Below are positions 1-64,000 of a DNA stretch of 64,000 bases, one piece after another (within the stretch, counting starts at the first letter, position 1; every line of letters starts with the position of its first letter). The notes beneath the pieces are model-generated. The model did no database searches, was not told the DNA's origin, and saw nothing but the letters and a program-made list of their open reading frames with translations. Source of the stretch: Pantoea sp. alder81 (GTDB taxonomy: Bacteria; Pseudomonadota; Gammaproteobacteria; Enterobacterales; Enterobacteriaceae); contig NZ_JAIUDA010000001.1 of NCBI RefSeq assembly GCF_020179835.1, positions 744,001 through 808,000 on the forward strand, given 5' to 3'. The position numbers and the translations under genes are program-made.

Positions 1-199
1 GCGGCGTCGCCACCGAATCAGCAATCACTTTGGGGTTGGCACCAGGGTATTCCGCGCGCACCTGCACGCTGGGTGGCACCACGTTGGGGTATTCACTGAT
101 CGGCAGCAGCGGTATGGCGATCAGACCGGTGGTAAATATCAAGATCGACAGCACCGCCGCGAAAATCGGTCGGTCGATAAAAAAGCGGGAGAAATCCAT
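1..199 (-). CDS. RND efflux transporter permease, N-terminal fragment
   Basis: Inner-membrane proton-driven drug efflux pump of the AcrB/MexF family, cut by the window edge so only the first 66 residues are present. The start MDFSRFFIDRPIFAAVLSI followed by ISEYPNV and a YPGA segment is the standard RND N-terminus: first transmembrane helix, then the start of the porter domain. The ATG is at 199. The adaptor gene lies immediately upstream on the same strand with an 18-nt gap, so the two form an adaptor-pump operon. The family is certain; the substrate cannot be told. The order and adaptor sequence look more like MexE-MexF than AcrA-AcrB. Confidence 0.93.
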   Translation of the reverse strand, partial: MDFSRFFIDRPIFAAVLSILIFTTGLIAIPLLPISEYPNVVPPSVQVRAEYPGANPKVIADSVATP

Positions 200-217
200 A
201 ACAGGCAGTCTCGATTA

Positions 218-1372
218 TTATTGAGCGGAGCGCATTGCCACCGGTTGAGCTTTCACCGGCATGCCAGGCATGAAGACTTTCTGCAGGCCATTGACGATCA
301 CCTTGTCACCCGGCTTCAAACCGGATTGCACAATGCGCAGGCCATCAGCCAACTCGCCAGCCTGAATATCGCGACGCTCGGCTTTACCCTGCGCATCGAC
401 CACATAAACGTATTTACGATCCTGATCGGTCAGCACCGCTTTATCGTCGATCAACAGCGCGTTAAACGCGGCACTGCCGGGCAGACGCACGCGGGCAAAC
501 AGACCGGGCGTAAATTGACGTTCGTGATTATCCAGCGAGGCGCGCATGCGAATGGTGCCGGTGCTGGCAGTCAGCTGGTTATCGAGGAAATCGACGGTGC
601 CGTGATGTGGATAACCCTGTTCACCGGTCAGCGCGATTTCCACCGGCAGCGAGCCGCGGTTTTGTCCCTTACGCGCCATTGCCTGATACTGCAGGTAGGT
701 GGCTTCATCCACATCGAAATAGACATACATGCGATCCTGCGACACCAGCGTGGTGAGCACGCTGGCACTGTCACCTGCGGTCACCAGGTTGCCGGTGGTG
801 ATCATCGCGCGGCTGGCGCGGCCATCAATCGGGGCTGTCACGCGGGTAAAGTCGAGGTTCAGCTGCGCCATGTCGACCGCTGCCTGCGCAGAAAGCACAT
901 TGGCCTGCGCCTGGCTGGCTGCAGAACGACGCTGTTCCCACTCTTCACGGGATACCACATTGGTGCCAATCAGTTTATCGGTACGCGCCGATTCACTGCG
1001 TGCCAGCGATGCCTGACTGCGCGCCGTGGCCAGTTCAGCCTGTGCTTGTTCTAACGTGGCGCGGTAGGTGCGGTCATCGATGGTGAACAACACCTGACCT
1101 TTTTTCACGTCGTCGCCTTCGCGATAGTTAACCTGATCGATATAGCCAGAAACGCGGGGACGCAGCTGCACGCTCTGCACCGCTTCAAAGCGACCATTGA
1201 AGCTATCCCATTGGCTAACGTTTTGCTCTACCACCTGCGCGACACTCACTTCGGGCGGGGGTGGCGGGGCGTTTTGCGCCACACCACGATCGCAACCGGC
1301 CAGCAGGCTTCCCAGCAACATCACTCCTGACAGGCTTACCGCCCGACGAACCCCATATGTTTGCAGATGCAT
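218..1372 (-). CDS. Periplasmic adaptor (membrane fusion) lipoprotein of RND efflux pump
   Basis: AcrA/MexE-type adaptor of 384 residues, the usual length for the family. It links the RND pump to a TolC-like outer-membrane channel. The signal sequence ends in a lipobox LLAGC with Cys27 as the lipid site, followed by a proline-rich linker. A lipoyl half-motif (RPRVSGYIDQVNYREGD), an Ala/Gln-rich coiled-coil hairpin around residues 95-165 and beta-barrel segments follow. It is transcribed before the pump gene at 1-199. The AraC regulator at 1667 is divergent across a roughly 290-bp region with TTGCATTAA repeats, so it probably controls this pump. No outer-membrane channel gene is visible in the window. 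Confidence 0.92.
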   Translation of the reverse strand: MHLQTYGVRRAVSLSGVMLLGSLLAGCDRGVAQNAPPPPPEVSVAQVVEQNVSQWDSFNGRFEAVQSVQLRPRVSGYIDQVNYREGDDVKKGQVLFTIDDRTYRATLEQAQAELATARSQASLARSESARTDKLIGTNVVSREEWEQRRSAASQAQANVLSAQAAVDMAQLNLDFTRVTAPIDGRASRAMITTGNLVTAGDSASVLTTLVSQDRMYVYFDVDEATYLQYQAMARKGQNRGSLPVEIALTGEQGYPHHGTVDFLDNQLTASTGTIRMRASLDNHERQFTPGLFARVRLPGSAAFNALLIDDKAVLTDQDRKYVYVVDAQGKAERRDIQAGELADGLRIVQSGLKPGDKVIVNGLQKVFMPGMPVKAQPVAMRSAQ

Positions 1373-1436
1373 TGTTGTTATTCCGCGTTGGTGTAATAAA
1401 AAAAGGACATGTACGAAAAATCTGCAACTTTTAAGA

Positions 1437-1588
1437 TTGCATTAAAACGCGATGAGTGTAGGCTTCTGCAAACCGCATCTGCAAGAATATCTGATACACT
1501 TTATGTGCTGTTTTGATCAATTCGTTTCAAAGGGGGAAAGCCCCTACGGCGAGTGCGGCATTTAATGCAATAATAAAACTTGCATTAA
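1437..1588. promoter_or_regulatory. Divergent promoter region with three TTGCATTAA repeats
   Basis: The 294 bp between the efflux adaptor and the AraC gene hold no gene. A perfect inverted repeat TTAATGCAA (1562-1570) and TTGCATTAA (1580-1588) is separated by 9 bp. A third copy of TTGCATTAA lies at 1437-1445, near the adaptor start. Such spacing is typical of an operator for a regulator. The cognate protein is unknown; the adjacent AraC protein is a candidate, but the arms do not resemble the usual MarA/SoxS box. Confidence 0.45.
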
Positions 1589-1666
1589 GTGTCATAGTCA
1601 GTCACCCTTAAAGTGTAATTGCAACTGATACTGATACTGTTCGTTAAGGCGACGGGAGAAAATGGG

Positions 1667-2014
1667 ATGATGAGCGACGCATTTATTCACGATCTGATCG
1701 ACTGGATTGATAACAACATTGAAGCACGTCTGGATCTGGACACCGTAGCAGGGCGCGCCGGTTACTCGAAATGGCACCTGCAGCGTATGTTCAAAGAGCA
1801 CACCGGCTACCCGCTGGGTGAGTACATCCGTAATAAGAAACTGAAAAAATCGGCGGATCGTCTGACGACCACCAACGAACCGATCCTCAATGTGGCGATC
1901 TCACTGGGATTTGATTCGCAGCAGTCGTTCAATCGCAGCTTTAAACGCCAGTTCGGTGTTGCGCCAGGTGCATGGCGTCGACATGCCGTTCCTGCCGCCA
2001 GCGCGATGCAGTAA
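1667..2014 (+). CDS. Small AraC-family regulator (SoxS/MarA/RamA size class)
   Basis: A 115-residue protein made only of the AraC DNA-binding domain with two helix-turn-helix motifs. GYSKWHLQRMFK matches the first recognition helix of SoxS, MarA, RamA and the Rob N-terminus. FDSQQSFNRSFKRQFG matches the second. It would bind DNA as a monomer at mar/sox-type boxes and activate stress or efflux genes. A longer frame is open upstream, but ATG 1667 (or 1670) follows a GGGAGAA ribosome site and gives the normal family length. It is divergent from the RND pump and is followed by a strong terminator. Residues after about 108 are an extra Ala-rich tail. Which paralogue it is cannot be settled by eye. 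Confidence 0.85.
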   Translation: MMSDAFIHDLIDWIDNNIEARLDLDTVAGRAGYSKWHLQRMFKEHTGYPLGEYIRNKKLKKSADRLTTTNEPILNVAISLGFDSQQSFNRSFKRQFGVAPGAWRRHAVPAASAMQ

Positions 2015-2025
2015 CACCTCCGCCA

Positions 2026-2053
2026 GGGCCAGCCATGCTGGCCCGCGTTTTTC
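2026..2053 (+). terminator. Rho-independent terminator
   Basis: The stem GGGCCAGC / GCTGGCCC has a 3-nt loop and is followed by GCG and a T run. It lies 12 nt after the AraC-type gene. Confidence 0.85.
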
Positions 2054-2102
2054 TCCGCGTTAAAACTGCTATTATCGGCGTCCTGCCCCTCAGGATGTCA
2101 CT

Positions 2103-2537
2103 ATGTCAAAGAAACTCTGGATTGGATTACTCCTCGCGCTGGCCGCTACATGGGCCGGACTCAAACCGCATTTAGGCGGTAAAACGGCTGCCCACAGCGC
2201 TGATATTGCACAACTCACCGAGGCCAATACCGTCGCTCGCTGGTTGCAGCAGCACCATAAACTGCCCGATTTATATCTCACCAAAGGTGAAGCGCGTCGT
2301 CAGGGCTGGAACCCGAGCAAAGGCGACTTGTGCAACGTATTGCCTGGCCGGGCGATCGGTGGCGATCGTTTTAGCAATCGTGAACAGCGCCTGCCGATGC
2401 AACAAGGGCGGCAGTGGTATGAAGCCGATGTGAATTACGACTGCGGTCACCGCGATGCCGATCGTCTGCTTTACTCTTCAGATGGTTTGATCTTTCTGAC
2501 AACCGATCACTATCGCAGCTTCAAAGAGGTGAACTAA
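2103..2537 (+). CDS. Secreted barnase-like guanyl-specific ribonuclease
   Basis: A 144-residue N1/T1-family ribonuclease. The N-terminal hydrophobic segment (residues 5-20, KLWIGLLLALAATWAG) is a signal peptide or anchor. It is followed by the barnase-type sequence YLTKGEAR..GWNPSKGDLCNVLPGRAIGGD. The catalytic triad of barnase (Glu73, Arg87, His102) appears to be conserved as the Glu of YEADVNY, the Arg of RDADRLLYS and the His of TTDHYRSF. The enzyme would cleave RNA 3' to guanosine. The next gene, two bases downstream, is a barstar-like inhibitor that would protect the cytoplasm. It could be a housekeeping periplasmic RNase or a secreted antibacterial effector; no secretion domain is visible. 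Confidence 0.85.
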   Translation: MSKKLWIGLLLALAATWAGLKPHLGGKTAAHSADIAQLTEANTVARWLQQHHKLPDLYLTKGEARRQGWNPSKGDLCNVLPGRAIGGDRFSNREQRLPMQQGRQWYEADVNYDCGHRDADRLLYSSDGLIFLTTDHYRSFKEVN

Positions 2538-2539
2538 CC

Positions 2540-2806
2540 ATGTTGACGCTCTCTTTTGATTTCCAGCAGTTAGCCGATCGCCAGGCGTTCTACCGTGAGT
2601 TTGTGGCACAAAGCGGCTGCAGCGGGGCGTTTGGCTGCAATCTGGATGCGCTGTGGGATTGGCTGACAGGCGGGATTCAACTGCCCGCAGAGCTGCATTT
2701 GCATCATGTCGCACTGGCGAGTGAGGCGGAATTTGCCCCGGTGCTGGCGCTGATGGAAGAAGCGGCGCAGCAGCTGCGAGGCGAGCTGCGCCTGATTCAG
2801 GACTGA
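2540..2806 (+). CDS. Barstar-family ribonuclease inhibitor
   Basis: An 88-residue cytoplasmic barstar-like protein. The family signature is seen as FYREFVAQSG...FGCNLDALWDWLTGG, in which barstar uses acidic and aromatic residues of helix 2 to plug the RNase active site. The C-terminal beta strand ends LRLIQD. It has no signal peptide, as expected for an immunity protein. The start ATG at 2540 lies two bases after the RNase stop, so the pair is co-translated. The next gene (srfC) is convergent and begins directly after the stop. Confidence 0.85.
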   Translation: MLTLSFDFQQLADRQAFYREFVAQSGCSGAFGCNLDALWDWLTGGIQLPAELHLHHVALASEAEFAPVLALMEEAAQQLRGELRLIQD

Positions 2807-5176
2807 TTACGCGTGCAACGGCAGCAGCAAAATAGCCAGCATCTGGCGTGCATTGGCGGGCAGGTCACCGCCGCCGGTATAACCGTTGTTCTCCACGATC
2901 ACCGAATTTAATCCCACCAGCCAGTCATAGATGTAATACGCAGTATGATTGGCGGGTGCGGCTGACAAGCGGGTTAAGCGCTGTCCCGGCGAGAAACTGA
3001 CGCTGGGCGCAGGCGGACGCGCGAAGATGGTTTGTCCGCGATTAACACGACTCTCCGGGCGCTCGCTCTCCGGGCGCTGCAGGAAGCCGAGCCAGGCGAC
3101 AAAATCACCCAACACCGTCATTGCGCGCGAGACCTGACGATCGGTCCGTGCTTCATGTGCGCTGGCCTGAGCATCCGGTTCATTAAGTGCGCTTTGCAGC
3201 TTATTCAACACCTTCAGGCGGAAGCTGGCGGTAATCAGCTCTTCCACCAGCATTTCCATGGTCGGTTTATCGACGTTCAGCAGTGCCAGCAAACTGCGGC
3301 TTTCCGGCAACTGGCGCAGGTGCTCAAGCCACAGCGCAAACACCTGCTGCGGGAACTGCTGATCGCGCTGACCACTGTTACGCGGTTCAGCGGGCGCAAC
3401 CGGCTCATCTTTGAACAGGTCAAATTCAAAGCCAATGCCAAAATAGCTCTGCTCAGCGGCTGCGGTCTTCGCACTGTGCTGCGCGACAGTGCCGCTGCTC
3501 TGGCTCAGCCACAGCTGGCGCACCGCTTCGCGCGAAGGCTGTAAACGCTCCAGCAGTTCGCCGTGCAGGCCGGTGCGATGCTGCAAGCACTTCAGCAAGG
3601 TGTCGGAAATCGCCTGCTTGCGTGCCGCCTGTTCTGGCGTGGCAGTGGATTCGGTCCACGGCTGCAAACGTTCGACCAGCTTCTGCTGCAAGGTGCTCAA
3701 CTGCTGGGCCAGACGATCACGACGCGCTTCCGGCTGCATCTCATCCTGCAGCCAGCTGCCCATGCGATCGACGCCAGCGCGATCCAGCGCCAGCATCGAG
3801 CCCCAGCTTTGTCCTGGTTGCCCAATCTGACGCTGCACGGCTTCATCAACATTAATCTGCTGCTGCTGATAGCGCGCATCGTGCGGCGTGATTGCCCAAA
3901 TCAGGCGGGGCTTCTCGCCGCTGGCCGCTACGGTTTGATGGATATGCCATTCGCGCAGTGCATTGACCGCAATGTCGGTATCCAGACGCTGGCTGGCGGC
4001 GGTACAGATCAGCATGAGATCGATGCCCTGACGCGCGGCATACAGTCCCGGCAACAGCGCACGTTTTTGCTCCAGCAGCGCCGCCCGCAGAGGATCGCGT
4101 TTGCGCAGCTGGGCTAAATCTTCTTGCTGACCCACGTCGGCAGGCTGGCCGGGCGCTGGCAGCTCCAGCATATCGGCTTCGTCATACAGCGCCTGGCGCG
4201 GTGTTGAATTCAGCGGAACGGTGATTTCAAGCGTCAGCAGCGCCAGCAGGCCCAGCGGCACAGGCTGCGGTTTACTGACACGATTGGCGACAATCGGGCA
4301 GACTTCTATCATTTCCTGCCAGTCAGCATCGTTGCTAATCAGTTTTTCCGCAGGCAGCGAGGCGTCATCGGTTAACAGGCTCAGCGGCGCGAGCAGGCGC
4401 GGCGCCTGACGCAGTTGATGGCGCAGGTGCATCAGATTACGCAGCTGTTCGTTTAGCGCCACCTGATTAGGCCACAGCAGCGAAAACAGCTGGATGCGGT
4501 CATCGACGTTTAACCACGGGGCAAGTTCCACCGCCTGCGGCCAGAAGTGGCGATCCAGCACCTCTGCATGACGATGCTGGCGGCGGCTCCACGCCCATAA
4601 CGTGATCAGCGCATCGCCGTCGAGGCCCGGCTGTGGCTCGTCCTGACGATGGCGCTGTAAACGCTGTAGCGCGGCATCGATCACTGCACTGTCTGGCTGC
4701 AATTCAGTTTTGGCACAGGCCAGCACCAGGCGAATCAACTCCACGTCATTGAGCAGCGTCATCTCCAGTGGCCAGGCGCTGGACTGCGTTTCACGCTGAT
4801 GGCTGAAGCGGGTGGCAATGGCAAAATCGAGATTGCCGGGATTGATGTTCTGGAAATGGTTCACGATTCTATCGCCCAGACGCGCCATGAGCTGGCCCTG
4901 CGCATCACCCACCATTTCACTCAACAGCCACGCTTTGCCCGCCTGTGACTGGCCAAACATCGCCAGCGTCACCGGACGTGCCAGTTGACGCGCCAGCGCA
5001 TGACTTTCCACGCGCGCGCGGCGCAGTTGCAGCCGCAGGGTGTCGGCTTCCAGTGCCAGACGCGGTGCCTGCGCCTGATGGGTTTCAATCCAGTTCAGTG
5101 CGCCGTCCAGCGTCTCCTGCATCAGGCTCAGACGTTTGGCGGGCGTAACAGAGGTGGCTCTTTTGGCAGTTCTCAT
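2807..5176 (-). CDS. srfC: SrfC-family virulence factor, P-loop-like protein
   Basis: A 789-residue protein matching the SrfC-type putative virulence factor family found next to SrfB. Near residue 75 there is a Walker A-like segment (MFGQSQAGKAWLL) in which the usual Ser/Thr after GK is Ala, so nucleotide binding is plausible but degenerate. The rest is rich in Leu, Gln and Arg, with long predicted helices and dynamin/GTPase-like spacing. No signal peptide or transmembrane helix is evident. Its start overlaps the srfB stop by 4 nt (ATGA), so the two are translationally coupled. The family was named from SsrB-regulated genes in Salmonella; its molecular role is not settled. Confidence 0.85.
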   Translation of the reverse strand: MRTAKRATSVTPAKRLSLMQETLDGALNWIETHQAQAPRLALEADTLRLQLRRARVESHALARQLARPVTLAMFGQSQAGKAWLLSEMVGDAQGQLMARLGDRIVNHFQNINPGNLDFAIATRFSHQRETQSSAWPLEMTLLNDVELIRLVLACAKTELQPDSAVIDAALQRLQRHRQDEPQPGLDGDALITLWAWSRRQHRHAEVLDRHFWPQAVELAPWLNVDDRIQLFSLLWPNQVALNEQLRNLMHLRHQLRQAPRLLAPLSLLTDDASLPAEKLISNDADWQEMIEVCPIVANRVSKPQPVPLGLLALLTLEITVPLNSTPRQALYDEADMLELPAPGQPADVGQQEDLAQLRKRDPLRAALLEQKRALLPGLYAARQGIDLMLICTAASQRLDTDIAVNALREWHIHQTVAASGEKPRLIWAITPHDARYQQQQINVDEAVQRQIGQPGQSWGSMLALDRAGVDRMGSWLQDEMQPEARRDRLAQQLSTLQQKLVERLQPWTESTATPEQAARKQAISDTLLKCLQHRTGLHGELLERLQPSREAVRQLWLSQSSGTVAQHSAKTAAAEQSYFGIGFEFDLFKDEPVAPAEPRNSGQRDQQFPQQVFALWLEHLRQLPESRSLLALLNVDKPTMEMLVEELITASFRLKVLNKLQSALNEPDAQASAHEARTDRQVSRAMTVLGDFVAWLGFLQRPESERPESRVNRGQTIFARPPAPSVSFSPGQRLTRLSAAPANHTAYYIYDWLVGLNSVIVENNGYTGGGDLPANARQMLAILLLPLHA

Positions 5177-8145
5177 CGTTTGCAGACGCTCCCGCTGTCA
5201 ATCCAATACTGCGCGTTGGCATTGCCCGTCGCAGACAGCGTATTCAGTTTCAGACTCAGTTGCTCCAGTGGCACGCGGGTGCCGTCATCCATACGGGCAT
5301 CGCTCAGCACCAGACGCTCCGGACCAAAGTTGTCCGGCCCCGGCTGCACCGCCAGCTTAATACGCAGGATGCTTTCGCCGGCGACTTTACGCGCCAGATT
5401 CGGATCGGTGATGCTCAGACTGTACAGCGGTGAAGCTGGCCAGCGGTCATTATCCAGCTGACGGAAACCGAGGCAGACATTGCCGCGAATCCGGAAGCTG
5501 CTTTTACGATCCAGCGCGAAATCCCCTTTATCGAGATCGATCTCGCTATAGCACAGGTTGTCATCGCTCAGTGTGGCCGTTTCATCCAGCACGCCGAGAT
5601 AGCGAATGGTGGAGTAAGGCTCGAAATCACCGGCGCGGAACCAGAAGCTGCTGAGACGCAGATCGAGCGCCAGCAGACACAGCATCGCGCCCACGGCGGC
5701 CGTGGATTTCGGGTTATCGATACGACCTTGCTTGTTAAACGGATACCAGTCGCTGGTGTGATAGCCTTCCAGCGACAGAATACGGCTGCCCGGCAGCGGC
5801 TGCAGATGGCGTACCAATGCCTGAATGCCAGGGAAGCGCGAAGGACGGCCCGTCAGTAACAACACATCACACTGATAGAGTGACACCACTTCGCACATGG
5901 CGCGCAGGGCCGGGATGATGGCCATCCGATGTTGCAGGAATTCACCGTGCAGCTGCGCCATGCTGACCACCAAAGGCACATCAAGCAGATCGAAGCGGTT
6001 GTCGCCGCCCAGCGTGCGCTGAATCTCGCCGTTCACAAACGCCAGCACGCTGCTGGCCGGTTTTTGTGGCACCAGCTCGCCGAACAGCGCATTGATTTCG
6101 CTGTGGCTGTCGAGCGGATCCCAGTTTTCATAACGTTCCAGCACCGCCTGCGCCAGCGGGATAAACAGCTGCAAGGTGACTTGCTGACGCAGCGTGGCTT
6201 GCCCATCCATGCGGCTGTCGTGACCGAACAGTTTGTTCATCAGCGGTTCGGCCAGCGTCAGGCCAGCCTTCTGCAGGCTTTGTTGCAGTGCAGGCAGAAT
6301 CCACAGTTGAATCACATCCAGCAGAATATCGTCGCCCGCCACTTTGAAGCCTTCACGGAACAGCAGGCGTGGGGTGATTTTAACGTTGTTGCCCTGGCCA
6401 TCGTCCAGTCGATATTGGGTGATGGCCAGATCGGTGGTGCCGCCGCCGATATCAATAGAAGCGATGCGCAGGCTTTTTCCCGGCACTTCGTCAGCTTCGC
6501 GCGGACGATCCGGGCGCGCCATGCTGCTGAAGAAATCTTCGGCACGCCCGGCAAAGTTCACCTGGGTTTCATTAAACAGCCACACCATCTGGCCGCAGGT
6601 GGCTTCGTCCCACTCCATCTGCACATCGGGCACCGGGCGCAGGCTTTTTGCCTGGCTCTGCACGCTGAAATCGTCTTCGGCTGGATGCCAGTCTTCGGCT
6701 TTCCACACCAGCGCGATGGCTTCCTGCATGCGACGACGGAAAATCTCGCGCTCCGGCTTCGGCATGGCGGAAGGTAACGTCAGGATCACGTGGCGCAGCT
6801 GACGCGGTGCCTGGCTTTGCGGCATGCGCTGACGCTGTGCCACGCTGTTCATCTGCATCATCGCCTGAGCCAGCAGCTCACACAGCATAAAGGTCATCAG
6901 CGAACTGCGGCTGTAGCTGGCCGAAAACACCGGCAAGCGATCGTCTTCTGCCAGCGCATGCAGCGGCTGGCCTTCATCATTCAGCAGTAAAGTGAAGGGC
7001 AAAGCCGTTGCCTGCGGCTCATCACTGCTGCCGTTAGCATTGAAGCGCCAGCCTGGCTGATAACGTGCTTCATCCCACAGATAGCGGCGCGGACTGGAGA
7101 GCCCGGTGCTGCCTTCGGTGCCCGCGCGCAGCAGCGCCAGGCGGCTGGCTTCACGACCGACGCGCGTCAGCGATGGCCACATAAAGGCGTTTTCGCGGCC
7201 GCTCTCCAGTGAGAAGTTAGCTTTACCAAAACGGGTTTCTGCGAATTCGAGACGGCTGTCAAACAGCTCGTTATACACCTGATGCGGTTCGGAGAGGTCG
7301 CGCAGTTGCAGTTCGTAAGTCTGGCGCAGACCGTTGCTCTCTTCAGCGTGGTCTTCTACCAGAATGCCGCAGGTGTGCGAGTTGCCAACGTCGAGGATGA
7401 TATCGACATTCACCGCCGGGGTTTGCAGCGAGGTGGCCTGGATGTAGATTTCAGCCAGATCCAACTGCTCGCCCAACAGCTCCAGCAGGTTGAGATAATG
7501 CGCCTGGTATTCAAATTCACGCAGCGCCTGATTCAGCTCCTGCTCACGGCGTGACTCCAGTGCATTAACCTGCTGAGCGAAGGTTTCGCGCAGCCAGCCA
7601 TCCACCCAGGTGTGATCAAGAAACTCACCCAGTTCATAGTTGTGCCACGCGAGAGCAAAGCTCACGCCGTTTTGCGCATCGGCCTTGCTCAGACCGTGCT
7701 GCTCGCCGCCGTCCTGTTCCGGCACGATACGGGTATCAAACGCCAACGTAATGCGATGAGTATTACCTGCGGCATCCGGCTGATCCAGCGGTGCCAGATG
7801 CAGACGTGCCCAGTTATCTGGCCCGCCGATAAAACGGCGACCGCTGGTGCAGCGCAGCACCGGCAGTGGCAGCCACTGATGTGCCAGCAGCGTCAACGAA
7901 TCTGCCAGCGCAATATCCGACTCGGGACGCACCACTTCCGCTGCGCCACCGTCTTCGGGATAGAGCAAGAATTTACCGCTGTTGCCGTCAACATTCAGCC
8001 GCAACAGCGGGCCGTTAGCAGTTTGACGAACGAACTGGCGGCGCGCCTGCAAGGCAGGCAGGCGTAAGCCAAAATCGAGAAACTGCACACCGCTATCTTC
8101 AATCAGCGTGATTTTTTGTTTGTCATCGATGAGGGGAGCCAACAT
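5173..8145 (-). CDS. srfB: SrfB-family protein with actin/Hsp70-like ATPase fold
   Basis: A 990-residue SrfB-type virulence factor. Two phosphate-binding motifs of the actin/Hsp70/FtsA superfamily are visible: DVGNSHTCGILVED near residue 250 (phosphate 1) and IDIGGGTTDLAITQY near residue 565 (phosphate 2). The family is therefore a predicted ATPase. No signal peptide is visible. It is the middle gene of srfA-srfB-srfC: srfA ends 2 nt upstream of its start and srfC overlaps its stop by 4 nt. The order, coupling and sizes fit the conserved srf operon of enterobacteria. Function is inferred only from fold motifs. No secretion-system gene is nearby. Confidence 0.88.
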   Translation of the reverse strand: MLAPLIDDKQKITLIEDSGVQFLDFGLRLPALQARRQFVRQTANGPLLRLNVDGNSGKFLLYPEDGGAAEVVRPESDIALADSLTLLAHQWLPLPVLRCTSGRRFIGGPDNWARLHLAPLDQPDAAGNTHRITLAFDTRIVPEQDGGEQHGLSKADAQNGVSFALAWHNYELGEFLDHTWVDGWLRETFAQQVNALESRREQELNQALREFEYQAHYLNLLELLGEQLDLAEIYIQATSLQTPAVNVDIILDVGNSHTCGILVEDHAEESNGLRQTYELQLRDLSEPHQVYNELFDSRLEFAETRFGKANFSLESGRENAFMWPSLTRVGREASRLALLRAGTEGSTGLSSPRRYLWDEARYQPGWRFNANGSSDEPQATALPFTLLLNDEGQPLHALAEDDRLPVFSASYSRSSLMTFMLCELLAQAMMQMNSVAQRQRMPQSQAPRQLRHVILTLPSAMPKPEREIFRRRMQEAIALVWKAEDWHPAEDDFSVQSQAKSLRPVPDVQMEWDEATCGQMVWLFNETQVNFAGRAEDFFSSMARPDRPREADEVPGKSLRIASIDIGGGTTDLAITQYRLDDGQGNNVKITPRLLFREGFKVAGDDILLDVIQLWILPALQQSLQKAGLTLAEPLMNKLFGHDSRMDGQATLRQQVTLQLFIPLAQAVLERYENWDPLDSHSEINALFGELVPQKPASSVLAFVNGEIQRTLGGDNRFDLLDVPLVVSMAQLHGEFLQHRMAIIPALRAMCEVVSLYQCDVLLLTGRPSRFPGIQALVRHLQPLPGSRILSLEGYHTSDWYPFNKQGRIDNPKSTAAVGAMLCLLALDLRLSSFWFRAGDFEPYSTIRYLGVLDETATLSDDNLCYSEIDLDKGDFALDRKSSFRIRGNVCLGFRQLDNDRWPASPLYSLSITDPNLARKVAGESILRIKLAVQPGPDNFGPERLVLSDARMDDGTRVPLEQLSLKLNTLSATGNANAQYWIDSGSVCKR

Positions 8146-8147
8146 GT

Positions 8148-9491
8148 TTACTTACTCTCACGCTTAATCGTCAACGGGAAGACCTGATCTGCGCCGTACT
8201 GCGCAGTGCAACTGGCAATGCCATCACCGGCTTTACACACCAGTTCCGGCATGCGGTAGCGCGATTTGTCGCTGCAGGTCGCAGTATAGCGGCTGCGTAC
8301 CACCATGGTGCCATCCACCGTCATCGCGGCAGTGACATCGGCTTTACAGCGAATGTTATCGCCCTGCGTAATGGTGGCGATGCCTTTGCCGTTGCGCAGC
8401 TGATAACGGAGGCTCGGCGGCTTACCGGTTGGCAGATTAGTCTGACGCAGTACCACGCGCCAGGTGCCGTTGATGAACTTCACGGAACCAATACGCGCAT
8501 CTTCGGTGGTCATCACCAGATCATCGGCTTTGGCCGGTTCGGTATGTTCAGCAATCACCTCTGGTGGAGCAGGAGGTGCGGCAGGCACAGGCGCAGCGGT
8601 GACCGTGGCGGTTTTCTGCGGCAGCGTCGCGGCCAGTTTTTCAGCTTTCGCGACCACTGGCGGTGGCGTGAAAACGGGAGCCGGCACATCGGCAACCTGG
8701 GCTGGCGGTGTGGCTTCAGGCGCTGAACTGTGCAGCCAGAACGCCACGCCAGCCGCAGCTACGGCGGCGACCGGCAGCAGCAATGCCAATGGACGCAGTG
8801 CGGAAGGGCGGCGAACAGGCGGTTGCTCGACTTGAGGTGCAGGTTCAGGCGCGGGTTGTGGCGCTTCGGGTTCAGGCTGGACGATCTCGACGGGCTCTTC
8901 CACCACGGGTGCAGCCGCAGCGGCAGGCACTTCAATCAATGGCGCGATAATCGGTGCTACGACAACCGCAGCCGGTGGTTCTGGCAGCAACGGCGGTAAA
9001 TCTTCTTCCAGGCTGTCGCGCAGGCAGGCCAGCGCGTCATCGCGTGAGCGCGCCTGTGGATCGACAAAGCCCCAGAAGGTGATGACAGGTTTGCCATCAA
9101 CCAGATAAACATATTGCTGATCCGGGAACTGCAGCGTCTTGCTCAGTAAGGCGCCAAACAGGCGCATCGCCGGGTTCTCAGCGTCACGCGCGCGTAAACT
9201 TGCAGCCAGTAAATCCTGCTGATTGAGCGTCAGTAATTCCAGCGCTTTTTGCCGTTCGTGGTCGCTGGCGCCGCGCCAGGATTTCACTTTGCCGTTAAAG
9301 GGCGCATACCAGTCGAGGCGGTCACCACGCTCGTTGGCCTGAGGAATGGCGAGGCAGTTTGCCAGCGCCGTCTGACGGCGCAAACGCAGTGTTTCACGGA
9401 TTTGCAGGGCGGAGGCCCAGACCGGCTGGCCGTTTTCACCCAGTGCCAGTACCGAATCCAGATTGCCGCTGCGCAGAAAAGTTTTTGCCAC
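8148..9491 (-). CDS. srfA: SrfA-family protein, single-span with Pro/Ala-rich linkers
   Basis: A 447-residue first gene of the srf operon. The N-terminal part is globular, including LRSGNLDSVLALGENGQPVWAS and a DWYAPFNGKVKSW segment. An acidic Pro/Glu/Val-rich stretch runs at about residues 170-225. A transmembrane helix (ALLLPVAAVAAAGVAFWL) lies near residues 231-250, followed by a second Pro/Ala-rich stretch to about 320. The C-terminal domain has four Cys and SRYRMPELVCKAGDGIASC. The layout suggests an N-in, C-out inner-membrane protein with an exported Cys-containing domain. Assignment to SrfA rests mainly on gene order with srfB and srfC. Confidence 0.75.
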   Translation of the reverse strand: MAKTFLRSGNLDSVLALGENGQPVWASALQIRETLRLRRQTALANCLAIPQANERGDRLDWYAPFNGKVKSWRGASDHERQKALELLTLNQQDLLAASLRARDAENPAMRLFGALLSKTLQFPDQQYVYLVDGKPVITFWGFVDPQARSRDDALACLRDSLEEDLPPLLPEPPAAVVVAPIIAPLIEVPAAAAAPVVEEPVEIVQPEPEAPQPAPEPAPQVEQPPVRRPSALRPLALLLPVAAVAAAGVAFWLHSSAPEATPPAQVADVPAPVFTPPPVVAKAEKLAATLPQKTATVTAAPVPAAPPAPPEVIAEHTEPAKADDLVMTTEDARIGSVKFINGTWRVVLRQTNLPTGKPPSLRYQLRNGKGIATITQGDNIRCKADVTAAMTVDGTMVVRSRYTATCSDKSRYRMPELVCKAGDGIASCTAQYGADQVFPLTIKRESK

Positions 9492-9595
9492 TCGTAGGGC
9501 CCTTATCGGTGGTTGCCTGAAGCAAAACAGTGTGTGTATTTGGCGATGCTGGTGATCTTAAGCCAAATGCAGGGGAATCAAACGGCTGATAAAGG

Positions 9596-9618
9596 GGGAA
9601 AAACAGGGTGTTTTTCCC
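9596..9618 (-). terminator. Hairpin between benE and srfA
   Basis: The perfect stem GGGAAAAAC / GTTTTTCCC has a 5-nt loop. Read on the minus strand it follows the benE stop. The T tract is imperfect (CCTTTATC), so termination is likely but not certain. Confidence 0.5.
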
Positions 9619-9644
9619 GCGTGCAAGGGTAGGTTGCTGAAATT

Positions 9645-10823
9645 TTAAGCGCGTGAGCGGCGGCTAAGCACCAGATGGGTGATCATGCCGCCGATCAATC
9701 CCCAGAAGGCTGAACCAATGCCGAGCAGGGATATGCCACTGGCGGTGATCAGAAAAGCGATGATGGCGCTGTCACGGTGATCGGGTTCAACGAGTGCGCG
9801 TTGCAGACTGCCGGAGAGGGTAGCCAGCAGCGCCAGCCCGGCCAGCGTGGCGATCAGCACCTGCGGCAAGGCACTCAACAGAATGGCAATCAGCGCGCCG
9901 GTAAAGCCGGTTAGCAGGTAGAAAATGCCGGCAATCGCAGAGGCCATCCAGCGTCGTTTCGGATCGGCATCCACATCGTCTCCCATGCAAATGGCAGCGG
10001 TAATGGCCGCTATGCACACCGAAAAGCCGCCGAAAGGAGACAAGATCAGCGCAATAAAACCGGTCCAGCCGGTGAGGGCGGAGACAGGAGGCCGGTAACC
10101 ATGCGCCTGTAAGGTCGCAATGCCAGGCGCATTTTGTGATGCCATGGTGACCAGGAAATAGGGCAATCCCACGCCAATCAGCGATGCCAGCGTGAACTGC
10201 GGCATGATAAATTCCGGCACGCTCAGCGTCAGGGCATGCGGCGGGAAGTGAATCGCCTGCTGACCAAGTGCCACCACCACGCCAGCGATCAGGGCCAGAA
10301 TGATGGCATAGCGCGGCAGCCAGCGTCGGCTTAACAACCACACCAGACACATACTGCCGCACAGCGCAAAGTTGCCTTGTAAACCGGTGAAGGTGCCGAT
10401 TCCGAAGCGCAGTAATATCCCCGCCAGCATCGCCGCTGCCAGAGATTGAGGAATGTGGTTCATTAAACGGGCAAACAGTCCGGTCACGCCACTCAATACG
10501 ATCAGCGCATTGGTCGCCACAAAAACGCCGACCACTTCATTTAAGGTCAGACCCTGCACGCTGGTGGCCAACAGTGCCGCGCCCGGCGTCGACCAGGCGG
10601 CCAGAATGGGCATGCGCGTCCACACCGAAAGGCCGAAAGAGGCGAGCCCCATGCCGATGCCGAGCATCGACAGCCAGCCGCCGATCTGTTCTGGCGAGGC
10701 GCCTGCGGCCTGAGCGGCCTGGAAAATCAATGCGGCAGTGCTGCTGTATCCCACCAGCACCGCGATAAAGCCGGAAACCAGCATAGGGAAAGAGAAAGCG
10801 CTGCGCGAAGTGGCGGTGATCAT
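9645..10823 (-). CDS. ydcO: BenE/YdcO-type benzoate:H+ symporter family transporter
   Basis: A 392-residue inner-membrane protein with about 12 hydrophobic helices, matching the BenE/YdcO family. Segments include VGYSSTAALIFQAAQAAGAS, WSTPGAALLATS and FGGFSVCIAAITAAICMG. The family was named for benzoate uptake, but the YdcO substrate is not established. It is divergent from the sutR orthologue exactly as ydcO and ydcN/sutR are in E. coli. Two matching palindromes sit between the starts, so SutR probably represses or regulates it. The start ATG at 10823 gives full family length. Confidence 0.88.
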   Translation of the reverse strand: MITATSRSAFSFPMLVSGFIAVLVGYSSTAALIFQAAQAAGASPEQIGGWLSMLGIGMGLASFGLSVWTRMPILAAWSTPGAALLATSVQGLTLNEVVGVFVATNALIVLSGVTGLFARLMNHIPQSLAAAMLAGILLRFGIGTFTGLQGNFALCGSMCLVWLLSRRWLPRYAIILALIAGVVVALGQQAIHFPPHALTLSVPEFIMPQFTLASLIGVGLPYFLVTMASQNAPGIATLQAHGYRPPVSALTGWTGFIALILSPFGGFSVCIAAITAAICMGDDVDADPKRRWMASAIAGIFYLLTGFTGALIAILLSALPQVLIATLAGLALLATLSGSLQRALVEPDHRDSAIIAFLITASGISLLGIGSAFWGLIGGMITHLVLSRRSRA

Positions 10824-10839
10824 CGGAATGCATCCTGCT

Positions 10840-10883
10840 GTGCGTTATAGCGCACACTATTGCACGAGTGTGTTATAACGCAC
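10840..10883. promoter_or_regulatory. Tandem SutR-type operators between ydcO and sutR
   Basis: Two 16-bp palindromes share the pattern GTGYGTTATARCGCAC: GTGCGTTATAGCGCAC at 10840-10855 and GTGTGTTATAACGCAC at 10868-10883. Their centres are 28 bp apart. They fill the 97-bp gap between the two divergent start codons. The likely ligand is the XRE-cupin protein encoded at 10921; binding is inferred. Confidence 0.7.
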
Positions 10884-10920
10884 AAGTGCTACACTGCGCG
10901 CGAATTTGCCTGGAGATATC

Positions 10921-11466
10921 ATGGAAAATCTGCATCAACATTTGAGTCAGGCGTTAAAACAATTGCGCCAGGCGAACGGCTGGAGCCTGACACTGGCAGC
11001 GGATCGCACCGGCGTCAGTAAAGCGATGTTGGGCCAAATCGAACGCGGTGAATCGAGCCCGACGGTGGCGACATTGTGGAAAATCGCCACCGGTTTCAAT
11101 GTGCCTTTTTCGTTCTTTGTTCAGGGCAGCGATCAACCACCGGGTATCGCCGCAACCTTTAGCCAACCCAATGCGCAAATGCAGGTGAAGCCGCTGCTGC
11201 CTTATGACGCCGCACTGCGCTTTGATCTGCTGGAGGTCACTCTGGCCGGGGGCGCACAAAGCGACTCTTCTGCACACGAAAATGGGGTGATTGAGCAAGT
11301 GGTGGTGCTGGAAGGTGAACTGCTGCTGTGCGTGGAAGGAACCTGGCGTCGCCTGCTAAACGGCGAAGCACATCAATTTGCGGCGGACGTCGCGCACAGT
11401 TACCGCAATCCTCTCAGCACGCCTCTGCGTTTTCACAGTCTGATTCATTACATCAAGCGACCGTGA
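10921..11466 (+). CDS. sutR: SutR/YdcN-type XRE-cupin transcriptional regulator
   Basis: A 181-residue two-domain regulator. An N-terminal XRE helix-turn-helix (TGVSKAMLGQIERGESSPTV, about residues 26-46) is followed by a C-terminal cupin domain with HENGVIEQVVVLEGEL and HSYRNP. The sequence is close to E. coli SutR/YdcN along its whole length. That protein is reported to regulate sulfur-utilisation genes. ATG 10921 follows a GGAGA ribosome site; the upstream in-frame ATG at 10906 lacks one. It is divergent from ydcO and likely autoregulated through the paired palindromes at 10840-10883. The cupin effector is unknown. Confidence 0.9.
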   Translation: MENLHQHLSQALKQLRQANGWSLTLAADRTGVSKAMLGQIERGESSPTVATLWKIATGFNVPFSFFVQGSDQPPGIAATFSQPNAQMQVKPLLPYDAALRFDLLEVTLAGGAQSDSSAHENGVIEQVVVLEGELLLCVEGTWRRLLNGEAHQFAADVAHSYRNPLSTPLRFHSLIHYIKRP

Positions 11467-11483
11467 GCGCCAATTACAAATTG

Positions 11484-11517
11484 ATACGAAGGTAAACTAC
11501 ACAGTTTGCCTTCGTAT
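11484..11517 (+). promoter_or_regulatory. MarR-type operator, 34-bp inverted repeat
   Basis: The arms ATACGAAGGTAAACT (11484-11498) and AGTTTGCCTTCGTAT (11503-11517) pair with one mismatch around ACAC. The element sits 37 bp before the MarR-family start. It could autoregulate the marR-isochorismatase operon, or alternatively act as a hairpin ending sutR transcription. Confidence 0.6.
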
Positions 11518-11554
11518 TTATATACTCGCGCTTCATCAGTAAGGAGAAGGTGCC

Positions 11555-11980
11555 ATGAGTGACCTGAATAGCGCGGCTGCGACCTTACGCAGCGTGAATG
11601 GCAAACTGGCGCGGCGGCTACGCGAATCGGCCCCACCGGGCGATCTTACCTGGCCTCAGGTTTCCGTGTTGGGTTATCTGGTGCGGGATGGCGCGATGAC
11701 AGTGACGGAACTGGCCGGGTTGGAAGGCGTGCGCAGCCAGTCAATGGGCGCCACCGTTGCCAGCTTACAGGCGCAGGGGTTAGTTAAAGGTGAAGCCGAT
11801 CCGCTGGACGGTCGTAAAACCCGTTATCTGCCGACCGAAAGTTGCCTGACGCTGATCGCCGCCAATCGTGCACAGCGTGATGACTGGCTGCTACAGAGCA
11901 TAGCAACCACACTTAATCGTGATGAACAGAAAACGTTACTGGCCGCTATTCCCTTACTGCAACGTATTGCCGACCAATAA
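11555..11980 (+). CDS. MarR-family transcriptional regulator
   Basis: A 141-residue winged-helix regulator. The central region VLGYLVRDGAMTVTELAGLEGVRSQSMGATVASLQAQGLV is the helix-turn-helix of the MarR family, and DPLDGRKTRYLPTE is the wing with its usual DxR-x-R pattern. It normally acts as a dimeric repressor released by small phenolic or oxidising ligands. AAGGAG precedes the ATG. It is followed after 17 nt by an isochorismatase-family hydrolase, which is probably its target together with itself. The inverted repeat at 11484-11517 is the obvious operator. No Cys redox switch is conspicuous. Confidence 0.88.
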   Translation: MSDLNSAAATLRSVNGKLARRLRESAPPGDLTWPQVSVLGYLVRDGAMTVTELAGLEGVRSQSMGATVASLQAQGLVKGEADPLDGRKTRYLPTESCLTLIAANRAQRDDWLLQSIATTLNRDEQKTLLAAIPLLQRIADQ

Positions 11981-11997
11981 TCCTGAGAGGAATTCCC

Positions 11998-12552
11998 ATG
12001 GCTTTAACAACCTTAGACGCAAAAACCGCCCTGATTGTGATTGATCTGCAGCACGGCATTGTCCGTCTCCCTGTTGCGCCCCTGTCAGCTGATGTTGTGG
12101 TTGAGCGTTGTGCACAGCTGGTTGAGGCGTTTCATGGCAAAAACCTGCCGGTAGTGAAAGTGAATGTGGCGGGTGGTGCACCAGGTCGTAACGAGCAGGC
12201 GCGCCACAGTGGCGAACTGCCAGCCGACTGGGCCGTACTGGTGCCAGAAATGGCGTTGAAGGCCGGTGAAATTGCCGTGACCAAAAAAACCTGGGGTGGT
12301 TTCCACAACACGGATTTGCATGAGCAGCTGCAGCAGCGTGGCATTACTCAGGTGGTTGTCTGTGGTATTGCCACCAGCATTGGCGTGGAATCTACTGCAC
12401 GTCAGGCCTATGAGTTAGGTTACAACGTCACGCTGGCGACGGATGCAATGACCTGCCTGAATGCTGATACTCACCAAAACAGCGTCGAGCGCATCTTCCC
12501 GCGTCTGGGCGAAACCGGCTCAACCGCCGATGTTCTGGCACTGCTGAAATAA
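11998..12552 (+). CDS. Isochorismatase-family cysteine hydrolase
   Basis: A 184-residue cytoplasmic alpha/beta hydrolase of the isochorismatase/nicotinamidase superfamily. The catalytic triad is readable: Asp16 in LIVIDLQHG, a Lys near residue 94 in AVTKKTWGGF, and Cys near residue 122 in VVVCGIATSIGVESTAR. The last segment with its cis-peptide is typical of single-domain hydrolases. It probably hydrolyses a small amide or ester; the substrate cannot be inferred. It is co-transcribed with the MarR gene and followed by a terminator shared with the convergent pqqU gene. Confidence 0.87.
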   Translation: MALTTLDAKTALIVIDLQHGIVRLPVAPLSADVVVERCAQLVEAFHGKNLPVVKVNVAGGAPGRNEQARHSGELPADWAVLVPEMALKAGEIAVTKKTWGGFHNTDLHEQLQQRGITQVVVCGIATSIGVESTARQAYELGYNVTLATDAMTCLNADTHQNSVERIFPRLGETGSTADVLALLK

Positions 12553-12606
12553 TCTTCACTGCCACGCGCGCGCACTAGTCGTGCTCGCAGTGGCAAAATG
12601 GCATCG

Positions 12607-12648
12607 AAAAAAAAGCCCTGCAATCCGAATAAGGTTGCATGGCTTTTT
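12607..12648. terminator. Bidirectional terminator
   Basis: AAAAGCCCTGCAATCC and GGTTGCATGGCTTTTT form a stem with one mismatch around GAATAA. A and T runs flank both sides, between the convergent isochorismatase and pqqU genes. Confidence 0.85.
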
Positions 12649-12665
12649 ATGAGGCGCGATGTCAG

Positions 12666-14789
12666 TTACTGAAACGCATAGCTTACCGTCAGACCCACGC
12701 TGTAGTTCCGTCCTGGCGCCGGTTCGTAATAACGACCGTTGCTTTCATTGACGATCACCGATCCCACATAGGTGCGGTCGAACAGGTTATCCACGCGACC
12801 AAACAGATCCAGCGTCCAGTTCTGCACCAGCCACTTATAGCCAGAATTCAGGCCGAAAACGGTATAGGACGGTGCTTTAACATCATTTTCATCGTCAGCG
12901 GCAATGTCGCTCATGTAGCGCACATCTCCGCCCGCATACCATCCCTGATCCGGTGCATAGGCGAATCCGGCATAGGCCATATTGCGTGCAATACCTGGAA
13001 TACGGTTGCCGTCACAGCTGTCAGTGCCGCAGGCGTTGGAGCGATAGCGCGCATCCAGCAGGGTCCACGCAGCTTTCAGGCGCCAATTATAGCCAAACTC
13101 TTGATCCAGCCCCAGTTCCAGCCCGCGACGACGCGTTTCACCGGCATTTTTATAGCTGGTGCGGCCTTCATAGCTGCTGTCAGAGACGATCTCGTTTTTA
13201 GTATCGGTCTGGAACACGGCGGCGGTAATTAAACCGTTACCGATACGCTTTTTGGTGCCCAGTTCAACCGTATCGCTGGTCGCCGGCTTGAGATTGAGGT
13301 TCAGGCCAGCTTGATCGGCTGAACGGTATGAGAGTTCATTCAGCGTTGGCGTTTCAAAGCCGCGGCCGGCTGACACATAAGCATTCCAGCTATTATCAAT
13401 CGCATACTTCAACGATGCGGCAGGCAGCCAGCGGTGATAACGGCGATTGCCGCTGTCGTCCGGGTCGCTTGAGGTGACGTAATAATCGTTGGAGTCGAAA
13501 TTCACCGTGCTCAAACGCACACCGGCATCCAGTGACCACTTATCCGTGAACTGCCACGCCGTTTGCAGGTATGGATCGAGGTTCCACATCAGGTTGCGCT
13601 CATTGCGACGCATATCGCCCTGTACGCCGTAGTCCGTCGCGCCGTTGCTGGTGGTGAAGTTCTGATAGCCTTTACGCTTTTCGGTCATGGTTTCATAGTC
13701 GAGACCGGCGGTCAGCGTCACGGGAAGGGTGAACATGGTATCGCGATGCGTCCAGCGGGTATCAATTCCCTGATAGTGACGCGCCAGCGAGATCACACCG
13801 CCGGGATAGCCCGCTTTCTGCTGAGTAGCCATCGGAATCGATTGATACTGCGTGGTTTCACGCTCACCGGCGTACATCATCACGCTAAGATCGTCGTTTT
13901 CACTCATCTGGCGCTGATAATGCAGGCCAGCCTGGGTTTGGTCGACGGTTTTACGCGCGTTATACAGCGTCACGTTGCTGGCAACCTGACGCGGGTTCTC
14001 TTTCCACTGCGCTTCGGTTAAACCACCGGGGTCCTGTGCATCCACGTGAACACTGTTAAACAGCAGCGTCAGGGTGCTGACATCGTCAATGCGCACGCCA
14101 AGTTTGGCGTTCCCGAGGTTCTTCTGTGCCGAGCTGTGGTCGCGGTAGCCATGTGTGGTAAAGCGCGAGGCCGAAATGGTGTAATTCACATCGCCCGCCT
14201 GGGTGCCATCACCGGTGGCGCCGCTGGCTTTGACGCTGTTGCGCCAGCTGCCGTAGCTGCCGTACCAGGTGCTGGCTTCCAGCGTGGTAGGCTGCTGGCC
14301 GGTTTGGGTTTCAACGTTAATCACGCCGCCTGAAGAGTTACCGTACAGCGCGGAAAACGGGCCGCGCAGCACTTCAACGTGGTCAATCGAACCAATGTCG
14401 ATATTTGAGGTTTGTCCCTGGCCATCCGGCATTGTGGCGGGAATACCGTCAACATACATGCGGATACCGCGCAGGCCGAAAGTTGATCGCGAACCAAATC
14501 CACGCACGGAAATTTGCAAATCCTGCGCATAGTTCTGACGATTCTGAATCTGCATGCCTGGCACGCTGGCGAGGTTTTCTGAGAGGTTAACGCGTGGTGC
14601 TGCATGACGCATATCGTCACCGGACACCACACTCACCGCCGCAGGGGTATCCAGCTCAGACAAACCGGAGCCTGCAGGTGCGGCACTGACCACCATGGTA
14701 TTGCTGGCATTATCCGCCGCCATCAGCTGCAGGGGGAATAACGCAGGCAGCATCAGCAACGGTGCCTGTCGCAGTAAAGCAATTTTCAT
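12666..14789 (-). CDS. pqqU: TonB-dependent outer-membrane receptor, PqqU/YncD type
   Basis: A 707-residue outer-membrane beta-barrel closely matching E. coli YncD. That protein has been identified as the high-affinity PQQ importer PqqU. After a signal peptide (MKIALLRQAPLLMLPALF to about residue 24) come a TonB box-like TMVVSA segment and a plug domain with SELDTPAAVSVV, RGFGSRSTFGLRG and VDGIPATMPDGQGQTSNID. The barrel ends DLFGRVDNLFDRTYVGSV. Start 14789 was chosen because the frame open to 14900 adds 37 non-signal residues. It lies 8.8 kb from pqqABCDEF on the opposite strand. No Fur box is evident upstream, consistent with a non-iron substrate. Confidence 0.88.
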   Translation of the reverse strand: MKIALLRQAPLLMLPALFPLQLMAADNASNTMVVSAAPAGSGLSELDTPAAVSVVSGDDMRHAAPRVNLSENLASVPGMQIQNRQNYAQDLQISVRGFGSRSTFGLRGIRMYVDGIPATMPDGQGQTSNIDIGSIDHVEVLRGPFSALYGNSSGGVINVETQTGQQPTTLEASTWYGSYGSWRNSVKASGATGDGTQAGDVNYTISASRFTTHGYRDHSSAQKNLGNAKLGVRIDDVSTLTLLFNSVHVDAQDPGGLTEAQWKENPRQVASNVTLYNARKTVDQTQAGLHYQRQMSENDDLSVMMYAGERETTQYQSIPMATQQKAGYPGGVISLARHYQGIDTRWTHRDTMFTLPVTLTAGLDYETMTEKRKGYQNFTTSNGATDYGVQGDMRRNERNLMWNLDPYLQTAWQFTDKWSLDAGVRLSTVNFDSNDYYVTSSDPDDSGNRRYHRWLPAASLKYAIDNSWNAYVSAGRGFETPTLNELSYRSADQAGLNLNLKPATSDTVELGTKKRIGNGLITAAVFQTDTKNEIVSDSSYEGRTSYKNAGETRRRGLELGLDQEFGYNWRLKAAWTLLDARYRSNACGTDSCDGNRIPGIARNMAYAGFAYAPDQGWYAGGDVRYMSDIAADDENDVKAPSYTVFGLNSGYKWLVQNWTLDLFGRVDNLFDRTYVGSVIVNESNGRYYEPAPGRNYSVGLTVSYAFQ

Positions 14790-15101
14790 TATGAAAGACC
14801 GTATAAAAGACGTGGAATGAACCAAGCGGAACATTAATCGCGCATAGAATAATTCTTTTTTGGCGATACAGGGTATTACATTTTCAGCGAATTTATTCAA
14901 TAAATGCGGCCATTGGGCCTGTTTTTAATGGGGATAAGACAACGTATTTGATGGCATCGACAGAGAGGGGGACGAATCTGGGGCATCTTTGGGCTGAAAA
15001 TATGCAGGGTGAATGTAAGCAGTTAAACCGCGGCGTGTGCATTGTATACATTGATTAGGCATCCTTGCCCATCACAACGCGGGTTCCACTCAAATGTTTG
15101 T

Positions 15102-15356
15102 TTATGAAATGTCATCCGGGGTGCGCTGGACAACAATTTCCAGTGCGTTTCGGTAAATATCCTGCTTAATAATGTCACTTTCGCACTCAAGCCTTAGTAT
15201 CAGTGCAAGAATGATATCCTTATTGGTAATGCGGTGTTTTTTAGCCAGCAGTTCCAGGCGGATTTCAGAAATAATCACGCGTTCGCTTAAATATTGCTCG
15301 CCAGTCGTCTGGAAATAGTCGAGTAGTCGAGACTCAGCGGTAGTCGATTCTTGCAT
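15102..15356 (-). CDS. ariR: AriR/YmgB-family biofilm and acid-resistance regulator
   Basis: An 84-residue small cytoplasmic protein. The C-terminal block NKDIILALILRLECESDIIKQD and ALEIVVQRTPDD closely parallels E. coli AriR (YmgB), which has NKNIILSLIHSLE and LEIVLRYTADD. The family forms helical dimers linked to biofilm control, Rcs signalling and acid resistance. E. coli has a contiguous ycgZ-ymgA-ariR-ymgC cluster under BluR and BluF control. Here the ycgZ-like partner is 1.2 kb upstream on the same strand. Start at 15356 gives normal family length. Confidence 0.8.
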   Translation of the reverse strand: MQESTTAESRLLDYFQTTGEQYLSERVIISEIRLELLAKKHRITNKDIILALILRLECESDIIKQDIYRNALEIVVQRTPDDIS

Positions 15357-15834
15357 AAAAGCCTCAATTAAAGTAAGGGTGGAAGTTATGTGTATCCGTT
15401 AGCGTTATTGCAGGATCCAGCAAGATTGGGTTATCTTTTAAAACCACAATATTGAAAGGAGAAGCGATCTTTCTAGCCATCACGACTCGGTATCCACAAC
15501 AAGGCTTGCTCAGACAATCAAAGTTATACAAATCTTAAAAAGTTGTACAATAAACTAATGATCAATTCGTGTGGTCTGACATGTATATTATCTATATCTT
15601 TTCATTCATTCAAAATAAATGAAATAAAACTCACAGTTATGAATACCTGGAGTGCTGATCGTGAGTTTTTCCTGTGAAGTTGTTCAAAAATAGTGTATGA
15701 ATCTAAGATTAATAAAACAAAGCAAAAGTTAGTCAAATTCCGTACAATTTTATTCAAAGTCACCCACGCGTTTTCATCTGACTGAGAGTAAATTGCAGTA
15801 AGGCTAATAAATATATTTAATATGCATCTTAAGT
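15357..15834. promoter_or_regulatory. AT-rich intergenic region with MerR-like split palindrome
   Basis: This 478-bp AT-rich stretch has no supported gene. At 15521-15553 there is AAAGTTATACA, 13 bp, then TGTACAATAAA. It resembles the TTGTACA-N12-TGTACAA operators described for MlrA-type MerR regulators, with one extra spacer base and one mismatch in the core. BluR, the MerR-family repressor of the E. coli ycgZ operon, belongs to the same subgroup. The site lies about 165 bp upstream of ariR. Nothing else recognisable is seen. Confidence 0.4.
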
Positions 15835-16230
15835 TTGGTTATTCCGCTTCGCTTTCTTAATCACTGGAACCCAGTATTGATATATGCAGTTTCTAACAAT
15901 GTAGAGGTGCGCTTGGACGCATATGAAATTGATGTTGACGTTTTTGCACGCCTGATAAAAAAGCACGCAGCTGAGCACCAGTCAGGCGTTAGCCTGAAGC
16001 ACGCAAAAGAAGGTGTCGATAAGATCATACAAGACATGAAAGATTCATTAGGTAAAGATAAGAATTATCAGGTGGTTAAGTGGACGGAGCTTCTCAATAA
16101 ACTCGAAAGTTTCCAAAGCAGTACCGCAGATCCGCTCTGGAGAACCGTTATTAATCATGCCCGGTTCCGTATAAAAAGCAGGCGTAGTACTTTGATTCAT
16201 GGAAGAGGGCGATTTAATCCCAAAGCGTAG
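15835..16230 (+). CDS. Hypothetical protein, start uncertain
   Basis: An open frame of up to 131 codons in AT-rich DNA. It has no ATG start; TTG 15835 or GTG 15907 are the candidates, and neither has a clear ribosome site. An ATG in another frame at 15822 runs into a stop after 12 codons, so the 5' end may be frameshifted. The product is hydrophilic and helical (LIKKHAAEHQ, GVDKIIQDMKDSLGKDKN) with a basic C-terminus (RFRIKSRRSTLIHGRGRF). I recognise no family. It sits on the strand opposite its two regulator neighbours and may be a remnant of an acquired gene. Confidence 0.3.
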   Translation: MVIPLRFLNHWNPVLIYAVSNNVEVRLDAYEIDVDVFARLIKKHAAEHQSGVSLKHAKEGVDKIIQDMKDSLGKDKNYQVVKWTELLNKLESFQSSTADPLWRTVINHARFRIKSRRSTLIHGRGRFNPKA

Positions 16231-16580
16231 CGGGTTTATTGCCCTATGCGTTTGCCAGCATTCTGGCTCTCTGGTCGGGGTCCGTATCAGGTGACAGGTT
16301 GAATATCAAAGCGAGCATCGCATTTTAAATAGAGAGGGTAGTGGCATAACAGTGGATTACCCTCAACGCCGATGAGAGTCAGTGTTACTTCAATGTCTGG
16401 GTGTTTAGGTGAAATCATTCAGTTTGCTAATAACCTGGCATCTACGCGGCAATATAACCGAAGCGTAAAATCGCATTGTTATGTTCCCTGTGAAAACACC
16501 GGAAACCAGCGTGCAGAAAATGTCTATTTTCTGGGCAAATGAAAAGCAGTCATCCAGCGGTTGGCTTATTCGTGCTGTCC
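16231..16580. other. Intergenic region, nothing recognised
   Basis: The 350 bp between the hypothetical frame and the ycgZ-like gene contain no open frame, RNA gene or clear repeat that I can support. Confidence 0.4.
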
Positions 16581-16820
16581 TTAACAGGAGAGTAATTTCT
16601 TGAATATATTTGCATAGTGTTGTTTTGCAGATGCCTCTTCGCAGACGTCAAGTTGTTTCAATAACTCAAAGCAAAGCGTTTTTCTGCTCAACGTTTTACC
16701 TGAGCTTAAAATTTCGGCCACGAGTTTTCCCAGCGCTTCCTCTTCAGAAATTTCTGAACGATTTTCTGCTTCATCCTCGGTAAAAGGCTTTTGTGGGTCT
16801 GCTGCATCATTGGTGCACAT
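16581..16820 (-). CDS. ycgZ: YcgZ-family small regulatory protein
   Basis: A 79-residue protein. LGKLVAEILSSGKTLSRKTLC followed by AKQHYANIFKKLL closely follows E. coli YcgZ (LGEIVTEILKDGRNLSRKSLC, KHYNALIGLLF). YcgZ is a two-component connector-type small protein acting with YmgA and AriR in Rcs-dependent biofilm and cold responses. The N-terminus is acidic (DEAENRSEISEEEAL). ATG 16820 has AGGGAA 9 nt upstream; the longer frame to 16871 lacks a ribosome site. The 22-bp inverted repeat at 16940 lies about 120 bp upstream. Confidence 0.78.
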   Translation of the reverse strand: MCTNDAADPQKPFTEDEAENRSEISEEEALGKLVAEILSSGKTLSRKTLCFELLKQLDVCEEASAKQHYANIFKKLLSC

Positions 16821-16939
16821 ATTAATTTCCCTAAGGCTAATCGCAAAAGTTAAAAACATCGGGCTGCGCATGTCTTGCCATTTACGGCTCGCTTAAGCCT
16901 GTTCGACAACAATCCATCAGGGTGAATAACCCGGCTTAA

Positions 16940-16961
16940 TTAGGAAATGCATATTTCCTAA
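16940..16961. promoter_or_regulatory. Inverted repeat TTAGGAAAT-N4-ATTTCCTAA
   Basis: Perfect 9-bp arms lie between the tetR stop (16975, minus) and the ycgZ-like start. It could be a weak terminator for tetR or an operator upstream of ycgZ. It lacks a T tract. Confidence 0.4.
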
Positions 16962-16974
16962 TAGGGCAAATGAA

Positions 16975-17592
16975 TTAATCCAAAACCTTCATGACCATAC
17001 TAATGGTTTTTTTTCCGTTAGTCACATCTTGTACTTTACCCACCACGCGCATGCCAAATGCCACGCACAATAGTAGACCTGCTGCTGTTTCAGCATCGAC
17101 ATGAGATGAAATAGAGCCATCTTTTTGGCCATCCGCGACAAGCGAAATGAGAAAATTTTGGTTGCGCATCACGGCTTGCCGAACAAGCTCGGACAACTCT
17201 TCATCGAGCGTCTGAAGTTCAACGGTGCTTCCGACCACCAGGCATCCTCTGCGGCCTTCAATCTCAACAGCGGAATCCAGATAGAACTGGAGCAACTCTT
17301 CGATGCGCGCTCTGCCATTCGGAAAATGCTGCAGGCGTTGACGCAAGTCCGCATTGCGTATGGCAATGTAGCGTTCAAAAACGCGCAGAAACAGCGTACG
17401 TTTATCGATAAAAGCCTTGTATATGCTTCCCGCTGTCAGGCCCATGGCTTCGCCAAGGTCAGCGATGGATGATGCGTGGTATCCTTTTTTCCGGAAGACA
17501 ATCATTGCCTTATCCAGGACTTCATCCATGACAAAGACTCTTGGCCTGCCACGCTCGCGTGTCACTTTTGTGGTTTGAATATCTGATGCCAT
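16975..17592 (-). CDS. TetR/AcrR-family transcriptional regulator
   Basis: A 205-residue regulator. The N-terminal helix-turn-helix is clear: GRPRVFVMDEVLDKAMIVFRKKGYHASSIADLGEAMGLTAGSIYKAF. The C-terminal part is a ligand-binding bundle with ERYIAIRNADLRQRLQ and GRRGCLVVGSTVEL, the latter common in TetR proteins with a TetR_C_16-like domain. It is divergent from the oxidoreductase at 17777 across about 180 bp. That region contains AACGCC/GGCGTT arms at 17637-17663, which may be its operator. Its target is probably the oxidoreductase-AraC pair. Confidence 0.88.
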   Translation of the reverse strand: MASDIQTTKVTRERGRPRVFVMDEVLDKAMIVFRKKGYHASSIADLGEAMGLTAGSIYKAFIDKRTLFLRVFERYIAIRNADLRQRLQHFPNGRARIEELLQFYLDSAVEIEGRRGCLVVGSTVELQTLDEELSELVRQAVMRNQNFLISLVADGQKDGSISSHVDAETAAGLLLCVAFGMRVVGKVQDVTNGKKTISMVMKVLD

Positions 17593-17776
17593 AAGTAATG
17601 ATTTATAGTGTGAATATTTCCAATTGATTATAAGTGAACGCCTAAAAATAATCGAATGGCGTTTGTGAGCGTCCTGGAGACGTGAAACATATTTTTCCCC
17701 GCACCTCTCGCCTGGCTGTCAGCAGGAATTTCTGTCAGTCTGGCGGTTTTGTCTGCAAGCACATAAGGGAGTGAAG

Positions 17777-18640
17777 ATGAGTCAGCAACCGGTTGTCGCG
17801 GTATTAGGTTTAGGCGCAATGGGGCATGCATTTGCCGCCAACTTACTGAAAAAAGGATTCGTGGTGCGTGGCTGGAACCGCACACGTGCGAAGGGTGAAG
17901 ATCTGCTGGATGCCGGTTTGCAACTGGCTGACAGCGCAGCGCAGGCCGTTGAAGGCGCAGACGTGGTGATCGCCATGCTCTCTGACGGCGACACCACGCG
18001 CCAGACATTGGCTGACGCGAGCGATGTATTAAAGCAGGGCGCGACCGTCTGCCAGATGGGCACCATTGGCGTGGAGGCGACTGATGCACTGATTGCTGAA
18101 TTGCAGCACTCACGTCCGGATGTGCTCTTTATTGATGCCCCGGTATCCGGCACCAAAACGCCTGCCGAAAACGCTCAAATCCTGGTGATGGCCAGCGGCG
18201 ATCAAAGCAAAGCGCAGGCAGCAGAGCAGGTGTTTGCTGCGATTGGTAAAGGCACACAGTGGCTGGGTGAAGCGGGCGCCAGTTCGCGCATGAAGCTGGT
18301 GGTAAACAGCTGGCTGATTGGCCTGATGCAAAGTCTGGCCGAGAGTACACGCCTGGCGGAGCAGTTTGGATTCAGTACCGACGATCTGTGGAAAGTGCTG
18401 GAGGGCGGACCGCTGGCGGCACCTTACGCCAAAATGAAGCTCGGCATGATGGCCAGTGGCGATTACACCCCGCAGATGCATCTGATTTGGGCGCTCAAAG
18501 ACGCCAGGCTGGCGCTGGATGCAGCTGGAGAGACCAAACTGCCCGCGCTGGAGAATATCGTCGATGTGTGGCAGCAGGCGGTGGATGCCGGTTACGGCGA
18601 GCAAGACCTGGCGGCGGTCTACCAGTACCTGAAACGTTAA
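17777..18640 (+). CDS. NAD(P)-dependent oxidoreductase, beta-hydroxyacid dehydrogenase family
   Basis: A 287-residue enzyme of the 6-phosphogluconate/3-hydroxyisobutyrate dehydrogenase superfamily. The N-terminal Rossmann motif VLGLGAMGHAFAANLLKKGF binds NAD(P) and is followed by WNRTRAK. The substrate motif is DAPVSGTKTPAENAQIL. The catalytic Lys lies in SSRMKLVVNSWL, followed by the helical dimerisation domain. It would oxidise or reduce a short beta-hydroxyacid or succinic semialdehyde-like substrate. ATG 17777 was preferred over GTG 17771 because AAGGGAG precedes it at normal spacing. The AraC gene begins directly after the stop, so they form an operon. Confidence 0.87.
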   Translation: MSQQPVVAVLGLGAMGHAFAANLLKKGFVVRGWNRTRAKGEDLLDAGLQLADSAAQAVEGADVVIAMLSDGDTTRQTLADASDVLKQGATVCQMGTIGVEATDALIAELQHSRPDVLFIDAPVSGTKTPAENAQILVMASGDQSKAQAAEQVFAAIGKGTQWLGEAGASSRMKLVVNSWLIGLMQSLAESTRLAEQFGFSTDDLWKVLEGGPLAAPYAKMKLGMMASGDYTPQMHLIWALKDARLALDAAGETKLPALENIVDVWQQAVDAGYGEQDLAAVYQYLKR

Positions 18641-19423
18641 ATGAGTCCACGGCTCAACTTCGATTTTACCCATCGCCCGCTGGTGCCATATGCGCACGAT
18701 TATGCGCATGGTGAGGCGGAGTCGTGGCATCACCATGATTGCGCGCAGTTGATCCATACCTTAAGCGGCGTGGTGAAAGTCGAGACCCGGCAGGGAAGCT
18801 GGATTGTGCCGCCAAGTCGTGGCGTCTGGTTACCGGCGGGTACCGGGCACGCGCTGCATATTGTGGGATCGGTGGCGGCACGCACACTGTTTGTCGATCC
18901 GCTGGCGCGAGCCGATCTGCCTGCCAGCTGTCAGGTAGTGCAGATTTCCCCGCTGCTGCGGGAGCTGATCGTCAGTGCGCTGGCATTGCCGGATCAATAC
19001 GCCTCTGGCAGTCGTGCCGAACGCATCTACGAATTGATTCTCGATGAAATCCGCGTGATGGATGTATTGCCGTTTGGCCTGCCGTGGCCGGAGAGTGAAC
19101 GGCTGCGCGCACTGTGCCAGCAGATCCACCAGCAGCCGGGAGAAAGCTGGACACTCGCGAGAGCGGCCAGCGAACTCTGTGTCGCTGAACGCACGCTGGC
19201 ACGTCATTTCAACCGCGAAACCGGCTTGCAGTTCAGCGACTGGGTGCGCCGCGCGCGCCTCAGCGTGGCGTTGGCACGGCTGGCACAGGGTGAAACGGTG
19301 TTAACGGTGGCGCTCGAACTGGGCTATGACAGCCCGAGCGCCTTCAGTGCGATGTTTCGCCGTGTGCTCGGTGTTACGCCGGCGAATTACTTTCCTGCGG
19401 CAGAAAAGCGTGGGCAGCGTTGA
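18641..19423 (+). CDS. AraC-family regulator with N-terminal cupin
   Basis: A 260-residue regulator. The cupin ligand domain has SWHHHDCAQLIHTLSGVVKV and GVWLPAGTGHAL in the first 80 residues. The C-terminal AraC domain carries LCVAERTLARHFNRETGLQF and LGYDSPSAFSAMFRRVLGVTP. The architecture resembles the NimR/YeaM group, which often controls adjacent transporters or oxidoreductases. It abuts the oxidoreductase stop at 18640. Its last 50 bp overlap the 3' end of leuA on the other strand, a true coding overlap since both C-termini look intact. Confidence 0.87.
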   Translation: MSPRLNFDFTHRPLVPYAHDYAHGEAESWHHHDCAQLIHTLSGVVKVETRQGSWIVPPSRGVWLPAGTGHALHIVGSVAARTLFVDPLARADLPASCQVVQISPLLRELIVSALALPDQYASGSRAERIYELILDEIRVMDVLPFGLPWPESERLRALCQQIHQQPGESWTLARAASELCVAERTLARHFNRETGLQFSDWVRRARLSVALARLAQGETVLTVALELGYDSPSAFSAMFRRVLGVTPANYFPAAEKRGQR

Positions 19424-21059
19424 GCAATGCCTGTAACGAGGCACGTGCTACATCATTATCGATGCCCACGCCCCACGCACGTTCGCCGCGCGCATTGATG
19501 CAGCTGATATAAGTGACGGAGCGGCTGTCACTGCGTTTACCCAACGTATGCTCGTGATAATCCTCAATGCTAATGGCCAGATCATAGCGCTGTCGCAGTG
19601 CCGCGACCGCCGCCGACAGCAATCCATTCCCTTTGCCCTCCAGCGTCAACGGTTTCTCACCATCCTGCACTCGCGCTTTAAAACGCGTTTCACCTTTCTC
19701 ATCGCTGTGGCTTTCCGCTTCAAGTAAGCGACGTGCAGGTTGCGTTAAACCGTAATGCTGGCAGAACAGCTGCCACAACGCGTGATGTGTCATCTCCTGA
19801 CCGTGACCATCCGTTTGCTGCTGCACAATGCGGCTGAAATCCTGCTGCAATCCGCGCGGCAACTGCAGGCCATGGTTCTGTTCCAGCAGCCAGGCGGCAC
19901 CGCCTTTACCCGACTGACTGTTGACGCGAATCACCGCTTCATAGCTGCAACCGATGTCGATAGGGTCGAGCGGCAAATACGGCATTTGCCAGACGGCTTC
20001 CTGACGTTCATTACGCTCGGCAAAGCCTTTGCGAATTGCATCCTGATGCGAACCCGAAAACGCGGTAAACACCAGTTCTCCGGCATACGGATGGCGCGGA
20101 TGAACCGGCAACTGGTTACAGCGGGTTACCACTTCCAGCACCTGCTGGATATCGCTGAAATTGAGTTCCGGGGCCACGCCCTGGGTATACAAATTCAGCG
20201 CCAGCGTCACGATATCGACATTACCGGTGCGCTCGCCATTACCAAACAAGCAGCCTTCAACGCGATCGGCTCCGGCCAGTATCGCCAACTCGGCGCAGGC
20301 CACGCCAGTACCGCGATCGTTATGCGGATGCACGCAAATCGCCACCTGCGATCGATGGCTAAAATGGCGGCAGAAATACTCGATTTGGTCTGCATAGACG
20401 TTCGGGGTATTCACTTCCACTGTGGCGGGCAAGTTGATGATCATCGGGCGCTCTGGACCCGGTTGCCAGATCGCCGCCACCGCTTCACAGATCTCCAGCG
20501 CAAATTCTGGTTCAGTAAAGCAGAACGTTTCTGGCGAATACTGGAAGGTCCAGGCGGTATCGCTTTGTGCTTCACACTGTGCGCGGATTTGCCGTGCCCC
20601 GGCGCAGGCCAGCTCAATGATCTCCGCTTTGCTCTGGCGGAATACGCGTTCGCGGAACAACGGTGCAGTGGCGTTGTACATGTGAATAATCGCCTGCGGT
20701 GCACCACGCAACGCTTCAAAGGTGCGCTCGATCAGGTCGCTACGCGCTTGCGTCAGCACCTGAATCGCCACACCCTGCGGAATATGATGCTGCTCAATTA
20801 GCAGGCGTACAAAGTCGAAATCGGTTTGCGAGGCGGCAGGAAACGCCACTTCAATCTCTTTGAAACCGCAGCGCAGTAATAGCTGCCAGAATTCCAGCTT
20901 GCGTGCGCTGTCCATGGGCGTAGCCAGCGCCTGGTTACCGTCACGCAGATCGGTGGATAGCCAGCGTGGAGCCTGGGTGAGCTGGCGCGAAGGCCACTGA
21001 CGATCGGGTAAATCAATCACCGGGTAGGGACGGTATTTTTCTGCAGGGTGCTTCAGCAT
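19374..21059 (-). CDS. leuA: 2-isopropylmalate synthase, long (LeuA2/actinobacterial-like) form
   Basis: A 561-residue enzyme that condenses acetyl-CoA and 2-oxoisovalerate in the first step of leucine synthesis. The TIM-barrel motifs are STDLRDGNQAL, the metal-binding HPHNDRGTG and GCLFGNGERTGNVD. The C-terminal regulatory domain for leucine feedback is present, with GKGNGLLSAAVAALRQRYDL. At 561 residues it belongs to the longer form typical of actinobacteria and fungi, and is longer than the roughly 523-residue E. coli LeuA. It is monocistronic, not in a leuABCD operon, and no leu leader peptide is seen. GGAGAA precedes the ATG. It may be a paralogue of the usual LeuA. Confidence 0.9.
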   Translation of the reverse strand: MLKHPAEKYRPYPVIDLPDRQWPSRQLTQAPRWLSTDLRDGNQALATPMDSARKLEFWQLLLRCGFKEIEVAFPAASQTDFDFVRLLIEQHHIPQGVAIQVLTQARSDLIERTFEALRGAPQAIIHMYNATAPLFRERVFRQSKAEIIELACAGARQIRAQCEAQSDTAWTFQYSPETFCFTEPEFALEICEAVAAIWQPGPERPMIINLPATVEVNTPNVYADQIEYFCRHFSHRSQVAICVHPHNDRGTGVACAELAILAGADRVEGCLFGNGERTGNVDIVTLALNLYTQGVAPELNFSDIQQVLEVVTRCNQLPVHPRHPYAGELVFTAFSGSHQDAIRKGFAERNERQEAVWQMPYLPLDPIDIGCSYEAVIRVNSQSGKGGAAWLLEQNHGLQLPRGLQQDFSRIVQQQTDGHGQEMTHHALWQLFCQHYGLTQPARRLLEAESHSDEKGETRFKARVQDGEKPLTLEGKGNGLLSAAVAALRQRYDLAISIEDYHEHTLGKRSDSRSVTYISCINARGERAWGVGIDNDVARASLQALLNAAHAFLPQESNSPA

Positions 21060-21371
21060 GAGGTTCTCCTTATGGGTCTGTACTCAGTCTGGACCACATC
21101 GCCGCGTGCTGCTCACGCATAACTGACAACTCGCGTTGCATAACTGACATATCGTTGTGAAGTTGCCGCAGCAGCCGGGCACCACATTCTGTGAACCCTC
21201 TTTAACCTAACCGTTTACAACCCACGCGAGGAAGTGTGGAGGGTGATGAGAATCGACCACCAAAAGCGTTGTACTGCTTATGCGCAGGATGATATTCCTC
21301 AGACGAAATCAGCATCTGGGCTTTTAGCACTGCAGGGTAGTCTGGGGTTTTACACCAGAAGAGAAAACAGA
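21060..21371. promoter_or_regulatory. Intergenic region with direct repeats upstream of leuA
   Basis: This is the promoter region between divergent leuA and the binding-protein gene. GCATAACTGACA occurs twice, at 21117-21128 and 21138-21149, exactly 21 bp (two helical turns) apart and about 60-90 bp upstream of leuA. This spacing suggests adjacent binding of regulator subunits on one DNA face. I looked for a riboswitch before the binding-protein gene and saw none I could support. Confidence 0.45.
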
Positions 21372-22304
21372 ATGAAAAGAACAGCTTTAGCCCTGTTTGT
21401 GATGCTTGCCAGCGGAACCGCCGCGGCGGAAACGGTCACGCTACGTATTGCCGACCAGAAGGGCAATATGCACGCCGAGATGGAAGCGGCGCAGCAACTT
21501 AATCATCTCAATTACAAAATCGAATGGGCGGAGTTCCCGGCAGCGGCACCGCTGGCGGAAGCGCTGAATGCGGGAGCCGTCGATGCGGGTATCATCGGTG
21601 ATGCGCCGCTGCTGTTTTCGCTGGCGGCCGGTTCGCAGGTGAAAGCGGTGGCGGTGAGTAAATCCGTACCCGCAGGCTTAGCGGTATTGGTGAGCCCGGA
21701 TTCAGCGATCAAAACCGTGGCCGATCTGAAAGGCAAAAATATTGCCACCGGGCGGGGCTCTATCGGTCATTTTGAAGCGCTGAAAGCACTGGAAAAGGCC
21801 GGTTTAACGGATAAAGACGTCAACTTCCGTTTCCTGACGCCCGCCGATGCACGCATCGCATTAGCCAACGGTTCGGTAGATGCCTGGTCAACCTGGGATC
21901 CTTATACCGCGCTGGCGGAAGTCACCCATACAGGCCGCGTATTAATCAACGGCGTGGGTCTTTCTAGCGGTAACAGTTTCCTGGCGGCGACCGATGCGGC
22001 CCTCAACGATGAGGCCAAACGCGCGGCGCTGCAGGATTACGTCAACCGTCTGGCGGCAGCGGATCGCTGGGCCAATAGCCACGTTGATGAATACTCCACC
22101 ACGCTGGCGAAAATCATCGGTTTTCCCAAAGAAGCGGCGGCAAAGTCCTTTGCACGACGCCAGTCGCACTGGCAAGCCATTGATGACGCCACCATCGCAC
22201 AACAGCAGGACACCGCCGATTTTTATCAAAAATATGGGTTGATCAAGCAGCATCTCGACGTTAAATCCACTTTCTATCATGGCTTAAAGGTTGCACAGAA
22301 CTAA
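21372..22304 (+). CDS. ABC transporter periplasmic binding protein, SsuA/aliphatic sulfonate-like
   Basis: A 310-residue secreted protein. The signal peptide MKRTALALFVMLASGTAAAE is followed by VTLRIADQKGNMHAEMEAA, EWAEFPAAAPLAEALNAGAVDAG and SVDAWSTWDPY, all typical of the SsuA/TauA/NMT1 group of sulfonate, taurine or nitrate-type binding proteins. No permease or ATPase gene is adjacent, so it is an orphan or works with components elsewhere. ATG 21372 was chosen because it begins the signal peptide; the frame extends back to 21234 without one. The ligand is unknown. Confidence 0.8.
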   Translation: MKRTALALFVMLASGTAAAETVTLRIADQKGNMHAEMEAAQQLNHLNYKIEWAEFPAAAPLAEALNAGAVDAGIIGDAPLLFSLAAGSQVKAVAVSKSVPAGLAVLVSPDSAIKTVADLKGKNIATGRGSIGHFEALKALEKAGLTDKDVNFRFLTPADARIALANGSVDAWSTWDPYTALAEVTHTGRVLINGVGLSSGNSFLAATDAALNDEAKRAALQDYVNRLAAADRWANSHVDEYSTTLAKIIGFPKEAAAKSFARRQSHWQAIDDATIAQQQDTADFYQKYGLIKQHLDVKSTFYHGLKVAQN

Positions 22305-22383
22305 CGCTTTGTGCCCCTTTGTTTGGTGAATCAGCAGGGCGCGCGTAGCATAGCGCCCATGTTGTCTCGCTGTGTAACTCCCT

Positions 22384-23409
22384 ATGTTATTTAAAACCTT
22401 TGATGGCCATAACGACCTGCTGCTCAACCTGTGGCTGCATCATCGTGACGATCCCGCTGACGCCTTTTTTTCCGGTATAGAGAAAGGGCATCTGGATTTT
22501 CCGCGTATGCAGCAAGGCGGATTTGCTGGCGGGCTATTTGCGCTCTTTGTCCCGCCGCAGCGTTACATCAACGAAGTGGCAGCACAACGTGCAAATGAGC
22601 CGTGGCAGCCGCTGGAAATTCTCAGGCAGCAACTCGATATCCTGAAAACGCTGGTGGCACAGTCCGCCGGGCGCGCGCGTTTGTGTCTGACCGCCGCGGA
22701 TATCGCTGCCTGCCGCCAGGAAGGTGTGCTTGCGATGGTGGCGCATATCGAAGGGGCCGATGGATTCGATGCTGATGGCGAAGACCTGCATGCCTTTTAT
22801 CAGGCCGGCGTGCGCAGCATCGGTCCCTTCTGGAACCTGCCTAACCGCTTCGGTGAGGGGGTAAACGGTGCTTTCCCGCATTCACCCGATACCGGGCCAG
22901 GCCTGACTGCTGCAGGAGAGCAGCTGATCGCTGCTGCCAATCGGCATCGCATGATGATCGACGTGTCACACATGAATGAGAAAGCGTTTTGGGATACCGC
23001 TCGGCTCTCAAACGCACCGCTGGTGGCCAGCCACTCCAACGCACACGTGCTCTGCGCCCAGCCGCGCAACCTCACTGACGATCAACTGCGTGCCATTCGC
23101 GATAGCGGCGGTGTGGTGGGTATTAATTTTGGTAACGCTTTCTTACGGCCAGATGGCAAACGCGATACTGATACGCCATTGATCGAAATTGTTAAACATC
23201 TGGATCATTTAGTTGAAATAATGGGGACAGAAAACGTAGCATTTGGTTCGGATTTTGACGGCATCAGTGTGCCAGATGAATTGAAAGATGTGTCTGGGCT
23301 GCCGCGTCTGTATGCACTGCTCAACTCGCTCGACTATGATCATACCGTGATTGAGCAGTTTGCCTGGGGTAACTGGCAGCGTGTCCTGCAACAGATTTGG
23401 CAGGATTAG
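22384..23409 (+). CDS. Membrane dipeptidase (peptidase M19 family)
   Basis: A 341-residue zinc dipeptidase of the renal dipeptidase family. Visible metal-site segments are DGHNDLL near the N-terminus (HxD), AHIEGADGF (bridging Glu), DVSHMNEKAFWD, ASHSNAH and the Asp of FGSDFDG. It would hydrolyse dipeptides, often with a D-residue. It starts 79 nt after the binding-protein gene and ends 150 nt before pqqA. Peptidases flank pqq operons in several bacteria. A role in trimming the PqqA-derived peptide is possible but unproven; dipeptide salvage is equally plausible. Confidence 0.85.
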   Translation: MLFKTFDGHNDLLLNLWLHHRDDPADAFFSGIEKGHLDFPRMQQGGFAGGLFALFVPPQRYINEVAAQRANEPWQPLEILRQQLDILKTLVAQSAGRARLCLTAADIAACRQEGVLAMVAHIEGADGFDADGEDLHAFYQAGVRSIGPFWNLPNRFGEGVNGAFPHSPDTGPGLTAAGEQLIAAANRHRMMIDVSHMNEKAFWDTARLSNAPLVASHSNAHVLCAQPRNLTDDQLRAIRDSGGVVGINFGNAFLRPDGKRDTDTPLIEIVKHLDHLVEIMGTENVAFGSDFDGISVPDELKDVSGLPRLYALLNSLDYDHTVIEQFAWGNWQRVLQQIWQD

Positions 23410-23559
23410 CACAATTCCCTTACCTAATCGGGGTTGATCTGACCGTTACATTGGCGCAACATCAGCCCGCGTCGTGCCTTGTTACCAGAAAATTCGTTTA
23501 CTGGTGCAAGCATTTCCAGCAGAGCCTGCTCTGCGTTATTTGATTTGAGGATGAAAGTT

Positions 23560-23631
23560 ATGTGGAAAAAACCTGAATTTGTTGACCTGCGTCTGGGCCT
23601 GGAAGTGACTCTGTACATCTCCAACCGCTAA
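23560..23631 (+). CDS. pqqA: PqqA, PQQ precursor peptide
   Basis: A 23-residue ribosomal peptide precursor of pyrroloquinoline quinone. It begins [16 protein letters not shown] and ends TLYISNR. Glu15 and Tyr19, the two residues whose side chains are cross-linked by PqqE and become PQQ, are present in the EVTLY motif. It is nearly identical to Klebsiella PqqA. ATG 23560 is 10 nt after TTTGAGG; the in-frame ATG 23551 is too close to that site. A GCAGAG/CTCTGC hairpin (23519-23534) lies in the leader. A terminator-like hairpin follows, so pqqA is probably expressed above the rest of the operon. Confidence 0.96.
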
Positions 23632-23638
23632 GACTTTC

Positions 23639-23670
23639 TGCCCGCCGTTCGTGCGGGCATTTTATTTTTC
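23639..23670 (+). terminator. Intercistronic attenuating terminator between pqqA and pqqB
   Basis: TGCCCGC (23639-23645) and GCGGGCA (23653-23659) form a 7-bp stem followed by TTTTATTTTTC. A partial terminator here would explain the need for excess PqqA precursor over the biosynthetic enzymes. Confidence 0.75.
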
Positions 23671-23686
23671 TTTCTGGTCATCTCTC

Positions 23687-24613
23687 ATGTTTATTAAAGT
23701 GCTCGGTTCAGCGGCAGGCGGCGGCTTTCCGCAGTGGAACTGTAACTGCGCCAATTGCAGCGGCCTGCGCAACGGTACGATTCAGGCTCAGGCGCGGACG
23801 CAATCCTCGATCATTGTCAGTGACAACGGCGAAGATTGGGTGCTGTGTAACGCATCGCCGGATATCAGCCAGCAGATCGCCCACACGCCCGCATTGAATA
23901 AAAAAGGGGTGCTGCGCGGCACGGCGATTGGCAGCATCATTCTCACCGACAGTCAGATCGATCACACCACCGGTTTGCTCAGTCTGCGTGAAGGCTGCCC
24001 ACATCAGGTGTGGTGTACGCCCGAGGTCCATGCCGATCTCACCAGCGGTTTCCCGATTTTCACCATGTTGCAGCACTGGAATGGCGGGCTGCAGCATCAT
24101 GGTCTTACGCCACTCGAACCGTTCCGCGTCGATGTGTGCCGTAACCTGCAGTTCACCGCGATCCCGATTCTCAGCAATGCGCCACCGTATTCGCCTTATC
24201 GCGATCGCCCGTTGCCGGGTCATAACGTCGCGTTATTTATTGAAAATACCGCCAATGGCCAGACGCTGCTGTATGCGCCAGGTCTGGGTGAACCCGATGC
24301 CGTGATCATGCCGTGGCTGGAAAAAGCCGATTGCCTGTTGATTGACGGCACCGTCTGGCAGGACGACGAACTGTTGGCGACGGGTGTCGGTAAAAACACC
24401 GGCAAAGCCATGGGCCATCTGGCGCTGGCAGAAGAGCACGGCCTGATGGCGCTGCTGGCTGCGCTACCCGCGCAACGAAAAATTTTGATTCACATTAACA
24501 ACACCAATCCGATTCTCAACGAGCAGTCGCCGCAGCGTCAGTATCTGGCGCAGCAGGGCATTGAAGTGAGCTGGGACGGGATGGCGATTCATCTGCAGGA
24601 GAGTGCATCGTGA
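23687..24613 (+). CDS. pqqB: PqqB, PQQ biosynthesis metallohydrolase-fold protein
   Basis: A 308-residue metallo-beta-lactamase-fold protein. It has the N-terminal signature [20 protein letters not shown] plus CSGLRNG, and [21 protein letters not shown] in place of the canonical HxHxDH. PqqB is proposed to hydroxylate the tyrosine of the cross-linked Glu-Tyr dipeptide intermediate; older work proposed transport. The frame is open to 23651, but ATG 23687 matches the family N-terminus. The stop overlaps the GTG start of pqqC (GTGA). Second gene of pqqABCDEF. Confidence 0.95.
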
Positions 24614-25365
24614 TTATTACCGAAGCCTTATCGCCGCAAGAGTTCGAGCAGGCGCTGCGTGCCAAAGGCGCGTTTTACCATATTCATCATCCGTACCATA
24701 TCGCGATGCATAATGGCGACGCGACCCGTGAACAGATTCAGGGCTGGGTCGCGAACCGTTTTTACTATCAGACCAATATCCCGCTGAAAGATGCGGCGAT
24801 CATGTCTAACTGCCCGGATCCGGCGACGCGTCGCAAATGGGTGCAACGCATTCTCGACCATGATGGCAGCAACGGACAGGAAGGCGGTATCGAAGCCTGG
24901 CTACAATTGGGTGAAGCGGTGGGATTGGATCGTGAAGTCCTGCTGTCAGAAAAACTGGTGCTGCCAGGTGTGCGTTTTGCCGTGGATGCCTACGTTAACT
25001 TTGCCCGTCGTGCCAACTGGCAGGAAGCGGCCTGTAGCTCGCTAACCGAGCTGTTCGCGCCGCAAATCCACCAGTCGCGCCTTGACAGCTGGCCGCAGCA
25101 CTATCCGTGGATCAAAGAAGAAGGGTACTTCTACTTCCGCAGCCGTCTGAGCCAGGCGAATCGCGATGTGGAACACGGCCTGGCACTGGCACTGGAGGTG
25201 TTTACCACCGCCGAGCAGCAGAACCGTATGCTGGAAATCCTGCAGTTCAAACTCGACATTCTCTGGACGCTGCTGGATGCGATGACCATGGCGTATGCGC
25301 TTCAACGTCCGCCTTACCACACCGTCACCGATCAGGTGTCATGGCACAGTACAAGACTGGTATAA
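24610..25365 (+). CDS. pqqC: PqqC, pyrroloquinoline-quinone synthase
   Basis: A 251-residue cofactorless oxidase that performs the final ring closure and eight-electron oxidation to PQQ. Family motifs include [38 protein letters not shown] and [19 protein letters not shown]. Further motifs are [19 protein letters not shown] and [20 protein letters not shown]. The start is GTG 24610, which overlaps the pqqB stop by 4 nt and matches Klebsiella PqqC from its first residue. Cytoplasmic dimer. Very high confidence. Confidence 0.97.
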
Positions 25366-25366
25366 G

Positions 25367-25648
25367 ATGATGAACGATAATTTGATTCCGGCTTTTCGTC
25401 GTGGTTATCGCATGCAGTGGGAAGCGGCACAAGATAGCCACGTGGTGCTGTATCCAGAAGGTATGGCCAAACTGAATGAGACCGCCACGGCTATTCTTGA
25501 ACTGGTCACCGGCAAGCAGGATGTTGCGGCGATTATCGCTATTTTGAACAGCCGCTTTCCGGAAGCAGGCGGCGTAGATGATGACGTAAAGGAATTCCTG
25601 CAATCCGCCGTTGAACAGAAATGGATCCAGTGTCGTGAACCTGAATAA
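25367..25648 (+). CDS. pqqD: PqqD, PqqA peptide chaperone
   Basis: A 93-residue RiPP recognition element that binds PqqA and presents it to PqqE. It contains the family core [31 protein letters not shown] and [18 protein letters not shown], and ends WIQCREPE as in Klebsiella. The start is one base after the pqqC stop: ATG 25367, or the second ATG at 25370. It overlaps the pqqE start by 14 nt. A longer frame to 25295 exists but lies inside pqqC and is not needed. Confidence 0.95.
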
Positions 25649-26774
25649 AACCGCCACGCCGCCACTGTGGCTGCTGGCTGAGCTGACTTATCGCTGTCCG
25701 CTGCAGTGCCCTTACTGTTCAAACCCGCTCGACTTCTCGCAACAGGAGAAAGAGCTGACCACTGAGCAGTGGATCGACGTGTTCCGTCAGGCACGCGCCA
25801 TGGGCAGCGTGCAGATGGGCTTCTCGGGCGGCGAACCGCTGACGCGTAAAGATCTGCCTGAGTTGATCAAGGCAGCGCGCGATCTTGGCTTCTACACCAA
25901 CCTGATCACCTCCGGTATTGGCCTGACGGCGAAAAAACTCGATGCCTTCGCGGATGCCGGGCTCGATCATATCCAGATTAGCTTCCAGGCGAGCGATGAA
26001 ACGCTCAACGCTGCGCTGGCCGGTTCGAAAAAAGCTTTCCAGCAGAAACTGGAGATGGCAAAAGCGGTTAAAGCGCACGGTTATCCGATGGTGCTGAACT
26101 TCGTGTTGCATCGCCACAATATCGATCAAATCGACAAGATCATCGACCTGTGCATTGAGCTGGAAGCCGACGACGTGGAGCTGGCGACCTGTCAGTTCTA
26201 TGGCTGGGCGCACCTTAACCGTCAGGGCTTATTGCCAACGCGTGAGCAGATTGCCCATGCGGAAGCGGTGGTGGCGGAGTACCGTGAGCGCATGAGCGAA
26301 ACCGGCAATCTCACTAATCTGCTGTTCGTCACGCCGGATTATTACGAAGAGCGGCCAAAGCCTTGTATGGGCGGTTGGGGTTCGATCTTCCTGAGTGTGA
26401 CACCGGAAGGCACAGCGTTACCGTGCCACAGTGCGCGTCAGTTGCCGGTGGAGTTCCCGTCGGTGCTTGAACACAGCCTGGAAGACATCTGGTATAACTC
26501 GTTTGGTTTCAATCGCTATCGTGGTTATGACTGGATGCCGGAGCCGTGCCGCTCCTGTGATGAGAAAGAGAAGGACTTCGGTGGCTGCCGTTGCCAGGCC
26601 TATATGCTGACCGGCAATGCGGATAATACCGACCCGGTGTGCAGTAAGTCACCGCATCACGGCAAAATCCTGGAAGCGCGGCGCGAAGCCACCTGCAGCG
26701 ACATCAAAATCGCCCAGCTTCAGTTCCGCAATCGCTCCAACTCCGAGCTGATCTTCAAGCAGCGAGTCACCTGA
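25635..26774 (+). CDS. pqqE: PqqE, radical SAM/SPASM PqqA cross-linking enzyme
   Basis: A 379-residue radical SAM enzyme that forms the Glu-Tyr carbon-carbon bond in PqqA. The radical SAM cluster motif is CPLQCPYC (CX3CX2C), followed by [16 protein letters not shown]. The C-terminal SPASM auxiliary cluster cysteines are in [28 protein letters not shown] and [10 protein letters not shown] 25635 is the best start and overlaps the end of pqqD by 14 nt; an upstream TTG at 25611 is open but not conserved. The stop overlaps the pqqF ATG by one base. Confidence 0.96.
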
Positions 26775-29098
26775 TGACCTCGCGCCAGCTGGTGTTAGCC
26801 AATGGCCTGCGTTGCCACCTGCATCATCAAGCTGGGGCGCGCGACGCTGCCGCGTTGATCCGCGTGCAGGCAGGCAGTCTGGATGAACCCGACCGCTGGC
26901 CGGGTTTAGCGCACTTGCTGGAACATCTGTTGTTCTGCGGTAGCGAGCGTTTTAAAGAGAGCGAGCGCCTGATGCCGTGGATGCAACAGCGCGGTGGGCA
27001 GGTCAACGCCACCACGCAACTCAGCCACAGCGCCTTTTTTTTCCAGCTCCCTGCGGCGAACCTGTCTGAAGGTGTGCAGCGGTTGAGCGATATGATCGCC
27101 GCGCCGCTGTTAAGCCAGCAGGCTATTGAGCAGGAAGTGGCGGTGATCGATGCGGAATGTCAACTTCTGCAACATCATGCCGACACGCTTTGTGAAACGG
27201 CCCTGGTGGATGTGTTGGGTGGGGCATTTCAACGTTTTCGCGTCGGTAATCAGCAGGTTTTTGGTGACAACGTCACGTTATTGCAGGTTGCGTTGCGAGA
27301 CTTCCATCAGCGTTTTTATCACGCGAATGCCATGGAGTTGTGGTTACAGGGCCCGCAATCGCTGGATGAGCTGGCGCAACTCGCGCAGCATTTTTCTTCG
27401 CTCAGTTCAGCTAAAAGCAAACACGCAAACCCAACACCCACACTGCCTCCAGACGACGCGATGTTGCAGCTATCAGGTGATGAAAGCTTCTGGCTAACGC
27501 TGATGTTATCGGGTGATGAACACACGCTACGTGACAACGTCACCTTGCTCAGCGTATTCTGGCAAGATGAAGCGCCGGGCAGCCTGCTGAACGCGCTTAG
27601 AGAAGGTGGATTGTGCGATACGCTACAGGGGCAATGGCTGTGGCAGGATGCGCAGTACGGTTGGTTAGCGCTGCGCTTCAGCGGGCTTAAAATCAGTGCG
27701 GAGCAGGCTCATCACATTGAACACTGCTTCTGGCAACATTTAGACGCCATCAAACTTTGCTCCTCTGAGCAACAGCAGCATTATGCGCAGCTGGCGCGGC
27801 ACGATTTTGCCTGTTTATCGCCACTGGAGCAGTTGCGAGGCCGGGCGCTGGGCTTTGCGCCTGCCGATTATGTGCCGCAGGGTTTCAGTGCTTTTATAGC
27901 CGCATTGGCACAGGTGCCTTGCTCACGCTTGCTCACACAGCAGCAGCTGGACTCGCCAGAAAGCGTCCAGACGCAAGGTTTCACGCTGCTGCGCAAAAAA
28001 GGGCTGCCGCAAAGCCCGAGCACATTCCCAACGGCTGCACTCTTTTTCTATCCCACTGCGCAACTGGCCGTATGGCCCCCGTTATCGCCGATAGCGATGC
28101 CGCTACCGCGTTTCGCGCCCCGACAGCAGGTTGAAACCTTGCTGTTGCGACCCGCCTTTTACCACACGCTGAGTGATGCCGAAGCGCAGGCACGGCAAAT
28201 CCGACTGCGTCCAGTGCTGGCAGAGTTGAGGCATGCTGGAGGAAGTGGCAGTTGGCAACAGAGGCAGGGTATCTGGCAGTTGGTGCTGAATCTGCCAGCA
28301 TGTGAGTCACACGCTTTGCTGGCCGTGCATCACGCACTTGAGGCATTGAACCTGACACCCCAGCCCAAACCGCTGCCGCCTGCCCAAACGATCGTGATTC
28401 GACAGCTTCTCGCAGCCTTACCGAATCAATTGATTGCCCCGACCATTGACGCTCAATGGCTGGTAGCATGGTGTGGCAAACACACGCATTTACATCAGCG
28501 TGTGTCGCGTTTACTCAGCGACTTCGCACTCGATTTGGCAAACTGTGTTCAGCCGCCGCGCTTGCAACGAGGTATTAAGCCGATTCCTTGTACCGGAGGC
28601 GATCAGGCACTGCTGCTGTTTATTCCGCTGCCGCTGGCTGATGACAGGCATTTAGCCGCATTGCGCGCGCTGTCGTTGCTGCTGGAACCGCGCTTTTTCC
28701 AGCGACTGCGGGTCGATCAGCAGATTGGCTATGTGGTGTCGGCGCGCTACCAGCGCGTGGCGGATGTCGATGGGATGATGCTGGCACTTCAGTCGCCACA
28801 GATTCCATGGCAAACGCTGCTGGGACACTGCAAACGCTTTTTGCGTGAGACCTTGGCAGAATTAGGTGCAATCTCGCCGCAAACTTTAGCGGCCTGGCAA
28901 GCCACGCTGCGCGAGCAGTGCGATGCCAGCGATAATGCGGAAGCCGCACTGCAGGGGCTGCGGCAACAGCAAGGATTGCCGAACCTCACGCGTGATGCGG
29001 TTGCATCCCTGACGTTGCCCCTTATCCAGCAGCTTCATACTCGCTTAATGCGCGAACGCCGCCGCTGGCGAATTCTCATCGCGGTAGAAAAGCCGTAA
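26774..29098 (+). CDS. pqqF: PqqF, M16-family zinc protease of PQQ biosynthesis
   Basis: A 774-residue pitrilysin/insulinase-type metalloprotease, similar in length to Klebsiella PqqF. The inverted zinc motif HxxEH is at residues 47-51 (HLLEH), with the distal Glu near residue 127 in EVAVIDAECQLL. Tandem M16-like domains follow, including LLLEPRFFQRLRVDQQIGYVVSARYQRV near the C-terminus. It releases the cross-linked Glu-Tyr unit from modified PqqA, possibly with another peptidase. Last gene of the operon. It shows more sequence freedom than pqqA-E, as usual in enterobacteria. Confidence 0.93.
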   Translation: MTSRQLVLANGLRCHLHHQAGARDAAALIRVQAGSLDEPDRWPGLAHLLEHLLFCGSERFKESERLMPWMQQRGGQVNATTQLSHSAFFFQLPAANLSEGVQRLSDMIAAPLLSQQAIEQEVAVIDAECQLLQHHADTLCETALVDVLGGAFQRFRVGNQQVFGDNVTLLQVALRDFHQRFYHANAMELWLQGPQSLDELAQLAQHFSSLSSAKSKHANPTPTLPPDDAMLQLSGDESFWLTLMLSGDEHTLRDNVTLLSVFWQDEAPGSLLNALREGGLCDTLQGQWLWQDAQYGWLALRFSGLKISAEQAHHIEHCFWQHLDAIKLCSSEQQQHYAQLARHDFACLSPLEQLRGRALGFAPADYVPQGFSAFIAALAQVPCSRLLTQQQLDSPESVQTQGFTLLRKKGLPQSPSTFPTAALFFYPTAQLAVWPPLSPIAMPLPRFAPRQQVETLLLRPAFYHTLSDAEAQARQIRLRPVLAELRHAGGSGSWQQRQGIWQLVLNLPACESHALLAVHHALEALNLTPQPKPLPPAQTIVIRQLLAALPNQLIAPTIDAQWLVAWCGKHTHLHQRVSRLLSDFALDLANCVQPPRLQRGIKPIPCTGGDQALLLFIPLPLADDRHLAALRALSLLLEPRFFQRLRVDQQIGYVVSARYQRVADVDGMMLALQSPQIPWQTLLGHCKRFLRETLAELGAISPQTLAAWQATLREQCDASDNAEAALQGLRQQQGLPNLTRDAVASLTLPLIQQLHTRLMRERRRWRILIAVEKP

Positions 29099-29234
29099 AA
29101 CTTTCACCACTGTAAATTATTACCCACTGATATCTTTGAATATATTTGAAGGTCACGGGCAAATCTCTTCACTATTCCTCAGCCCGGGATTTCGAGACAC
29201 TCAATAGATTCTCCCGATCTAAAAGGAACTCTGA

Positions 29235-29819
29235 GTGAAAAACGTTACCCGCCTGGTCCTGCCGTTGCTGGCAACCGCTGCATTGTATGCTCCCGTTTCG
29301 CAGGCTGCGGCGATGCATTATGATCTCGACCCCGCGCATACGTCGGTTATTGTGACCTGGACGCACTTCGGTTTTTCCCATCCAACGGCTGACATCCCCA
29401 ACAGCAAAGGTACGCTGGTATTTGATAAGGATCATCCAGAGCAGTCGCGCGTGGATGTTACATTGCCGGTTTCACAGATTGATTCACATGTGCCCGCGCT
29501 GACCAAAGAGTTTCTCGGCGCGGAATATTTTAATACCGCCAAATATCCCTCAGCCGTTTTCCACAGCACCAAAGTGGTGGCGAAGGGCGATAACAAGTTT
29601 GATGTGGAAGGCAATCTGACACTGAAAGGCATTACTAAACCGATCACGCTGCACGCCACACTGAATCAGCAGGGTATTCACCCAATGGTGAAGAAGCAGG
29701 CGATTGGTTTTGATGCCACAGGCGTGATCAAACGTTCGGACTTCAAACTGGATAAGTATGTTCCAGCCGTAAGCGATGATGTGACGCTGACCCTTTCCAC
29801 CGAGGCGTACGCAAAGTAA
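29235..29819 (+). CDS. yceI: YceI-family periplasmic lipocalin-like protein
   Basis: A 194-residue secreted protein of the YceI family, whose members bind isoprenoid quinone or polyisoprenoid lipids. The start is GTG with AAGGAA upstream. The signal peptide (about residues 1-25) is followed by MHYDLDPAHTSVIVTWTHFG. The core blocks are VDVTLPVSQIDSHVPALTKEFLG, YFNTAKYPSAVFHSTKV and GNLTLKGITKPITLHATL. In E. coli yceI is base- and osmostress-inducible. It lies downstream of pqqF with a 136-nt gap and is convergent with dld. A functional link to PQQ, also a quinone, is only a speculation from position. Confidence 0.88.
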   Translation: MKNVTRLVLPLLATAALYAPVSQAAAMHYDLDPAHTSVIVTWTHFGFSHPTADIPNSKGTLVFDKDHPEQSRVDVTLPVSQIDSHVPALTKEFLGAEYFNTAKYPSAVFHSTKVVAKGDNKFDVEGNLTLKGITKPITLHATLNQQGIHPMVKKQAIGFDATGVIKRSDFKLDKYVPAVSDDVTLTLSTEAYAK

Positions 29820-29844
29820 TTCGTACTGCATGCCAGACAAGTTA

Positions 29845-29887
29845 GGTTACGCATCCTGTTTCTGGACAGAGGGCAGGATGCGTAACC
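29845..29887. terminator. Long perfect hairpin between convergent yceI and dld
   Basis: GGTTACGCATCCTG (29845-29858) and CAGGATGCGTAACC (29874-29887) are perfect 14-bp arms around a 15-nt loop. It lacks a T tract, so it may act as a bidirectional RNA-stabilising end rather than a classical terminator. Confidence 0.6.
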
Positions 29888-29920
29888 ACGAAGAAGATGA
29901 GACGGTTTTCGGTTATGCCT

Positions 29921-31615
29921 TTACGCCCAATACTTCTTCTTGCTGGTCTTTCCTACGCCGGGATTGCAGCTATTGGTCGGATCCAACTGCTTCCAGTGGG
30001 CCACATGCTCACACGACGCCTGATAGAGATGTCCGACATTATGCTCAGCCGGATATTTCGCACCGCGCTGTTCAAGATAGACTTTCACCGCCTCTTTAAA
30101 CGCCTTCGCATCCACCCCTTCCTTCAGCACATAATCCTGATGATTCACATAACAGAAAAAGTGTCCGCAGCAGGAGTCGACTTGTACCTGTGCCGCCAGA
30201 TGCTCCGGAAGGGTGATTCGCCAGTCATCGTCATTGCGACGCAGCGCCACGTCAAACGCCACCAGACGCTCATTCGGGTTGTAACCTAGCGCATCACAAT
30301 AAGAGATGGTGCACCCGCCCACGCCAAAGCGCACCAGGAAGGCATCCGCGGCTTCGCGTGCGTTGCAATGGAAAAAGCCGCCGCTATTATCAGCAAAGAA
30401 TCGTTGCAACAACGTCTGCAACTCGCGGGTCTGCTGCGCATCGACCTTGATCATCAGATGGTGTTGATACTCATCGCGGTAGGCCATGATGCGCGGGGCG
30501 ATAAAGCTCGGCGTTAACTGGTTAAAACATTGCAGTGCCCGATCAACAAAATTGCGCGGCAGGAAAGGGAGATGACTGACACGCACATCCCATTTCGCTT
30601 TATTTCCCATCATCTTAGGAATAGCCTGCGGGCCGAGTTTACGAATCGCCAGATACATATGCTTGGCGTAGCGCACGGTTAAATCGAACGCGTTGCGATG
30701 AATATATTCGGCCTGCAACGGCAGTTCGCTCATCTCGGTGAGGAGAAAACGGCGCAGTGCCACCAACTCTTGTTCATCGTGAGTGCCAATATAGAAGGTA
30801 TCGCTGCCCGCGCTGGCTTCAAAAGTGGGCAAACGCACCGCAAATACCACCACCTTGCCTGCGCTGCCGGAACTGTCGTGCAGATAACGCAGATCGCCAT
30901 TGAAGCGTGAAGGGGAGTCGGCGGTGACATCTCGCAGGCGATCGGCGTAATCTTCGGCCCAGATTTTGCCCTGCCAGTCGGGTTGATCGCCGGTCTGATA
31001 CTGTTGCGCAACCAAATTCTTCAGCATCGCTTCGGGTGTTTCACCCAAATCGATACCCAGATGATTCACCATTTCCAGGCGACCATCGTCATGAATGCGG
31101 GCAAACAGTGATTTCTCGGTAAATGCAGGGCCCCGGCGAATCAGTGAACCGCCAGAGTTATTGCAGATACCGCCAACCACCGACGCGCCAATGCAGCTGG
31201 AACCAATCACCGAGTGCGGTTCGCGTCCCAACGGTTGCAGCGTCTGTTCCAGTTCGGTCAAAGTAGTACCGGGGAAAGCGATCACCTGGCGCGCCTGATC
31301 GATCACCTGTACACCCTTAAGTAGGCGAGTGCTGATGATGACCACGTCGCGATCGTAATCATTGCCATCCGGGGTTGACCCGCCGGTCACGCCGGTATTC
31401 GAGGCTTGCATCAAAATAATGGCACCCTGTGCCACGCAGACTTCTAGTGTTTGCCACAGATGCTGCACGCTTAGCGGCAGCACCACCGCCAACGCTTCGC
31501 CTCGGCCCACTCTAAATCCTTTGGTGTACCTGGCTTTGTCATCGGCGTGGGTCAATACCTGTTTGTCGCCCACTATGCCAGCGAGCTGACGCAACATCTC
31601 CTGCGAGTTGGTCAT
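29921..31615 (-). CDS. dld: Quinone-dependent D-lactate dehydrogenase
   Basis: A 564-residue FAD enzyme at the inner membrane that oxidises D-lactate to pyruvate and passes electrons to quinone. The FAD_binding_4 domain shows MQASNTGVTGGSTPDGNDYDR and IGSSCIGASVVGGICNNSGGSLIRRGPAFTE. The Dld-specific membrane-binding C-terminal domain is present, with YCDALGYNPNERLVAFDVALRR and DSCCGHFFCYVNHQDYV. Length and sequence match E. coli Dld. The gene stands alone and converges on yceI. The start at 31615 begins MTNSQEMLRQLAGIVG. Confidence 0.95.
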   Translation of the reverse strand: MTNSQEMLRQLAGIVGDKQVLTHADDKARYTKGFRVGRGEALAVVLPLSVQHLWQTLEVCVAQGAIILMQASNTGVTGGSTPDGNDYDRDVVIISTRLLKGVQVIDQARQVIAFPGTTLTELEQTLQPLGREPHSVIGSSCIGASVVGGICNNSGGSLIRRGPAFTEKSLFARIHDDGRLEMVNHLGIDLGETPEAMLKNLVAQQYQTGDQPDWQGKIWAEDYADRLRDVTADSPSRFNGDLRYLHDSSGSAGKVVVFAVRLPTFEASAGSDTFYIGTHDEQELVALRRFLLTEMSELPLQAEYIHRNAFDLTVRYAKHMYLAIRKLGPQAIPKMMGNKAKWDVRVSHLPFLPRNFVDRALQCFNQLTPSFIAPRIMAYRDEYQHHLMIKVDAQQTRELQTLLQRFFADNSGGFFHCNAREAADAFLVRFGVGGCTISYCDALGYNPNERLVAFDVALRRNDDDWRITLPEHLAAQVQVDSCCGHFFCYVNHQDYVLKEGVDAKAFKEAVKVYLEQRGAKYPAEHNVGHLYQASCEHVAHWKQLDPTNSCNPGVGKTSKKKYWA

Positions 31616-32050
31616 AATTTCTCTTCTTCGTCATTTATTTGCTGCGATATTGGACAGCCAGATAAACGTGACGTCAATCATTCATCGGCACTGATCAAGA
31701 AATAACGCACTGAATCATTATCCCTTTATCTTTCGTGGGGAAACGTCTGCGTTCCTATAAAAATGCGTGGGCAATCACAATTCGGATCGAAAGAAATGAA
31801 GCTGGCGAAGCGATTAAACGGCCTGTGCATTTTACAGGGCAAAATAAATTTAACTGAATGATTTTAATGACTTTATAGATTAGTGGTCAAAATATTCAAT
31901 GTGATATATATCACATAAAATTAAGTTTCAGGGACGGTGTCAATGATCCGGGCAGATAAATTCATGGTGAAAATGTGATCTTCATTGCAAATAGAAAAGT
32001 CGTTCACCGGAAGAATGGATGTCAGACGCACAGCATACGGATGGATGACA
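31616..32050 (+). promoter_or_regulatory. Promoter region of PTS operon with CRP-type site
   Basis: This 435-bp AT-rich region has no gene. TGTGATATATATCACA at 31900-31915 has both perfect TGTGA/TCACA half-sites with a 6-bp spacer, the CRP consensus architecture. It lies about 135-150 bp upstream of the first gene, as expected for a catabolite-controlled sugar operon. The frame continues open to 31985 but without a good start. Confidence 0.7.
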
Positions 32051-33031
32051 ATGAGAATTGGCATAGTGATCAGCGGTGGCGATGTAACCGGAATCAATAA
32101 CTTCGTGTTTCAATTATCACGCATGACTCAGGCGAATATGGTGTTATTTAATGGCGGCATTCCAGGATTGCTGGAAAATCGGCATCAGGAAATATCGCAG
32201 CGTGATTTAGTGGATTATGCCATCACTTCTATTCCGGTTATGCAGTCAGGGAGAACCACAAGGAAATTAATTCGTCCGGAATATGAAATTATCACTAAAC
32301 ACCTCAAGGCGCTGCGTATCGATGTATTAATCATGGCCGGGGGGGATGGCTCATTACAATTCCTGCATACGTTGAGTGAATTTGGCGTGAATTGCTTTGG
32401 CGTGGGCATGACCATTGATAATGACGTTTTCGGCAGTGACTACACCATTGGTTTTTCCACCGCCTGTGAGCAGGTATTAAAAGAAGTCTCGAAATTAAGA
32501 AATACCGGCCGCGCGTTAACCGGTCGCGTATTTATGGTGGAACTACTCGGTGGCTATTGTGGCGAGTTGACGCTGCAATCGGCGATTAAATCGAATGCTG
32601 ACTTCGCACTGATTCCAGAGTGTCAGATTCCGCCGCAGGAGCTGGCAGACCGTATCAAACAGCGCCTTGCCGCGCAGAACAGCGTAGTGATTCTCTGCTC
32701 TGAAGGTTACACGCGTGAATATTCGCCGGGCTTTCAGGGAGCAATAGATACCTTAATTAAACAGATTGAACCGCTGATTGGTGTACGTATTCGTAAAACT
32801 ATCATCGGTTACGGCTTGCGTAGTGGTGACCCGACCTGTGAAGAGATTTATCAAGGCACCATTATGGCCAGTGAAGTTGCGCGCTGTATTCAGTCGGGGA
32901 TGCGCAACAAAGCGGTGATTATTAATGGCAGTAATCGACCGATACCGATTGATCTTATAAGCATGAAAAAACGCCTGGTTGATACCGAAGGGCATCATTA
33001 CAAACTCGCTAAACAACTGCATATTCTGTGA
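32051..33031 (+). CDS. Phosphofructokinase-like ATP-dependent sugar-phosphate kinase
   Basis: A 326-residue PfkA-superfamily protein. Readable motifs are GIVISGGDVTGINNFV (first glycine loop), AGGDGSLQFL (GGDGS, the ATP-type rather than PPi-type sequence), GVGMTIDNDVFGSDYTIGFSTA (TIDND catalytic loop) and MVELLGGYCGELTLQ. The catalytic Asp of the TID-ND motif is present. It would phosphorylate a ketohexose 6-phosphate to a bisphosphate. It starts an operon with PTS genes and a class II aldolase. The start is ATG 32051 or 32045. The enzyme diverges from housekeeping PfkA in the substrate loops, so fructose 6-phosphate need not be the substrate. Confidence 0.85.
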   Translation: MRIGIVISGGDVTGINNFVFQLSRMTQANMVLFNGGIPGLLENRHQEISQRDLVDYAITSIPVMQSGRTTRKLIRPEYEIITKHLKALRIDVLIMAGGDGSLQFLHTLSEFGVNCFGVGMTIDNDVFGSDYTIGFSTACEQVLKEVSKLRNTGRALTGRVFMVELLGGYCGELTLQSAIKSNADFALIPECQIPPQELADRIKQRLAAQNSVVILCSEGYTREYSPGFQGAIDTLIKQIEPLIGVRIRKTIIGYGLRSGDPTCEEIYQGTIMASEVARCIQSGMRNKAVIINGSNRPIPIDLISMKKRLVDTEGHHYKLAKQLHIL

Positions 33032-33041
33032 GGAAAACACC

Positions 33042-33356
33042 ATGCTGAAAATATTATGTGTCTGTGGATGTGGTCTGGGTTCCAGTTTCGCTATTGAAAT
33101 GAGCGCCAAATCCGTATTAAAGAAACTCGAAATTGAAGCGGATATTGATCACACCACGATTTCAGAAGCCAATGCTTTTAAATCCGACATGATTCTGACC
33201 CAGAAAGCCTTTGCCGATGTCCTGAATGCCGATGCCAGCCCCGAGCAAATCAAACGGGTGATTATTCTCAATAAGCTGACCGACAAGGCAGAAATTGAAG
33301 AAAAAATCGTGGCGTTTATGAAAGAACGTAATCTGAAGGTTGCTAACCATGAATAG
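33042..33356 (+). CDS. PTS EIIB component, ascorbate/galactitol-type
   Basis: A 104-residue EIIB protein of the UlaB/SgaB type. The phosphocysteine loop is CVCGCGLGSSFAIEM near the N-terminus. It accepts phosphate from EIIA and transfers it to the sugar passing through EIIC. ATG 33042 follows GAGGAAA; the upstream frame runs inside the kinase gene. The stop overlaps the EIIC start by 8 nt. The substrate is unknown: sequences of this family serve ascorbate, galactitol-like polyols and several uncharacterised sugars. Confidence 0.88.
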   Translation: MLKILCVCGCGLGSSFAIEMSAKSVLKKLEIEADIDHTTISEANAFKSDMILTQKAFADVLNADASPEQIKRVIILNKLTDKAEIEEKIVAFMKERNLKVANHE

Positions 33357-34716
33357 TGTGATCGACTTCCTGGTAAAAGACTTATTAGGGCAGGCATCGA
33401 TTCTGATCGCCTTTATTGCCCTGATTGGTCTGCTACTGCAGAAAAAATCCGCAGGTAAGGTGGTGGAAGGCACCTTTAAAACCCTGTTGGGCTTCTTAAT
33501 CATGATGGCGGGTATCAACATTATTGTGGGTACGCTGACCTTCCTGAACACCATCTTCACCCACGGTTTTGGCATGAAGGGTTATATCACCGACGTTGCC
33601 GCCATTGCCGGGTTAGCGAGCCGCGAGCTGGGCTCAGAAGTGGCGCTGACATTGTTGGTGATCTTTATCGTCAACATCATCATCGCGCGTCTGACGCCGT
33701 TCAAATACATCTTCCTCACCGGGCAAGCGCTGCTGTGGATGGCGACCATCGGTGCGGTGATTGGCTATAAAGCGGGGCTGACAGGTTTACCTCTGATCCT
33801 TACCGGTGGCATTTTCGGCGGCATTATGGCGGTGGTGATGCCTGCGCTGGCACAACCTGTGGTACGTCGTATCACGGATTCTGACGACGTGGCACTTGGA
33901 CACTTCTGCACCATCGGCTATCTGCTGACGGCGGCTGTGGCGAAAGTGGTAGGCAAAGGTTCTCGCTCGACGGAAGACCTTAAACTGCCGGACAACTTTA
34001 AGTTCCTGCAGGACACCTATCTGTCGATGGCGGTGGTGATGGTGCCGATGTACCTGATCCCAGCCGTGGCAGCAGGTCCGGAATTTATTGGTCAGTACAG
34101 CAACGGCATGAACTACCTGATGTATGCCTTCATGCAATCGATTCAGTTTGTTGCTGGCGTGTTCGTGTTGTACAGCGGCGTGCGTTTACTGCTGAACGAA
34201 CTTGTGCCAGCCTTCCGCGGTATCGCCATGCGCCTGGTCCCGGATGCTAAGCCCGCACTCGACTGCCCGGTGATGTTCCCTTACGCGCCGAATGCCGTGA
34301 TCGTCGGCTTCCTGGCGACAACGCTGGGTTCTGTGGTCGGCATGCTGGTGTTCCCAATGTTTGGTCTGGCGATGATTTTGCCAGGGCTGCTGACCAACTT
34401 CTTTGCCGGTGGCACTGCAGGCGTGTTTGGTAACGCGCTGGGCGGACGTCGCGGCGCAATGATCGGCGGTTTTGTGCACGGCCTGTTCATCACTTTCCTG
34501 CCGGCCATTCTGGTGCCGATGCTCGAAAGCTACGGTTTCACCGGTGTGACCTTCAGTGACTCTGACGTCATCAGTACCGGTCTGGTATTGGGACATGCGT
34601 TCCAGGGCAACTGGTTGTTCGTCGCGCTGTTTGTTCTCTTCATCACTCTGATCGCCTGGTTTGTTAACGGAAAATCCCCTAAATCCCACGAGGAAAAGCT
34701 TCATGAAACTTTATAA
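33349..34716 (+). CDS. PTS EIIC permease, ascorbate (UlaA) family
   Basis: A 455-residue inner-membrane permease with about 11 hydrophobic helices. UlaA-family segments include LIGLLLQKKSAGKVVEGTFKTLLGF, ASRELGSEVALTLL, RLTPFKYIFLTGQALLWMA and GHFCTIGYL. Also present are PYAPNAVIVGF and FFAGGTAGVFGNALGGRRGAM. It translocates and, with EIIB, phosphorylates its substrate. It overlaps EIIB upstream by 8 nt and the aldolase downstream by 14 nt, so translation is coupled along the operon. Its length fits UlaA. The pathway genes around it (kinase plus aldolase, no lactonase or decarboxylase) argue that the substrate is not ascorbate. Confidence 0.88.
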   Translation: MNSVIDFLVKDLLGQASILIAFIALIGLLLQKKSAGKVVEGTFKTLLGFLIMMAGINIIVGTLTFLNTIFTHGFGMKGYITDVAAIAGLASRELGSEVALTLLVIFIVNIIIARLTPFKYIFLTGQALLWMATIGAVIGYKAGLTGLPLILTGGIFGGIMAVVMPALAQPVVRRITDSDDVALGHFCTIGYLLTAAVAKVVGKGSRSTEDLKLPDNFKFLQDTYLSMAVVMVPMYLIPAVAAGPEFIGQYSNGMNYLMYAFMQSIQFVAGVFVLYSGVRLLLNELVPAFRGIAMRLVPDAKPALDCPVMFPYAPNAVIVGFLATTLGSVVGMLVFPMFGLAMILPGLLTNFFAGGTAGVFGNALGGRRGAMIGGFVHGLFITFLPAILVPMLESYGFTGVTFSDSDVISTGLVLGHAFQGNWLFVALFVLFITLIAWFVNGKSPKSHEEKLHETL

Positions 34717-35545
34717 CTTTACCGATCTGTTACAGGTGGCTAAAGAACGTGAATTTAAAGCGCTCGGTTCCTTTAATTTGCACTGCCTGGAAATGTTACC
34801 GGCCTTTTTTAAAGCAGCAGAGAAAACCAACAGTCCATTAATGATTCAGATCTCAACCGGTACGGCGAAATATCTCGGACATAAATTATTAGTCGATGCA
34901 ATTTGCTCGTTATCAGAAAGTCGTAATGTGCCAACGTGCCTGCATTTGGATCACTGTTCAGATCTCGATGCCATTCAAACGGCACTGGACGCCGGATTCA
35001 GTTCAATTATGTATGACGGCTCACATTTATCGATTGAAGAGAATATTGCCAATACCCGTCGCGTAATTGATATGGCGCGTCCACTGCACGTCTCAGTAGA
35101 AGCGGAACTGGGTGCGATTGGCGGTTCTGAAGACGGTAAAGAAGTGGAGATGAACGATGCTTCCTTCACCACCGTAGATGATGCCAAACGCTTCGTCGAA
35201 GAAACCGGCGTGGATATGCTGGCCATCTCCATCGGTACGGTACACGGGTTGTATACCGGTAAGGCACACATTCAGCATCAGCGTCTGGCGGATATCACGG
35301 ATGCCACCAAAACGCCTCTGGTACTGCATGGCGGCACCGGCGTCAGCGATGAAGATATGCGTCTGGCCGTACGCAGCGGTATCGAAAAAGTGAACGTCGG
35401 CACGGAAATGAACGTGCAGTGGGTGGCAAACTGCAAGCAGACGTTTGAAAAAGGCCGGGTGAACGACAGCGTGCGTAATTTCCTGGTGCCCGCTAACGAT
35501 GCCGTGACCAATGTGCTGGTAGAAAAGATTTCACTGTTCCGTTAA
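34703..35545 (+). CDS. Class II fructose/tagatose-bisphosphate aldolase family
   Basis: A 280-residue zinc aldolase of the GatY/KbaY/Fba class. Zinc and catalytic motifs are HLDHCSDLDAIQTALDAGFSS (catalytic Asp and first His), SVEAELGAIGG, AISIGTVHGLY (His) and LVLHGGTGVSDED (His). It would split a ketohexose 1,6-bisphosphate into glycerone phosphate and glyceraldehyde 3-phosphate. The start ATG 34703 lies inside the end of the EIIC gene. Together with the kinase at 32051 it makes a complete route from a PTS-delivered hexose phosphate to triose phosphates. Stereospecificity cannot be read by eye. Confidence 0.9.
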   Translation: MKLYNFTDLLQVAKEREFKALGSFNLHCLEMLPAFFKAAEKTNSPLMIQISTGTAKYLGHKLLVDAICSLSESRNVPTCLHLDHCSDLDAIQTALDAGFSSIMYDGSHLSIEENIANTRRVIDMARPLHVSVEAELGAIGGSEDGKEVEMNDASFTTVDDAKRFVEETGVDMLAISIGTVHGLYTGKAHIQHQRLADITDATKTPLVLHGGTGVSDEDMRLAVRSGIEKVNVGTEMNVQWVANCKQTFEKGRVNDSVRNFLVPANDAVTNVLVEKISLFR

Positions 35546-35609
35546 TTACGACTCACTCATGATGTAATAAACCTGAGGTGCCCTGGCGCCATTCGGGGCA
35601 GGAGACGCT

Positions 35610-35879
35610 ATGTTTGGATTCTTGAAAAAGGGCTCGGAGAATAAGAGCCAGGATTCACAAGAAATAGATCTTCAGGCAGAAACCATCAGTGGAAAAATTA
35701 GCGAGCTGGAACAACAGCTCGCTGTTAATCCGCAGGCGGTCGATACGCAGAAACAATTAATGCTGGAATATAATCGCGCATTAAATATCTTTGCGAAAAG
35801 CCGCCGTTTTCGTCAGGAAATTGATCCGCTGTTCGTTAAAATTGATGAACTGCGTAATACCATCCGCAAGTCAATTTAA
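35610..35879 (+). CDS. Small coiled-coil protein of the PTS operon, unknown function
   Basis: An 89-residue hydrophilic protein. The N-terminus MFGFLKKGSENKSQ is basic. The rest is a predicted long helix or coiled coil (ISGKISELEQQLAV, KQLMLEYNRALNIFAKSRRFRQEIDPLFVKI). It has no signal peptide, membrane span or Cys. GGAG precedes the ATG, and a 64-nt gap with a small TGCCC/GGGCA hairpin separates it from the aldolase. It lies 9 nt before the EIIA gene, so it belongs to the operon. I do not recognise the family; a regulatory or scaffold role for the PTS proteins is a guess. Confidence 0.75.
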   Translation: MFGFLKKGSENKSQDSQEIDLQAETISGKISELEQQLAVNPQAVDTQKQLMLEYNRALNIFAKSRRFRQEIDPLFVKIDELRNTIRKSI

Positions 35880-35888
35880 GGAGGCAGT

Positions 35889-36326
35889 ATGAGTATTAAA
35901 CGACTGCTGCAAGAAGCGAATGCGATTCAGGTGGGAATCAGCGCCACGGACTGGCGCGAAGTGATCGCGCTCGCCGCACAACCGTTGGTTAGCGGTGGAT
36001 ATGTGAAAGATTCGTATCCAGAGGCGGTGATTGCCAATACGCTAACGCACGGTGCTTATTATGTATTTGAGGAAGGGATCGCGATTCCGCATGCGCGTCC
36101 AGAGACCGGCGTGCTCAAGGATTGCTTCAGCATGATTCTGCTGGATGAGCCGATATCGTTCGAAGGCAGTGACAAAGCCGACATCGTGATTATGTTCGGT
36201 GCGCGTGACAGCAATGCTCACATTGAAGAAGGCATTCGCGCGATTGTTTCATTGCTGGAGGATGAAGAAACGCTGGTGCGGTTACGCCGGGCCAGCAGTG
36301 TCGCGGAGGTGATAGAAATTCTATGA
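35889..36326 (+). CDS. PTS EIIA component, mannitol/ascorbate-type
   Basis: A 145-residue PTS_EIIA_2 domain protein of the UlaC/SgaA type. The phosphoryl-accepting His is in the signature EEGIAIPHARPETGVL. HPr donates phosphate to it and it passes this to the EIIB at 33042. AGGAGG precedes the ATG. The stop overlaps the next gene start by 4 nt (ATGA). With EIIB and EIIC this completes the enzyme II for one sugar. Confidence 0.9.
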   Translation: MSIKRLLQEANAIQVGISATDWREVIALAAQPLVSGGYVKDSYPEAVIANTLTHGAYYVFEEGIAIPHARPETGVLKDCFSMILLDEPISFEGSDKADIVIMFGARDSNAHIEEGIRAIVSLLEDEETLVRLRRASSVAEVIEIL

Positions 36327-36907
36327 CTTCTCACACTGAAGAAAAGGTGGTGGTGCTGGTCAACGGCATTCCTGCATCGGGTAAAAGCACGCTAACACGG
36401 GCCATGGCGCAACAGTTTGGTTTCCCAGTGCTGACGCTGGACAGCCTTAAAGAACCGTTTATGGCAAGCTTTGCGCCAGTGGATCGTCTGCGCAACCGTC
36501 AATTGGGCTGTGCCGCGTATCAGGCGATTTGGAAGGTCGTTGGACAAGCGCCCAGCTGCTGCGTTTACCTGATTGACGCCTGGTTTGGCTTCCAGCCCAA
36601 AGACGTGTTGCAGCAAGGGTTGCAGCAGGCGGGTGTTACCCGGGTACTGGAGCTGTGGCTTTCCATAACACCAGATGAAGCGGTGGCGCGTTATCAGTCA
36701 CGACTCACCGATCGTATGCCGGGGCATCCGGGTGCCGAGTACCTGCCTGAACTGCGTAAGCTGGCGGAAACGGCGCAGCCGATGGCGCTCGGGCCGGTGT
36801 TGCAACTCGATGCCTGCGATCCTGACGAGGGCGCTGCGACGGCCTGGCTGCAACGGCAACTGCGTTTACCAGTGAATGCTCAACCCGCTTTATCCGCTTC
36901 AGGCTGA
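36323..36907 (+). CDS. P-loop small-molecule kinase-like ATPase
   Basis: A 194-residue P-loop protein. Walker A is NGIPASGKSTLTRAM near residues 14-28, followed by LTLDSLKEPFMASF in the position used by nucleotide and sugar kinases for substrate binding. A lid-like Arg-rich segment (AVARYQSRLTDRMPGHPG) follows. It resembles zeta-toxin/chloramphenicol phosphotransferase or gluconate-kinase-like families; I cannot decide among them. It is translationally coupled to EIIA as the last gene of the operon. Its final 28 bp overlap the convergent gene at 36880-37737. It may phosphorylate a pathway intermediate. Confidence 0.72.
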   Translation: MTSHTEEKVVVLVNGIPASGKSTLTRAMAQQFGFPVLTLDSLKEPFMASFAPVDRLRNRQLGCAAYQAIWKVVGQAPSCCVYLIDAWFGFQPKDVLQQGLQQAGVTRVLELWLSITPDEAVARYQSRLTDRMPGHPGAEYLPELRKLAETAQPMALGPVLQLDACDPDEGAATAWLQRQLRLPVNAQPALSASG

Positions 36908-37737
36908 AAGAAGGCCGCCAGCAGGGCGCTGAACTGTTGATCGTGTTGTTGATCATCAGCCAGCTGGCGGCAGATTTCGCCTAATGCCCGATAGAGTTGT
37001 TCGGTGGCCAATTCGCCCTGATTTAGCGTGGCAATCTCATCCATCTCCGCCGCCCAGCGCCAGGCCTTCGGTAACATATCCGGCGTGGCTTTTGCCATTC
37101 TTTGCAGCAGAGCCTGCTGGCTCTCCTGCATCTCTTCACGTAACGCATCCGCAGCACCCACGCGGCTGGCGTTAATCAACATTGCCGAGGTCAGCAGAGT
37201 GATACCTTTGTTGATACCGGCGTAAGCCATCTTCAATGCCGAAGCAGCACCGTTTTCAGCGTTCATCACCCGCACGCGTAATCCAAAATCGCTTAACTGT
37301 GCCAGTTTCCCGGCATGGGGCCCTGCAAACCAGAAGCGTGGCCCGGAAGGATTCTGCTCGCCCGGCGGCAAGCCAATAATCGCCGCATCGGCAAAGGGTG
37401 TGCCGGTGCTTTCGATCACCTGCGCCACCTGCTTTAGCGTTTCGGGGCTGATGGCGTTGCAATCCACATACAGCGGCTTATGTGCGGCAGCTTGCAGAAG
37501 CGGGGCTATCTGCTGCGCCCAGCTGAGTGCCGATTCGGGCGGCAGGATTGATAGGATAATATCGGCCTCGCAAATCGCCTCTGCGCTGCAGTTGGCAATA
37601 TTGGCCTGTTGTGCACGCTGTTGAGATTGGGCGGAGCGTTGGCTCAACGGGGCAATCACCCGCGCCCCGTGTTGGGCAAGTACACCCCCGATGGCCGCGC
37701 CCATAGCGCCGGGTGCGGCGATAGCAATGGTTGTCAT
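36880..37737 (-). CDS. NAD(P)-binding oxidoreductase with DUF1932 C-terminal domain
   Basis: A 285-residue protein. The N-terminal Rossmann segment IAAPGAMGAAIGGVLAQHGA binds NADP, followed by ILSILPPESALSWAQQI and VDCNAISPETL. The C-terminal half (MAYAGINKGITLLTSAML, EEMQESQQALLQRM) fits the DUF1932 domain of 6-phosphogluconate dehydrogenase-like proteins. Start 37737 was chosen because AAAGGAG precedes it; the frame extends to 37809. The LysR gene at 37823-38713 is upstream on the same strand, ending 86 nt away. The substrate is unknown. Confidence 0.83.
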   Translation of the reverse strand: MTTIAIAAPGAMGAAIGGVLAQHGARVIAPLSQRSAQSQQRAQQANIANCSAEAICEADIILSILPPESALSWAQQIAPLLQAAAHKPLYVDCNAISPETLKQVAQVIESTGTPFADAAIIGLPPGEQNPSGPRFWFAGPHAGKLAQLSDFGLRVRVMNAENGAASALKMAYAGINKGITLLTSAMLINASRVGAADALREEMQESQQALLQRMAKATPDMLPKAWRWAAEMDEIATLNQGELATEQLYRALGEICRQLADDQQHDQQFSALLAAFFQPEADKAG

Positions 37738-37822
37738 CACGATAACTCCTTTAGGCTTCATGTTCTCAGTATGGAACGTGCGAAAAGGATCGTGCGCAGG
37801 GAAGTGCAAGCAAATACAACCG

Positions 37823-38713
37823 TTAACCCGGCGAAAAGACTCGCGTACTGAGAAAATCGATTAACGCGCGAACCTTAGGTGAAGGGTGCTTACTGGCCGG
37901 CCACAGCAGATGAAACACATTGCGGTGACAGGCATAATCGCTGAGGACTTCAACTAACGTGCCTTGCGCGAGGGCTTCCCGCACTGAGAAATCCGGCAGC
38001 ATGGCGATCCCTAAACCTCGCATCGCAAAGCAGACGCGCGTCTCAATGTTGTTACACACCATGCTCTGGGGTAAGGCCAACTCATGTTCATCTTCATAAC
38101 CGCGCAGCACCCAGCGTTCCAGCTTGCCGGTGGTATTGAAGCGATAATGCAGACAAGCATGTTGCTGTAACGCTTCGGGCGTCTGTGGCGTACCGTGACG
38201 CGCCAGATACTCGGGTGACGCGACGGCAACAGAATAGGCGTAACCTAACTTGCGCGCCGAAAGGCGCGAGTCCGTTGGCGGGCCACCCCGCATCACCGCG
38301 TCATAGCCTTCGGCAATCACATCCACCAGACGATCGCTAAAATCGAGATCCAGCTGAATATCAGGATAAGCCGCCATAAAATCACCCAGCGCGGGCAGAA
38401 TCAGTGAGCTGACGATAGGCAGGCTAAGTTTTAATCTCCCGGTCGGACGTTGTGCAGCCTGAGACAACTCGCTTTCAGCTGCTTCAATCTCAGCAAGAAT
38501 GCGCCTGCTGCGCTCCAGAAACAGCGTGCCTTCAGCGGTGAGGGTGATGCTACGCGTACTGCGATGAAACAGCCTCACTCCTAACCGGTCCTCCAGACGG
38601 GCGATACTTTTCCCAACCGCCGACGCCGTAATCCCCAGATGTCGTCCCGCGGCTACAAAGCTGCGTGTTTCCGCCACCTGAACGAACACCATAAATCCAT
38701 TGAGGCTGTCCAT
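37823..38713 (-). CDS. LysR-family transcriptional regulator
   Basis: A 296-residue LysR regulator. The N-terminal winged helix-turn-helix is FVQVAETRSFVAAGRHLGIT with SAVGKSIARLEDRLGVRLFHRSTRS. The effector domain carries SLPIVSSLILPALGDFMAAYPDIQLDLDFSDR and GYDAVMRGGPPTDS, typical of the CrgA/DmlR-like group. It is divergent from the serine hydrolase-MFS pair at 38827-41138 across about 110 bp, which is the classical LysR target layout. It could also affect the downstream DUF1932 oxidoreductase. No T-N11-A palindrome was clear to me. Confidence 0.88.
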   Translation of the reverse strand: MDSLNGFMVFVQVAETRSFVAAGRHLGITASAVGKSIARLEDRLGVRLFHRSTRSITLTAEGTLFLERSRRILAEIEAAESELSQAAQRPTGRLKLSLPIVSSLILPALGDFMAAYPDIQLDLDFSDRLVDVIAEGYDAVMRGGPPTDSRLSARKLGYAYSVAVASPEYLARHGTPQTPEALQQHACLHYRFNTTGKLERWVLRGYEDEHELALPQSMVCNNIETRVCFAMRGLGIAMLPDFSVREALAQGTLVEVLSDYACHRNVFHLLWPASKHPSPKVRALIDFLSTRVFSPG

Positions 38714-38826
38714 CTCGACCCCTTATTCAGGACAAAAATGTCCGGTGAGTCATGAAATGTACCCTACTTTTTCCGCAATCGGGAAGTGGCTACCTTAATC
38801 GAACTCATGAATCAGGAGCGAAAATA

Positions 38827-39972
38827 ATGCAAAAGATACTTCAGCAGGTGATGCAAACGGCGCTGGATGAACAGCGTCTGGTAGGGATGGAGGTGATGGT
38901 GAAGCGCGATGGCGTAACCCTGTTCCATCAGGCAGCAGGCTATGCCGATCGCGAAAACCAACGACCGATGACTGTGGGCGAGCGTTTTCGCCTCGCCTCC
39001 GTCAGCAAGCCGATAGTCAGTACTGCGGCGATGATGCTGGTCGCAGCAGGAAGGCTGTCACTGGATAGCGATATCACCCGCTGGCTGCCAACGTTTAAAC
39101 CGCTGCAGCCTGATGGCAGCAGGGCGCTGATCACGCTGCGTCAACTGCTGAGCCACAGCGCCGGTCTCAGCTATCGCTTCCTTGAAGCCACACCAAATGG
39201 ACCCTATGCGCGGGCGGGTGTCTCAGATGGAATGGATGCGACCCCATTATCCCTGCAGGAGAATCTTCAGCGGCTTAGCACTGTCCCCTTGCTATTCGCA
39301 CCAGGAACTGCGTGGTGCTATTCACTGGCGACTGATGTTGTGGGGGCGATTATTGAACAGGTCCAGCAACAGCCATTGCCTGAAGCCATACATCATCTGG
39401 TCACCGGGCCACTCGGGATGAAAAAGACGGGCTTCTCACTGCCAGCCGATCAATCTGTGGCAACCGCTTACGTCAGCGACCAGCCGCGTCCACATATCTT
39501 GCGTGAGGGAGAAGTGGTGGCACCGTTTGAAGGGACGGTAGGTATCCCGTACAGCCCCGCACGCGTGTACGATCCTCAGGCGTTTCCATCCGGCGGTGCA
39601 GGCATGGTCGGAACGGTCAGCGATTTCATGACGCTGTTGGAAATGCTGCGCCACGGAGGCAGCACTTTATTGCCAGCTGAATGGGTAGCAGAGATGGCGC
39701 GTGATCAAGTCAGCCAGCACGTATTGCCGGATATGCCCGGGGTCGGTTTTGGGCTGGGCTTCTCGGTATTGCGCGATCCGCTGCTGGCGGACTCACCTGA
39801 ATCCGTTGGCACCTGGCGCTGGGGTGGCGCTTACGGTCATGCGTGGTTTGTCGATCCGCAACAGGCACTGAGTGTGGTGGCCTTTACCAACACGCTTTAC
39901 GAAGGCATGTCCGGACAATTTGTTAATGACCTGCGCGATGCCGTTTACCTGGCGATACAGGGGGCCCAATGA
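38827..39972 (+). CDS. Serine hydrolase, beta-lactamase/esterase EstB family
   Basis: A 381-residue serine hydrolase with the class C beta-lactamase/penicillin-binding fold. The SxxK nucleophile motif is in RLASVSKPIVST near residue 61. The second catalytic Tyr is in WCYSLATDVVGAII. A GHAWFVDP segment near the C-terminus replaces the KTG box. This pattern fits EstB-like esterases rather than true beta-lactamases. No signal peptide is seen from ATG 38827, so it is probably cytoplasmic. The upstream frame to 38752 lacks a ribosome site. The stop overlaps the MFS gene start by 4 nt. Confidence 0.85.
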   Translation: MQKILQQVMQTALDEQRLVGMEVMVKRDGVTLFHQAAGYADRENQRPMTVGERFRLASVSKPIVSTAAMMLVAAGRLSLDSDITRWLPTFKPLQPDGSRALITLRQLLSHSAGLSYRFLEATPNGPYARAGVSDGMDATPLSLQENLQRLSTVPLLFAPGTAWCYSLATDVVGAIIEQVQQQPLPEAIHHLVTGPLGMKKTGFSLPADQSVATAYVSDQPRPHILREGEVVAPFEGTVGIPYSPARVYDPQAFPSGGAGMVGTVSDFMTLLEMLRHGGSTLLPAEWVAEMARDQVSQHVLPDMPGVGFGLGFSVLRDPLLADSPESVGTWRWGGAYGHAWFVDPQQALSVVAFTNTLYEGMSGQFVNDLRDAVYLAIQGAQ

Positions 39973-41138
39973 GCGCACGTCTACCCTTAGTGCCTCTATT
40001 AACACTCAGTCTGGCGGCGTTTGTCACCATCGTTACGGAAGCCTTGCCCGCCGGACTACTGGCGCCCATGGCGCAAGACTTACGGGTTTCAGTGGCTGCT
40101 GCGGGCCAGAGTGTATCGACCTATGCGATAGGTTCTTTCCTGGCGGCCATACCGTTGATGGCTATGTTGCAGGGCGTGCCGCGACGTCGCCTGCTGCTAT
40201 TGGCGCTAGTGGGATTTACCCTTGCCAACGCGGCAACCGCGCTGGCGAGCAGTTATCCGTTAATGCTGGTGTCTCGGGTACTGGCCGGGATTGCAGCGGG
40301 TTTGCTATGGGCGCTATTGGCGGGTTATGCCGCCGCCATGGTGCCGCCTGAGCAGAAGGGCAAAGCTATCGCGATAGCGATGGCCGGTACGCCACTGGCG
40401 CTGGCGTTCGGCGTGCCGCTGGGAACTTTGGTGGGCAATGTCATCGGTTGGCGCCTGAGTTTTGCCGCACTGAGTGGTTTATCGCTTCTGCTGATGTTGA
40501 TATTGCGGCTGACTGCGCCTGAGCGGCCAGGGCAGCTGGCGCAGCAGCGTTTGCCTTTGCGCCAGGTGTTAATGCTTCCCGGTGTGGCAAGAGTGCTCAT
40601 GCTGGTGCTCTGTGTCGTACTGGCGCACAACATTCTCTACACCTATATCGTGCCGTTTTTACAACCTGCCGGACTGGCAGCCCGCGCCGACGCGGTATTG
40701 CTGCTGTTTGGCGTCAGTTCGCTGATCAGCATTTTTATCACTGGCTGGTGGGTGGATCGCTACTTACAGCCGATGCTGTTGATCAGCACTCTGTTGTTTA
40801 TGGTTGCCGCACTGTTGCTGCAACTGTTTCCCGCCACGACAATGGCGATCTGGTTAGCCGTGATGCTGTGGGGATTGGCGTTTGGCGGAGTGGCCACACT
40901 GTTTCAAACCGCGATGGTGGAGCATGCCGGTAAAGCGGTGGATGTTGCACAGTCGATGCTGGTCACGATATGGAATCTGGCGATTGCCGGTGGCGGAATC
41001 GTCGGTGGTGCGTTATTGAAAAGCGTCGGCGTCAGTAGTTTTGCCCCGGCGCTTTTATTGCTGCTGGCGATGGCGCTGTGGGCGATTTGGCGAGGTAGAA
41101 AGCGGGCCGTTCGCGCGTATGCTAATCCCGGGGCGTAA
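39969..41138 (+). CDS. MFS transporter, drug/sugar efflux type
   Basis: A 389-residue inner-membrane protein with 12 predicted helices. The early segment TEALPAGLLAPMAQDLRVSVAAAGQSVSTYAIG and the loop GVPRRRLLLLALVGFTLANAATALA are typical of the AraJ/YdhP drug:H+ antiporter family. It is coupled to the serine hydrolase by an ATGA overlap, so the pair may export and hydrolyse related compounds. It is likely under the divergent LysR regulator. The substrate is unknown. Confidence 0.87.
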   Translation: MSARLPLVPLLTLSLAAFVTIVTEALPAGLLAPMAQDLRVSVAAAGQSVSTYAIGSFLAAIPLMAMLQGVPRRRLLLLALVGFTLANAATALASSYPLMLVSRVLAGIAAGLLWALLAGYAAAMVPPEQKGKAIAIAMAGTPLALAFGVPLGTLVGNVIGWRLSFAALSGLSLLLMLILRLTAPERPGQLAQQRLPLRQVLMLPGVARVLMLVLCVVLAHNILYTYIVPFLQPAGLAARADAVLLLFGVSSLISIFITGWWVDRYLQPMLLISTLLFMVAALLLQLFPATTMAIWLAVMLWGLAFGGVATLFQTAMVEHAGKAVDVAQSMLVTIWNLAIAGGGIVGGALLKSVGVSSFAPALLLLLAMALWAIWRGRKRAVRAYANPGA

Positions 41139-41185
41139 TAATAACCGCATGATTTGATAAGGCATATTTTGCAGTCTCAACCAGG

Positions 41186-41215
41186 CTTGATGGATGTTCC
41201 GCATCCATCAAGGAG
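41186..41215 (+). promoter_or_regulatory. Hairpin overlapping the Shine-Dalgarno of the SDR gene
   Basis: CTTGATGGATG (41186-41196) and CATCCATCAAG (41202-41212) form a perfect 11-bp stem with a 5-nt loop. The right arm contains the first bases of AAGGAG (41210-41215), 7 nt before the ATG. It could sequester the ribosome site, or be the end of the MFS transcript. Confidence 0.5.
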
Positions 41216-41221
41216 ACCTTT

Positions 41222-42016
41222 ATGAAAATCGATTTGCACGGTAAAACCGCATTAGTCACTGCATCAACAGGCGGCATTGGTTTTGCGATTGCTCAGGGAT
41301 TGGCTGAGAGTGGTGCCGAAGTGGTGCTTAACGGGCGCAGTGAAGCCTCAGTGAGCCGGGCGCGTGAGAAGCTGAATGGATTGGTGGCGGGAGCCAAAAT
41401 TCATACTTTTATTGCCGATCTCGGCAGCGCAGAGGGTGTGAAGCAGTTGCTAAACGGATTACCGCCCATCGATATTCTGGTTAACAACGCCGGTATTTAT
41501 GGACCACAGGATTTTTACGCCACCGATGATGAAACCTGGGAAGCCTACTGGCAAACCAACGTGATGTCGGGTGTGCGACTGTCTCGCGCCTTGCTGCCGG
41601 AGATGGTGAAACGCGGTTGGGGTCGCGTGGTGTTTATCTCTTCTGAATCGGCACGCAATATCCCCGCCGATATGGTGCATTACGGTGTGACCAAAACCGC
41701 GCAGCTCTCATTGGCGCGCGGTTTGGCGAAAGTGGCGGCGGGCAGCGGCGTGACGGTGAACAGCGTGCTGCCTGGGCCAACGCTCTCCGATGGCTTTGCT
41801 GCAATGATGGAAGAGGAAGTGAAACGCACCGGAAAATCACTGGAGGTTTTGGCAAAAGAGTTCGTGATGGCCCAGCGTCCGAGTTCGGTAATCCAGCGCG
41901 CTGCCACAGTGGAAGAGGTGGCGAATATGGTGGTGTATGTTTGTTCGCAACAAGCTTCAGCCACCTCCGGCGCGGCATTGCGTGTCGATGGCGGTGTGGT
42001 GGACGATATTGTTTAA
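41222..42016 (+). CDS. Short-chain dehydrogenase/reductase
   Basis: A 264-residue SDR enzyme. The cofactor motif is VTASTGGIGFAIAQGLAESG, followed by NGRS (NADP preference), the structural LVNNAGIYG, the catalytic Ser in FISSESA and the YxxxK in YGVTKTA. The C-terminus ends SGAALRVDGGVVDDIV. A tetrameric cytoplasmic oxidoreductase of unknown substrate. The ATG follows AAGGAG, which is partly inside a hairpin. It is separate from the MFS operon and followed by a repeat element and the scs locus. Confidence 0.88.
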   Translation: MKIDLHGKTALVTASTGGIGFAIAQGLAESGAEVVLNGRSEASVSRAREKLNGLVAGAKIHTFIADLGSAEGVKQLLNGLPPIDILVNNAGIYGPQDFYATDDETWEAYWQTNVMSGVRLSRALLPEMVKRGWGRVVFISSESARNIPADMVHYGVTKTAQLSLARGLAKVAAGSGVTVNSVLPGPTLSDGFAAMMEEEVKRTGKSLEVLAKEFVMAQRPSSVIQRAATVEEVANMVVYVCSQQASATSGAALRVDGGVVDDIV

Positions 42017-42038
42017 CGATTAATGACACCGACAAAAC

Positions 42039-42112
42039 CGTAGCGGCGAGATTTATCTCGCCCTCTAACAGCAATCAAGCTGCCAGAGAGGACATCGCAT
42101 TGTGCCGCTACG
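42039..42112. repeat. REPIN/ERIC-like palindromic repeat
   Basis: A 74-bp element with CGTAGCGGC and GCCGCTACG at its ends (42039-42047 and 42104-42112). A nested perfect hairpin GGCGAGAT-TT-ATCTCGCC lies at 42045-42062, and a CCTCT/AGAGG pair inside. This is the structure of a short mobile palindromic repeat. It lies between the SDR gene and scsA. Confidence 0.65.
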
Positions 42113-42214
42113 TTAAGCACAGGCAAGAACACTAAGACAAAAGTTTACACTGCAATGCTTGGTGTTTCTGCTGCATGTGCATAAAATGCCCGCACTTTAC
42201 TCTGGGGCGATGGC

Positions 42215-42565
42215 ATGACCAAATCATCACAACGCGCAAAATGGATTCTGGCACTGCTCTGTCTGGTGCTGGCGTTTTGTCTCGCCCAGCGTAGCTTTAA
42301 CTTGCCCACTGCATCGCAGACCACTATCAGCGCGTCATCCATCAGTGATGTCGATTCTGTCGGTGGTGAAAAACTCTGCTCAATCAGCGCCAAATCACTG
42401 CACGCGGCTGCGCCAGTTATCGACAGCACCATGCCATTCCTGTTGATGGTTATCGCATTACTCACCACGCTATTCTCATCTAAGCCAACAACAGGCTATC
42501 GTCGTGAGCCTCTCTTTCCGCCCGTACAGCGGCGGCATCTGACCTTCTGCGTCTTCCGGGAATAA
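42215..42565 (+). CDS. scsA: ScsA-like small membrane protein
   Basis: A 116-residue protein with two hydrophobic segments (WILALLCLVLAFCLAQRSF and STMPFLLMVIALLTTLF), a periplasmic loop with EKLCSISAKSLHAA, and a C-terminus ending HLTFCVFRE. It resembles the short first protein of the scs (suppressor of copper sensitivity) locus of Salmonella. The assignment leans on position directly before scsBCD. Its biochemical role is poorly known; peroxide and copper tolerance have been suggested for the locus. Confidence 0.75.
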   Translation: MTKSSQRAKWILALLCLVLAFCLAQRSFNLPTASQTTISASSISDVDSVGGEKLCSISAKSLHAAAPVIDSTMPFLLMVIALLTTLFSSKPTTGYRREPLFPPVQRRHLTFCVFRE

Positions 42566-42613
42566 CACTACGCACTCCATCGCGTAAACCTTGTTATTCA
42601 CCGGAGAAAAAAT

Positions 42614-44614
42614 ATGAACATCCTTATCAGGAGCCTGTTGCTCCTGTTGACGTGCTACGCCAGCGTGGCGCAGGCCGCTGACAGCGGCTGGCTGCGCAAT
42701 GCGCAAAATAGCCACGCCGAAGTGCGTTTGCGCAGCGCCAGCCAGGGCGATAACGCACAATTGTTGATAGATATCCGCCTGGAGAAAGGCTGGAAAACCT
42801 ACTGGCGATCGCCGGGGGAAGGTGGCGTAGCCCCGGCAATCCGTTGGCAAACCCCCGGCGTCAACGCGCAGTGGCTTTGGCCCGCACCCGCACGTTTCGA
42901 CGTCAGTGGGCTAACGACGCAAGGCTATAAAGGCAACATCACGCTGCCGATTGCGCTGGGAAACGTGCCGGGTCAAACCTTATCAGGCACGCTGACGCTC
43001 TCCACCTGCAGTGACGTCTGTATCCTGACCGACTTTCCGTTCAGCCTCGATCTTTCGCAAGCCGCTGATGGCGATTTTGTCCGTGACTATGCGCAGGCAT
43101 TAGGCCAAATACCGCCTGAAAGCGGGCTGACCGATCAACTGCAGGCAAGCTATGGCCAGGGTGAATTGCAGATTCGTGCGCAACGGCAGGAGGGTTGGGA
43201 TAAGCCAGAACTGTTCTTCGATTATCCGCAAGGCAGCATGCTAGCTGCACCGCAGATCAGTGTCGAAGGCGATGCCTTAACGGCGCGCGTGGCGGTCACC
43301 GATGAGTGGGGCGAAACAGCGCCCGATTTGCGCGGTAAAACCTTGTCGCTGGTGGTGGCAGACGCGGGCATCGCTCAGCAGAGTTCAGTCATGATAGGTT
43401 CTGAGCCGCTGGTATCTGGCAGCGGAACGCAAACCCTCTGGTCGGTGATGTTGCTGGCGCTTCTGGGTGGCTTGATCCTCAATCTGATGCCTTGCGTGTT
43501 GCCGGTGCTGGCGATCAAACTCAGTAGCCTCGTGCAGCAACAGGGGCAATCACGCCGTCAGACCCGCCAGCAGTTCCTCGCGTCCAGCGCCGGAATCCTG
43601 TTCTCGTTCCTGCTGCTGGCCGCCTTAATGACCGGTCTGCGGCTCAGCGGCCAGGCGCTGGGGTGGGGCATCCAGTTCCAGAGCAGTGGGTTCCTGCTTT
43701 TGATGGTACTGGTGATGTTCCTGTTCACCGCCAGTTTGTTCGATTTGCTGCACTTCCGTTTGCCCTCCAGCTTCAACACCAAACTGGCAACGCAGGGCGG
43801 TAACGGGCTGCTGGGTCATTTTGGCCAGGGGGCGTTTGCCACCTTTTTAGCGACGCCGTGCAGCGCGCCGTTCCTGGGTACCGCCGTGGCCTATGCGCTC
43901 ACTGCGCCTCTACCGCAGCTGTGGCTGCTGTTTGCTGCATTGGGTATTGGCATGAGCCTGCCATGGCTGTTGGTGGCGGCATTGCCAGGTTTGGCGCGTT
44001 GTCTGCCGCGTCCGGGTCGCTGGATGGTGCATCTGCGCACCATGCTCGGCTTATTGATGCTGATCGCCACCTTCTGGCTGGTCTCGCTGTTGATCCCGCA
44101 TTGGGGGGAGACTTTCGCCATGGTACTTGGCGGAGTCTTGCTATTGGTGCTGTGTGCATGGCTGGTGCAGCGTCGCGCTTTGCAACAGGCTGGCGTGGTG
44201 TTTATCACCCTGACGCTGGCAGGTGCCGTGTTCCTGATGACACGTATCGCGCCAGAGGAAGAAACGCTTTACTGGCAGCCACTGACCGAAGCGGCGATCA
44301 ATCAGGCGCTGGAGCAAGATAAACGTGTGTTTGTCGATGTTACCGCCGACTGGTGTATCACCTGCAAAGTGAATAAATCCCGCGTGCTGAATCAACCTGA
44401 CGTACGCGCCGCACTGAAAGCCGACGATGTGGTGCTGCTACGCGGTGACTGGACCCAACCTGATCCAGCCATTGGCGAATTCCTGCGCAAGCGCGATCGT
44501 GTCGCCATTCCTTTTAACCAAATTTATGGCCCGGCACTGCCGCATGGCCACATTTTGTCACCGCTGCTGAGTCGTGAAGCGGTGATTTCAACTCTCTCTG
44601 AGGCCAAAAAATGA
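42614..44614 (+). CDS. scsB: ScsB, DsbD-like transmembrane thiol reductase
   Basis: A 666-residue inner-membrane protein that carries reducing equivalents from the cytoplasm to periplasmic ScsC. After a signal peptide (to about residue 22) comes an N-terminal immunoglobulin-like domain (WKTYWRSPGEGGVAPAIRW) with Cys pair STCSDVC. About eight transmembrane helices follow, including LNLMPCVLPVLAIKL and FLATPCSAPFLGTA, whose prolines and Cys match DsbD. A C-terminal thioredoxin domain has DWCITCKVNKS (CxxC). The CGGAGAAA ribosome site precedes ATG 42614. The stop overlaps scsC by 4 nt. Confidence 0.93.
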   Translation: MNILIRSLLLLLTCYASVAQAADSGWLRNAQNSHAEVRLRSASQGDNAQLLIDIRLEKGWKTYWRSPGEGGVAPAIRWQTPGVNAQWLWPAPARFDVSGLTTQGYKGNITLPIALGNVPGQTLSGTLTLSTCSDVCILTDFPFSLDLSQAADGDFVRDYAQALGQIPPESGLTDQLQASYGQGELQIRAQRQEGWDKPELFFDYPQGSMLAAPQISVEGDALTARVAVTDEWGETAPDLRGKTLSLVVADAGIAQQSSVMIGSEPLVSGSGTQTLWSVMLLALLGGLILNLMPCVLPVLAIKLSSLVQQQGQSRRQTRQQFLASSAGILFSFLLLAALMTGLRLSGQALGWGIQFQSSGFLLLMVLVMFLFTASLFDLLHFRLPSSFNTKLATQGGNGLLGHFGQGAFATFLATPCSAPFLGTAVAYALTAPLPQLWLLFAALGIGMSLPWLLVAALPGLARCLPRPGRWMVHLRTMLGLLMLIATFWLVSLLIPHWGETFAMVLGGVLLLVLCAWLVQRRALQQAGVVFITLTLAGAVFLMTRIAPEEETLYWQPLTEAAINQALEQDKRVFVDVTADWCITCKVNKSRVLNQPDVRAALKADDVVLLRGDWTQPDPAIGEFLRKRDRVAIPFNQIYGPALPHGHILSPLLSREAVISTLSEAKK

Positions 44615-45336
44615 TGAAAAAATCCCTGTTCCTGCCACTGATGTTCCTGACGCTGCCTGCACTGGCGGCTGCACCTTTTACCCCGGAGCAGGAGGCGCGT
44701 ATTAAAGAGCTGATTCGTGAAACGCTGGTGCAGAACCCGGCAATTCTGGCCGAAGCGGCGGATGCCTTTGATAAAGAAGCAGCGAAACAGCAGCAGAGCG
44801 TTGTCGCGCAGATGGTGAAGAAAAACCACGATGCCTTGTTTAACGACGCTGGCTCGCCGCGCATCGGTGCAGAAAAACCGGCGCTGACGCTGGTGTACTT
44901 CACCGACTACAACTGCGTGTTCTGCAAGAAATTCGATGCGGACATCGAGAAATTGCTGAAAACCTATCCGCAGGTGGGGGTGGTGTTGAAACCACTGCCG
45001 TATCGCGCCGAAACTTCGCTGACCTCCGCGCGGCTGGCGTTGACTGTCTGGGAGCAGCAACCAAAAAACTTCCTGAAATTGCATGAGCGCTTAATGGCGA
45101 AAAAGGGTAACCACGATGAAGCGAGCATTGCAGCGGCGCTGGATAAAACCGGCATTAAGCTGAAAGAACCCAGCAAAGCCAGCCTCGACACCATCAACGA
45201 AAACCTGACGCTGGCGCAGCAGTTAGGTGTTCAGGGCACACCCGCCACGCTGGTGGGCAATGAGTTGATCAGCGGCGCGGTGCCGTATGCGCAACTGGAG
45301 GCGGCAGTGAAGGGCGCGTTGCAGGCGAAGCCATGA
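44611..45336 (+). CDS. scsC: ScsC, periplasmic thioredoxin-like disulfide isomerase/reductase
   Basis: A 241-residue DsbA/DsbG-like protein. The signal peptide MMKKSLFLPLMFLTLPALA is followed by a charged N-terminal helix (FTPEQEARIKELIRETLVQNP) of the kind that trimerises ScsC in some bacteria. The thioredoxin active site is YNCVFCKKF (CVFC). The cis-Pro loop is QGTPATLVGNEL. It receives electrons from ScsB and protects periplasmic proteins from copper-induced misoxidation. Coupled by ATGA overlaps to scsB upstream and scsD downstream. Confidence 0.93.
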   Translation: MMKKSLFLPLMFLTLPALAAAPFTPEQEARIKELIRETLVQNPAILAEAADAFDKEAAKQQQSVVAQMVKKNHDALFNDAGSPRIGAEKPALTLVYFTDYNCVFCKKFDADIEKLLKTYPQVGVVLKPLPYRAETSLTSARLALTVWEQQPKNFLKLHERLMAKKGNHDEASIAAALDKTGIKLKEPSKASLDTINENLTLAQQLGVQGTPATLVGNELISGAVPYAQLEAAVKGALQAKP

Positions 45337-45836
45337 CGCGCATCAAGCGCTGGCTGCGTGAAGCGCTCTGGCTGGTGCTGATCGCCGCTGCTGTCATTTG
45401 GGGTATGGATTGGCTGCGATCTCCGCAGCTGCCTGCCGATCTGGCGCAACAGCCGCTAACGGCGCTGCAAGGCGAAGTCAATCTGGCCACGTTAAGCCAG
45501 GATAAGCCGGTGCTGGTGTATGTGTGGGCTACCTGGTGTGGGGTGTGCAAACTGACCACGCCAACGGTCGCGGCGCTGAGCCAGAACGGTACGCAGGTGG
45601 TGAGTGTGGCCTTGCGCTCTGGTGATGACTCGCGTGTCGCGACCTGGCTGGAGAAGAAAGGTCTGCGTGGTCCGGCGGTTAACGATGAAAACGGTGCAGT
45701 GAGTCAACGCTGGGACATCAGCGTGACACCGACCTTTATCGTATTGCAGCAGGGCAAAGTGGTGAGCACCACCACCGGCTGGAGCAGCAGTTGGGGATTG
45801 AAGTTGCGACTCTGGTGGGCGGAAAAATTTAGCTAA
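45333..45836 (+). CDS. scsD: ScsD, membrane-anchored TlpA-like thioredoxin
   Basis: A 167-residue protein with one N-terminal membrane anchor (LREALWLVLIAAAVIWGMDWL). A periplasmic TlpA-type thioredoxin domain with active site ATWCGVCKLTTP (CxxC) and cis-Pro ISVTPTFIVLQQG follows. It is the last gene of scsABCD. The locus is followed by a strong terminator at 45903. It presumably takes part in the ScsB-dependent redox relay under copper stress. No CueR or CpxR site was identified upstream. Confidence 0.92.
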   Translation: MTRIKRWLREALWLVLIAAAVIWGMDWLRSPQLPADLAQQPLTALQGEVNLATLSQDKPVLVYVWATWCGVCKLTTPTVAALSQNGTQVVSVALRSGDDSRVATWLEKKGLRGPAVNDENGAVSQRWDISVTPTFIVLQQGKVVSTTTGWSSSWGLKLRLWWAEKFS

Positions 45837-45902
45837 CACAAGTGTGCACGCCAGATCGGCAAAACCAATACGTTGGCTGTCAGTTTAGGCGATTTATTAG
45901 TT

Positions 45903-45937
45903 AAGCTGTTACTTTCCGAAGTGGCAGCTTTTTTTTT
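45903..45937 (+). terminator. Terminator of scs operon
   Basis: AAGCTGTTACTT and AAGTGGCAGCTT pair with two internal mismatches around TCCG, followed by a run of nine Ts. The rest of the 45938-46149 gap holds nothing I can support. Confidence 0.85.
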
Positions 45938-46149
45938 GCGCATTAAGGCGAATGCTATCCAGTCACCTCTGAGCTACCCGCCGTTTTTGTATCCTTTTGA
46001 CACCACGCACAGAAGTTAATGAGCAGGCTGGGACCGCCAGCCCCAAAGCGGCCCCAGACTGCGTTAATGCTGATCGTTTAACAGACAAGCGGCAATCCAG
46101 CAGGCACTCATGCTCTATCCAGGGATGCACCTGCATGTGTATCCGTTAT

Positions 46150-46479
46150 CTACCGCGCTCCGAGAAAATCCTCGCGCTGCGGCGTAAAGGTATCCAGCAG
46201 CGTACCCGCTTGCAGACAGACGCAACCGTGCACCACACTGGGCGCTTTATATAACGTGTCACCCGCGCTCACTTCCTGCGTAACCCCATCAATCGTGAAA
46301 GCGAAACGTCCCGACAGTACATAAGTCAGTTGTTCATGTGGATGATGATGCAACGGTCCAACCGCATCCTTTTCAAAGGTCACTTCGACCGCCATCATTC
46401 GCCCACCGTGGGCCATGACTCGTCGCGTCACGCCGTTGCCGAGGTCTTCCTGAGTGGTTGCACTTTTATAAATAAACAT
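46150..46479 (-). CDS. kdgF: KdgF-like cupin protein of pectin/uronate catabolism
   Basis: A 109-residue single-domain cupin. Metal ligands are in HHHPHEQLTYVLSG and the distal His of VVHGC. EDLGNGVTRRVMAHGGRMMAVEVTFEKDAVGPLHHHPHE follows the KdgF pattern, as does the C-terminal FTPQREDFLG. KdgF linearises 4,5-unsaturated uronates from pectin and alginate lyases to 4-deoxy-5-keto-uronate. It is divergent from an RpiB-family isomerase, with a CRP-type and a KdgR-type site between them. That matches regulation of pectinolysis genes in Dickeya and relatives. Confidence 0.82.
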   Translation of the reverse strand: MFIYKSATTQEDLGNGVTRRVMAHGGRMMAVEVTFEKDAVGPLHHHPHEQLTYVLSGRFAFTIDGVTQEVSAGDTLYKAPSVVHGCVCLQAGTLLDTFTPQREDFLGAR

Positions 46480-46509
46480 GGGTTCTCCTCTCCAGTGACT
46501 TCATCAATG

Positions 46510-46525
46510 TGTGACATGCCTCACA
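46510..46525. promoter_or_regulatory. CRP-type site between kdgF and the DhuI-like gene
   Basis: TGTGACATGCCTCACA has perfect TGTGA and TCACA halves with a 6-bp spacer. It lies 30 bp upstream of the kdgF start and about 80 bp upstream of the isomerase gene. Confidence 0.75.
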
Positions 46526-46569
46526 TCGAAAGAGACATTTCAGGCTGCATTTTAGCGCACCTTGATTAA

Positions 46570-46590
46570 AATGAAACGGTGTTTCAAATT
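46570..46590. promoter_or_regulatory. KdgR-type operator
   Basis: AATGAAACGGTGTTTCAAATT contains the GAAAC-N3-GTTTC palindrome and fits the known KdgR pattern AATRAAAYRNYRTTTYATT nearly throughout. It ends 16 bp before the isomerase ATG, where bound repressor would block transcription. Confidence 0.75.
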
Positions 46591-46606
46591 AATCTGAGGA
46601 CGGATC

Positions 46607-47242
46607 ATGAAAATTGCTTTGATGATGGAAAATAGCCAGGCCGCAAAGAACGCAACCGTATGGAAAGAACTGCAAACCGTCGCGCAACCGCTCGGCCATG
46701 AGGTGTTTAACGTCGGCATGAGCGACGAGCAAGATCATCATCTGACCTATATTCACCTCGGTATCATGGCCAGCGTGTTGCTGAACAGCAAAGCGGTGGA
46801 CTTTGTGGTCGCCGGTTGCGGTACCGGGCAGGGCGCGTTGGTATCGCTCAACCTGCATCCTGGCGTGGTGTGTGGCTACTGTATCGATCCTGCTGATGCC
46901 TATTTGTTTGCTCAGATCAACAATGGCAACGCGCTTTCGCTGCCGTTCGCCAAAGGTTTTGGCTGGGGTGCAGAACTGAATCTGCGCTTTATCTTTGAGA
47001 AAGCCTTCACCGGCGAAAAAGGTCTGGGTTACCCGCCAGAGCGCAAAGAGCCGCAGGTGCGCAATGCGGGCATTCTCAATGAAGTCAAAGCCGCGCTGCT
47101 AAAAGACAATTACCTGGATTCACTGCGCGCGCTGGACCCTGAGTTGGTGAAAACTGCCGTGAGCGGGGCGCGTCTGCAGGAGTGCCTGTTCGAGCACGGA
47201 CAGAATCAGGATATTGTGCGATACGTGCGTGAATTGCTGTAA
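46607..47242 (+). CDS. RpiB/LacAB-family sugar isomerase, DhuI-like
   Basis: A 211-residue protein of the ribose 5-phosphate isomerase B/LacAB superfamily: MKIALMMENSQAAKNATVW, IHLGIMASVLLNSKAVDFVVAGCGTGQGALVS and CIDPADAYLFAQINNGNALSLPF. The CGTGQG segment holds the usual catalytic Cys-Gly-Thr-Gly loop. A longer RpiB-type protein called DhuI isomerises 4-deoxy-5-keto-uronate in streptococci, replacing KduI. Pairing with kdgF behind a KdgR box makes that role likely here. The next step, KduD- or DhuD-like, is not in the window. Confidence 0.8.
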   Translation: MKIALMMENSQAAKNATVWKELQTVAQPLGHEVFNVGMSDEQDHHLTYIHLGIMASVLLNSKAVDFVVAGCGTGQGALVSLNLHPGVVCGYCIDPADAYLFAQINNGNALSLPFAKGFGWGAELNLRFIFEKAFTGEKGLGYPPERKEPQVRNAGILNEVKAALLKDNYLDSLRALDPELVKTAVSGARLQECLFEHGQNQDIVRYVRELL

Positions 47243-47262
47243 AGCAGCACCGTTAAGCGTCA

Positions 47263-47292
47263 AATCAGGTGCGCATCGATGCGCACCTGATT
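47263..47292. terminator. Perfect 30-bp palindrome between convergent genes
   Basis: Two 15-bp arms meet without a loop at 47277/47278 (AATCAGGTGCGCATC and its complement). It sits between the isomerase stop and the convergent ABC ATPase stop, so it probably ends both transcripts. The core TGCGCATNNATGCGCA resembles the repeat near 62640. Confidence 0.65.
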
Positions 47293-47329
47293 AAACATTT
47301 AGCGTTGTCGTTAAAGCCACCATTAACGT

Positions 47330-48076
47330 TTACGTTCGACTCGACTCCACCAGCATCTGCGTATAACCCACCTGCGCCCGATTCCCCACCAATGCATCGA
47401 TATCCAGCGTCTCCAGCACTTTCCCGTGCTGCATCACCGCAACCCGATGACACAAATGCGCCACCACGCCGAGATCGTGTGTCACCATCAAATAGGTGAG
47501 ATTTTCCTGCTGCTGCAAATCACTCAACAGGTTCAGGATCTCCGCCTGTACCGACACGTCCAGCGCTGAGGTTGGCTCATCCAGTAATAACACGCGCGGT
47601 TTGAGGATCAACGCACGCGCAATGGCCACACGCTGGCGCTGACCGCCAGACAGCTGATGCGGATAGCGGGTCTGCCATGCCCGGTTCAATCCAACCTTCT
47701 CCAGCATCGCAATGACGCGCTGCGTACGTTGTCCGATACCGTGAATGTGCAGCGGCTCTTCCAGAATATCGCCAATGGTGTGGCGTGGATGCAACGAGCC
47801 GTAGGGATCCTGAAATACCATCTGCACCTCGCGACAGCGGGCGCGAGCAATGCGATGCTCCAGTTTTTGCCCGGCAATCGCAAGTTCACCATCCCAATGG
47901 GTAAACAGCCCGGCAAGACACTTCAGCACCGTAGTTTTCCCCGATCCAGACTCGCCGACCAGGCCAAAAATTTCCCCTTCACGCACCGACAAATTGACGT
48001 CATACAGCACCTGATTGCGCTGCTCGTCTTCGCCGAAACTGAGGTTAAGGTGACTCACACGGATCATCTCGTTCAT
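47330..48076 (-). CDS. ABC transporter ATPase, DppF/OppF type
   Basis: A 248-residue ATPase of the peptide/nickel uptake group. Walker A is GESGSGKTTVLKCLAG, the Q-loop is MVFQDPYGSLHPRHT, the signature is LSGGQRQRVAIARAL and Walker B is LLLDEPTSALD. The PYGSLHPR segment is typical of the DppF/OppF half. It is the last gene of a five-gene transporter set with a solute-binding protein, two permeases and a second ATPase, all minus strand. The upstream operon gene is an enolase-superfamily enzyme. Confidence 0.92.
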   Translation of the reverse strand: MNEMIRVSHLNLSFGEDEQRNQVLYDVNLSVREGEIFGLVGESGSGKTTVLKCLAGLFTHWDGELAIAGQKLEHRIARARCREVQMVFQDPYGSLHPRHTIGDILEEPLHIHGIGQRTQRVIAMLEKVGLNRAWQTRYPHQLSGGQRQRVAIARALILKPRVLLLDEPTSALDVSVQAEILNLLSDLQQQENLTYLMVTHDLGVVAHLCHRVAVMQHGKVLETLDIDALVGNRAQVGYTQMLVESSRT

Positions 48077-48085
48077 GCTCTCTCC

Positions 48086-48961
48086 TTAAGGTTGTAACCA
48101 GCTTGCCTGACGCTGTAGCACCGGCAATCGCGAGCGGCGTGCGTCCATATCCGGCAGCGCGGCCAGCAATCCCTGGGTATAAGGATGCTGAGCGTGATCG
48201 AGTTGATCGGCGGCCAGCGATTCGACCACGCGGCCGGCATACATCACCAACACGCGATCGCAAAAACGTCGCACCAGATTGAGGTCGTGGCTGATGAAGA
48301 TCAGACCCAGCCCGCGCTGCTGCACCAGTTCATCCAGCAGCGTCAGCACCTGCAAACGAACGGAAACATCCAGCGCCGAGGTCGGCTCATCGGCAATCAG
48401 CAGTTCCGGGTCGGTAATCAGCATCATGGCGATCATCACGCGCTGACCTTGTCCGCCGGAGATCTCATGTGGGTAGCACTGATACACGCGCTTTGGGTCG
48501 CGGATCTGCACCACCTCAAGCATCTCTAGCGCCCGCTGGCGTGCCTCCTCACGTTGTCCGGGATGGTGGCTGCGCCAGGCTTCGGCAATTTGTTCGCCCA
48601 CGCGTACCACCGGGTTCAGCGAGTATTTGGGGTCCTGCATGATCATTGAAATACGCTTGCCGCGCACGGCACGCATCTGTGCAGGGGAAGCCCGCAGCAG
48701 GTCGACATCAGCAAACTGCATGCGCTGGGCGGTCACTTGCGCGCTGCGCGGATGCAGTTGCAACAGCGCGCGACCCACCGTGGATTTGCCCGAGCCCGAT
48801 TCACCGACAATCGCCAGCTTCTCCTTGCCCAACTGGAAAGAGATGCCGCGCACCGCTGGGGTAATCAGGCGGCCATTGACGAAATTAACCTGAAGATCCT
48901 GCACGTCGAGCAGGGGGGCAGCGCTATTCGCTGCGGGGATCGAGGATGTCACGTAAGCCAT
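48086..48961 (-). CDS. ABC transporter ATPase, DppD/OppD type
   Basis: A 291-residue ATPase. Walker A is GESGSGKSTVGRALL, the Q-loop region is ISMIMQDPKYSLNPVVRVG, the signature is ISGGQGQRVMIAMML and Walker B is LLIADEPTSALD. The C-terminal extension with HPYTQGLLAALPDMD is diagnostic of the oligopeptide/dipeptide/nickel group. Its start lies 38 bp inside the end of the upstream permease gene. It forms a heterodimer with the ATPase at 47330. Confidence 0.92.
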   Translation of the reverse strand: MAYVTSSIPAANSAAPLLDVQDLQVNFVNGRLITPAVRGISFQLGKEKLAIVGESGSGKSTVGRALLQLHPRSAQVTAQRMQFADVDLLRASPAQMRAVRGKRISMIMQDPKYSLNPVVRVGEQIAEAWRSHHPGQREEARQRALEMLEVVQIRDPKRVYQCYPHEISGGQGQRVMIAMMLITDPELLIADEPTSALDVSVRLQVLTLLDELVQQRGLGLIFISHDLNLVRRFCDRVLVMYAGRVVESLAADQLDHAQHPYTQGLLAALPDMDARRSRLPVLQRQASWLQP

Positions 48962-49829
48962 CTCCTAAGAAGTTAAACGCCAGACTGTTAATCAGAATCG
49001 CTAACCCAGGCACGGTGACCACCCACCAGCACTCCAGCATATAAGTGCGGCCACTGGCGATCATCGCGCCCCATTCCGGATCGGGCGGCTGTGCGCCTAA
49101 ACCGAGGAAACCCAGACCTGCCGCGGTCAAAATGATGCCCGCCATGTTCATGGTGATACGGATGATCACCGAGGGCAGGCACAGCGGCATAATGTGTTTC
49201 CACAGAATGCGCAGGGGAGACGCGCCCTGTAAGCGCACGGCAGAAACAAAGTCTGCCTGCCGCAGTGACAGCGCTTCTGCGCGTGCCAGGCGAGCAATCG
49301 GCGGCCAGGCGGTGAGGGTAATCGCCATCACCACATGTTCCAGGCCCGGGCCAAGCGCCGCAACAAACGCCAGTGCCAGCACCAGACTCGGGAATGAGAT
49401 GAAGATATCGGTGACACGCATTAATACACTGTCCACTTTGCCGCCAAAGTAGCCGGCAGTGACGCCCAACAGCAGGCCTAATGGCCCGACGGTAATCGAC
49501 ACCAGCATGACGATATACAAGGTAATGCGCGCCCCCCACACCAAACGACTGAAGATATCGCGTCCAAACTCATCGGTGCCAAACCAGTGCTGTGCGTTCG
49601 GCGGCGTGAGTGCGTTATTCAAATCCTGAATCAATGGATGGTAAGGGGCGATCCACGGCGCAAACAGCGCCACGATCAGCAGCAGTAAAATGATGCCTCC
49701 GCCGATGGCCGTGAGGGGATTGCAGGCCATTTGCCACAGGAAATGGCCTATACGCGAGAGGGTACGACGACAGCGTGCCACGCGTTCGCGGGTGGTGCTG
49801 GCATGAAGCAGATCGAGAGAGGCAGTCAT
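48924..49829 (-). CDS. ABC transporter permease, DppC type
   Basis: A 301-residue inner-membrane permease with about six helices. It has the N-terminal HPLIQDLNNALTPPNAQHWFGTDEFGRDIFSRLVWGARI typical of DppC/OppC. The EAA loop EALSLRQADFVSAVRLQGASPLRILWKHIMP couples to the ATPases. Its start overlaps the other permease by 4 nt and its end overlaps the DppD-type ATPase by 38 bp. Second permease of the set. Confidence 0.92.
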   Translation of the reverse strand: MTASLDLLHASTTRERVARCRRTLSRIGHFLWQMACNPLTAIGGGIILLLLIVALFAPWIAPYHPLIQDLNNALTPPNAQHWFGTDEFGRDIFSRLVWGARITLYIVMLVSITVGPLGLLLGVTAGYFGGKVDSVLMRVTDIFISFPSLVLALAFVAALGPGLEHVVMAITLTAWPPIARLARAEALSLRQADFVSAVRLQGASPLRILWKHIMPLCLPSVIIRITMNMAGIILTAAGLGFLGLGAQPPDPEWGAMIASGRTYMLECWWVVTVPGLAILINSLAFNFLGDGLRDILDPRSE

Positions 49830-50851
49830 ACTTTGGTCCTCGGATCGAATACCTGATAAAGCAGGTCAGAGAGCAGGTTAAGCAGCACGAAAATCAGGCC
49901 GACCACCAATACGCAACCCATCACCGCATTCATATCGCCGAGCATCAGGCTGCCCGTGAGATAAGAGCCAAAGCCAGGCCAGGAGAATACGGTTTCAATC
50001 AGCACCGCGCCTTCAAGCAGCGATCCGTATGCCAGCGCCACCACCGTCAGCAGTTGCACCAGAATGTTGCGGAAGGCGTGTTGCCAGATCACCTGCCACT
50101 CGGTCAGGCCTTTCACTCGCGCAGTCAAAATGAACTCCTGCGACAACTGCGCCAGCATAAAGCTGCGCGTCATGCGGCTGATGTAGGCGAGTGAATGGAA
50201 ACCCAGCAGCGAAGCGGGCAGGATCAGGTGATTGAGCGCGTTGTTAAACACCGTGATATTGCCCGCCAGCAGCGCATCCACCAGCAGCAGACCAGTGCGG
50301 CGCGGCACAATGCCATCCAGACTGAAATCAACCCGACCGGCACCGCCGACCCAGCCCAAATGCGCGTAAAACAGCAGTAAACCGATCATGCCGACCCAGA
50401 AGATTGGCGTGGAGTAACCGGCCAGACTGATAATGCGCACCAGATAATCCACCAGGCTGTTGCGGCGTGCCGCAGCCCAGACGCCCAGCGGCACACCGAG
50501 TCCGGTGCCGAGCACAATCGCCAGCGTGGCGAGTTCCAGGGTGGCAGGAAATACGCGCAGGATATCGTTGATCACCTGCTGCCCAGTGAGCAGCGCCAGG
50601 CCCAGGTTGCCGTGCAGCAAGCCTTGCAGGTAGATCCAGAACTGCATCCACAGCGGTTTATCAAAGCCTAACTGGTGATAAACCTGCTGGTAAGTGGCGT
50701 GGTCGGCGTCTGGCCCGACAATCGCCAGTACCGGGTCGAGCGGCATGACGCGGCCAATAAAGAAGGTCAGCAGCAACAGGCCAAACAGCGTGATGGCGAC
50801 CTGCAATGCGCGGCTACGCACCCGCCTCCAGTAGCGTTTTGTTAAGGTCAT
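49826..50851 (-). CDS. ABC transporter permease, DppB type
   Basis: A 341-residue permease with about six helices. GLLLLTFFIGRVMPLDPVLAIVG at the N-terminus and the EAA loop YISRMTRSFMLAQLSQEFILTARVKGLTEWQVIWQHAFRNIL are typical of DppB/OppB. Start 50851 was chosen because it overlaps the binding-protein stop by ATGA and has GGAGGT upstream; the frame to 50887 lies inside that gene. First permease of the transporter. Confidence 0.92.
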   Translation of the reverse strand: MTLTKRYWRRVRSRALQVAITLFGLLLLTFFIGRVMPLDPVLAIVGPDADHATYQQVYHQLGFDKPLWMQFWIYLQGLLHGNLGLALLTGQQVINDILRVFPATLELATLAIVLGTGLGVPLGVWAAARRNSLVDYLVRIISLAGYSTPIFWVGMIGLLLFYAHLGWVGGAGRVDFSLDGIVPRRTGLLLVDALLAGNITVFNNALNHLILPASLLGFHSLAYISRMTRSFMLAQLSQEFILTARVKGLTEWQVIWQHAFRNILVQLLTVVALAYGSLLEGAVLIETVFSWPGFGSYLTGSLMLGDMNAVMGCVLVVGLIFVLLNLLSDLLYQVFDPRTKV

Positions 50852-52479
50852 TGGACACCTCCGGCCAGGCTGTCTGGCGTTTTCCACACATCACGCAGGA
50901 AGGTGGTGGCAGAAGGATGCGGCACATAATCTTGCACGCGATTATTCACCACCACCGAATCGGTCATCTGCGAAATCGGCATCAGTGCGGGGATCAACTG
51001 GTCGTAACGCTGTTGAATCGCGACGTAATCCTGCTGCTGTTTGGTGGTGTCTCGCTCCAGCAGCGCCTGATCGATCATCTGATTAAGCTGAGCATCGTAG
51101 AAGCCAGTGCGCCAACCCTGGAAGTTGGTGAGTCGGGCGCTGTCAGCATTGTTGGGGTTATACACCAGCGAGCGCAGGCTGGAGTGCGGATGCGGCTCCA
51201 CACCACTGCCGCCGCGTCCCACCAGCAGATTGAACTGACGTTCACGCATCGCACCGTAAATCTGGTTACCGGTGCCGGTGATGATTTTGGCGCGAATCCC
51301 TGCCTGCATCAGCGTGGATTGAATGGCGATGGCGATATTGAGGAACGGCTGATCCGCCAGCACGCGCAAGGTGGTGTCGAAGCCATTAGGGTAGCCCGCT
51401 GCGGCTAGCAACGCTTTGGCGCGCGGCACATCGAGGCGATAACCGGGATCGGGCAGTGTCTCAGGCATACCGGATTGAATCGGACGCTGATGCAAGGTGC
51501 CATAACCGGCCATCAACGTTTTATTGATGCCCTGATAATCGACTAAGTAGCGCACGGCTTCGCGCACCTGCGGATTGGCGAAATGGTCATCCTTCATGCT
51601 CATCGCCAGGTAATAGATCGTGCCTTTCTGCACCGCATCAATGGTGAGATCCGGATCGTGGCGCAGCGCCTGCACATCGGGGATCGCCATGTTACTGGCA
51701 ATGTCGATATCGCCTTTCTCCATCATCAAGCGCAGGGTTTGTGACTCTTGCAAATGGCGGAACACCACGCGGGTTAACCTGGGAGCGCCACGCCAGTAAT
51801 TTTCATCCCTGCTCATGCGCAATACATCTTTGGCCTGCCAGATATCAAGACGGAACGGGCCGGAACCGGCTTCGTGCGTGGTCAGCCAGCGGTTGCCCCA
51901 ATCATTGTTCACCGCGTTGGCCTGCACCGTTTTGCTGTCCAGCACCACCATGCTGCCAAGTGCGGCCAGGGAATAGATCACCAGTTGCGGATCGTTAGGC
52001 TTAGGCAGCTGGATCACCACCGTGCGGGCATCGGGGGCAGTGATCATCTGATCCACGTTGTCTTTACTGAAGCCGTAGGATTTCCACACGGAGGCTTGCG
52101 CCAGATTAAGGTGCAACACCCGGCGCATCGACCAAATCACGTCTTCGCTGGTGAGCGGGTTACCGGAATGGAAATGCACGCCGTCGCGCAGATGGAAAGT
52201 GAGTCGGCGATGATCGGCGCTGATCTCCCAGCGTTCCGCCAGTGCAGGGCGCACGTGGGTGAGCTGGCGCGGATCCAACTCGACGAGCCCATCATAGAGA
52301 TTGACCACAATGCCCACCACTTCATTGCCGGTCATCGCGGCGGGGTCCAGCGTCAACAGGTTGTTCATGTTCATGCCCACGATCAGCTGGTCGTCTGGCG
52401 TGGCGGCCAGCAGCGACGGGCTACCCGTGAGCAGCAACAGCGCGGCGCACCACGCTCTGCAATAACGAGAGATGTTCAT
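50848..52479 (-). CDS. ABC transporter solute-binding protein, peptide/OppA family (SBP_bac_5)
   Basis: A 543-residue periplasmic binding protein. The signal peptide (MNISRYCRAWCAALLLLTG to LLAA) is followed by DQLIVGMNMNNLLTLDPAAMTGNEVVGIVVNLYDGLVELDP, the family 5 signature region. The C-terminal part includes GRGGSGVEPHPHSSLRSLVYNPNN. Family 5 proteins bind peptides, nickel chelates or oligosaccharides. The KdgR-like box and enolase-type enzyme upstream make an acidic oligosaccharide such as an oligouronide a reasonable alternative to peptides. ATG 52479 is chosen over TTG 52485. Confidence 0.88.
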   Translation of the reverse strand: MNISRYCRAWCAALLLLTGSPSLLAATPDDQLIVGMNMNNLLTLDPAAMTGNEVVGIVVNLYDGLVELDPRQLTHVRPALAERWEISADHRRLTFHLRDGVHFHSGNPLTSEDVIWSMRRVLHLNLAQASVWKSYGFSKDNVDQMITAPDARTVVIQLPKPNDPQLVIYSLAALGSMVVLDSKTVQANAVNNDWGNRWLTTHEAGSGPFRLDIWQAKDVLRMSRDENYWRGAPRLTRVVFRHLQESQTLRLMMEKGDIDIASNMAIPDVQALRHDPDLTIDAVQKGTIYYLAMSMKDDHFANPQVREAVRYLVDYQGINKTLMAGYGTLHQRPIQSGMPETLPDPGYRLDVPRAKALLAAAGYPNGFDTTLRVLADQPFLNIAIAIQSTLMQAGIRAKIITGTGNQIYGAMRERQFNLLVGRGGSGVEPHPHSSLRSLVYNPNNADSARLTNFQGWRTGFYDAQLNQMIDQALLERDTTKQQQDYVAIQQRYDQLIPALMPISQMTDSVVVNNRVQDYVPHPSATTFLRDVWKTPDSLAGGVQ

Positions 52480-52539
52480 AAGCAAAGTCCAGCAGGTCAG
52501 AGGTTTATAGTTGTTTGCCGTACTGCTTGTGTTCGACGC

Positions 52540-53694
52540 TTACCAGCGATTGAGCGTATGCGTTTCAATCCAGCTGAAATTAATGTCCTCCCCAAGTCCA
52601 GGCCGGGTAGGCAGGTGAACAAAGCCCTGATCGTCCATCGGATCGACCAGACTGTTGAGATAGGCAGGTGGCTGTTCATAATCGAGGAAGGGGTGCAACA
52701 ATCCCCGTTCGTACCAGCGGCAGTTACGAATCGCACCCACCACCGCGATGCTGGCCGCGCCGTTGCCGTGCACTTCACAATCCATGCCGAAGGCTTCTGC
52801 CAGGCTGGCCACTTTCATGGTGGCAGAAATGCCGCCAACGCCGTTGGCTCCGGCACGCAGGATGTCACAGGCACCTGCACGTACCCAGTCGGCACGACTG
52901 TGGTGTTTGCCGCCGAGGCTTTCCGGGCCGAGTACATCGATACTGAGGTTCTCCGCCAGCCAGGCATAAGAAGCCATGCTCTCCTCTTCCATCGGCTCTT
53001 CAAACCAGGCGAAGTTGAGCTTTTCCAGCGCCTTGCCGATGGTGAGCGCCTCACTGCGGCTGTACCAGTGGTAGCCATCCAGCATCAGGGCGATATCCGG
53101 GCCCACCGCTTCACGCACCGCCGCGCAGGCCTTGATGTCCATCGTGGTGCTGGGTGCAAAGGAGACCGGCGGCATCCAGGTATGTAACTTGATCGCCTGA
53201 TAACCACGCGCCACCAGCTTTTCAGCAAACTGTGCATATTCATCCGGCGTTGAGAGGCCGCCTTCCAGTTCGTCGCCACACATGGTGCTGCCGTAGGCGG
53301 GAATTTTTTCACGATAGCCGCCCAGCAGTTTGTGCACCGGTTGCTTGAGCTTGCGGCCAATCAGATCCCACATCGCCTGTTCGACAGCGGAGAGGGCGCG
53401 CTCGGTAAGTTGGTGCGCGCTGCCACGCTGCCAGTGCACCAAATCCTGCCACAGGCGTTCACGATCAAAAGCGTTTTGCCCGATCAATACCTTGCGGAAG
53501 AAGGCGTTGACCACATGCGGTCGTATGACTTCTGCTGGCGCAAAGGCGTATCCACAATCGCCGTCTTCGCTTGTCAGCGTGAGCAGCGCCATTTGCGCAT
53601 CGGTTTCTGCACCAGGGTGCGAGTGGCCCGCGCTATCTGATACGCGGCGCGTAGGGTAGGTAAAGAGAGTGACATCAATGGCGCTGATCTTCAC
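52540..53694 (-). CDS. Enolase-superfamily acid sugar dehydratase/cycloisomerase (mandelate racemase group)
   Basis: A 384-residue enzyme. The capping domain includes ALSAVEQAMWDLIGRKLKQPVHKLLGG. Barrel motifs are the KLH of YQAIKLHTWMPP, metal ligands in LMLDGYHWYS (Asp), WFEEPMEEES (Glu) and VLGPESLGG (Glu), and a base His in CEVHGNGAAS. The K-x-H plus late His pattern is that of the mandelate racemase group, which dehydrates or isomerises acid sugars. GTG 53694 follows GGAGG; the upstream frame is spurious. First gene of the operon with the peptide-type ABC genes, 50 bp downstream of a KdgR-like box. The substrate is unproven; aldarate or galactaro-lactone-like acids are candidates. Confidence 0.82.
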   Translation of the reverse strand: MKISAIDVTLFTYPTRRVSDSAGHSHPGAETDAQMALLTLTSEDGDCGYAFAPAEVIRPHVVNAFFRKVLIGQNAFDRERLWQDLVHWQRGSAHQLTERALSAVEQAMWDLIGRKLKQPVHKLLGGYREKIPAYGSTMCGDELEGGLSTPDEYAQFAEKLVARGYQAIKLHTWMPPVSFAPSTTMDIKACAAVREAVGPDIALMLDGYHWYSRSEALTIGKALEKLNFAWFEEPMEEESMASYAWLAENLSIDVLGPESLGGKHHSRADWVRAGACDILRAGANGVGGISATMKVASLAEAFGMDCEVHGNGAASIAVVGAIRNCRWYERGLLHPFLDYEQPPAYLNSLVDPMDDQGFVHLPTRPGLGEDINFSWIETHTLNRW

Positions 53695-53744
53695 GGTAAG
53701 ACCTCCAGACAGGATTTCCATGCTCAGGGCGAGCGTTAAATTAA

Positions 53745-53766
53745 AAATAAAACAGCGTTTCAATTC
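53745..53766 (-). promoter_or_regulatory. KdgR-like operator upstream of the enolase-family/ABC operon
   Basis: AAATAAAACAGCGTTTCAATTC matches the KdgR box at 46569-46590 in 17 of 22 positions and fits the known AATRAAAYRNYRTTTYATT pattern. It lies about 50 bp upstream of the GTG start at 53694. The 53695-54020 gap has no gene. Confidence 0.6.
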
Positions 53767-53982
53767 GTAATTTAGCGTTCACAATTTGTTTACGCATTAG
53801 CTGAAATGCGGGAAGAGAGGGCGATTACCTGGGCAGTTGCATGGGGTGCTGTGAGCACTTTCACGAAAGGAGGTCGTTTTGTGAGCGGCTACACAGTAAG
53901 AAAAACGGCAAGGGGATGTAAAAAAATGTGTCGCTGGGGCTTTTCATTTCTTTTCAGCCAGGTAATAGTGACGCCGCGAAAT

Positions 53983-54001
53983 TTTAATAATAATCATTAT
54001 C
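53983..54001 (+). promoter_or_regulatory. Fur box
   Basis: TTTAATAATAATCATTATC matches the 19-bp Fur consensus GATAATGATAATCATTATC at 16 positions. It lies 19 bp before the ATG of the iron-type binding protein, where Fur-Fe would repress transcription. Confidence 0.8.
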
Positions 54002-54020
54002 ATTTGTATGGGTAGACAAA

Positions 54021-55136
54021 ATGAAACAATGGCTGTTAGCACTGGGGTTACTGGCTGTAACGGGTTCTGCTTCGGCAAAAATCATCACTGACATCGCCGG
54101 GCGTCAGGTTGAAGTCAAAGAAGAATCAAAACGCATCATTCTGGGTGAAGGGCGCCAGATGTATCTGCTGGCGGCATTCGATACCGCCGCGCCTTTCCAT
54201 CGCGTAGTGGGCTGGCGTGATGATTTCCATAAAGCCGACTACGACGGCTATATGGCGTACGAGAAAAAATATCCTGAGATCAAAAAGCTGCCGACCTTTG
54301 GTGGGGCGAAAGATGGCACCTTCAACGTTGAGCAGGCGCTGACGTTAAAGCCAGATCTGGTGCTGATGAACCTCGAATCAAAAGCCGCCACGGATGAAGG
54401 CAAGCTGATTGAGAAGTTGCAGGCGGTGGGCGTTCCGGTGGTGTTTATCGACTTCCGCGAGAAGCCGATGGAGCACGCCGAGAAAAGCATCCGCATCATG
54501 GGCGAATTGGTGAATAATCCGCAGCGTGCTGAAGAGATTGTGGCCTTCCGTCGCGCAGAGATTGAAAAGGTGACCGATCGCCTGAAAAACTTCACCGGCA
54601 CACGTCCAAAAGTGATGATTGACCGTGCAGGCGGCTACACCGACGAATGCTGCATGTCCTTTGGTGATGAAAACTTTGGTCAGATGGTCGAAATCTCCGG
54701 CGGGAGCAATATCGCTAAAGATCTCATCCCTGGCACCTTCGGTACGCTAAACCCAGAGCAAATCATTGCCAGCCGCCCGGATGTGGTGGTGGTGACCGGT
54801 GCCAACTGGAAGAACTACAACACCGTGGGCAAATGGGTGGGCGTTGGCCCTGGCGCAGACACCAAAGAAGCCACGGCACGTCTGAAGTTGCTGATGATGC
54901 GCGATGCGTTTAAAACCCTGCCGGTTGCCCACAACGGCAATGCACACGCCATCTGGCACCAGTTCTACGATAGCCCGTATCAGTTCGTCGCGATTCAGGC
55001 ATTGGCCAAGTGGCTGCATCCGGATCTGTTCAAAGATCTCGATCCCGACGCCACTTTCCGCGAGTTCCATGAGAAGTTTCTGCCATTGCCTTATCAGCCG
55101 GGTTACTGGGTGACATTGCCTGCGGATAAGTCATAA
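54021..55136 (+). CDS. Fur-regulated periplasmic iron/siderophore-binding protein
   Basis: A 371-residue periplasmic binding protein of the FepB/BtuF/TroA-like helical-backbone family. The signal peptide MKQWLLALGLLAVTGSASA is followed by KIITDIAGRQVEVKEESKRIIL, VEQALTLKPDLVLM and SRPDVVVVTGANWKN. A DECCMSFGDENFGQMVE segment is unusual for having adjacent cysteines. It should bind a ferric siderophore or a related metal complex. A Fur box is directly upstream. No permease or ATPase genes follow, so the membrane part must be elsewhere. Transcription may continue into the next two genes. Confidence 0.85.
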   Translation: MKQWLLALGLLAVTGSASAKIITDIAGRQVEVKEESKRIILGEGRQMYLLAAFDTAAPFHRVVGWRDDFHKADYDGYMAYEKKYPEIKKLPTFGGAKDGTFNVEQALTLKPDLVLMNLESKAATDEGKLIEKLQAVGVPVVFIDFREKPMEHAEKSIRIMGELVNNPQRAEEIVAFRRAEIEKVTDRLKNFTGTRPKVMIDRAGGYTDECCMSFGDENFGQMVEISGGSNIAKDLIPGTFGTLNPEQIIASRPDVVVVTGANWKNYNTVGKWVGVGPGADTKEATARLKLLMMRDAFKTLPVAHNGNAHAIWHQFYDSPYQFVAIQALAKWLHPDLFKDLDPDATFREFHEKFLPLPYQPGYWVTLPADKS

Positions 55137-55268
55137 CCTTTAGGCTTTTTGCGCTAATAGCGCGCATTACTCTTCATCTTTACTAATATTTTACAGGCGG
55201 TTGACTGCGATTTCGGGGAAGCGAAACGTAGCCATCGCCTGAATAATAAACGTAATAGGGAGAGTGAA

Positions 55269-55691
55269 ATGTTGTATACCTCGGGACGTTCAGCGTTTGC
55301 GGTGGGGCTTTACGCTCTGCTGGAACCGCTACCGCTGGGCTTTTTTGTTGCAGCCTGGCTGTTTGATATCATCTATCTGCAAACCTTCGTCATCATGTGG
55401 ACCAAATCAGCCAGTTGGTTGATTGCTATCGGTCTGGTGCTCGCCATCCTGCCAAGATTAATCAGTCTTGTTTACTTATTTCGCGGCCCTTATCCCAGTG
55501 AGAAGACCCATTTCTGGCTGTCACTCCTGGCCATCGTCGTGGCTATCGCAAATGCCTTCATTCACAGTCGTGATGCGTATGCCGTGGTACCGCTAGGGGT
55601 AACGCTATCGACTCTGGTGGTGGCACTGCTGTTGCTCGCCAACGTGCAGTTAGCGCTGCGTGGACGCACCACAGCAGGAGGTCGCGCATGA
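55269..55691 (+). CDS. DUF2231-like four-helix membrane protein
   Basis: A 140-residue integral membrane protein with four hydrophobic segments: LPLGFFVAAWLFDIIYL, ASWLIAIGLVLAILPRLISLVYLF, FWLSLLAIVVAIANAFIHSRDA and VPLGVTLSTLVVALLLLANVQL. The HSRDA motif and topology fit DUF2231 proteins, which often sit beside redox enzymes such as sorbosone-type dehydrogenases and may be heme or quinone linked. GGGAGAG precedes the ATG. The stop overlaps the start of the PQQ-type dehydrogenase by 4 nt. Function is unknown; an electron-acceptor role for the partner is a hypothesis. Confidence 0.75.
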   Translation: MLYTSGRSAFAVGLYALLEPLPLGFFVAAWLFDIIYLQTFVIMWTKSASWLIAIGLVLAILPRLISLVYLFRGPYPSEKTHFWLSLLAIVVAIANAFIHSRDAYAVVPLGVTLSTLVVALLLLANVQLALRGRTTAGGRA

Positions 55692-56980
55692 AACAGATTC
55701 TGAGTGCAGTGACCCTCGCTATGCTTCTCAGCGCCTGTGATGATGGCGCACTGATCGATCCGCAAAAACAGATTGGCCCCAATCCTGAACTCCCCCAGGC
55801 GCAAAACTTCTTCGTACCGCCGATGCAGGTGCCGGAGGGTATCCCATGGAAAGCCGGTGAAATGCCAAAAGTGGCGGACGGGCTGAAGATTGAAAAGATC
55901 GCGGATAACTTACAGCATCCACGTCAGGTATTAGTGTTGCCGAACAATGATGTGCTGGTGGCCGAATCCAACGGCACACCGAAACCCACTACCGCGCCGA
56001 AAGATCTCATTACCGGCCTCGTGAAAAATGCTTCGGGCAAAGGCGGGGCGGGCGGCAATCGCATCACGCTGTTGCGTAATGTGAACGGCAAGTGGGAGCA
56101 ACATCGATTTATCGATAACCTGACCGCGCCGTTTGGCATGCAGCTGGTGGGCAATACGTTGTATGTTGCCAACGCCGATAGCCTGGTGAAATTCCCGTAT
56201 GAAACCGGACAAACTGAGATTCGTACGCCGCCCGTGGTGGTGACTGAACTGCCCGGCGGGCCGATTAACCATCACTGGACTAAGTCACTGCTGGCCAGCC
56301 CCGACGGCAGCAAGCTGTACGTCGGGGTAGGATCGAACAGTAACATTACGGAAAATGGCATTGGTGCCGAATATCGTCGAGCGGCGGTACTCGAAGTCGA
56401 TGCGGCGAGCGGTGCCAGCCGTATCTATGCCAGTGGGCTGCGCAACCCCACCGGTCTGCAATGGGAGCCGCAAACGGGCAAGCTGTGGGCGATCGTCAAT
56501 GAACGTGACGAGATTGGCTCGGATCTGGTGCCGGATTATATGACCTCGGTGCAGGACAAAGGCTTCTATGGCTGGCCGTACAGCTATTATGGCCAACATG
56601 TCGATGTGCGGGCGCAGCCACAGCGGCCTGACTTAGTAGATAAAGCCATCAAGCCAGATTACGCGCTCAGTTCGCACGTGGCACCGCTCGGCCTGCTGTT
56701 CTATGGCGCTGACAACATGCCGCAGTATCGTGGTGGGGCGTTTATTAGTGAGCACGGCAGCTGGAACCGCACGCCGTTGAATGGCTATCAGGTGGTGTGG
56801 GTGAAATTCGAAAACGGCAAACCGGTTGGGCAGCCACAGCCGGTGGTCACGGGATTCCTGACCGATGACCAAAAACAGGTACGGGGCTTACCGGTGGGAC
56901 TGGCGTCAGATCAGCAGGGCGGTGTGCTGATCGCGGATGATGCCGGTAATGCCATTTGGCGTATCAGCTCTGCCAACTGA
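55688..56980 (+). CDS. PQQ-dependent sugar dehydrogenase lipoprotein, L-sorbosone dehydrogenase family
   Basis: A 430-residue periplasmic lipoprotein with lipobox LLSAC (Cys17) and a six-bladed propeller of the soluble glucose/sorbosone dehydrogenase fold. Signature parts are LQHPRQVLVLPNNDVLVAE, INHHWTKSLLASPDGSKLYVGVGSNSN, ASGLRNPTGLQWEP, GKLWAIVNERDEIGSDLVPDY and KGFYGWPYSYYGQHVD. SEHGSWNRTPLNGY and RGLPVGLASDQQGGVLIADD are also present. Family members use PQQ and Ca2+ to oxidise aldoses or sorbosone. It is coupled to the DUF2231-like membrane gene. The same window encodes PQQ synthesis, so cofactor supply is assured. Confidence 0.87.
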   Translation: MKQILSAVTLAMLLSACDDGALIDPQKQIGPNPELPQAQNFFVPPMQVPEGIPWKAGEMPKVADGLKIEKIADNLQHPRQVLVLPNNDVLVAESNGTPKPTTAPKDLITGLVKNASGKGGAGGNRITLLRNVNGKWEQHRFIDNLTAPFGMQLVGNTLYVANADSLVKFPYETGQTEIRTPPVVVTELPGGPINHHWTKSLLASPDGSKLYVGVGSNSNITENGIGAEYRRAAVLEVDAASGASRIYASGLRNPTGLQWEPQTGKLWAIVNERDEIGSDLVPDYMTSVQDKGFYGWPYSYYGQHVDVRAQPQRPDLVDKAIKPDYALSSHVAPLGLLFYGADNMPQYRGGAFISEHGSWNRTPLNGYQVVWVKFENGKPVGQPQPVVTGFLTDDQKQVRGLPVGLASDQQGGVLIADDAGNAIWRISSAN

Positions 56981-56994
56981 TTTCTGCAGGCAAT

Positions 56995-57032
56995 AAAAAA
57001 GGACTTGGCTTGATAGCCAAATCCTTTTTTTA
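56995..57032. terminator. Bidirectional terminator between the PQQ dehydrogenase and the istR-like sRNA
   Basis: GGACTTGGCT (57001-57010) and AGCCAAATCC (57015-57024) are flanked by A6 and T7 runs. In plus-strand RNA one pair is a C-A mismatch. In minus-strand RNA the same position is a U-G wobble, so the hairpin is stronger for the minus-strand transcript. Confidence 0.85.
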
Positions 57033-57089
57033 TGTTCGCTAACCGGCTGGTAACCGCGCTGCGAACGGGGTGCTCAGCACTCCTCACAA
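56995..57089 (-). ncRNA. istR: IstR-like antisense small RNA (antitoxin)
   Basis: A predicted small RNA of about 95 nt on the minus strand. A near-consensus sigma70 promoter reads TTGAAA (57118-57123), a 17-bp spacer, then TATGAT (57095-57100), which places transcription start near 57088. The RNA would run into the T-ended hairpin at 57024-56995. Its 5' end contains 18 nt (57089-57072) perfectly complementary to 57267-57284 in the leader of the TisB-like gene. In E. coli IstR-1 has the same divergent position and pairs the same way to block the ribosome standby site. The primary sequence is not obviously conserved. Confidence 0.75.
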
Positions 57090-57137
57090 AGCAAATCATA
57101 AAATGTGCGGGGGAATATTTCAAGTTTCGCAAAAGTA

Positions 57138-57153
57138 CTGTATGGTTATACAG
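57138..57153 (+). promoter_or_regulatory. LexA (SOS) box of the tisB-like gene
   Basis: CTGTATGGTTATACAG is a perfect CTGT-N8-ACAG LexA operator, flanked by TA at the 5' side. It lies about 210 bp upstream of the toxin ATG, as expected for the long untranslated leader of tisB. Confidence 0.88.
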
Positions 57154-57266
57154 GTGTTGAGTGGCGAGCGCAGTCTCATTGTTTTCTGATGACTCCCAGG
57201 GGCGCGGATTGTCAAATCCCGGCAGGTTTCAGGTGGTGCTGGCCTGTGGCTTCCACAATGAGTGGC

Positions 57267-57353
57267 GCTCAGCACTCCTCACAATTGTGCTTAGGCCATC
57301 GGCGGGTGGAGTCAAAGCCCCGGTAGCCGAAAGACGCGCTCCTGTCAGAGGAG
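57267..57353 (+). promoter_or_regulatory. tisB-like leader: antisense target and sequestered ribosome site
   Basis: GCTCAGCACTCCTCACAA at 57267-57284 is identical to 57072-57089 in the divergent sRNA gene, so the two RNAs are complementary over 18 nt. It sits inside an extended fold closed by GGCCT (57241-57245) and AGGCC (57293-57297). Nearer the start, CTCCT (57339-57343) pairs with AGGAG (57349-57353) and would hide the Shine-Dalgarno, making translation depend on an upstream standby site. Confidence 0.75.
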
Positions 57354-57363
57354 AAGGAAAGTG

Positions 57364-57453
57364 ATGGAACTTGTTCGATTGCTCCTGGACCTGGTCCGGG
57401 TCGTCCTGCAAATCATCGTTGCCCTTTTGCAACTGACCGGTCAGGCGCACTGA
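57364..57453 (+). CDS. tisB: TisB-like SOS-induced membrane toxin peptide
   Basis: A 29-residue peptide too short for routine gene calling. It begins MELVRLLLDLVRVVLQ and continues IIVALLQLTGQAH. It is one amphipathic hydrophobic helix with spaced Arg and Asp and the IVALLQL block that parallels LIVAALQLL of E. coli TisB, also 29 residues. TisB inserts in the inner membrane, dissipates the proton motive force and promotes persistence after DNA damage. ATG 57364 has AGGAGAAGGA upstream, partly locked in a hairpin. A LexA box, an antisense sRNA and a terminator surround it. Only this context makes the assignment strong. Confidence 0.82.
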   Translation: MELVRLLLDLVRVVLQIIVALLQLTGQAH

Positions 57454-57469
57454 CCGGAACTTGAAACAA

Positions 57470-57496
57470 GGCGGAGCTTACCCCTCCGCCTTTTTT
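57470..57496 (+). terminator. Terminator of the tisB-like gene
   Basis: GGCGGAG and CTCCGCC form a 7-bp stem with a 7-nt loop followed by six Ts, 16 nt after the toxin stop codon. Confidence 0.9.
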
Positions 57497-57646
57497 CGTT
57501 AGTTTCACCAGGTGATTTTTTCTCAATGCCTGTAGTTACCTTCCGGCACTAAATTCTCTTTGCCATTCAGTGAAAATGTGATTATCAGCTTAGCTAACTT
57601 ATGTTATGAATTTAGTCTTAGAAAAATATAATCAGGTAAAGGTTTT

Positions 57647-58834
57647 ATGTCGTCGCAAAAATTGTCCAACAGCGTTCAACGCATTCATTCATCTGCCATT
57701 CGTGATTTATTGAAACACAGCAAAATGGAAGGGGTGATCTCACTCGGTGGCGGTATCCCTAATCCGGATCTGTTTGATACCGAAGGCCTGCAGATTGCGA
57801 TGGATCGTGCGTTATCGCAGGATGGCCACAACGCGTTTCAGTATGGCTTGAGTGAAGGGGATCCGCTGTTACGTGAAGCGATCTGCCGCATTTCAGCCGA
57901 CCGCGGTATTGATTGCACGCCGGACGACGTTGTAATCACCTCTGGCTCACAGCAATCACTGGATATTCTCGCCCGTGCCTTGATCAACCCAGGCGACATT
58001 GTGGTCGTTGAGCGTCCAACTTATCTTGCCGCATTGCAGGTTTTCCAGCTGGCTGAAGCGCAGTTCAAATCTGTAGGTACTGACGGCGAAGGCATGATTG
58101 TCGATGAGCTGGAAGAGTTGGTTAAACAGACGCCCATTAAAGCCGTCTATATTGTACCGACCTTTGGCAACCCAAGCGGCGTCACCTTATCTGATGCGCG
58201 TCGTCAGCAGTTAGTCGCGCTGTCGAAACAGTATGACTTCCTGATTTTTGAAGACGATCCCTACAGCGAGATTAACTTCACCAACCAGACTTTCCGCCCG
58301 CTGAAATCCCACGCGCAAGCCATGGGTGCCAGCGAGAATGTGATTTATACCTCGACCTTCTCTAAAATCCTGGCGCCGGGCGCACGCGTTGGTTGGATCA
58401 CCATGCCGGGCTGGTTGAAGTCATCGGTGGTGAACCTGAAGCAGGCAACGGATCTGCATACCAGTTCATTGTCGCAGTCTATGACGCGTCATTATCTGGA
58501 AACGGGGCGTTTACCGGAGCAGATTAAATTGATCCGTGCGGCCTACAAACAGAAGTGTGATGCGCTGTGTACGGCACTTGAGACAGAGCTGGGCGACCGG
58601 CTGCACTTCTATCGTCCGCTGGGCGGGATGTTCCTGTGGGCAACCTTCAAAGAAGCGTTCAACACCACAGAATGGCTGAAAACCACCCTGAGCAACGGCG
58701 TGGTGTATGTGCCGGGTGAGTTCTTCTACTGTGATAATCCGGATACTTCAACGCTGCGTATTTCGTATGCCTCAGTATCAGAAACCAATCTGGCCGTGGC
58801 AGCACAGCGCTTGAAAGCCTCATTACCGCAGTAA
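57647..58834 (+). CDS. PLP-dependent aminotransferase, class I (2-aminoadipate/LysN-like group)
   Basis: A 395-residue fold-type I aminotransferase. Motifs are ISLGGGIPNPDLFD, FQYGLSEGDPLLREAI, ITSGSQQSLDILARALINPGD, YIVPTFGNPSGVTLS, FEDDPYSEINF and the PLP Lys in TSTFSKILAPGARVGWI, with the late Arg in TLRISYASV. This matches MocR-like/2-aminoadipate aminotransferases that take varied amino acids with 2-oxoglutarate. It stands alone, with AGGT upstream of ATG 57647 and a hairpin after the stop. The substrate is unknown. Confidence 0.88.
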   Translation: MSSQKLSNSVQRIHSSAIRDLLKHSKMEGVISLGGGIPNPDLFDTEGLQIAMDRALSQDGHNAFQYGLSEGDPLLREAICRISADRGIDCTPDDVVITSGSQQSLDILARALINPGDIVVVERPTYLAALQVFQLAEAQFKSVGTDGEGMIVDELEELVKQTPIKAVYIVPTFGNPSGVTLSDARRQQLVALSKQYDFLIFEDDPYSEINFTNQTFRPLKSHAQAMGASENVIYTSTFSKILAPGARVGWITMPGWLKSSVVNLKQATDLHTSSLSQSMTRHYLETGRLPEQIKLIRAAYKQKCDALCTALETELGDRLHFYRPLGGMFLWATFKEAFNTTEWLKTTLSNGVVYVPGEFFYCDNPDTSTLRISYASVSETNLAVAAQRLKASLPQ

Positions 58835-58845
58835 GCGTTCTGAAA

Positions 58846-58867
58846 GAGCCCTTTGCTGAAAGGGCTC
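58846..58867. terminator. Hairpin between convergent aminotransferase and uxuR
   Basis: GAGCCCTTT and AAAGGGCTC form a perfect 9-bp stem with loop GCTG. There is no long T run on either side, so efficiency is uncertain. Confidence 0.65.
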
Positions 58868-58870
58868 ATC

Positions 58871-59638
58871 CTAGCCGTTGGCACTGTCCAGCGGCCAGGA
58901 TTCAAACAGATAACCATCAAAATCGATGTCATCGACATCTGAAAACTCCAGCAGTCGCTGCTTCACGTTCTCCAGATGCTGCCACATGGCTTGCTTGGCG
59001 GCGCGCGCGTCTTTCTTGATCAGCGTGGCGAGGATCTTCTTGTGATCGTCAAGCCACTGTTTGCGGTAATCGTTATTCACCAAATGTCGATGTAGCTGAC
59101 TCCACATCACGTTATCTTCACGCCACTGCCAGGATTGTTTAAACAGCTCGACCAACATGCTGTTATGGGTCGCTTCCGCAATCGCTAAATGGAAATTACG
59201 GTCGCCATTCTCGCTTTCGTTGACCGCACCAGAAGCCAGCTCTTTCTCTTCCAGTTCCAGCGCCTGACGCATCTTGATGATGTCTTCACGCGTGGCCTGA
59301 AGGGCGGCAAACTCCGCGATGTTACTCTCCAGAAGCTGACGCGCCTGCAGCATCTCAAACGGGCCGGCATCATTACAGGCGGCTTGAGCCGTCGCGCGCG
59401 GTGCGGGGCTGTCGTTTACCACGTAGATCCCAGCACCACGACGTACCTCGATCAAACCCTCCAGCTCCAGCATGATCAGTGCTTCACGCACCAGCGTGCG
59501 GGTCACATCCAGCAAGGCAGCCAGTTCACGCTCAGGTGGCAACCGTTCACCCACGGCGTACTGCTTTTGCGTAATCATGTTACGCAACATTTCCCCTACT
59601 TCCTGATAAGGGCGCTGTGCTGATGCTTGTGTTTTCAT
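58871..59638 (-). CDS. uxuR: UxuR, GntR-family repressor of hexuronate genes
   Basis: A 255-residue GntR/FadR-group repressor. The start MKTQASAQRPYQEVGEML, the winged-helix part GERLPPERELAALLDVTRTLVREALIMLELEGLIEVRRGAGIYVV and the effector domain track E. coli UxuR closely. Effector-domain blocks include CNDAGPFEMLQARQLLESNIAEFAALQATREDI and HLAIAEATHNSMLVELFKQSWQWRE. It represses uxu/uxa genes until fructuronate binds. ATG 59638 matches UxuR; the frame to 59689 is not needed. It lies 84 nt after uxaC on the same strand. Confidence 0.94.
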   Translation of the reverse strand: MKTQASAQRPYQEVGEMLRNMITQKQYAVGERLPPERELAALLDVTRTLVREALIMLELEGLIEVRRGAGIYVVNDSPAPRATAQAACNDAGPFEMLQARQLLESNIAEFAALQATREDIIKMRQALELEEKELASGAVNESENGDRNFHLAIAEATHNSMLVELFKQSWQWREDNVMWSQLHRHLVNNDYRKQWLDDHKKILATLIKKDARAAKQAMWQHLENVKQRLLEFSDVDDIDFDGYLFESWPLDSANG

Positions 59639-59722
59639 GAGCTCTTTTCTGCTGATTAAGAAGTTTACGACCACCGACGCTGCCATCATTTGCGCCCTGC
59701 ACTATAGCACAGGGCGTGATTT

Positions 59723-61141
59723 TCACTTCGGATTGAGGGTGAAGTAGCGCTGTGCGTTATTGAAGCAAATATCTTGCAGCATGCTGCCGAGCACCGCTTC
59801 ATCGTGCGGCACAATCCCTTCCTGCACCCATTGGGCAAGCAGATTGCACAGAATACGACGGAAGTATTCATGGCGCGTATAGGAGAGGAAGCTGCGTGAA
59901 TCCGTCAACATGCCAACGAACTGGCTGAGCAGGCCGATCTGTGAGAGTTGCTCCAGCTGACGCAACATGCCATCGCGTTGATCGTTGAACCACCAGCCAG
60001 ACCCAAATTGCACTTTGCCCGCAATCCCTGTGCCCTGGAAGTTACCTGCCATCGTGGCCAGCACTTCGTTATCACGTGGATTGAGGCAATAGAGAATGGT
60101 TTTGGGCAGTTGATCGTTGATATCCATCGCATCAAGCAGGCGTGAAAGCGGCAGGGCAATATTGTTATCACCAATCGAGTCAAAACCGCTGTCAGCACCC
60201 AGCAGACGGAACAGGCGGGTGCTGTTGTTGCGGATGGCGCCGATATGCAGCTGCATCACCCAATCACGTTTCGCATATTCAGCGCCGAGCCACACCAGCA
60301 CTGCGCTGCTAAACTGGGCGACCTCCAGCTCGCTGAGCGTGTCGCCGTTGCGGCGCTTAGACAGAATGGCGTCCAGCACGTTGTCATCCGGAACCGGGGC
60401 GAAGCGCAGCACTTCAATACCGTGATCTGATGCCCGGCAGCCGTGGGCGGAGAAGTGATCTAAACGGCGCAGCAGGGCGGTGCGCAGTGCATCAAAGTTA
60501 TTGATTGCGACATCCGCTGCCGATTCCAGGCGACCCAGATAGTCAACAAAGCCATCCAGCTCAATCTTAAATATCTTGTCCGGACGCCAGCTCGGTGCAA
60601 CATCGATGTCAATGCTGCTATCTTCGGCAATCTGGCGGTGATACTGCAGGGAATCAATCGGATCATCTGTGGTACCCACCATACGCACCTTCATCTGGCG
60701 CATTATGCCGCGCGCGGAAAACGCAGGCGTTGCCAGCTTCTCGGCACACTCATCCCACACGCGTTGCGCGGTGTCGGGTCCAAACAGCGTATCGGTGATG
60801 CCAAACGGGCGGCGCAGTTCCAGATGGGTCCAGTGATACAGCGGGTTACCAAGAGTCTTTGGCACGGTGTGTGCCCAGGCGAGATATTTGTCGTAGTCGT
60901 TGGTGGTTTTACCGGTGATCAGCGATTCATCGACGCCCGCCGCACGCAGCGCACGCCATTTGTAGTGATCGCCTTCCAGCCAAATCTGTCCGAGGTTGGC
61001 GAATTGACGATCTTCGGCAATCTCCTGCGGATTAAGATGGCAGTGATAATCGTAGATCGGCATATCTGCGGCAAAGTCATGGTACAAACGACGAGCAACA
61101 TCGCTTTGCAGCAGGAAATCGTCATCCATAAAGTGCTTCAT
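59723..61141 (-). CDS. uxaC: UxaC, glucuronate/galacturonate isomerase
   Basis: A 472-residue amidohydrolase-fold isomerase that converts D-glucuronate to fructuronate and D-galacturonate to tagaturonate. The metal motif is [15 protein letters not shown]. Family blocks are [35 protein letters not shown]-like [33 protein letters not shown] and [35 protein letters not shown] is also present. The length equals E. coli UxaC. ATG 61141 overlaps the uxuB stop by 4 nt. It feeds uxuB in the same operon. Confidence 0.97.
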
Positions 61142-62619
61142 TTCGGCTCCTGATTCAGGGATGTAACGGTGGCGCGGGCACCATACTGGCAAAGTTGTGC
61201 GTACACCTGTTGTAGGGTACTGACGAATCCTGCATTGGCAGGCAAGTCGTCACCAAAAATGGTTTTCACAGCGAGCAGGGCGCTAACGCGCGCATCGCCT
61301 TCTGGCGTGTGCTGGTTAATGTCATGCAAGGTGGCATGTAATGGGTCAACCACATCAAATGGCTCACCACGCTCATCCTGCCCAAGCACGTAACGCATCC
61401 ATCCGGCAATCCCCAGCGCCAGGTGGCGATAGTCACTGCCGTGCTTTAGGTGATAGCGCACAGAATCCAGCCAGCGCTGCGGCAGCTTCTGACTGCCATC
61501 CATCGCAATCTGTTGCGTCCGGTGGCGCAGTGAAGGGTTGCGAAAGCGTTCGATCAGCTGATGGGCATAGGCTTGCAGATCAATTCCGTCTGGCATCGAT
61601 AGCGTGGGCACCTGCTCCTGCAGCATTAATGCTAATGCCGCCTGACGATAGGCCGGAAGTTGCATGGTGTCGGCAATGGTCTCGCAGTTGCCCAGATAAC
61701 CGAGGTAGGCGAGAAACGAGTGGCTGCCGTTAAGCATGCGCAGTTTCATCATTTCGAAGGGCGCAACGTCCGCCACAAACTGCGCGCCAACGCGATCCCA
61801 GTCAGGACGACCGTTGACGAAATCATCTTCGATCACCCACTGACGAAACGGCTCGCACGCCACGCCGCAGGGATCATCAACGCCCAGTAGCGCACGAATT
61901 TCCTGCTGTGTTTCGTCAGTCACCGCCGGCACGATGCGGTCAACCATACTGCTGGGAAAGGTAACGTTCTCACCAATCCACTTCGCCAGCTCCGCATCGC
62001 GCAACTGCGCAAAGCCCACCACAGCAGCGCGGGCAACATGGCCGTTATCGCGCAGGTTGTCACAGGACAGCACGGTAAACGGTCCTACGGCACGTTCACG
62101 ACGCACACGCAACGCTTCTACGATAAAACCAATCGCGGACTTTGGTGTGGCGGGATGCGCAAGATCATGCTGAATCAGCGGGTTGTCAGCATCCAACTCT
62201 CCGTTGGCACCTTGGGTGCAGTAACCTTTCTCAGTCACCGTTAATGAGACGATTGCGGTTTCCGGGCGAGCCAGCGCTTCGATGATGCCATCATGCCCAT
62301 CCAGTGCCGGATGTAACGCCTCTTTGATGGCGGCTACGATATGAACTTGGTTCTGTTCGGCGCCTTTTTCCGTCACGCTGTAGAGCAGATCTTGCTGGCG
62401 CAGTTGCTCCACCAACAGTTTGCCGCTTGCCGACATCAGGTTGACCTCACAGATACCCCAGTCACTGTCGCTGATTTCAAGCAGATGATGCAGATAAAGC
62501 GCCTGATGCGCGCGATGAAATGCGCCACAGCCAATATGTACGATACGCGGTACCAGCCGTTGGTGATTCCAGGCGGGGCGGTTCACTTTTAGTTCGCCGC
62601 TGGCAAGGTTATGTTCCAT
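61138..62619 (-). CDS. uxuB: UxuB, D-fructuronate (mannonate) oxidoreductase
   Basis: A 493-residue polyol dehydrogenase-family enzyme that reduces fructuronate to mannonate with NADH. The Rossmann start is [23 protein letters not shown]. Other blocks are [59 protein letters not shown] and [18 protein letters not shown], whose catalytic Lys precedes the RMLNG motif. ATG 62619 follows GGAG. It could in principle be the tagaturonate reductase UxaB, but the uxuA neighbour supports UxuB. Confidence 0.92.
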
Positions 62620-62635
62620 GTAAACTCCATTCGAC

Positions 62636-62740
62636 CCGATGCGCATAAATGCGCACCCTACATCGGACCGTTGCATTTTGGGCAGAGGCCCCGTGTAGCC
62701 TTCCGATGGATTGTAGGGTCGCCATTGATGGCGACCACAA
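62636..62740. repeat. Inverted pair of REP-like elements between uxuA and uxuB
   Basis: Two hairpins, TGCGCAT-AA-ATGCGCA (62640-62655) and GGTCGCCAT-TG-ATGGCGACC (62717-62736), bracket an inverted CCCTACATCGG and CCGATGGATTGTAGGG. The whole can fold as a cruciform, as in REPIN/BIME elements. In this intercistronic position it may stabilise the uxuA part of the mRNA. Confidence 0.7.
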
Positions 62741-62753
62741 CGGCGCTAAACTT

Positions 62754-63932
62754 TCAGAAATAAGCGCGGTGAATCGCTAACTCCACGCCGCGAATCTCTG
62801 CCAATCCTTTCAGACGACCAATCGCCGAATAACCGGGGTTAGTCTTCTTGCGCAAGTCGTCGAGCATCTGGTGACCATGATCCGGGCGCATCGGAATCAA
62901 ATCTTCCTGACCGGCCGCTTTACGGCGATGTTCTTCTTCAGCAATCGCCTTAATCACCGCAAACATGTCGACATCGCCGCCCAAATGCGCCGCTTCGTGG
63001 AAGGTATTTGGATTCTCTTCGCGTTTGGTTGACCGCAGGTGCGCAAAGTAAATACGTGGACCAAAACGTTTAACCATACCGGCGAGGTCGTTTTCAGCTA
63101 ATACGCCATAAGACCCGGTGCACATGGTGAAGCCATTCGCCGTGCTCGGTACGGTATCGATCATCCACTGCAAGTCTTCCGCGTTGGAAACGATGCGCGG
63201 CAGACCCAGAATTGGACGCGGTGGATCATCCGGATGCACCGCCATACGTATGCCGGCCTCTTCTGCCACCGGAATAATCGCGCGCAAGAAGGTGGCGAAG
63301 TTTTCACGTAACTCAGCTTTGCCGATACCGTCATAACGGGCCAATTGCGCACGGAACTGATCCAGCGTGTAACCCTCTTCGGCACCCGGTAAGCCAGCGA
63401 TGATATTGCGCGTCAGGCGGGTTTTATGCTCTTCGCTCATGGTGGCGAAACGGTCAGCCGCCTGAGCAATTTCCGTGGCGGTGTAATCGTTTTCTGCCCC
63501 CGGACGCTGCAGGAGGTGCAGTTCAAATACGGCAAATTCAATCTGATCGAAACGCAGCGCTTTTGCGCCATCAGGTAACAGGTATTCGAGGTCAGTGCGG
63601 GTCCAGTCGAGGATCGGCATAAAGTTGTAGCAGACGGTTTTAATACCGCATTGCGCCAGATTTCGCAGCGACTGCTGGTAATGACGGATCCACTTCTCAC
63701 ACTCACCGCTGCCGGTTTTGATCTCTTCGTGAATCGGCACGCTTTCAACCACTGACCACACTAGACCCGCCGCTTCCACGATGGCTTTGCGCTGCATAAT
63801 TTCGTCTACCGACCACACTTCACCATTCGGAATGTGGTGCAGGGCAGTGACGATTCCGGTCGCGCCAGCCTGTCGTGCATCAGCAAGGGAAACGGGGTCA
63901 TTCGGGCCATACCAGCGCCAGGTCTGCTTCAT
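62754..63932 (-). CDS. uxuA: UxuA, mannonate dehydratase
   Basis: A 392-residue TIM-barrel enzyme (Fe2+/Mn2+) that dehydrates D-mannonate to 2-keto-3-deoxygluconate. The start is [40 protein letters not shown]. Metal-site and catalytic regions include [60 protein letters not shown] and [13 protein letters not shown]. The length matches E. coli UxuA (394). First gene of uxuA-uxuB-uxaC-uxuR; the promoter is at the window edge with a probable UxuR/ExuR site. Confidence 0.96.
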
Positions 63933-63980
63933 GTTGTTACCTCATTTGGGTCCTGAAGATGCAACTCAAGACTATTCTTA

Positions 63981-63998
63981 TATTGGTTGACCTATTTA
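63981..63998 (-). promoter_or_regulatory. UxuR/ExuR-like operator upstream of uxuA
   Basis: TATTGGTTGACCTATTTA contains ATTGGT and ACCTAT around TG, similar to the AATTGGTATACCAATT operator known for UxuR and ExuR. It lies about 50 bp upstream of the uxuA start, close to the window end. Confidence 0.55.
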
Positions 63999-64000
63999 TC

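Follow-up and report, generated by a model that had tools for sequence, protein, structure and literature searches.

In Pantoea sp. alder81, the gap that separates a glucose/sorbosone dehydrogenase-like gene (55688-56980) from a class I/II aminotransferase gene (57647-58834) very probably contains a tisB/istR-1-like type I toxin-antitoxin module that is chromosomal and under SOS control. All positions refer to the window, that is, the whole stretch of 64,000 nucleotides that was analysed. Judged from its sequence, the locus is most likely a distant homologue of tisB/istR-1, and the unannotated gap is a candidate for a tisB/istR-type branch that is unseen by family models and deviates at a key residue of the toxin. 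The tisB/istR-like interpretation, first proposed in a sequence-only reading, is supported by co-change of the antisense tail of a small RNA (sRNA) with its target, by the offset of a pseudoknot helix (S2), by the spacing of the leader element GGTGGTGC and by the similarity of toxin profiles. Among SOS dormancy toxins, TisB has been studied the most; the diverged branch described here, together with a LexA-less branch often found on plasmids, constitutes a natural data set on tisB/istR evolution, and comparison of the branches shows which parts of the toxin and of the RNAs can vary.

Organization of the locus

A LexA box (CTGTATGGTTATACAG) is present on the plus strand at 57138-57153. It had been described as perfect at this place; the place holds, and perfection extends only to the CTGT-N8-ACAG core, the 20-base consensus TACTGTATATATATACAGTA giving no match even when three mismatches are allowed. 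A sigma-70-like TTGAAA-17-TATGAT promoter was recovered by motif scan on the minus strand at 57123-57095, as previously read (one found against 0.5 expected in shuffles), and the CTGT-N8-ACAG core occurs twice in the window against 0.82 expected. By themselves, box and promoter are not above chance and prove little; the locus as a whole is above chance because box, reading frame and tail/target pairing are conserved in 34 loci. The second core match in the window (CTGTGCTGCGCGACAG, 3474-3489) has a GC-rich core and is probably fortuitous. Across the whole genome, CTGTATNNNNATACAG is found at only 6 sites, with 0 in the control. The recA box of the same genome (CTGTATGGTCATACAG), about 70 nt before the recA ATG, is one base off the window's box, another CTGTATNNNNATACAG site lies just upstream of yebG, and the sixth is the window's own box; near the site at L214, no ORF of at least 70 codons was found to start. 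Two more of the six sites, perfect LexA boxes at L216 and L217 (C13:13567 and C30:421623), precede proteins of about 77-79 aa that start MPRDYEI, are similar to each other, carry no NCBIfam name and are candidate SOS genes.

Divergently from the box, a candidate IstR-1-like sRNA gene of about 94 nt occupies 56995-57088 on the minus strand, its start being read from the promoter and its end from a terminator-like hairpin. The latter is an inverted repeat at 56995-57030 with T runs flanking both sides, which may also end the transcript of the upstream gene; the terminator was listed on the plus strand only, and the minus-strand reading (stem, then TTTTTTATT) is our own. The antisense tail of the sRNA (57069-57089, minus strand) and its target in the toxin leader (57264-57284, plus strand), the presumed ribosome standby region, form a direct repeat of 21 nt with one mismatch. 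Within it, the exact 18-nt complementarity originally noted between sRNA and leader was confirmed (57072-57089 on the sRNA side), and computation of the pairing, which had been suggested as a check, predicted a duplex of -39.2 kcal/mol. Speaking against a free standby region, minimum-energy folding leaves the target only 51-59% unpaired, by a method that does not allow for pseudoknots. A further sRNA hairpin, CGG-UUACCAG-CCG (57044-57056, minus strand), displays an ACCA loop that is also found in E. coli IstR-1, so that the sequence-predicted RNA shows the IstR-type layout of divergent sRNA, leader-complementary 5' tail, ACCA hairpin and terminator.

The predicted toxin mRNA would run on the plus strand from about 57160 to a terminator-like hairpin with a T run (57463-57497). 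Its leader, about 200 nt between the LexA-type box and the ORF, contains, all on the plus strand, the putative 5' arm of S2 (GCAGGU, 57222-57227), GGTGGTGC (57232-57239), the putative 3' arm of S2 (GCCUGU, 57242-57247), the sRNA target and, at 57339-57353, a CUCCU/AGGAG hairpin. The latter, first read as locking the Shine-Dalgarno (SD) sequence, is present as a sequence match and would sequester it. The 29-codon ORF reported at 57364-57453 is likewise present and encodes a hydrophobic 29-aa peptide (MELVRLLLDLVRVVLQIIVALLQLTGQAH), a TisB-like candidate toxin.

Conservation among relatives

A search with the 516-base locus gave a match in 34 of 60 genomes, namely in the genome itself and in 33 of 35 genomes of the same genus, with 0 of 24 in genomes of other families; the expected conservation in relatives was thus borne out. 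The nearest relative is L002, at 98%. With the related profile A3, 55 of 61 genomes of the genus gave a match; because four of the six that lack one are no larger than 2.9 Mb (one of these four being 74% complete), absence of the locus partly tracks genome reduction. A degenerate pattern of the ORF core, run over the named contigs, recovered 47 stretches, mostly from Pantoea and also from Erwinia sp. S63, [Erwinia] mediterraneensis, Erwinia piriflorinigrans, Winslowiella, Chimaeribacter californicus and Sodalis sp. dw_96; two stretches titled Enterobacter look misnamed. Searching the genus of G162 (4 genomes) and that of G361 (6 genomes) yielded no further loci. Among the 30 loci tested for neighbours, from which the short L031-L034 were left out, the upstream neighbour is common to 25 and the downstream one to 4. 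Just downstream of one intact locus lies a 92-base near-duplicate of the toxin 3' end and terminator (L016/L035, G030:C1:2046990-2047081).

The 34 loci were aligned for counts of box, tail/target and frame. CTGTA-N6-TACA is found in all 34 and the exact CTGT-N8-ACAG in 28, while the 29-codon frame, whose conservation had been put forward as a test, is open in 34/34 without stop or indel. Variable sites in the ORF fall on codon positions 3, 1 and 2 in the proportion 20/15/4, with a crude pN/pS of 0.21 over the 34 loci, a codon pattern that is purifying as far as the aligned sequences tell. In L025 the stop is lost and the ORF reaches 38 aa, and in L009 an ATT, immediately preceded by an in-frame GTG, replaces the ATG.

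Tail and target agree at 16 or 17 of 17 positions in 34/34 aligned loci, so that the match is kept in related strains though its sequence has changed several times. The variants CTCCTCACA, CTCATCACA (L015, L016) and CTCTCCACA (L017 and others) are each present in both copies of the repeat, as are ATTCCTCACA (L031) and ATTCCTCACC (L034) in tail and target alike; the sites of co-change are CCTC/CATC/CTCC, CAC/CAT and the terminal CACC. The two copies are identical over 17 positions in 15/34 loci and show one difference in 19/34, at the eighth position in 18 and at the fourth in L002. Seven of these 19 differences are G-U compatible and 12 are not, which leaves one unpaired position in 12/34, a point against the proposed pairing. 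Copying from repeat to repeat could also keep tail and target alike, and the pairing would be kept in that case too. Under a strict rule, the ACCA hairpin is found in 18 of 24 distinct window-type sRNA rows; five of the other six have an ACCC loop, and L029 has ACCA with a poor stem.

Predicted folding of the leader

In 33 of the 34 window-type loci, GGTGGTGC lies 91-96 nt past the start of the LexA box (94 here), L014 having GATGGTGC in its place; in 49 classic loci the distance is 90-102 nt, with 98 nt in E. coli. As placed here from the numbering in PMC7708055, GGTGGTGC sits in the 3' arm of E. coli stem S1. The E. coli tisB pseudoknot is described as essential for standby translation (Romilly et al., PMC7708055), and its helix S2, in which nt 73-77 pair with nt 53-57, as backed by compensatory mutants at G57/C74 and neighbours (PMC7708055).

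A corresponding S2 was sought by anchoring leaders gap-free on the GGTGGTGC-type element and comparing twelve registers. Identical 60-nt cores had been collapsed to 86 rows, with the relics L093 and L097 as well as L046, L047 and L112 omitted from the set; the S2 test used 84 of the 86 and omitted L095 and L098, in which a 3-nt deletion shifts the register. The 26 distinct cores comprise 9 window-type, 2 classic, 14 branch-B and 1 Chimaeribacter sequence. Across them, 94.2% of cells are paired in the S2 register against 21.8-67.3% in the eleven other registers, and 0 of 20,000 shuffles reach the observed pairing; own arms are 94% paired versus 61% when arms are swapped between branches, all of these percentages being inflated by kinship among the sequences. 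Each position shows up to five pair types, for instance C-G, U-A, U-G, G-C and G-U at offset -9/+14 and C-G, A-U, U-G and U-A at -8/+13. Arms as different as GCUG/CAGC, GCAGG/CCUGU, ACCGG/CCGGU, AUCAG/CUGAU and AUUAG/UUGAU are found at one offset, which, from the sequences, would be difficult to explain unless a helix forms. As evidence against it, just three of six positions pair in L206; L115, L143, L210 and E. coli pair five of six. Within the genus alone, S2 is nearly invariant, has no two-sided changes and does no better than shuffles; the co-change between branches nonetheless lends phylogenetic backing to the experimental tisB pseudoknot.

The putative SD hairpin is paired in 99.4% of cells in the 34 loci, with four of its five pairs invariant; within the genus it too shows no two-sided changes and does not beat shuffles. 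Two-sided changes were seen, by eye, only between branches (CUUCC/GGAAG in L101 and CUCCC/GGGAG in L144). The predicted unpaired probability of the SD is 0.23-0.57.

The peptide and its probable kinship with TisB

The supposition that routine family models would miss the locus proved correct, as PF13939, TIGR04459, NF011340 and RF01400 are all without a match. The window peptide gives no match to the three protein models up to E 10; E. coli TisB matches all three, and the best PF13939 match in the window genome (E 0.9) is at another place. On L001, L020 and L030, RF01400 does not appear at E values up to 10, the E. coli locus scoring 150.1 bits, and Rfam over 50-64 kb plus four loci gave, besides E. 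coli istR, only matches under gathering scores. Profile comparison, by contrast with these models, joins the two toxins: A1, whose 20 rows are the 22 distinct peptides less those of L009 and L025, aligned to A2 by hhalign with a probability of 90.5% and, as one comparison, E 1.4e-6 over 17 columns, the core being LQIIVALLQL versus LKLIVAALQL. PF13939 run over 392 genomes of the GTDB family matched 83, 76 of them above the cut-off; 50 of the PF13939-matching loci were oriented for leader comparison, L093 and L097 being relics. L097 (G011:C11, ~354830), which belongs to the same genus as the window, is what remains of a classic tisB locus, with a toxin-like ORF and a terminator-like hairpin; a LexA box and a GGTGGTGC leader were looked for there and not found.

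Only 2 of 5,000 shuffles reach the amphipathic moment of the first 24 residues of the window peptide, compared with 85/5,000 for E. coli TisB and 1,688/5,000 for a branch-B peptide. K12 of E. coli TisB is described as essential, K12L, K12D and K12R all losing activity (PMC11449926). The window-type position aligned with it is Q16, invariant in the 20 rows of A1; the toxin is therefore a variant, to which the action of the E. coli peptide is not transferable unexamined. Q23, the counterpart of the essential TisB Q19, is invariant in 20/20 A1 rows, and an invariant R12 lies one turn before Q16. L095 (G363) and L098 (G394) are second classic-type TisB loci with LexA boxes and Q at the K12 position. 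Since they also carry Q, the exchange of K12 for Q occurs naturally, and they are possible intermediates towards the window type.

A branch without recognisable LexA boxes

Relatives termed branch B are often found on plasmids, and some copies are chromosomal; examples are Pantoea agglomerans NZ_CP090210, Klebsiella pneumoniae NZ_MN319465, Mixta hanseatica NZ_CP082905 and Serratia sp. NZ_CP074138. They share with the window type the divergent sRNA, the tail/target repeat, GGTGG[T/A]GC and the S2 helix, and their peptide of about 31 aa has a QLTG-type core; they differ in a GTG start, in having no recognisable LexA box, in their antisense sequences and in being mobile. The search with the B-type peptide gave 27 plasmid records (Providencia 11, Pantoea 5, Klebsiella 4, Serratia 2, and one each from Mixta, Erwinia, Proteus, Escherichia and Citrobacter), of which the first 13 rows are without an annotated feature and the other 14 are annotated as hypothetical protein in a gene table that is incomplete. 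The window locus, by DNA search, and the window peptide, by tblastn, gave no match in plasmid records. In 17 B rows, the divergent sRNA region, the tail/target repeat and GGTGG[T/A]GC are all kept. In B, the interval from sRNA to leader scores at best -8.7 to 5.0 for a LexA box, versus 18-26 in 68 window-type and classic rows, a matrix built from the boxes of the latter making their high scores partly circular and leaving the low B scores unaffected; the 95th percentile of shuffled B promoters is 4.0, and three B rows are slightly above it. The branch pattern would fit an addiction-type use on plasmids and a stress-type use on chromosomes.

Some copies depart from this plan. L101 (Winslowiella arboricola; 4840 and 5517) holds tandem tisB-like modules 677 nt apart and without a LexA box, whose antisense sequences differ and each best match their own leader. 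In L112 (Pantoea sp. BAV 3049), a branch-B copy, a deletion seems to join the sRNA gene to the toxin leader, and neither a tail/target repeat nor GGTGGTGC was found. In L046 (G178:C1), probably a decayed copy, the branch-B toxin frame overruns the usual stop, and no usual start codon lies close to the SD.

Discussion

These observations permit a model in which LexA would keep the plus-strand promoter shut until DNA damage opens it. By analogy with E. coli, folding of the leader would lock the SD in its hairpin, and translation would need a standby site about 80 nt upstream that would adjoin an H-type pseudoknot. The divergent, constitutive sRNA of about 94 nt would cover the standby stretch with its 5' tail and block ribosome loading, so that leaky toxin transcripts would remain silent; once induced mRNA exceeds the sRNA, the 29-aa amphipathic peptide might enter the inner membrane and slow the cell. 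Transcription, 5' processing, standby and membrane depolarisation are inferred from E. coli, and toxicity and a role in persistence are extrapolated from it. That the locus works like tisB/istR is better supported than that its product is TisB, because TisB models fail and the essential lysine is missing.

The sRNA may further contact the leader at a second place. Its ACCA loop could pair with the UGGU of GGUGGUGC, taken as the S1 3' arm, and, by mimicking the S1 5' arm, might pry the standby pseudoknot open. Under a strict search, 39 of 44 distinct classic rows have an sRNA hairpin whose loop of seven bases shows an invariant CCA between varying flanks, although the loop parse is ambiguous for a few classic rows, four of which show G at loop position 3 and a TTG/CAA stem. 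Of the remainder, L082 and L095 show ACCA within loops of a different length, and in L091, L092 and L094 the terminator loop contains CACCA. In a clade whose leader carries GGUGGAGC/GGTGGAGC, the internal hairpin loop is UCCA; GGTGGAGC is found in six distinct B loci (L103, L115 = L178, L201, L207, L208 and L209), in which the presumed 5' side of S1 reads CUCC or AUCC for ACC and, by eye, seems to co-change. However, the terminator loop of L209 is still ACCA, which speaks against the second contact, and ACCC loops facing an unchanged leader element argue that the fourth pair is not strictly required. The six GGTGGAGC loci share one antisense sequence, hence are probably one clade and one event. 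A second, independent GGTGGAGC/UCCA exchange was not found, the 77 of 392 genomes that match the classic core with at most two mismatches all having T, and viral contigs gave no match to a branch-B-like core. In the available text, the sole pairing described for IstR-1 is that of its 21-nt complementarity with the 5' UTR (PMC7708055, PMC4147584, PMC11228461, PMC11295053), and no literature on stem-loop kissing between istR-1 and tisB was found. On the sequences compared, the second contact may be taken as a testable lead from one clade. The wider proposal, that a bipartite antitoxin touching its leader with both ACCA loop and tail is common to the superfamily, E. coli IstR-1 included, and that tisB perhaps derives from LexA-less plasmid modules, or the reverse, is tentative and somewhat doubtful. 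Under it, the tisB LexA box would have been gained on the chromosome after a plasmid origin, or the order would be reversed. If true, the second contact applies to E. coli K-12 too. The two branches, taken as a data set, also make it answerable how a toxin came under SOS control, whether plasmid maintenance turned into a stress response or the reverse. In L047 (G343, the GTDB genus of Chimaeribacter californicus), a divergent module, the repeat CCGTTGAGCCAGTCTTCAC directly follows a GTGGTG-like element, as if both sRNA contacts were fused.

Other explanations of the locus must be weighed against an SOS-controlled module of the tisB/istR-1 type. The RNA logic could be as described while the peptide is a mild membrane modulator and not a dormancy toxin; DinQ, for instance, has been described as a small SOS membrane peptide. 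This would agree with Q16 standing in place of TisB K12 and with the lack of amphipathicity in the related branch-B peptide, but all 34 loci retain the LexA box, the SD hairpin and the sRNA match, an indication that expression comes at a cost, the window peptide itself is strongly amphipathic with Q23 invariant, and classic-type TisB homologues with Q at K12 and a LexA box do exist (L095, L098), so that such a role is judged unlikely. It is also conceivable, at a slightly lower probability, that an SOS type I module was invented separately and merely resembles tisB/istR. Convergence of this sort could explain why the antisense sequences are unrelated to those of E. coli, why the neighbours differ and why family models fail; it would leave to coincidence the common GGTGGTGC, the S2 offset, the LexA spacing, the ACCA hairpin and the similar toxin profile, and L144 together with L095/L098 partly bridges the two lineages.

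Least probable by far is an assembly of decayed or chance motifs without function. LexA-like cores and sigma-70-like promoters do arise by chance, and relics are found in related genomes (L097, L112, L046), yet the parts of this locus are conserved in 34 loci, its pairing partners co-change and its codon pattern is purifying. A module related to tisB/istR-1 thus remains the preferred interpretation.

TisB has been stated to occur only within Enterobacteriaceae (PMC11449926, available text). Among the titles and abstract beginnings listed in a literature search, with subscription papers outside its scope, none reports tisB/istR in Pantoea or Erwinia, and a paper on hok in Erwinia amylovora cites TisB, in the available text, for comparison only (PMC7821729). 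Among known systems, timP/TimR of Salmonella is also of type I, and its leader is described as needing a pseudoknot that the sRNA disrupts (PMC11228461); it differs in its 38-aa toxin (PMC11295053) and its leader, LexA control goes unmentioned in the available text of both papers (PMC11228461, PMC11295053), and the likeness is one of description only. The same holds for zorO/OrzO and shoB/OhsC, which are called non-homologous to tisB but in which the sRNA is reported to bind far upstream of a sequestered ribosome-binding site and pseudoknots are predicted (PMC7708055). From E. coli K-12 tisB/istR-1 (L038, NC_000913), the window locus differs in its antisense sequence and neighbours, and its toxin in lacking K12 and in its C-terminus. 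The two nevertheless have in common the divergent layout, the LexA box, an SD predicted to lie in a CUCCU(G)/(C)AGGAG hairpin, a long leader whose sRNA target precedes the start codon by about 80-95 nt, the spacing of GGTGGTGC (98 nt in E. coli versus 94 nt here), S2 at an equal offset, a 29-aa peptide with an L-K/Q-x-I-V-A-x-L-Q-L core and an sRNA hairpin with an ACCA loop.
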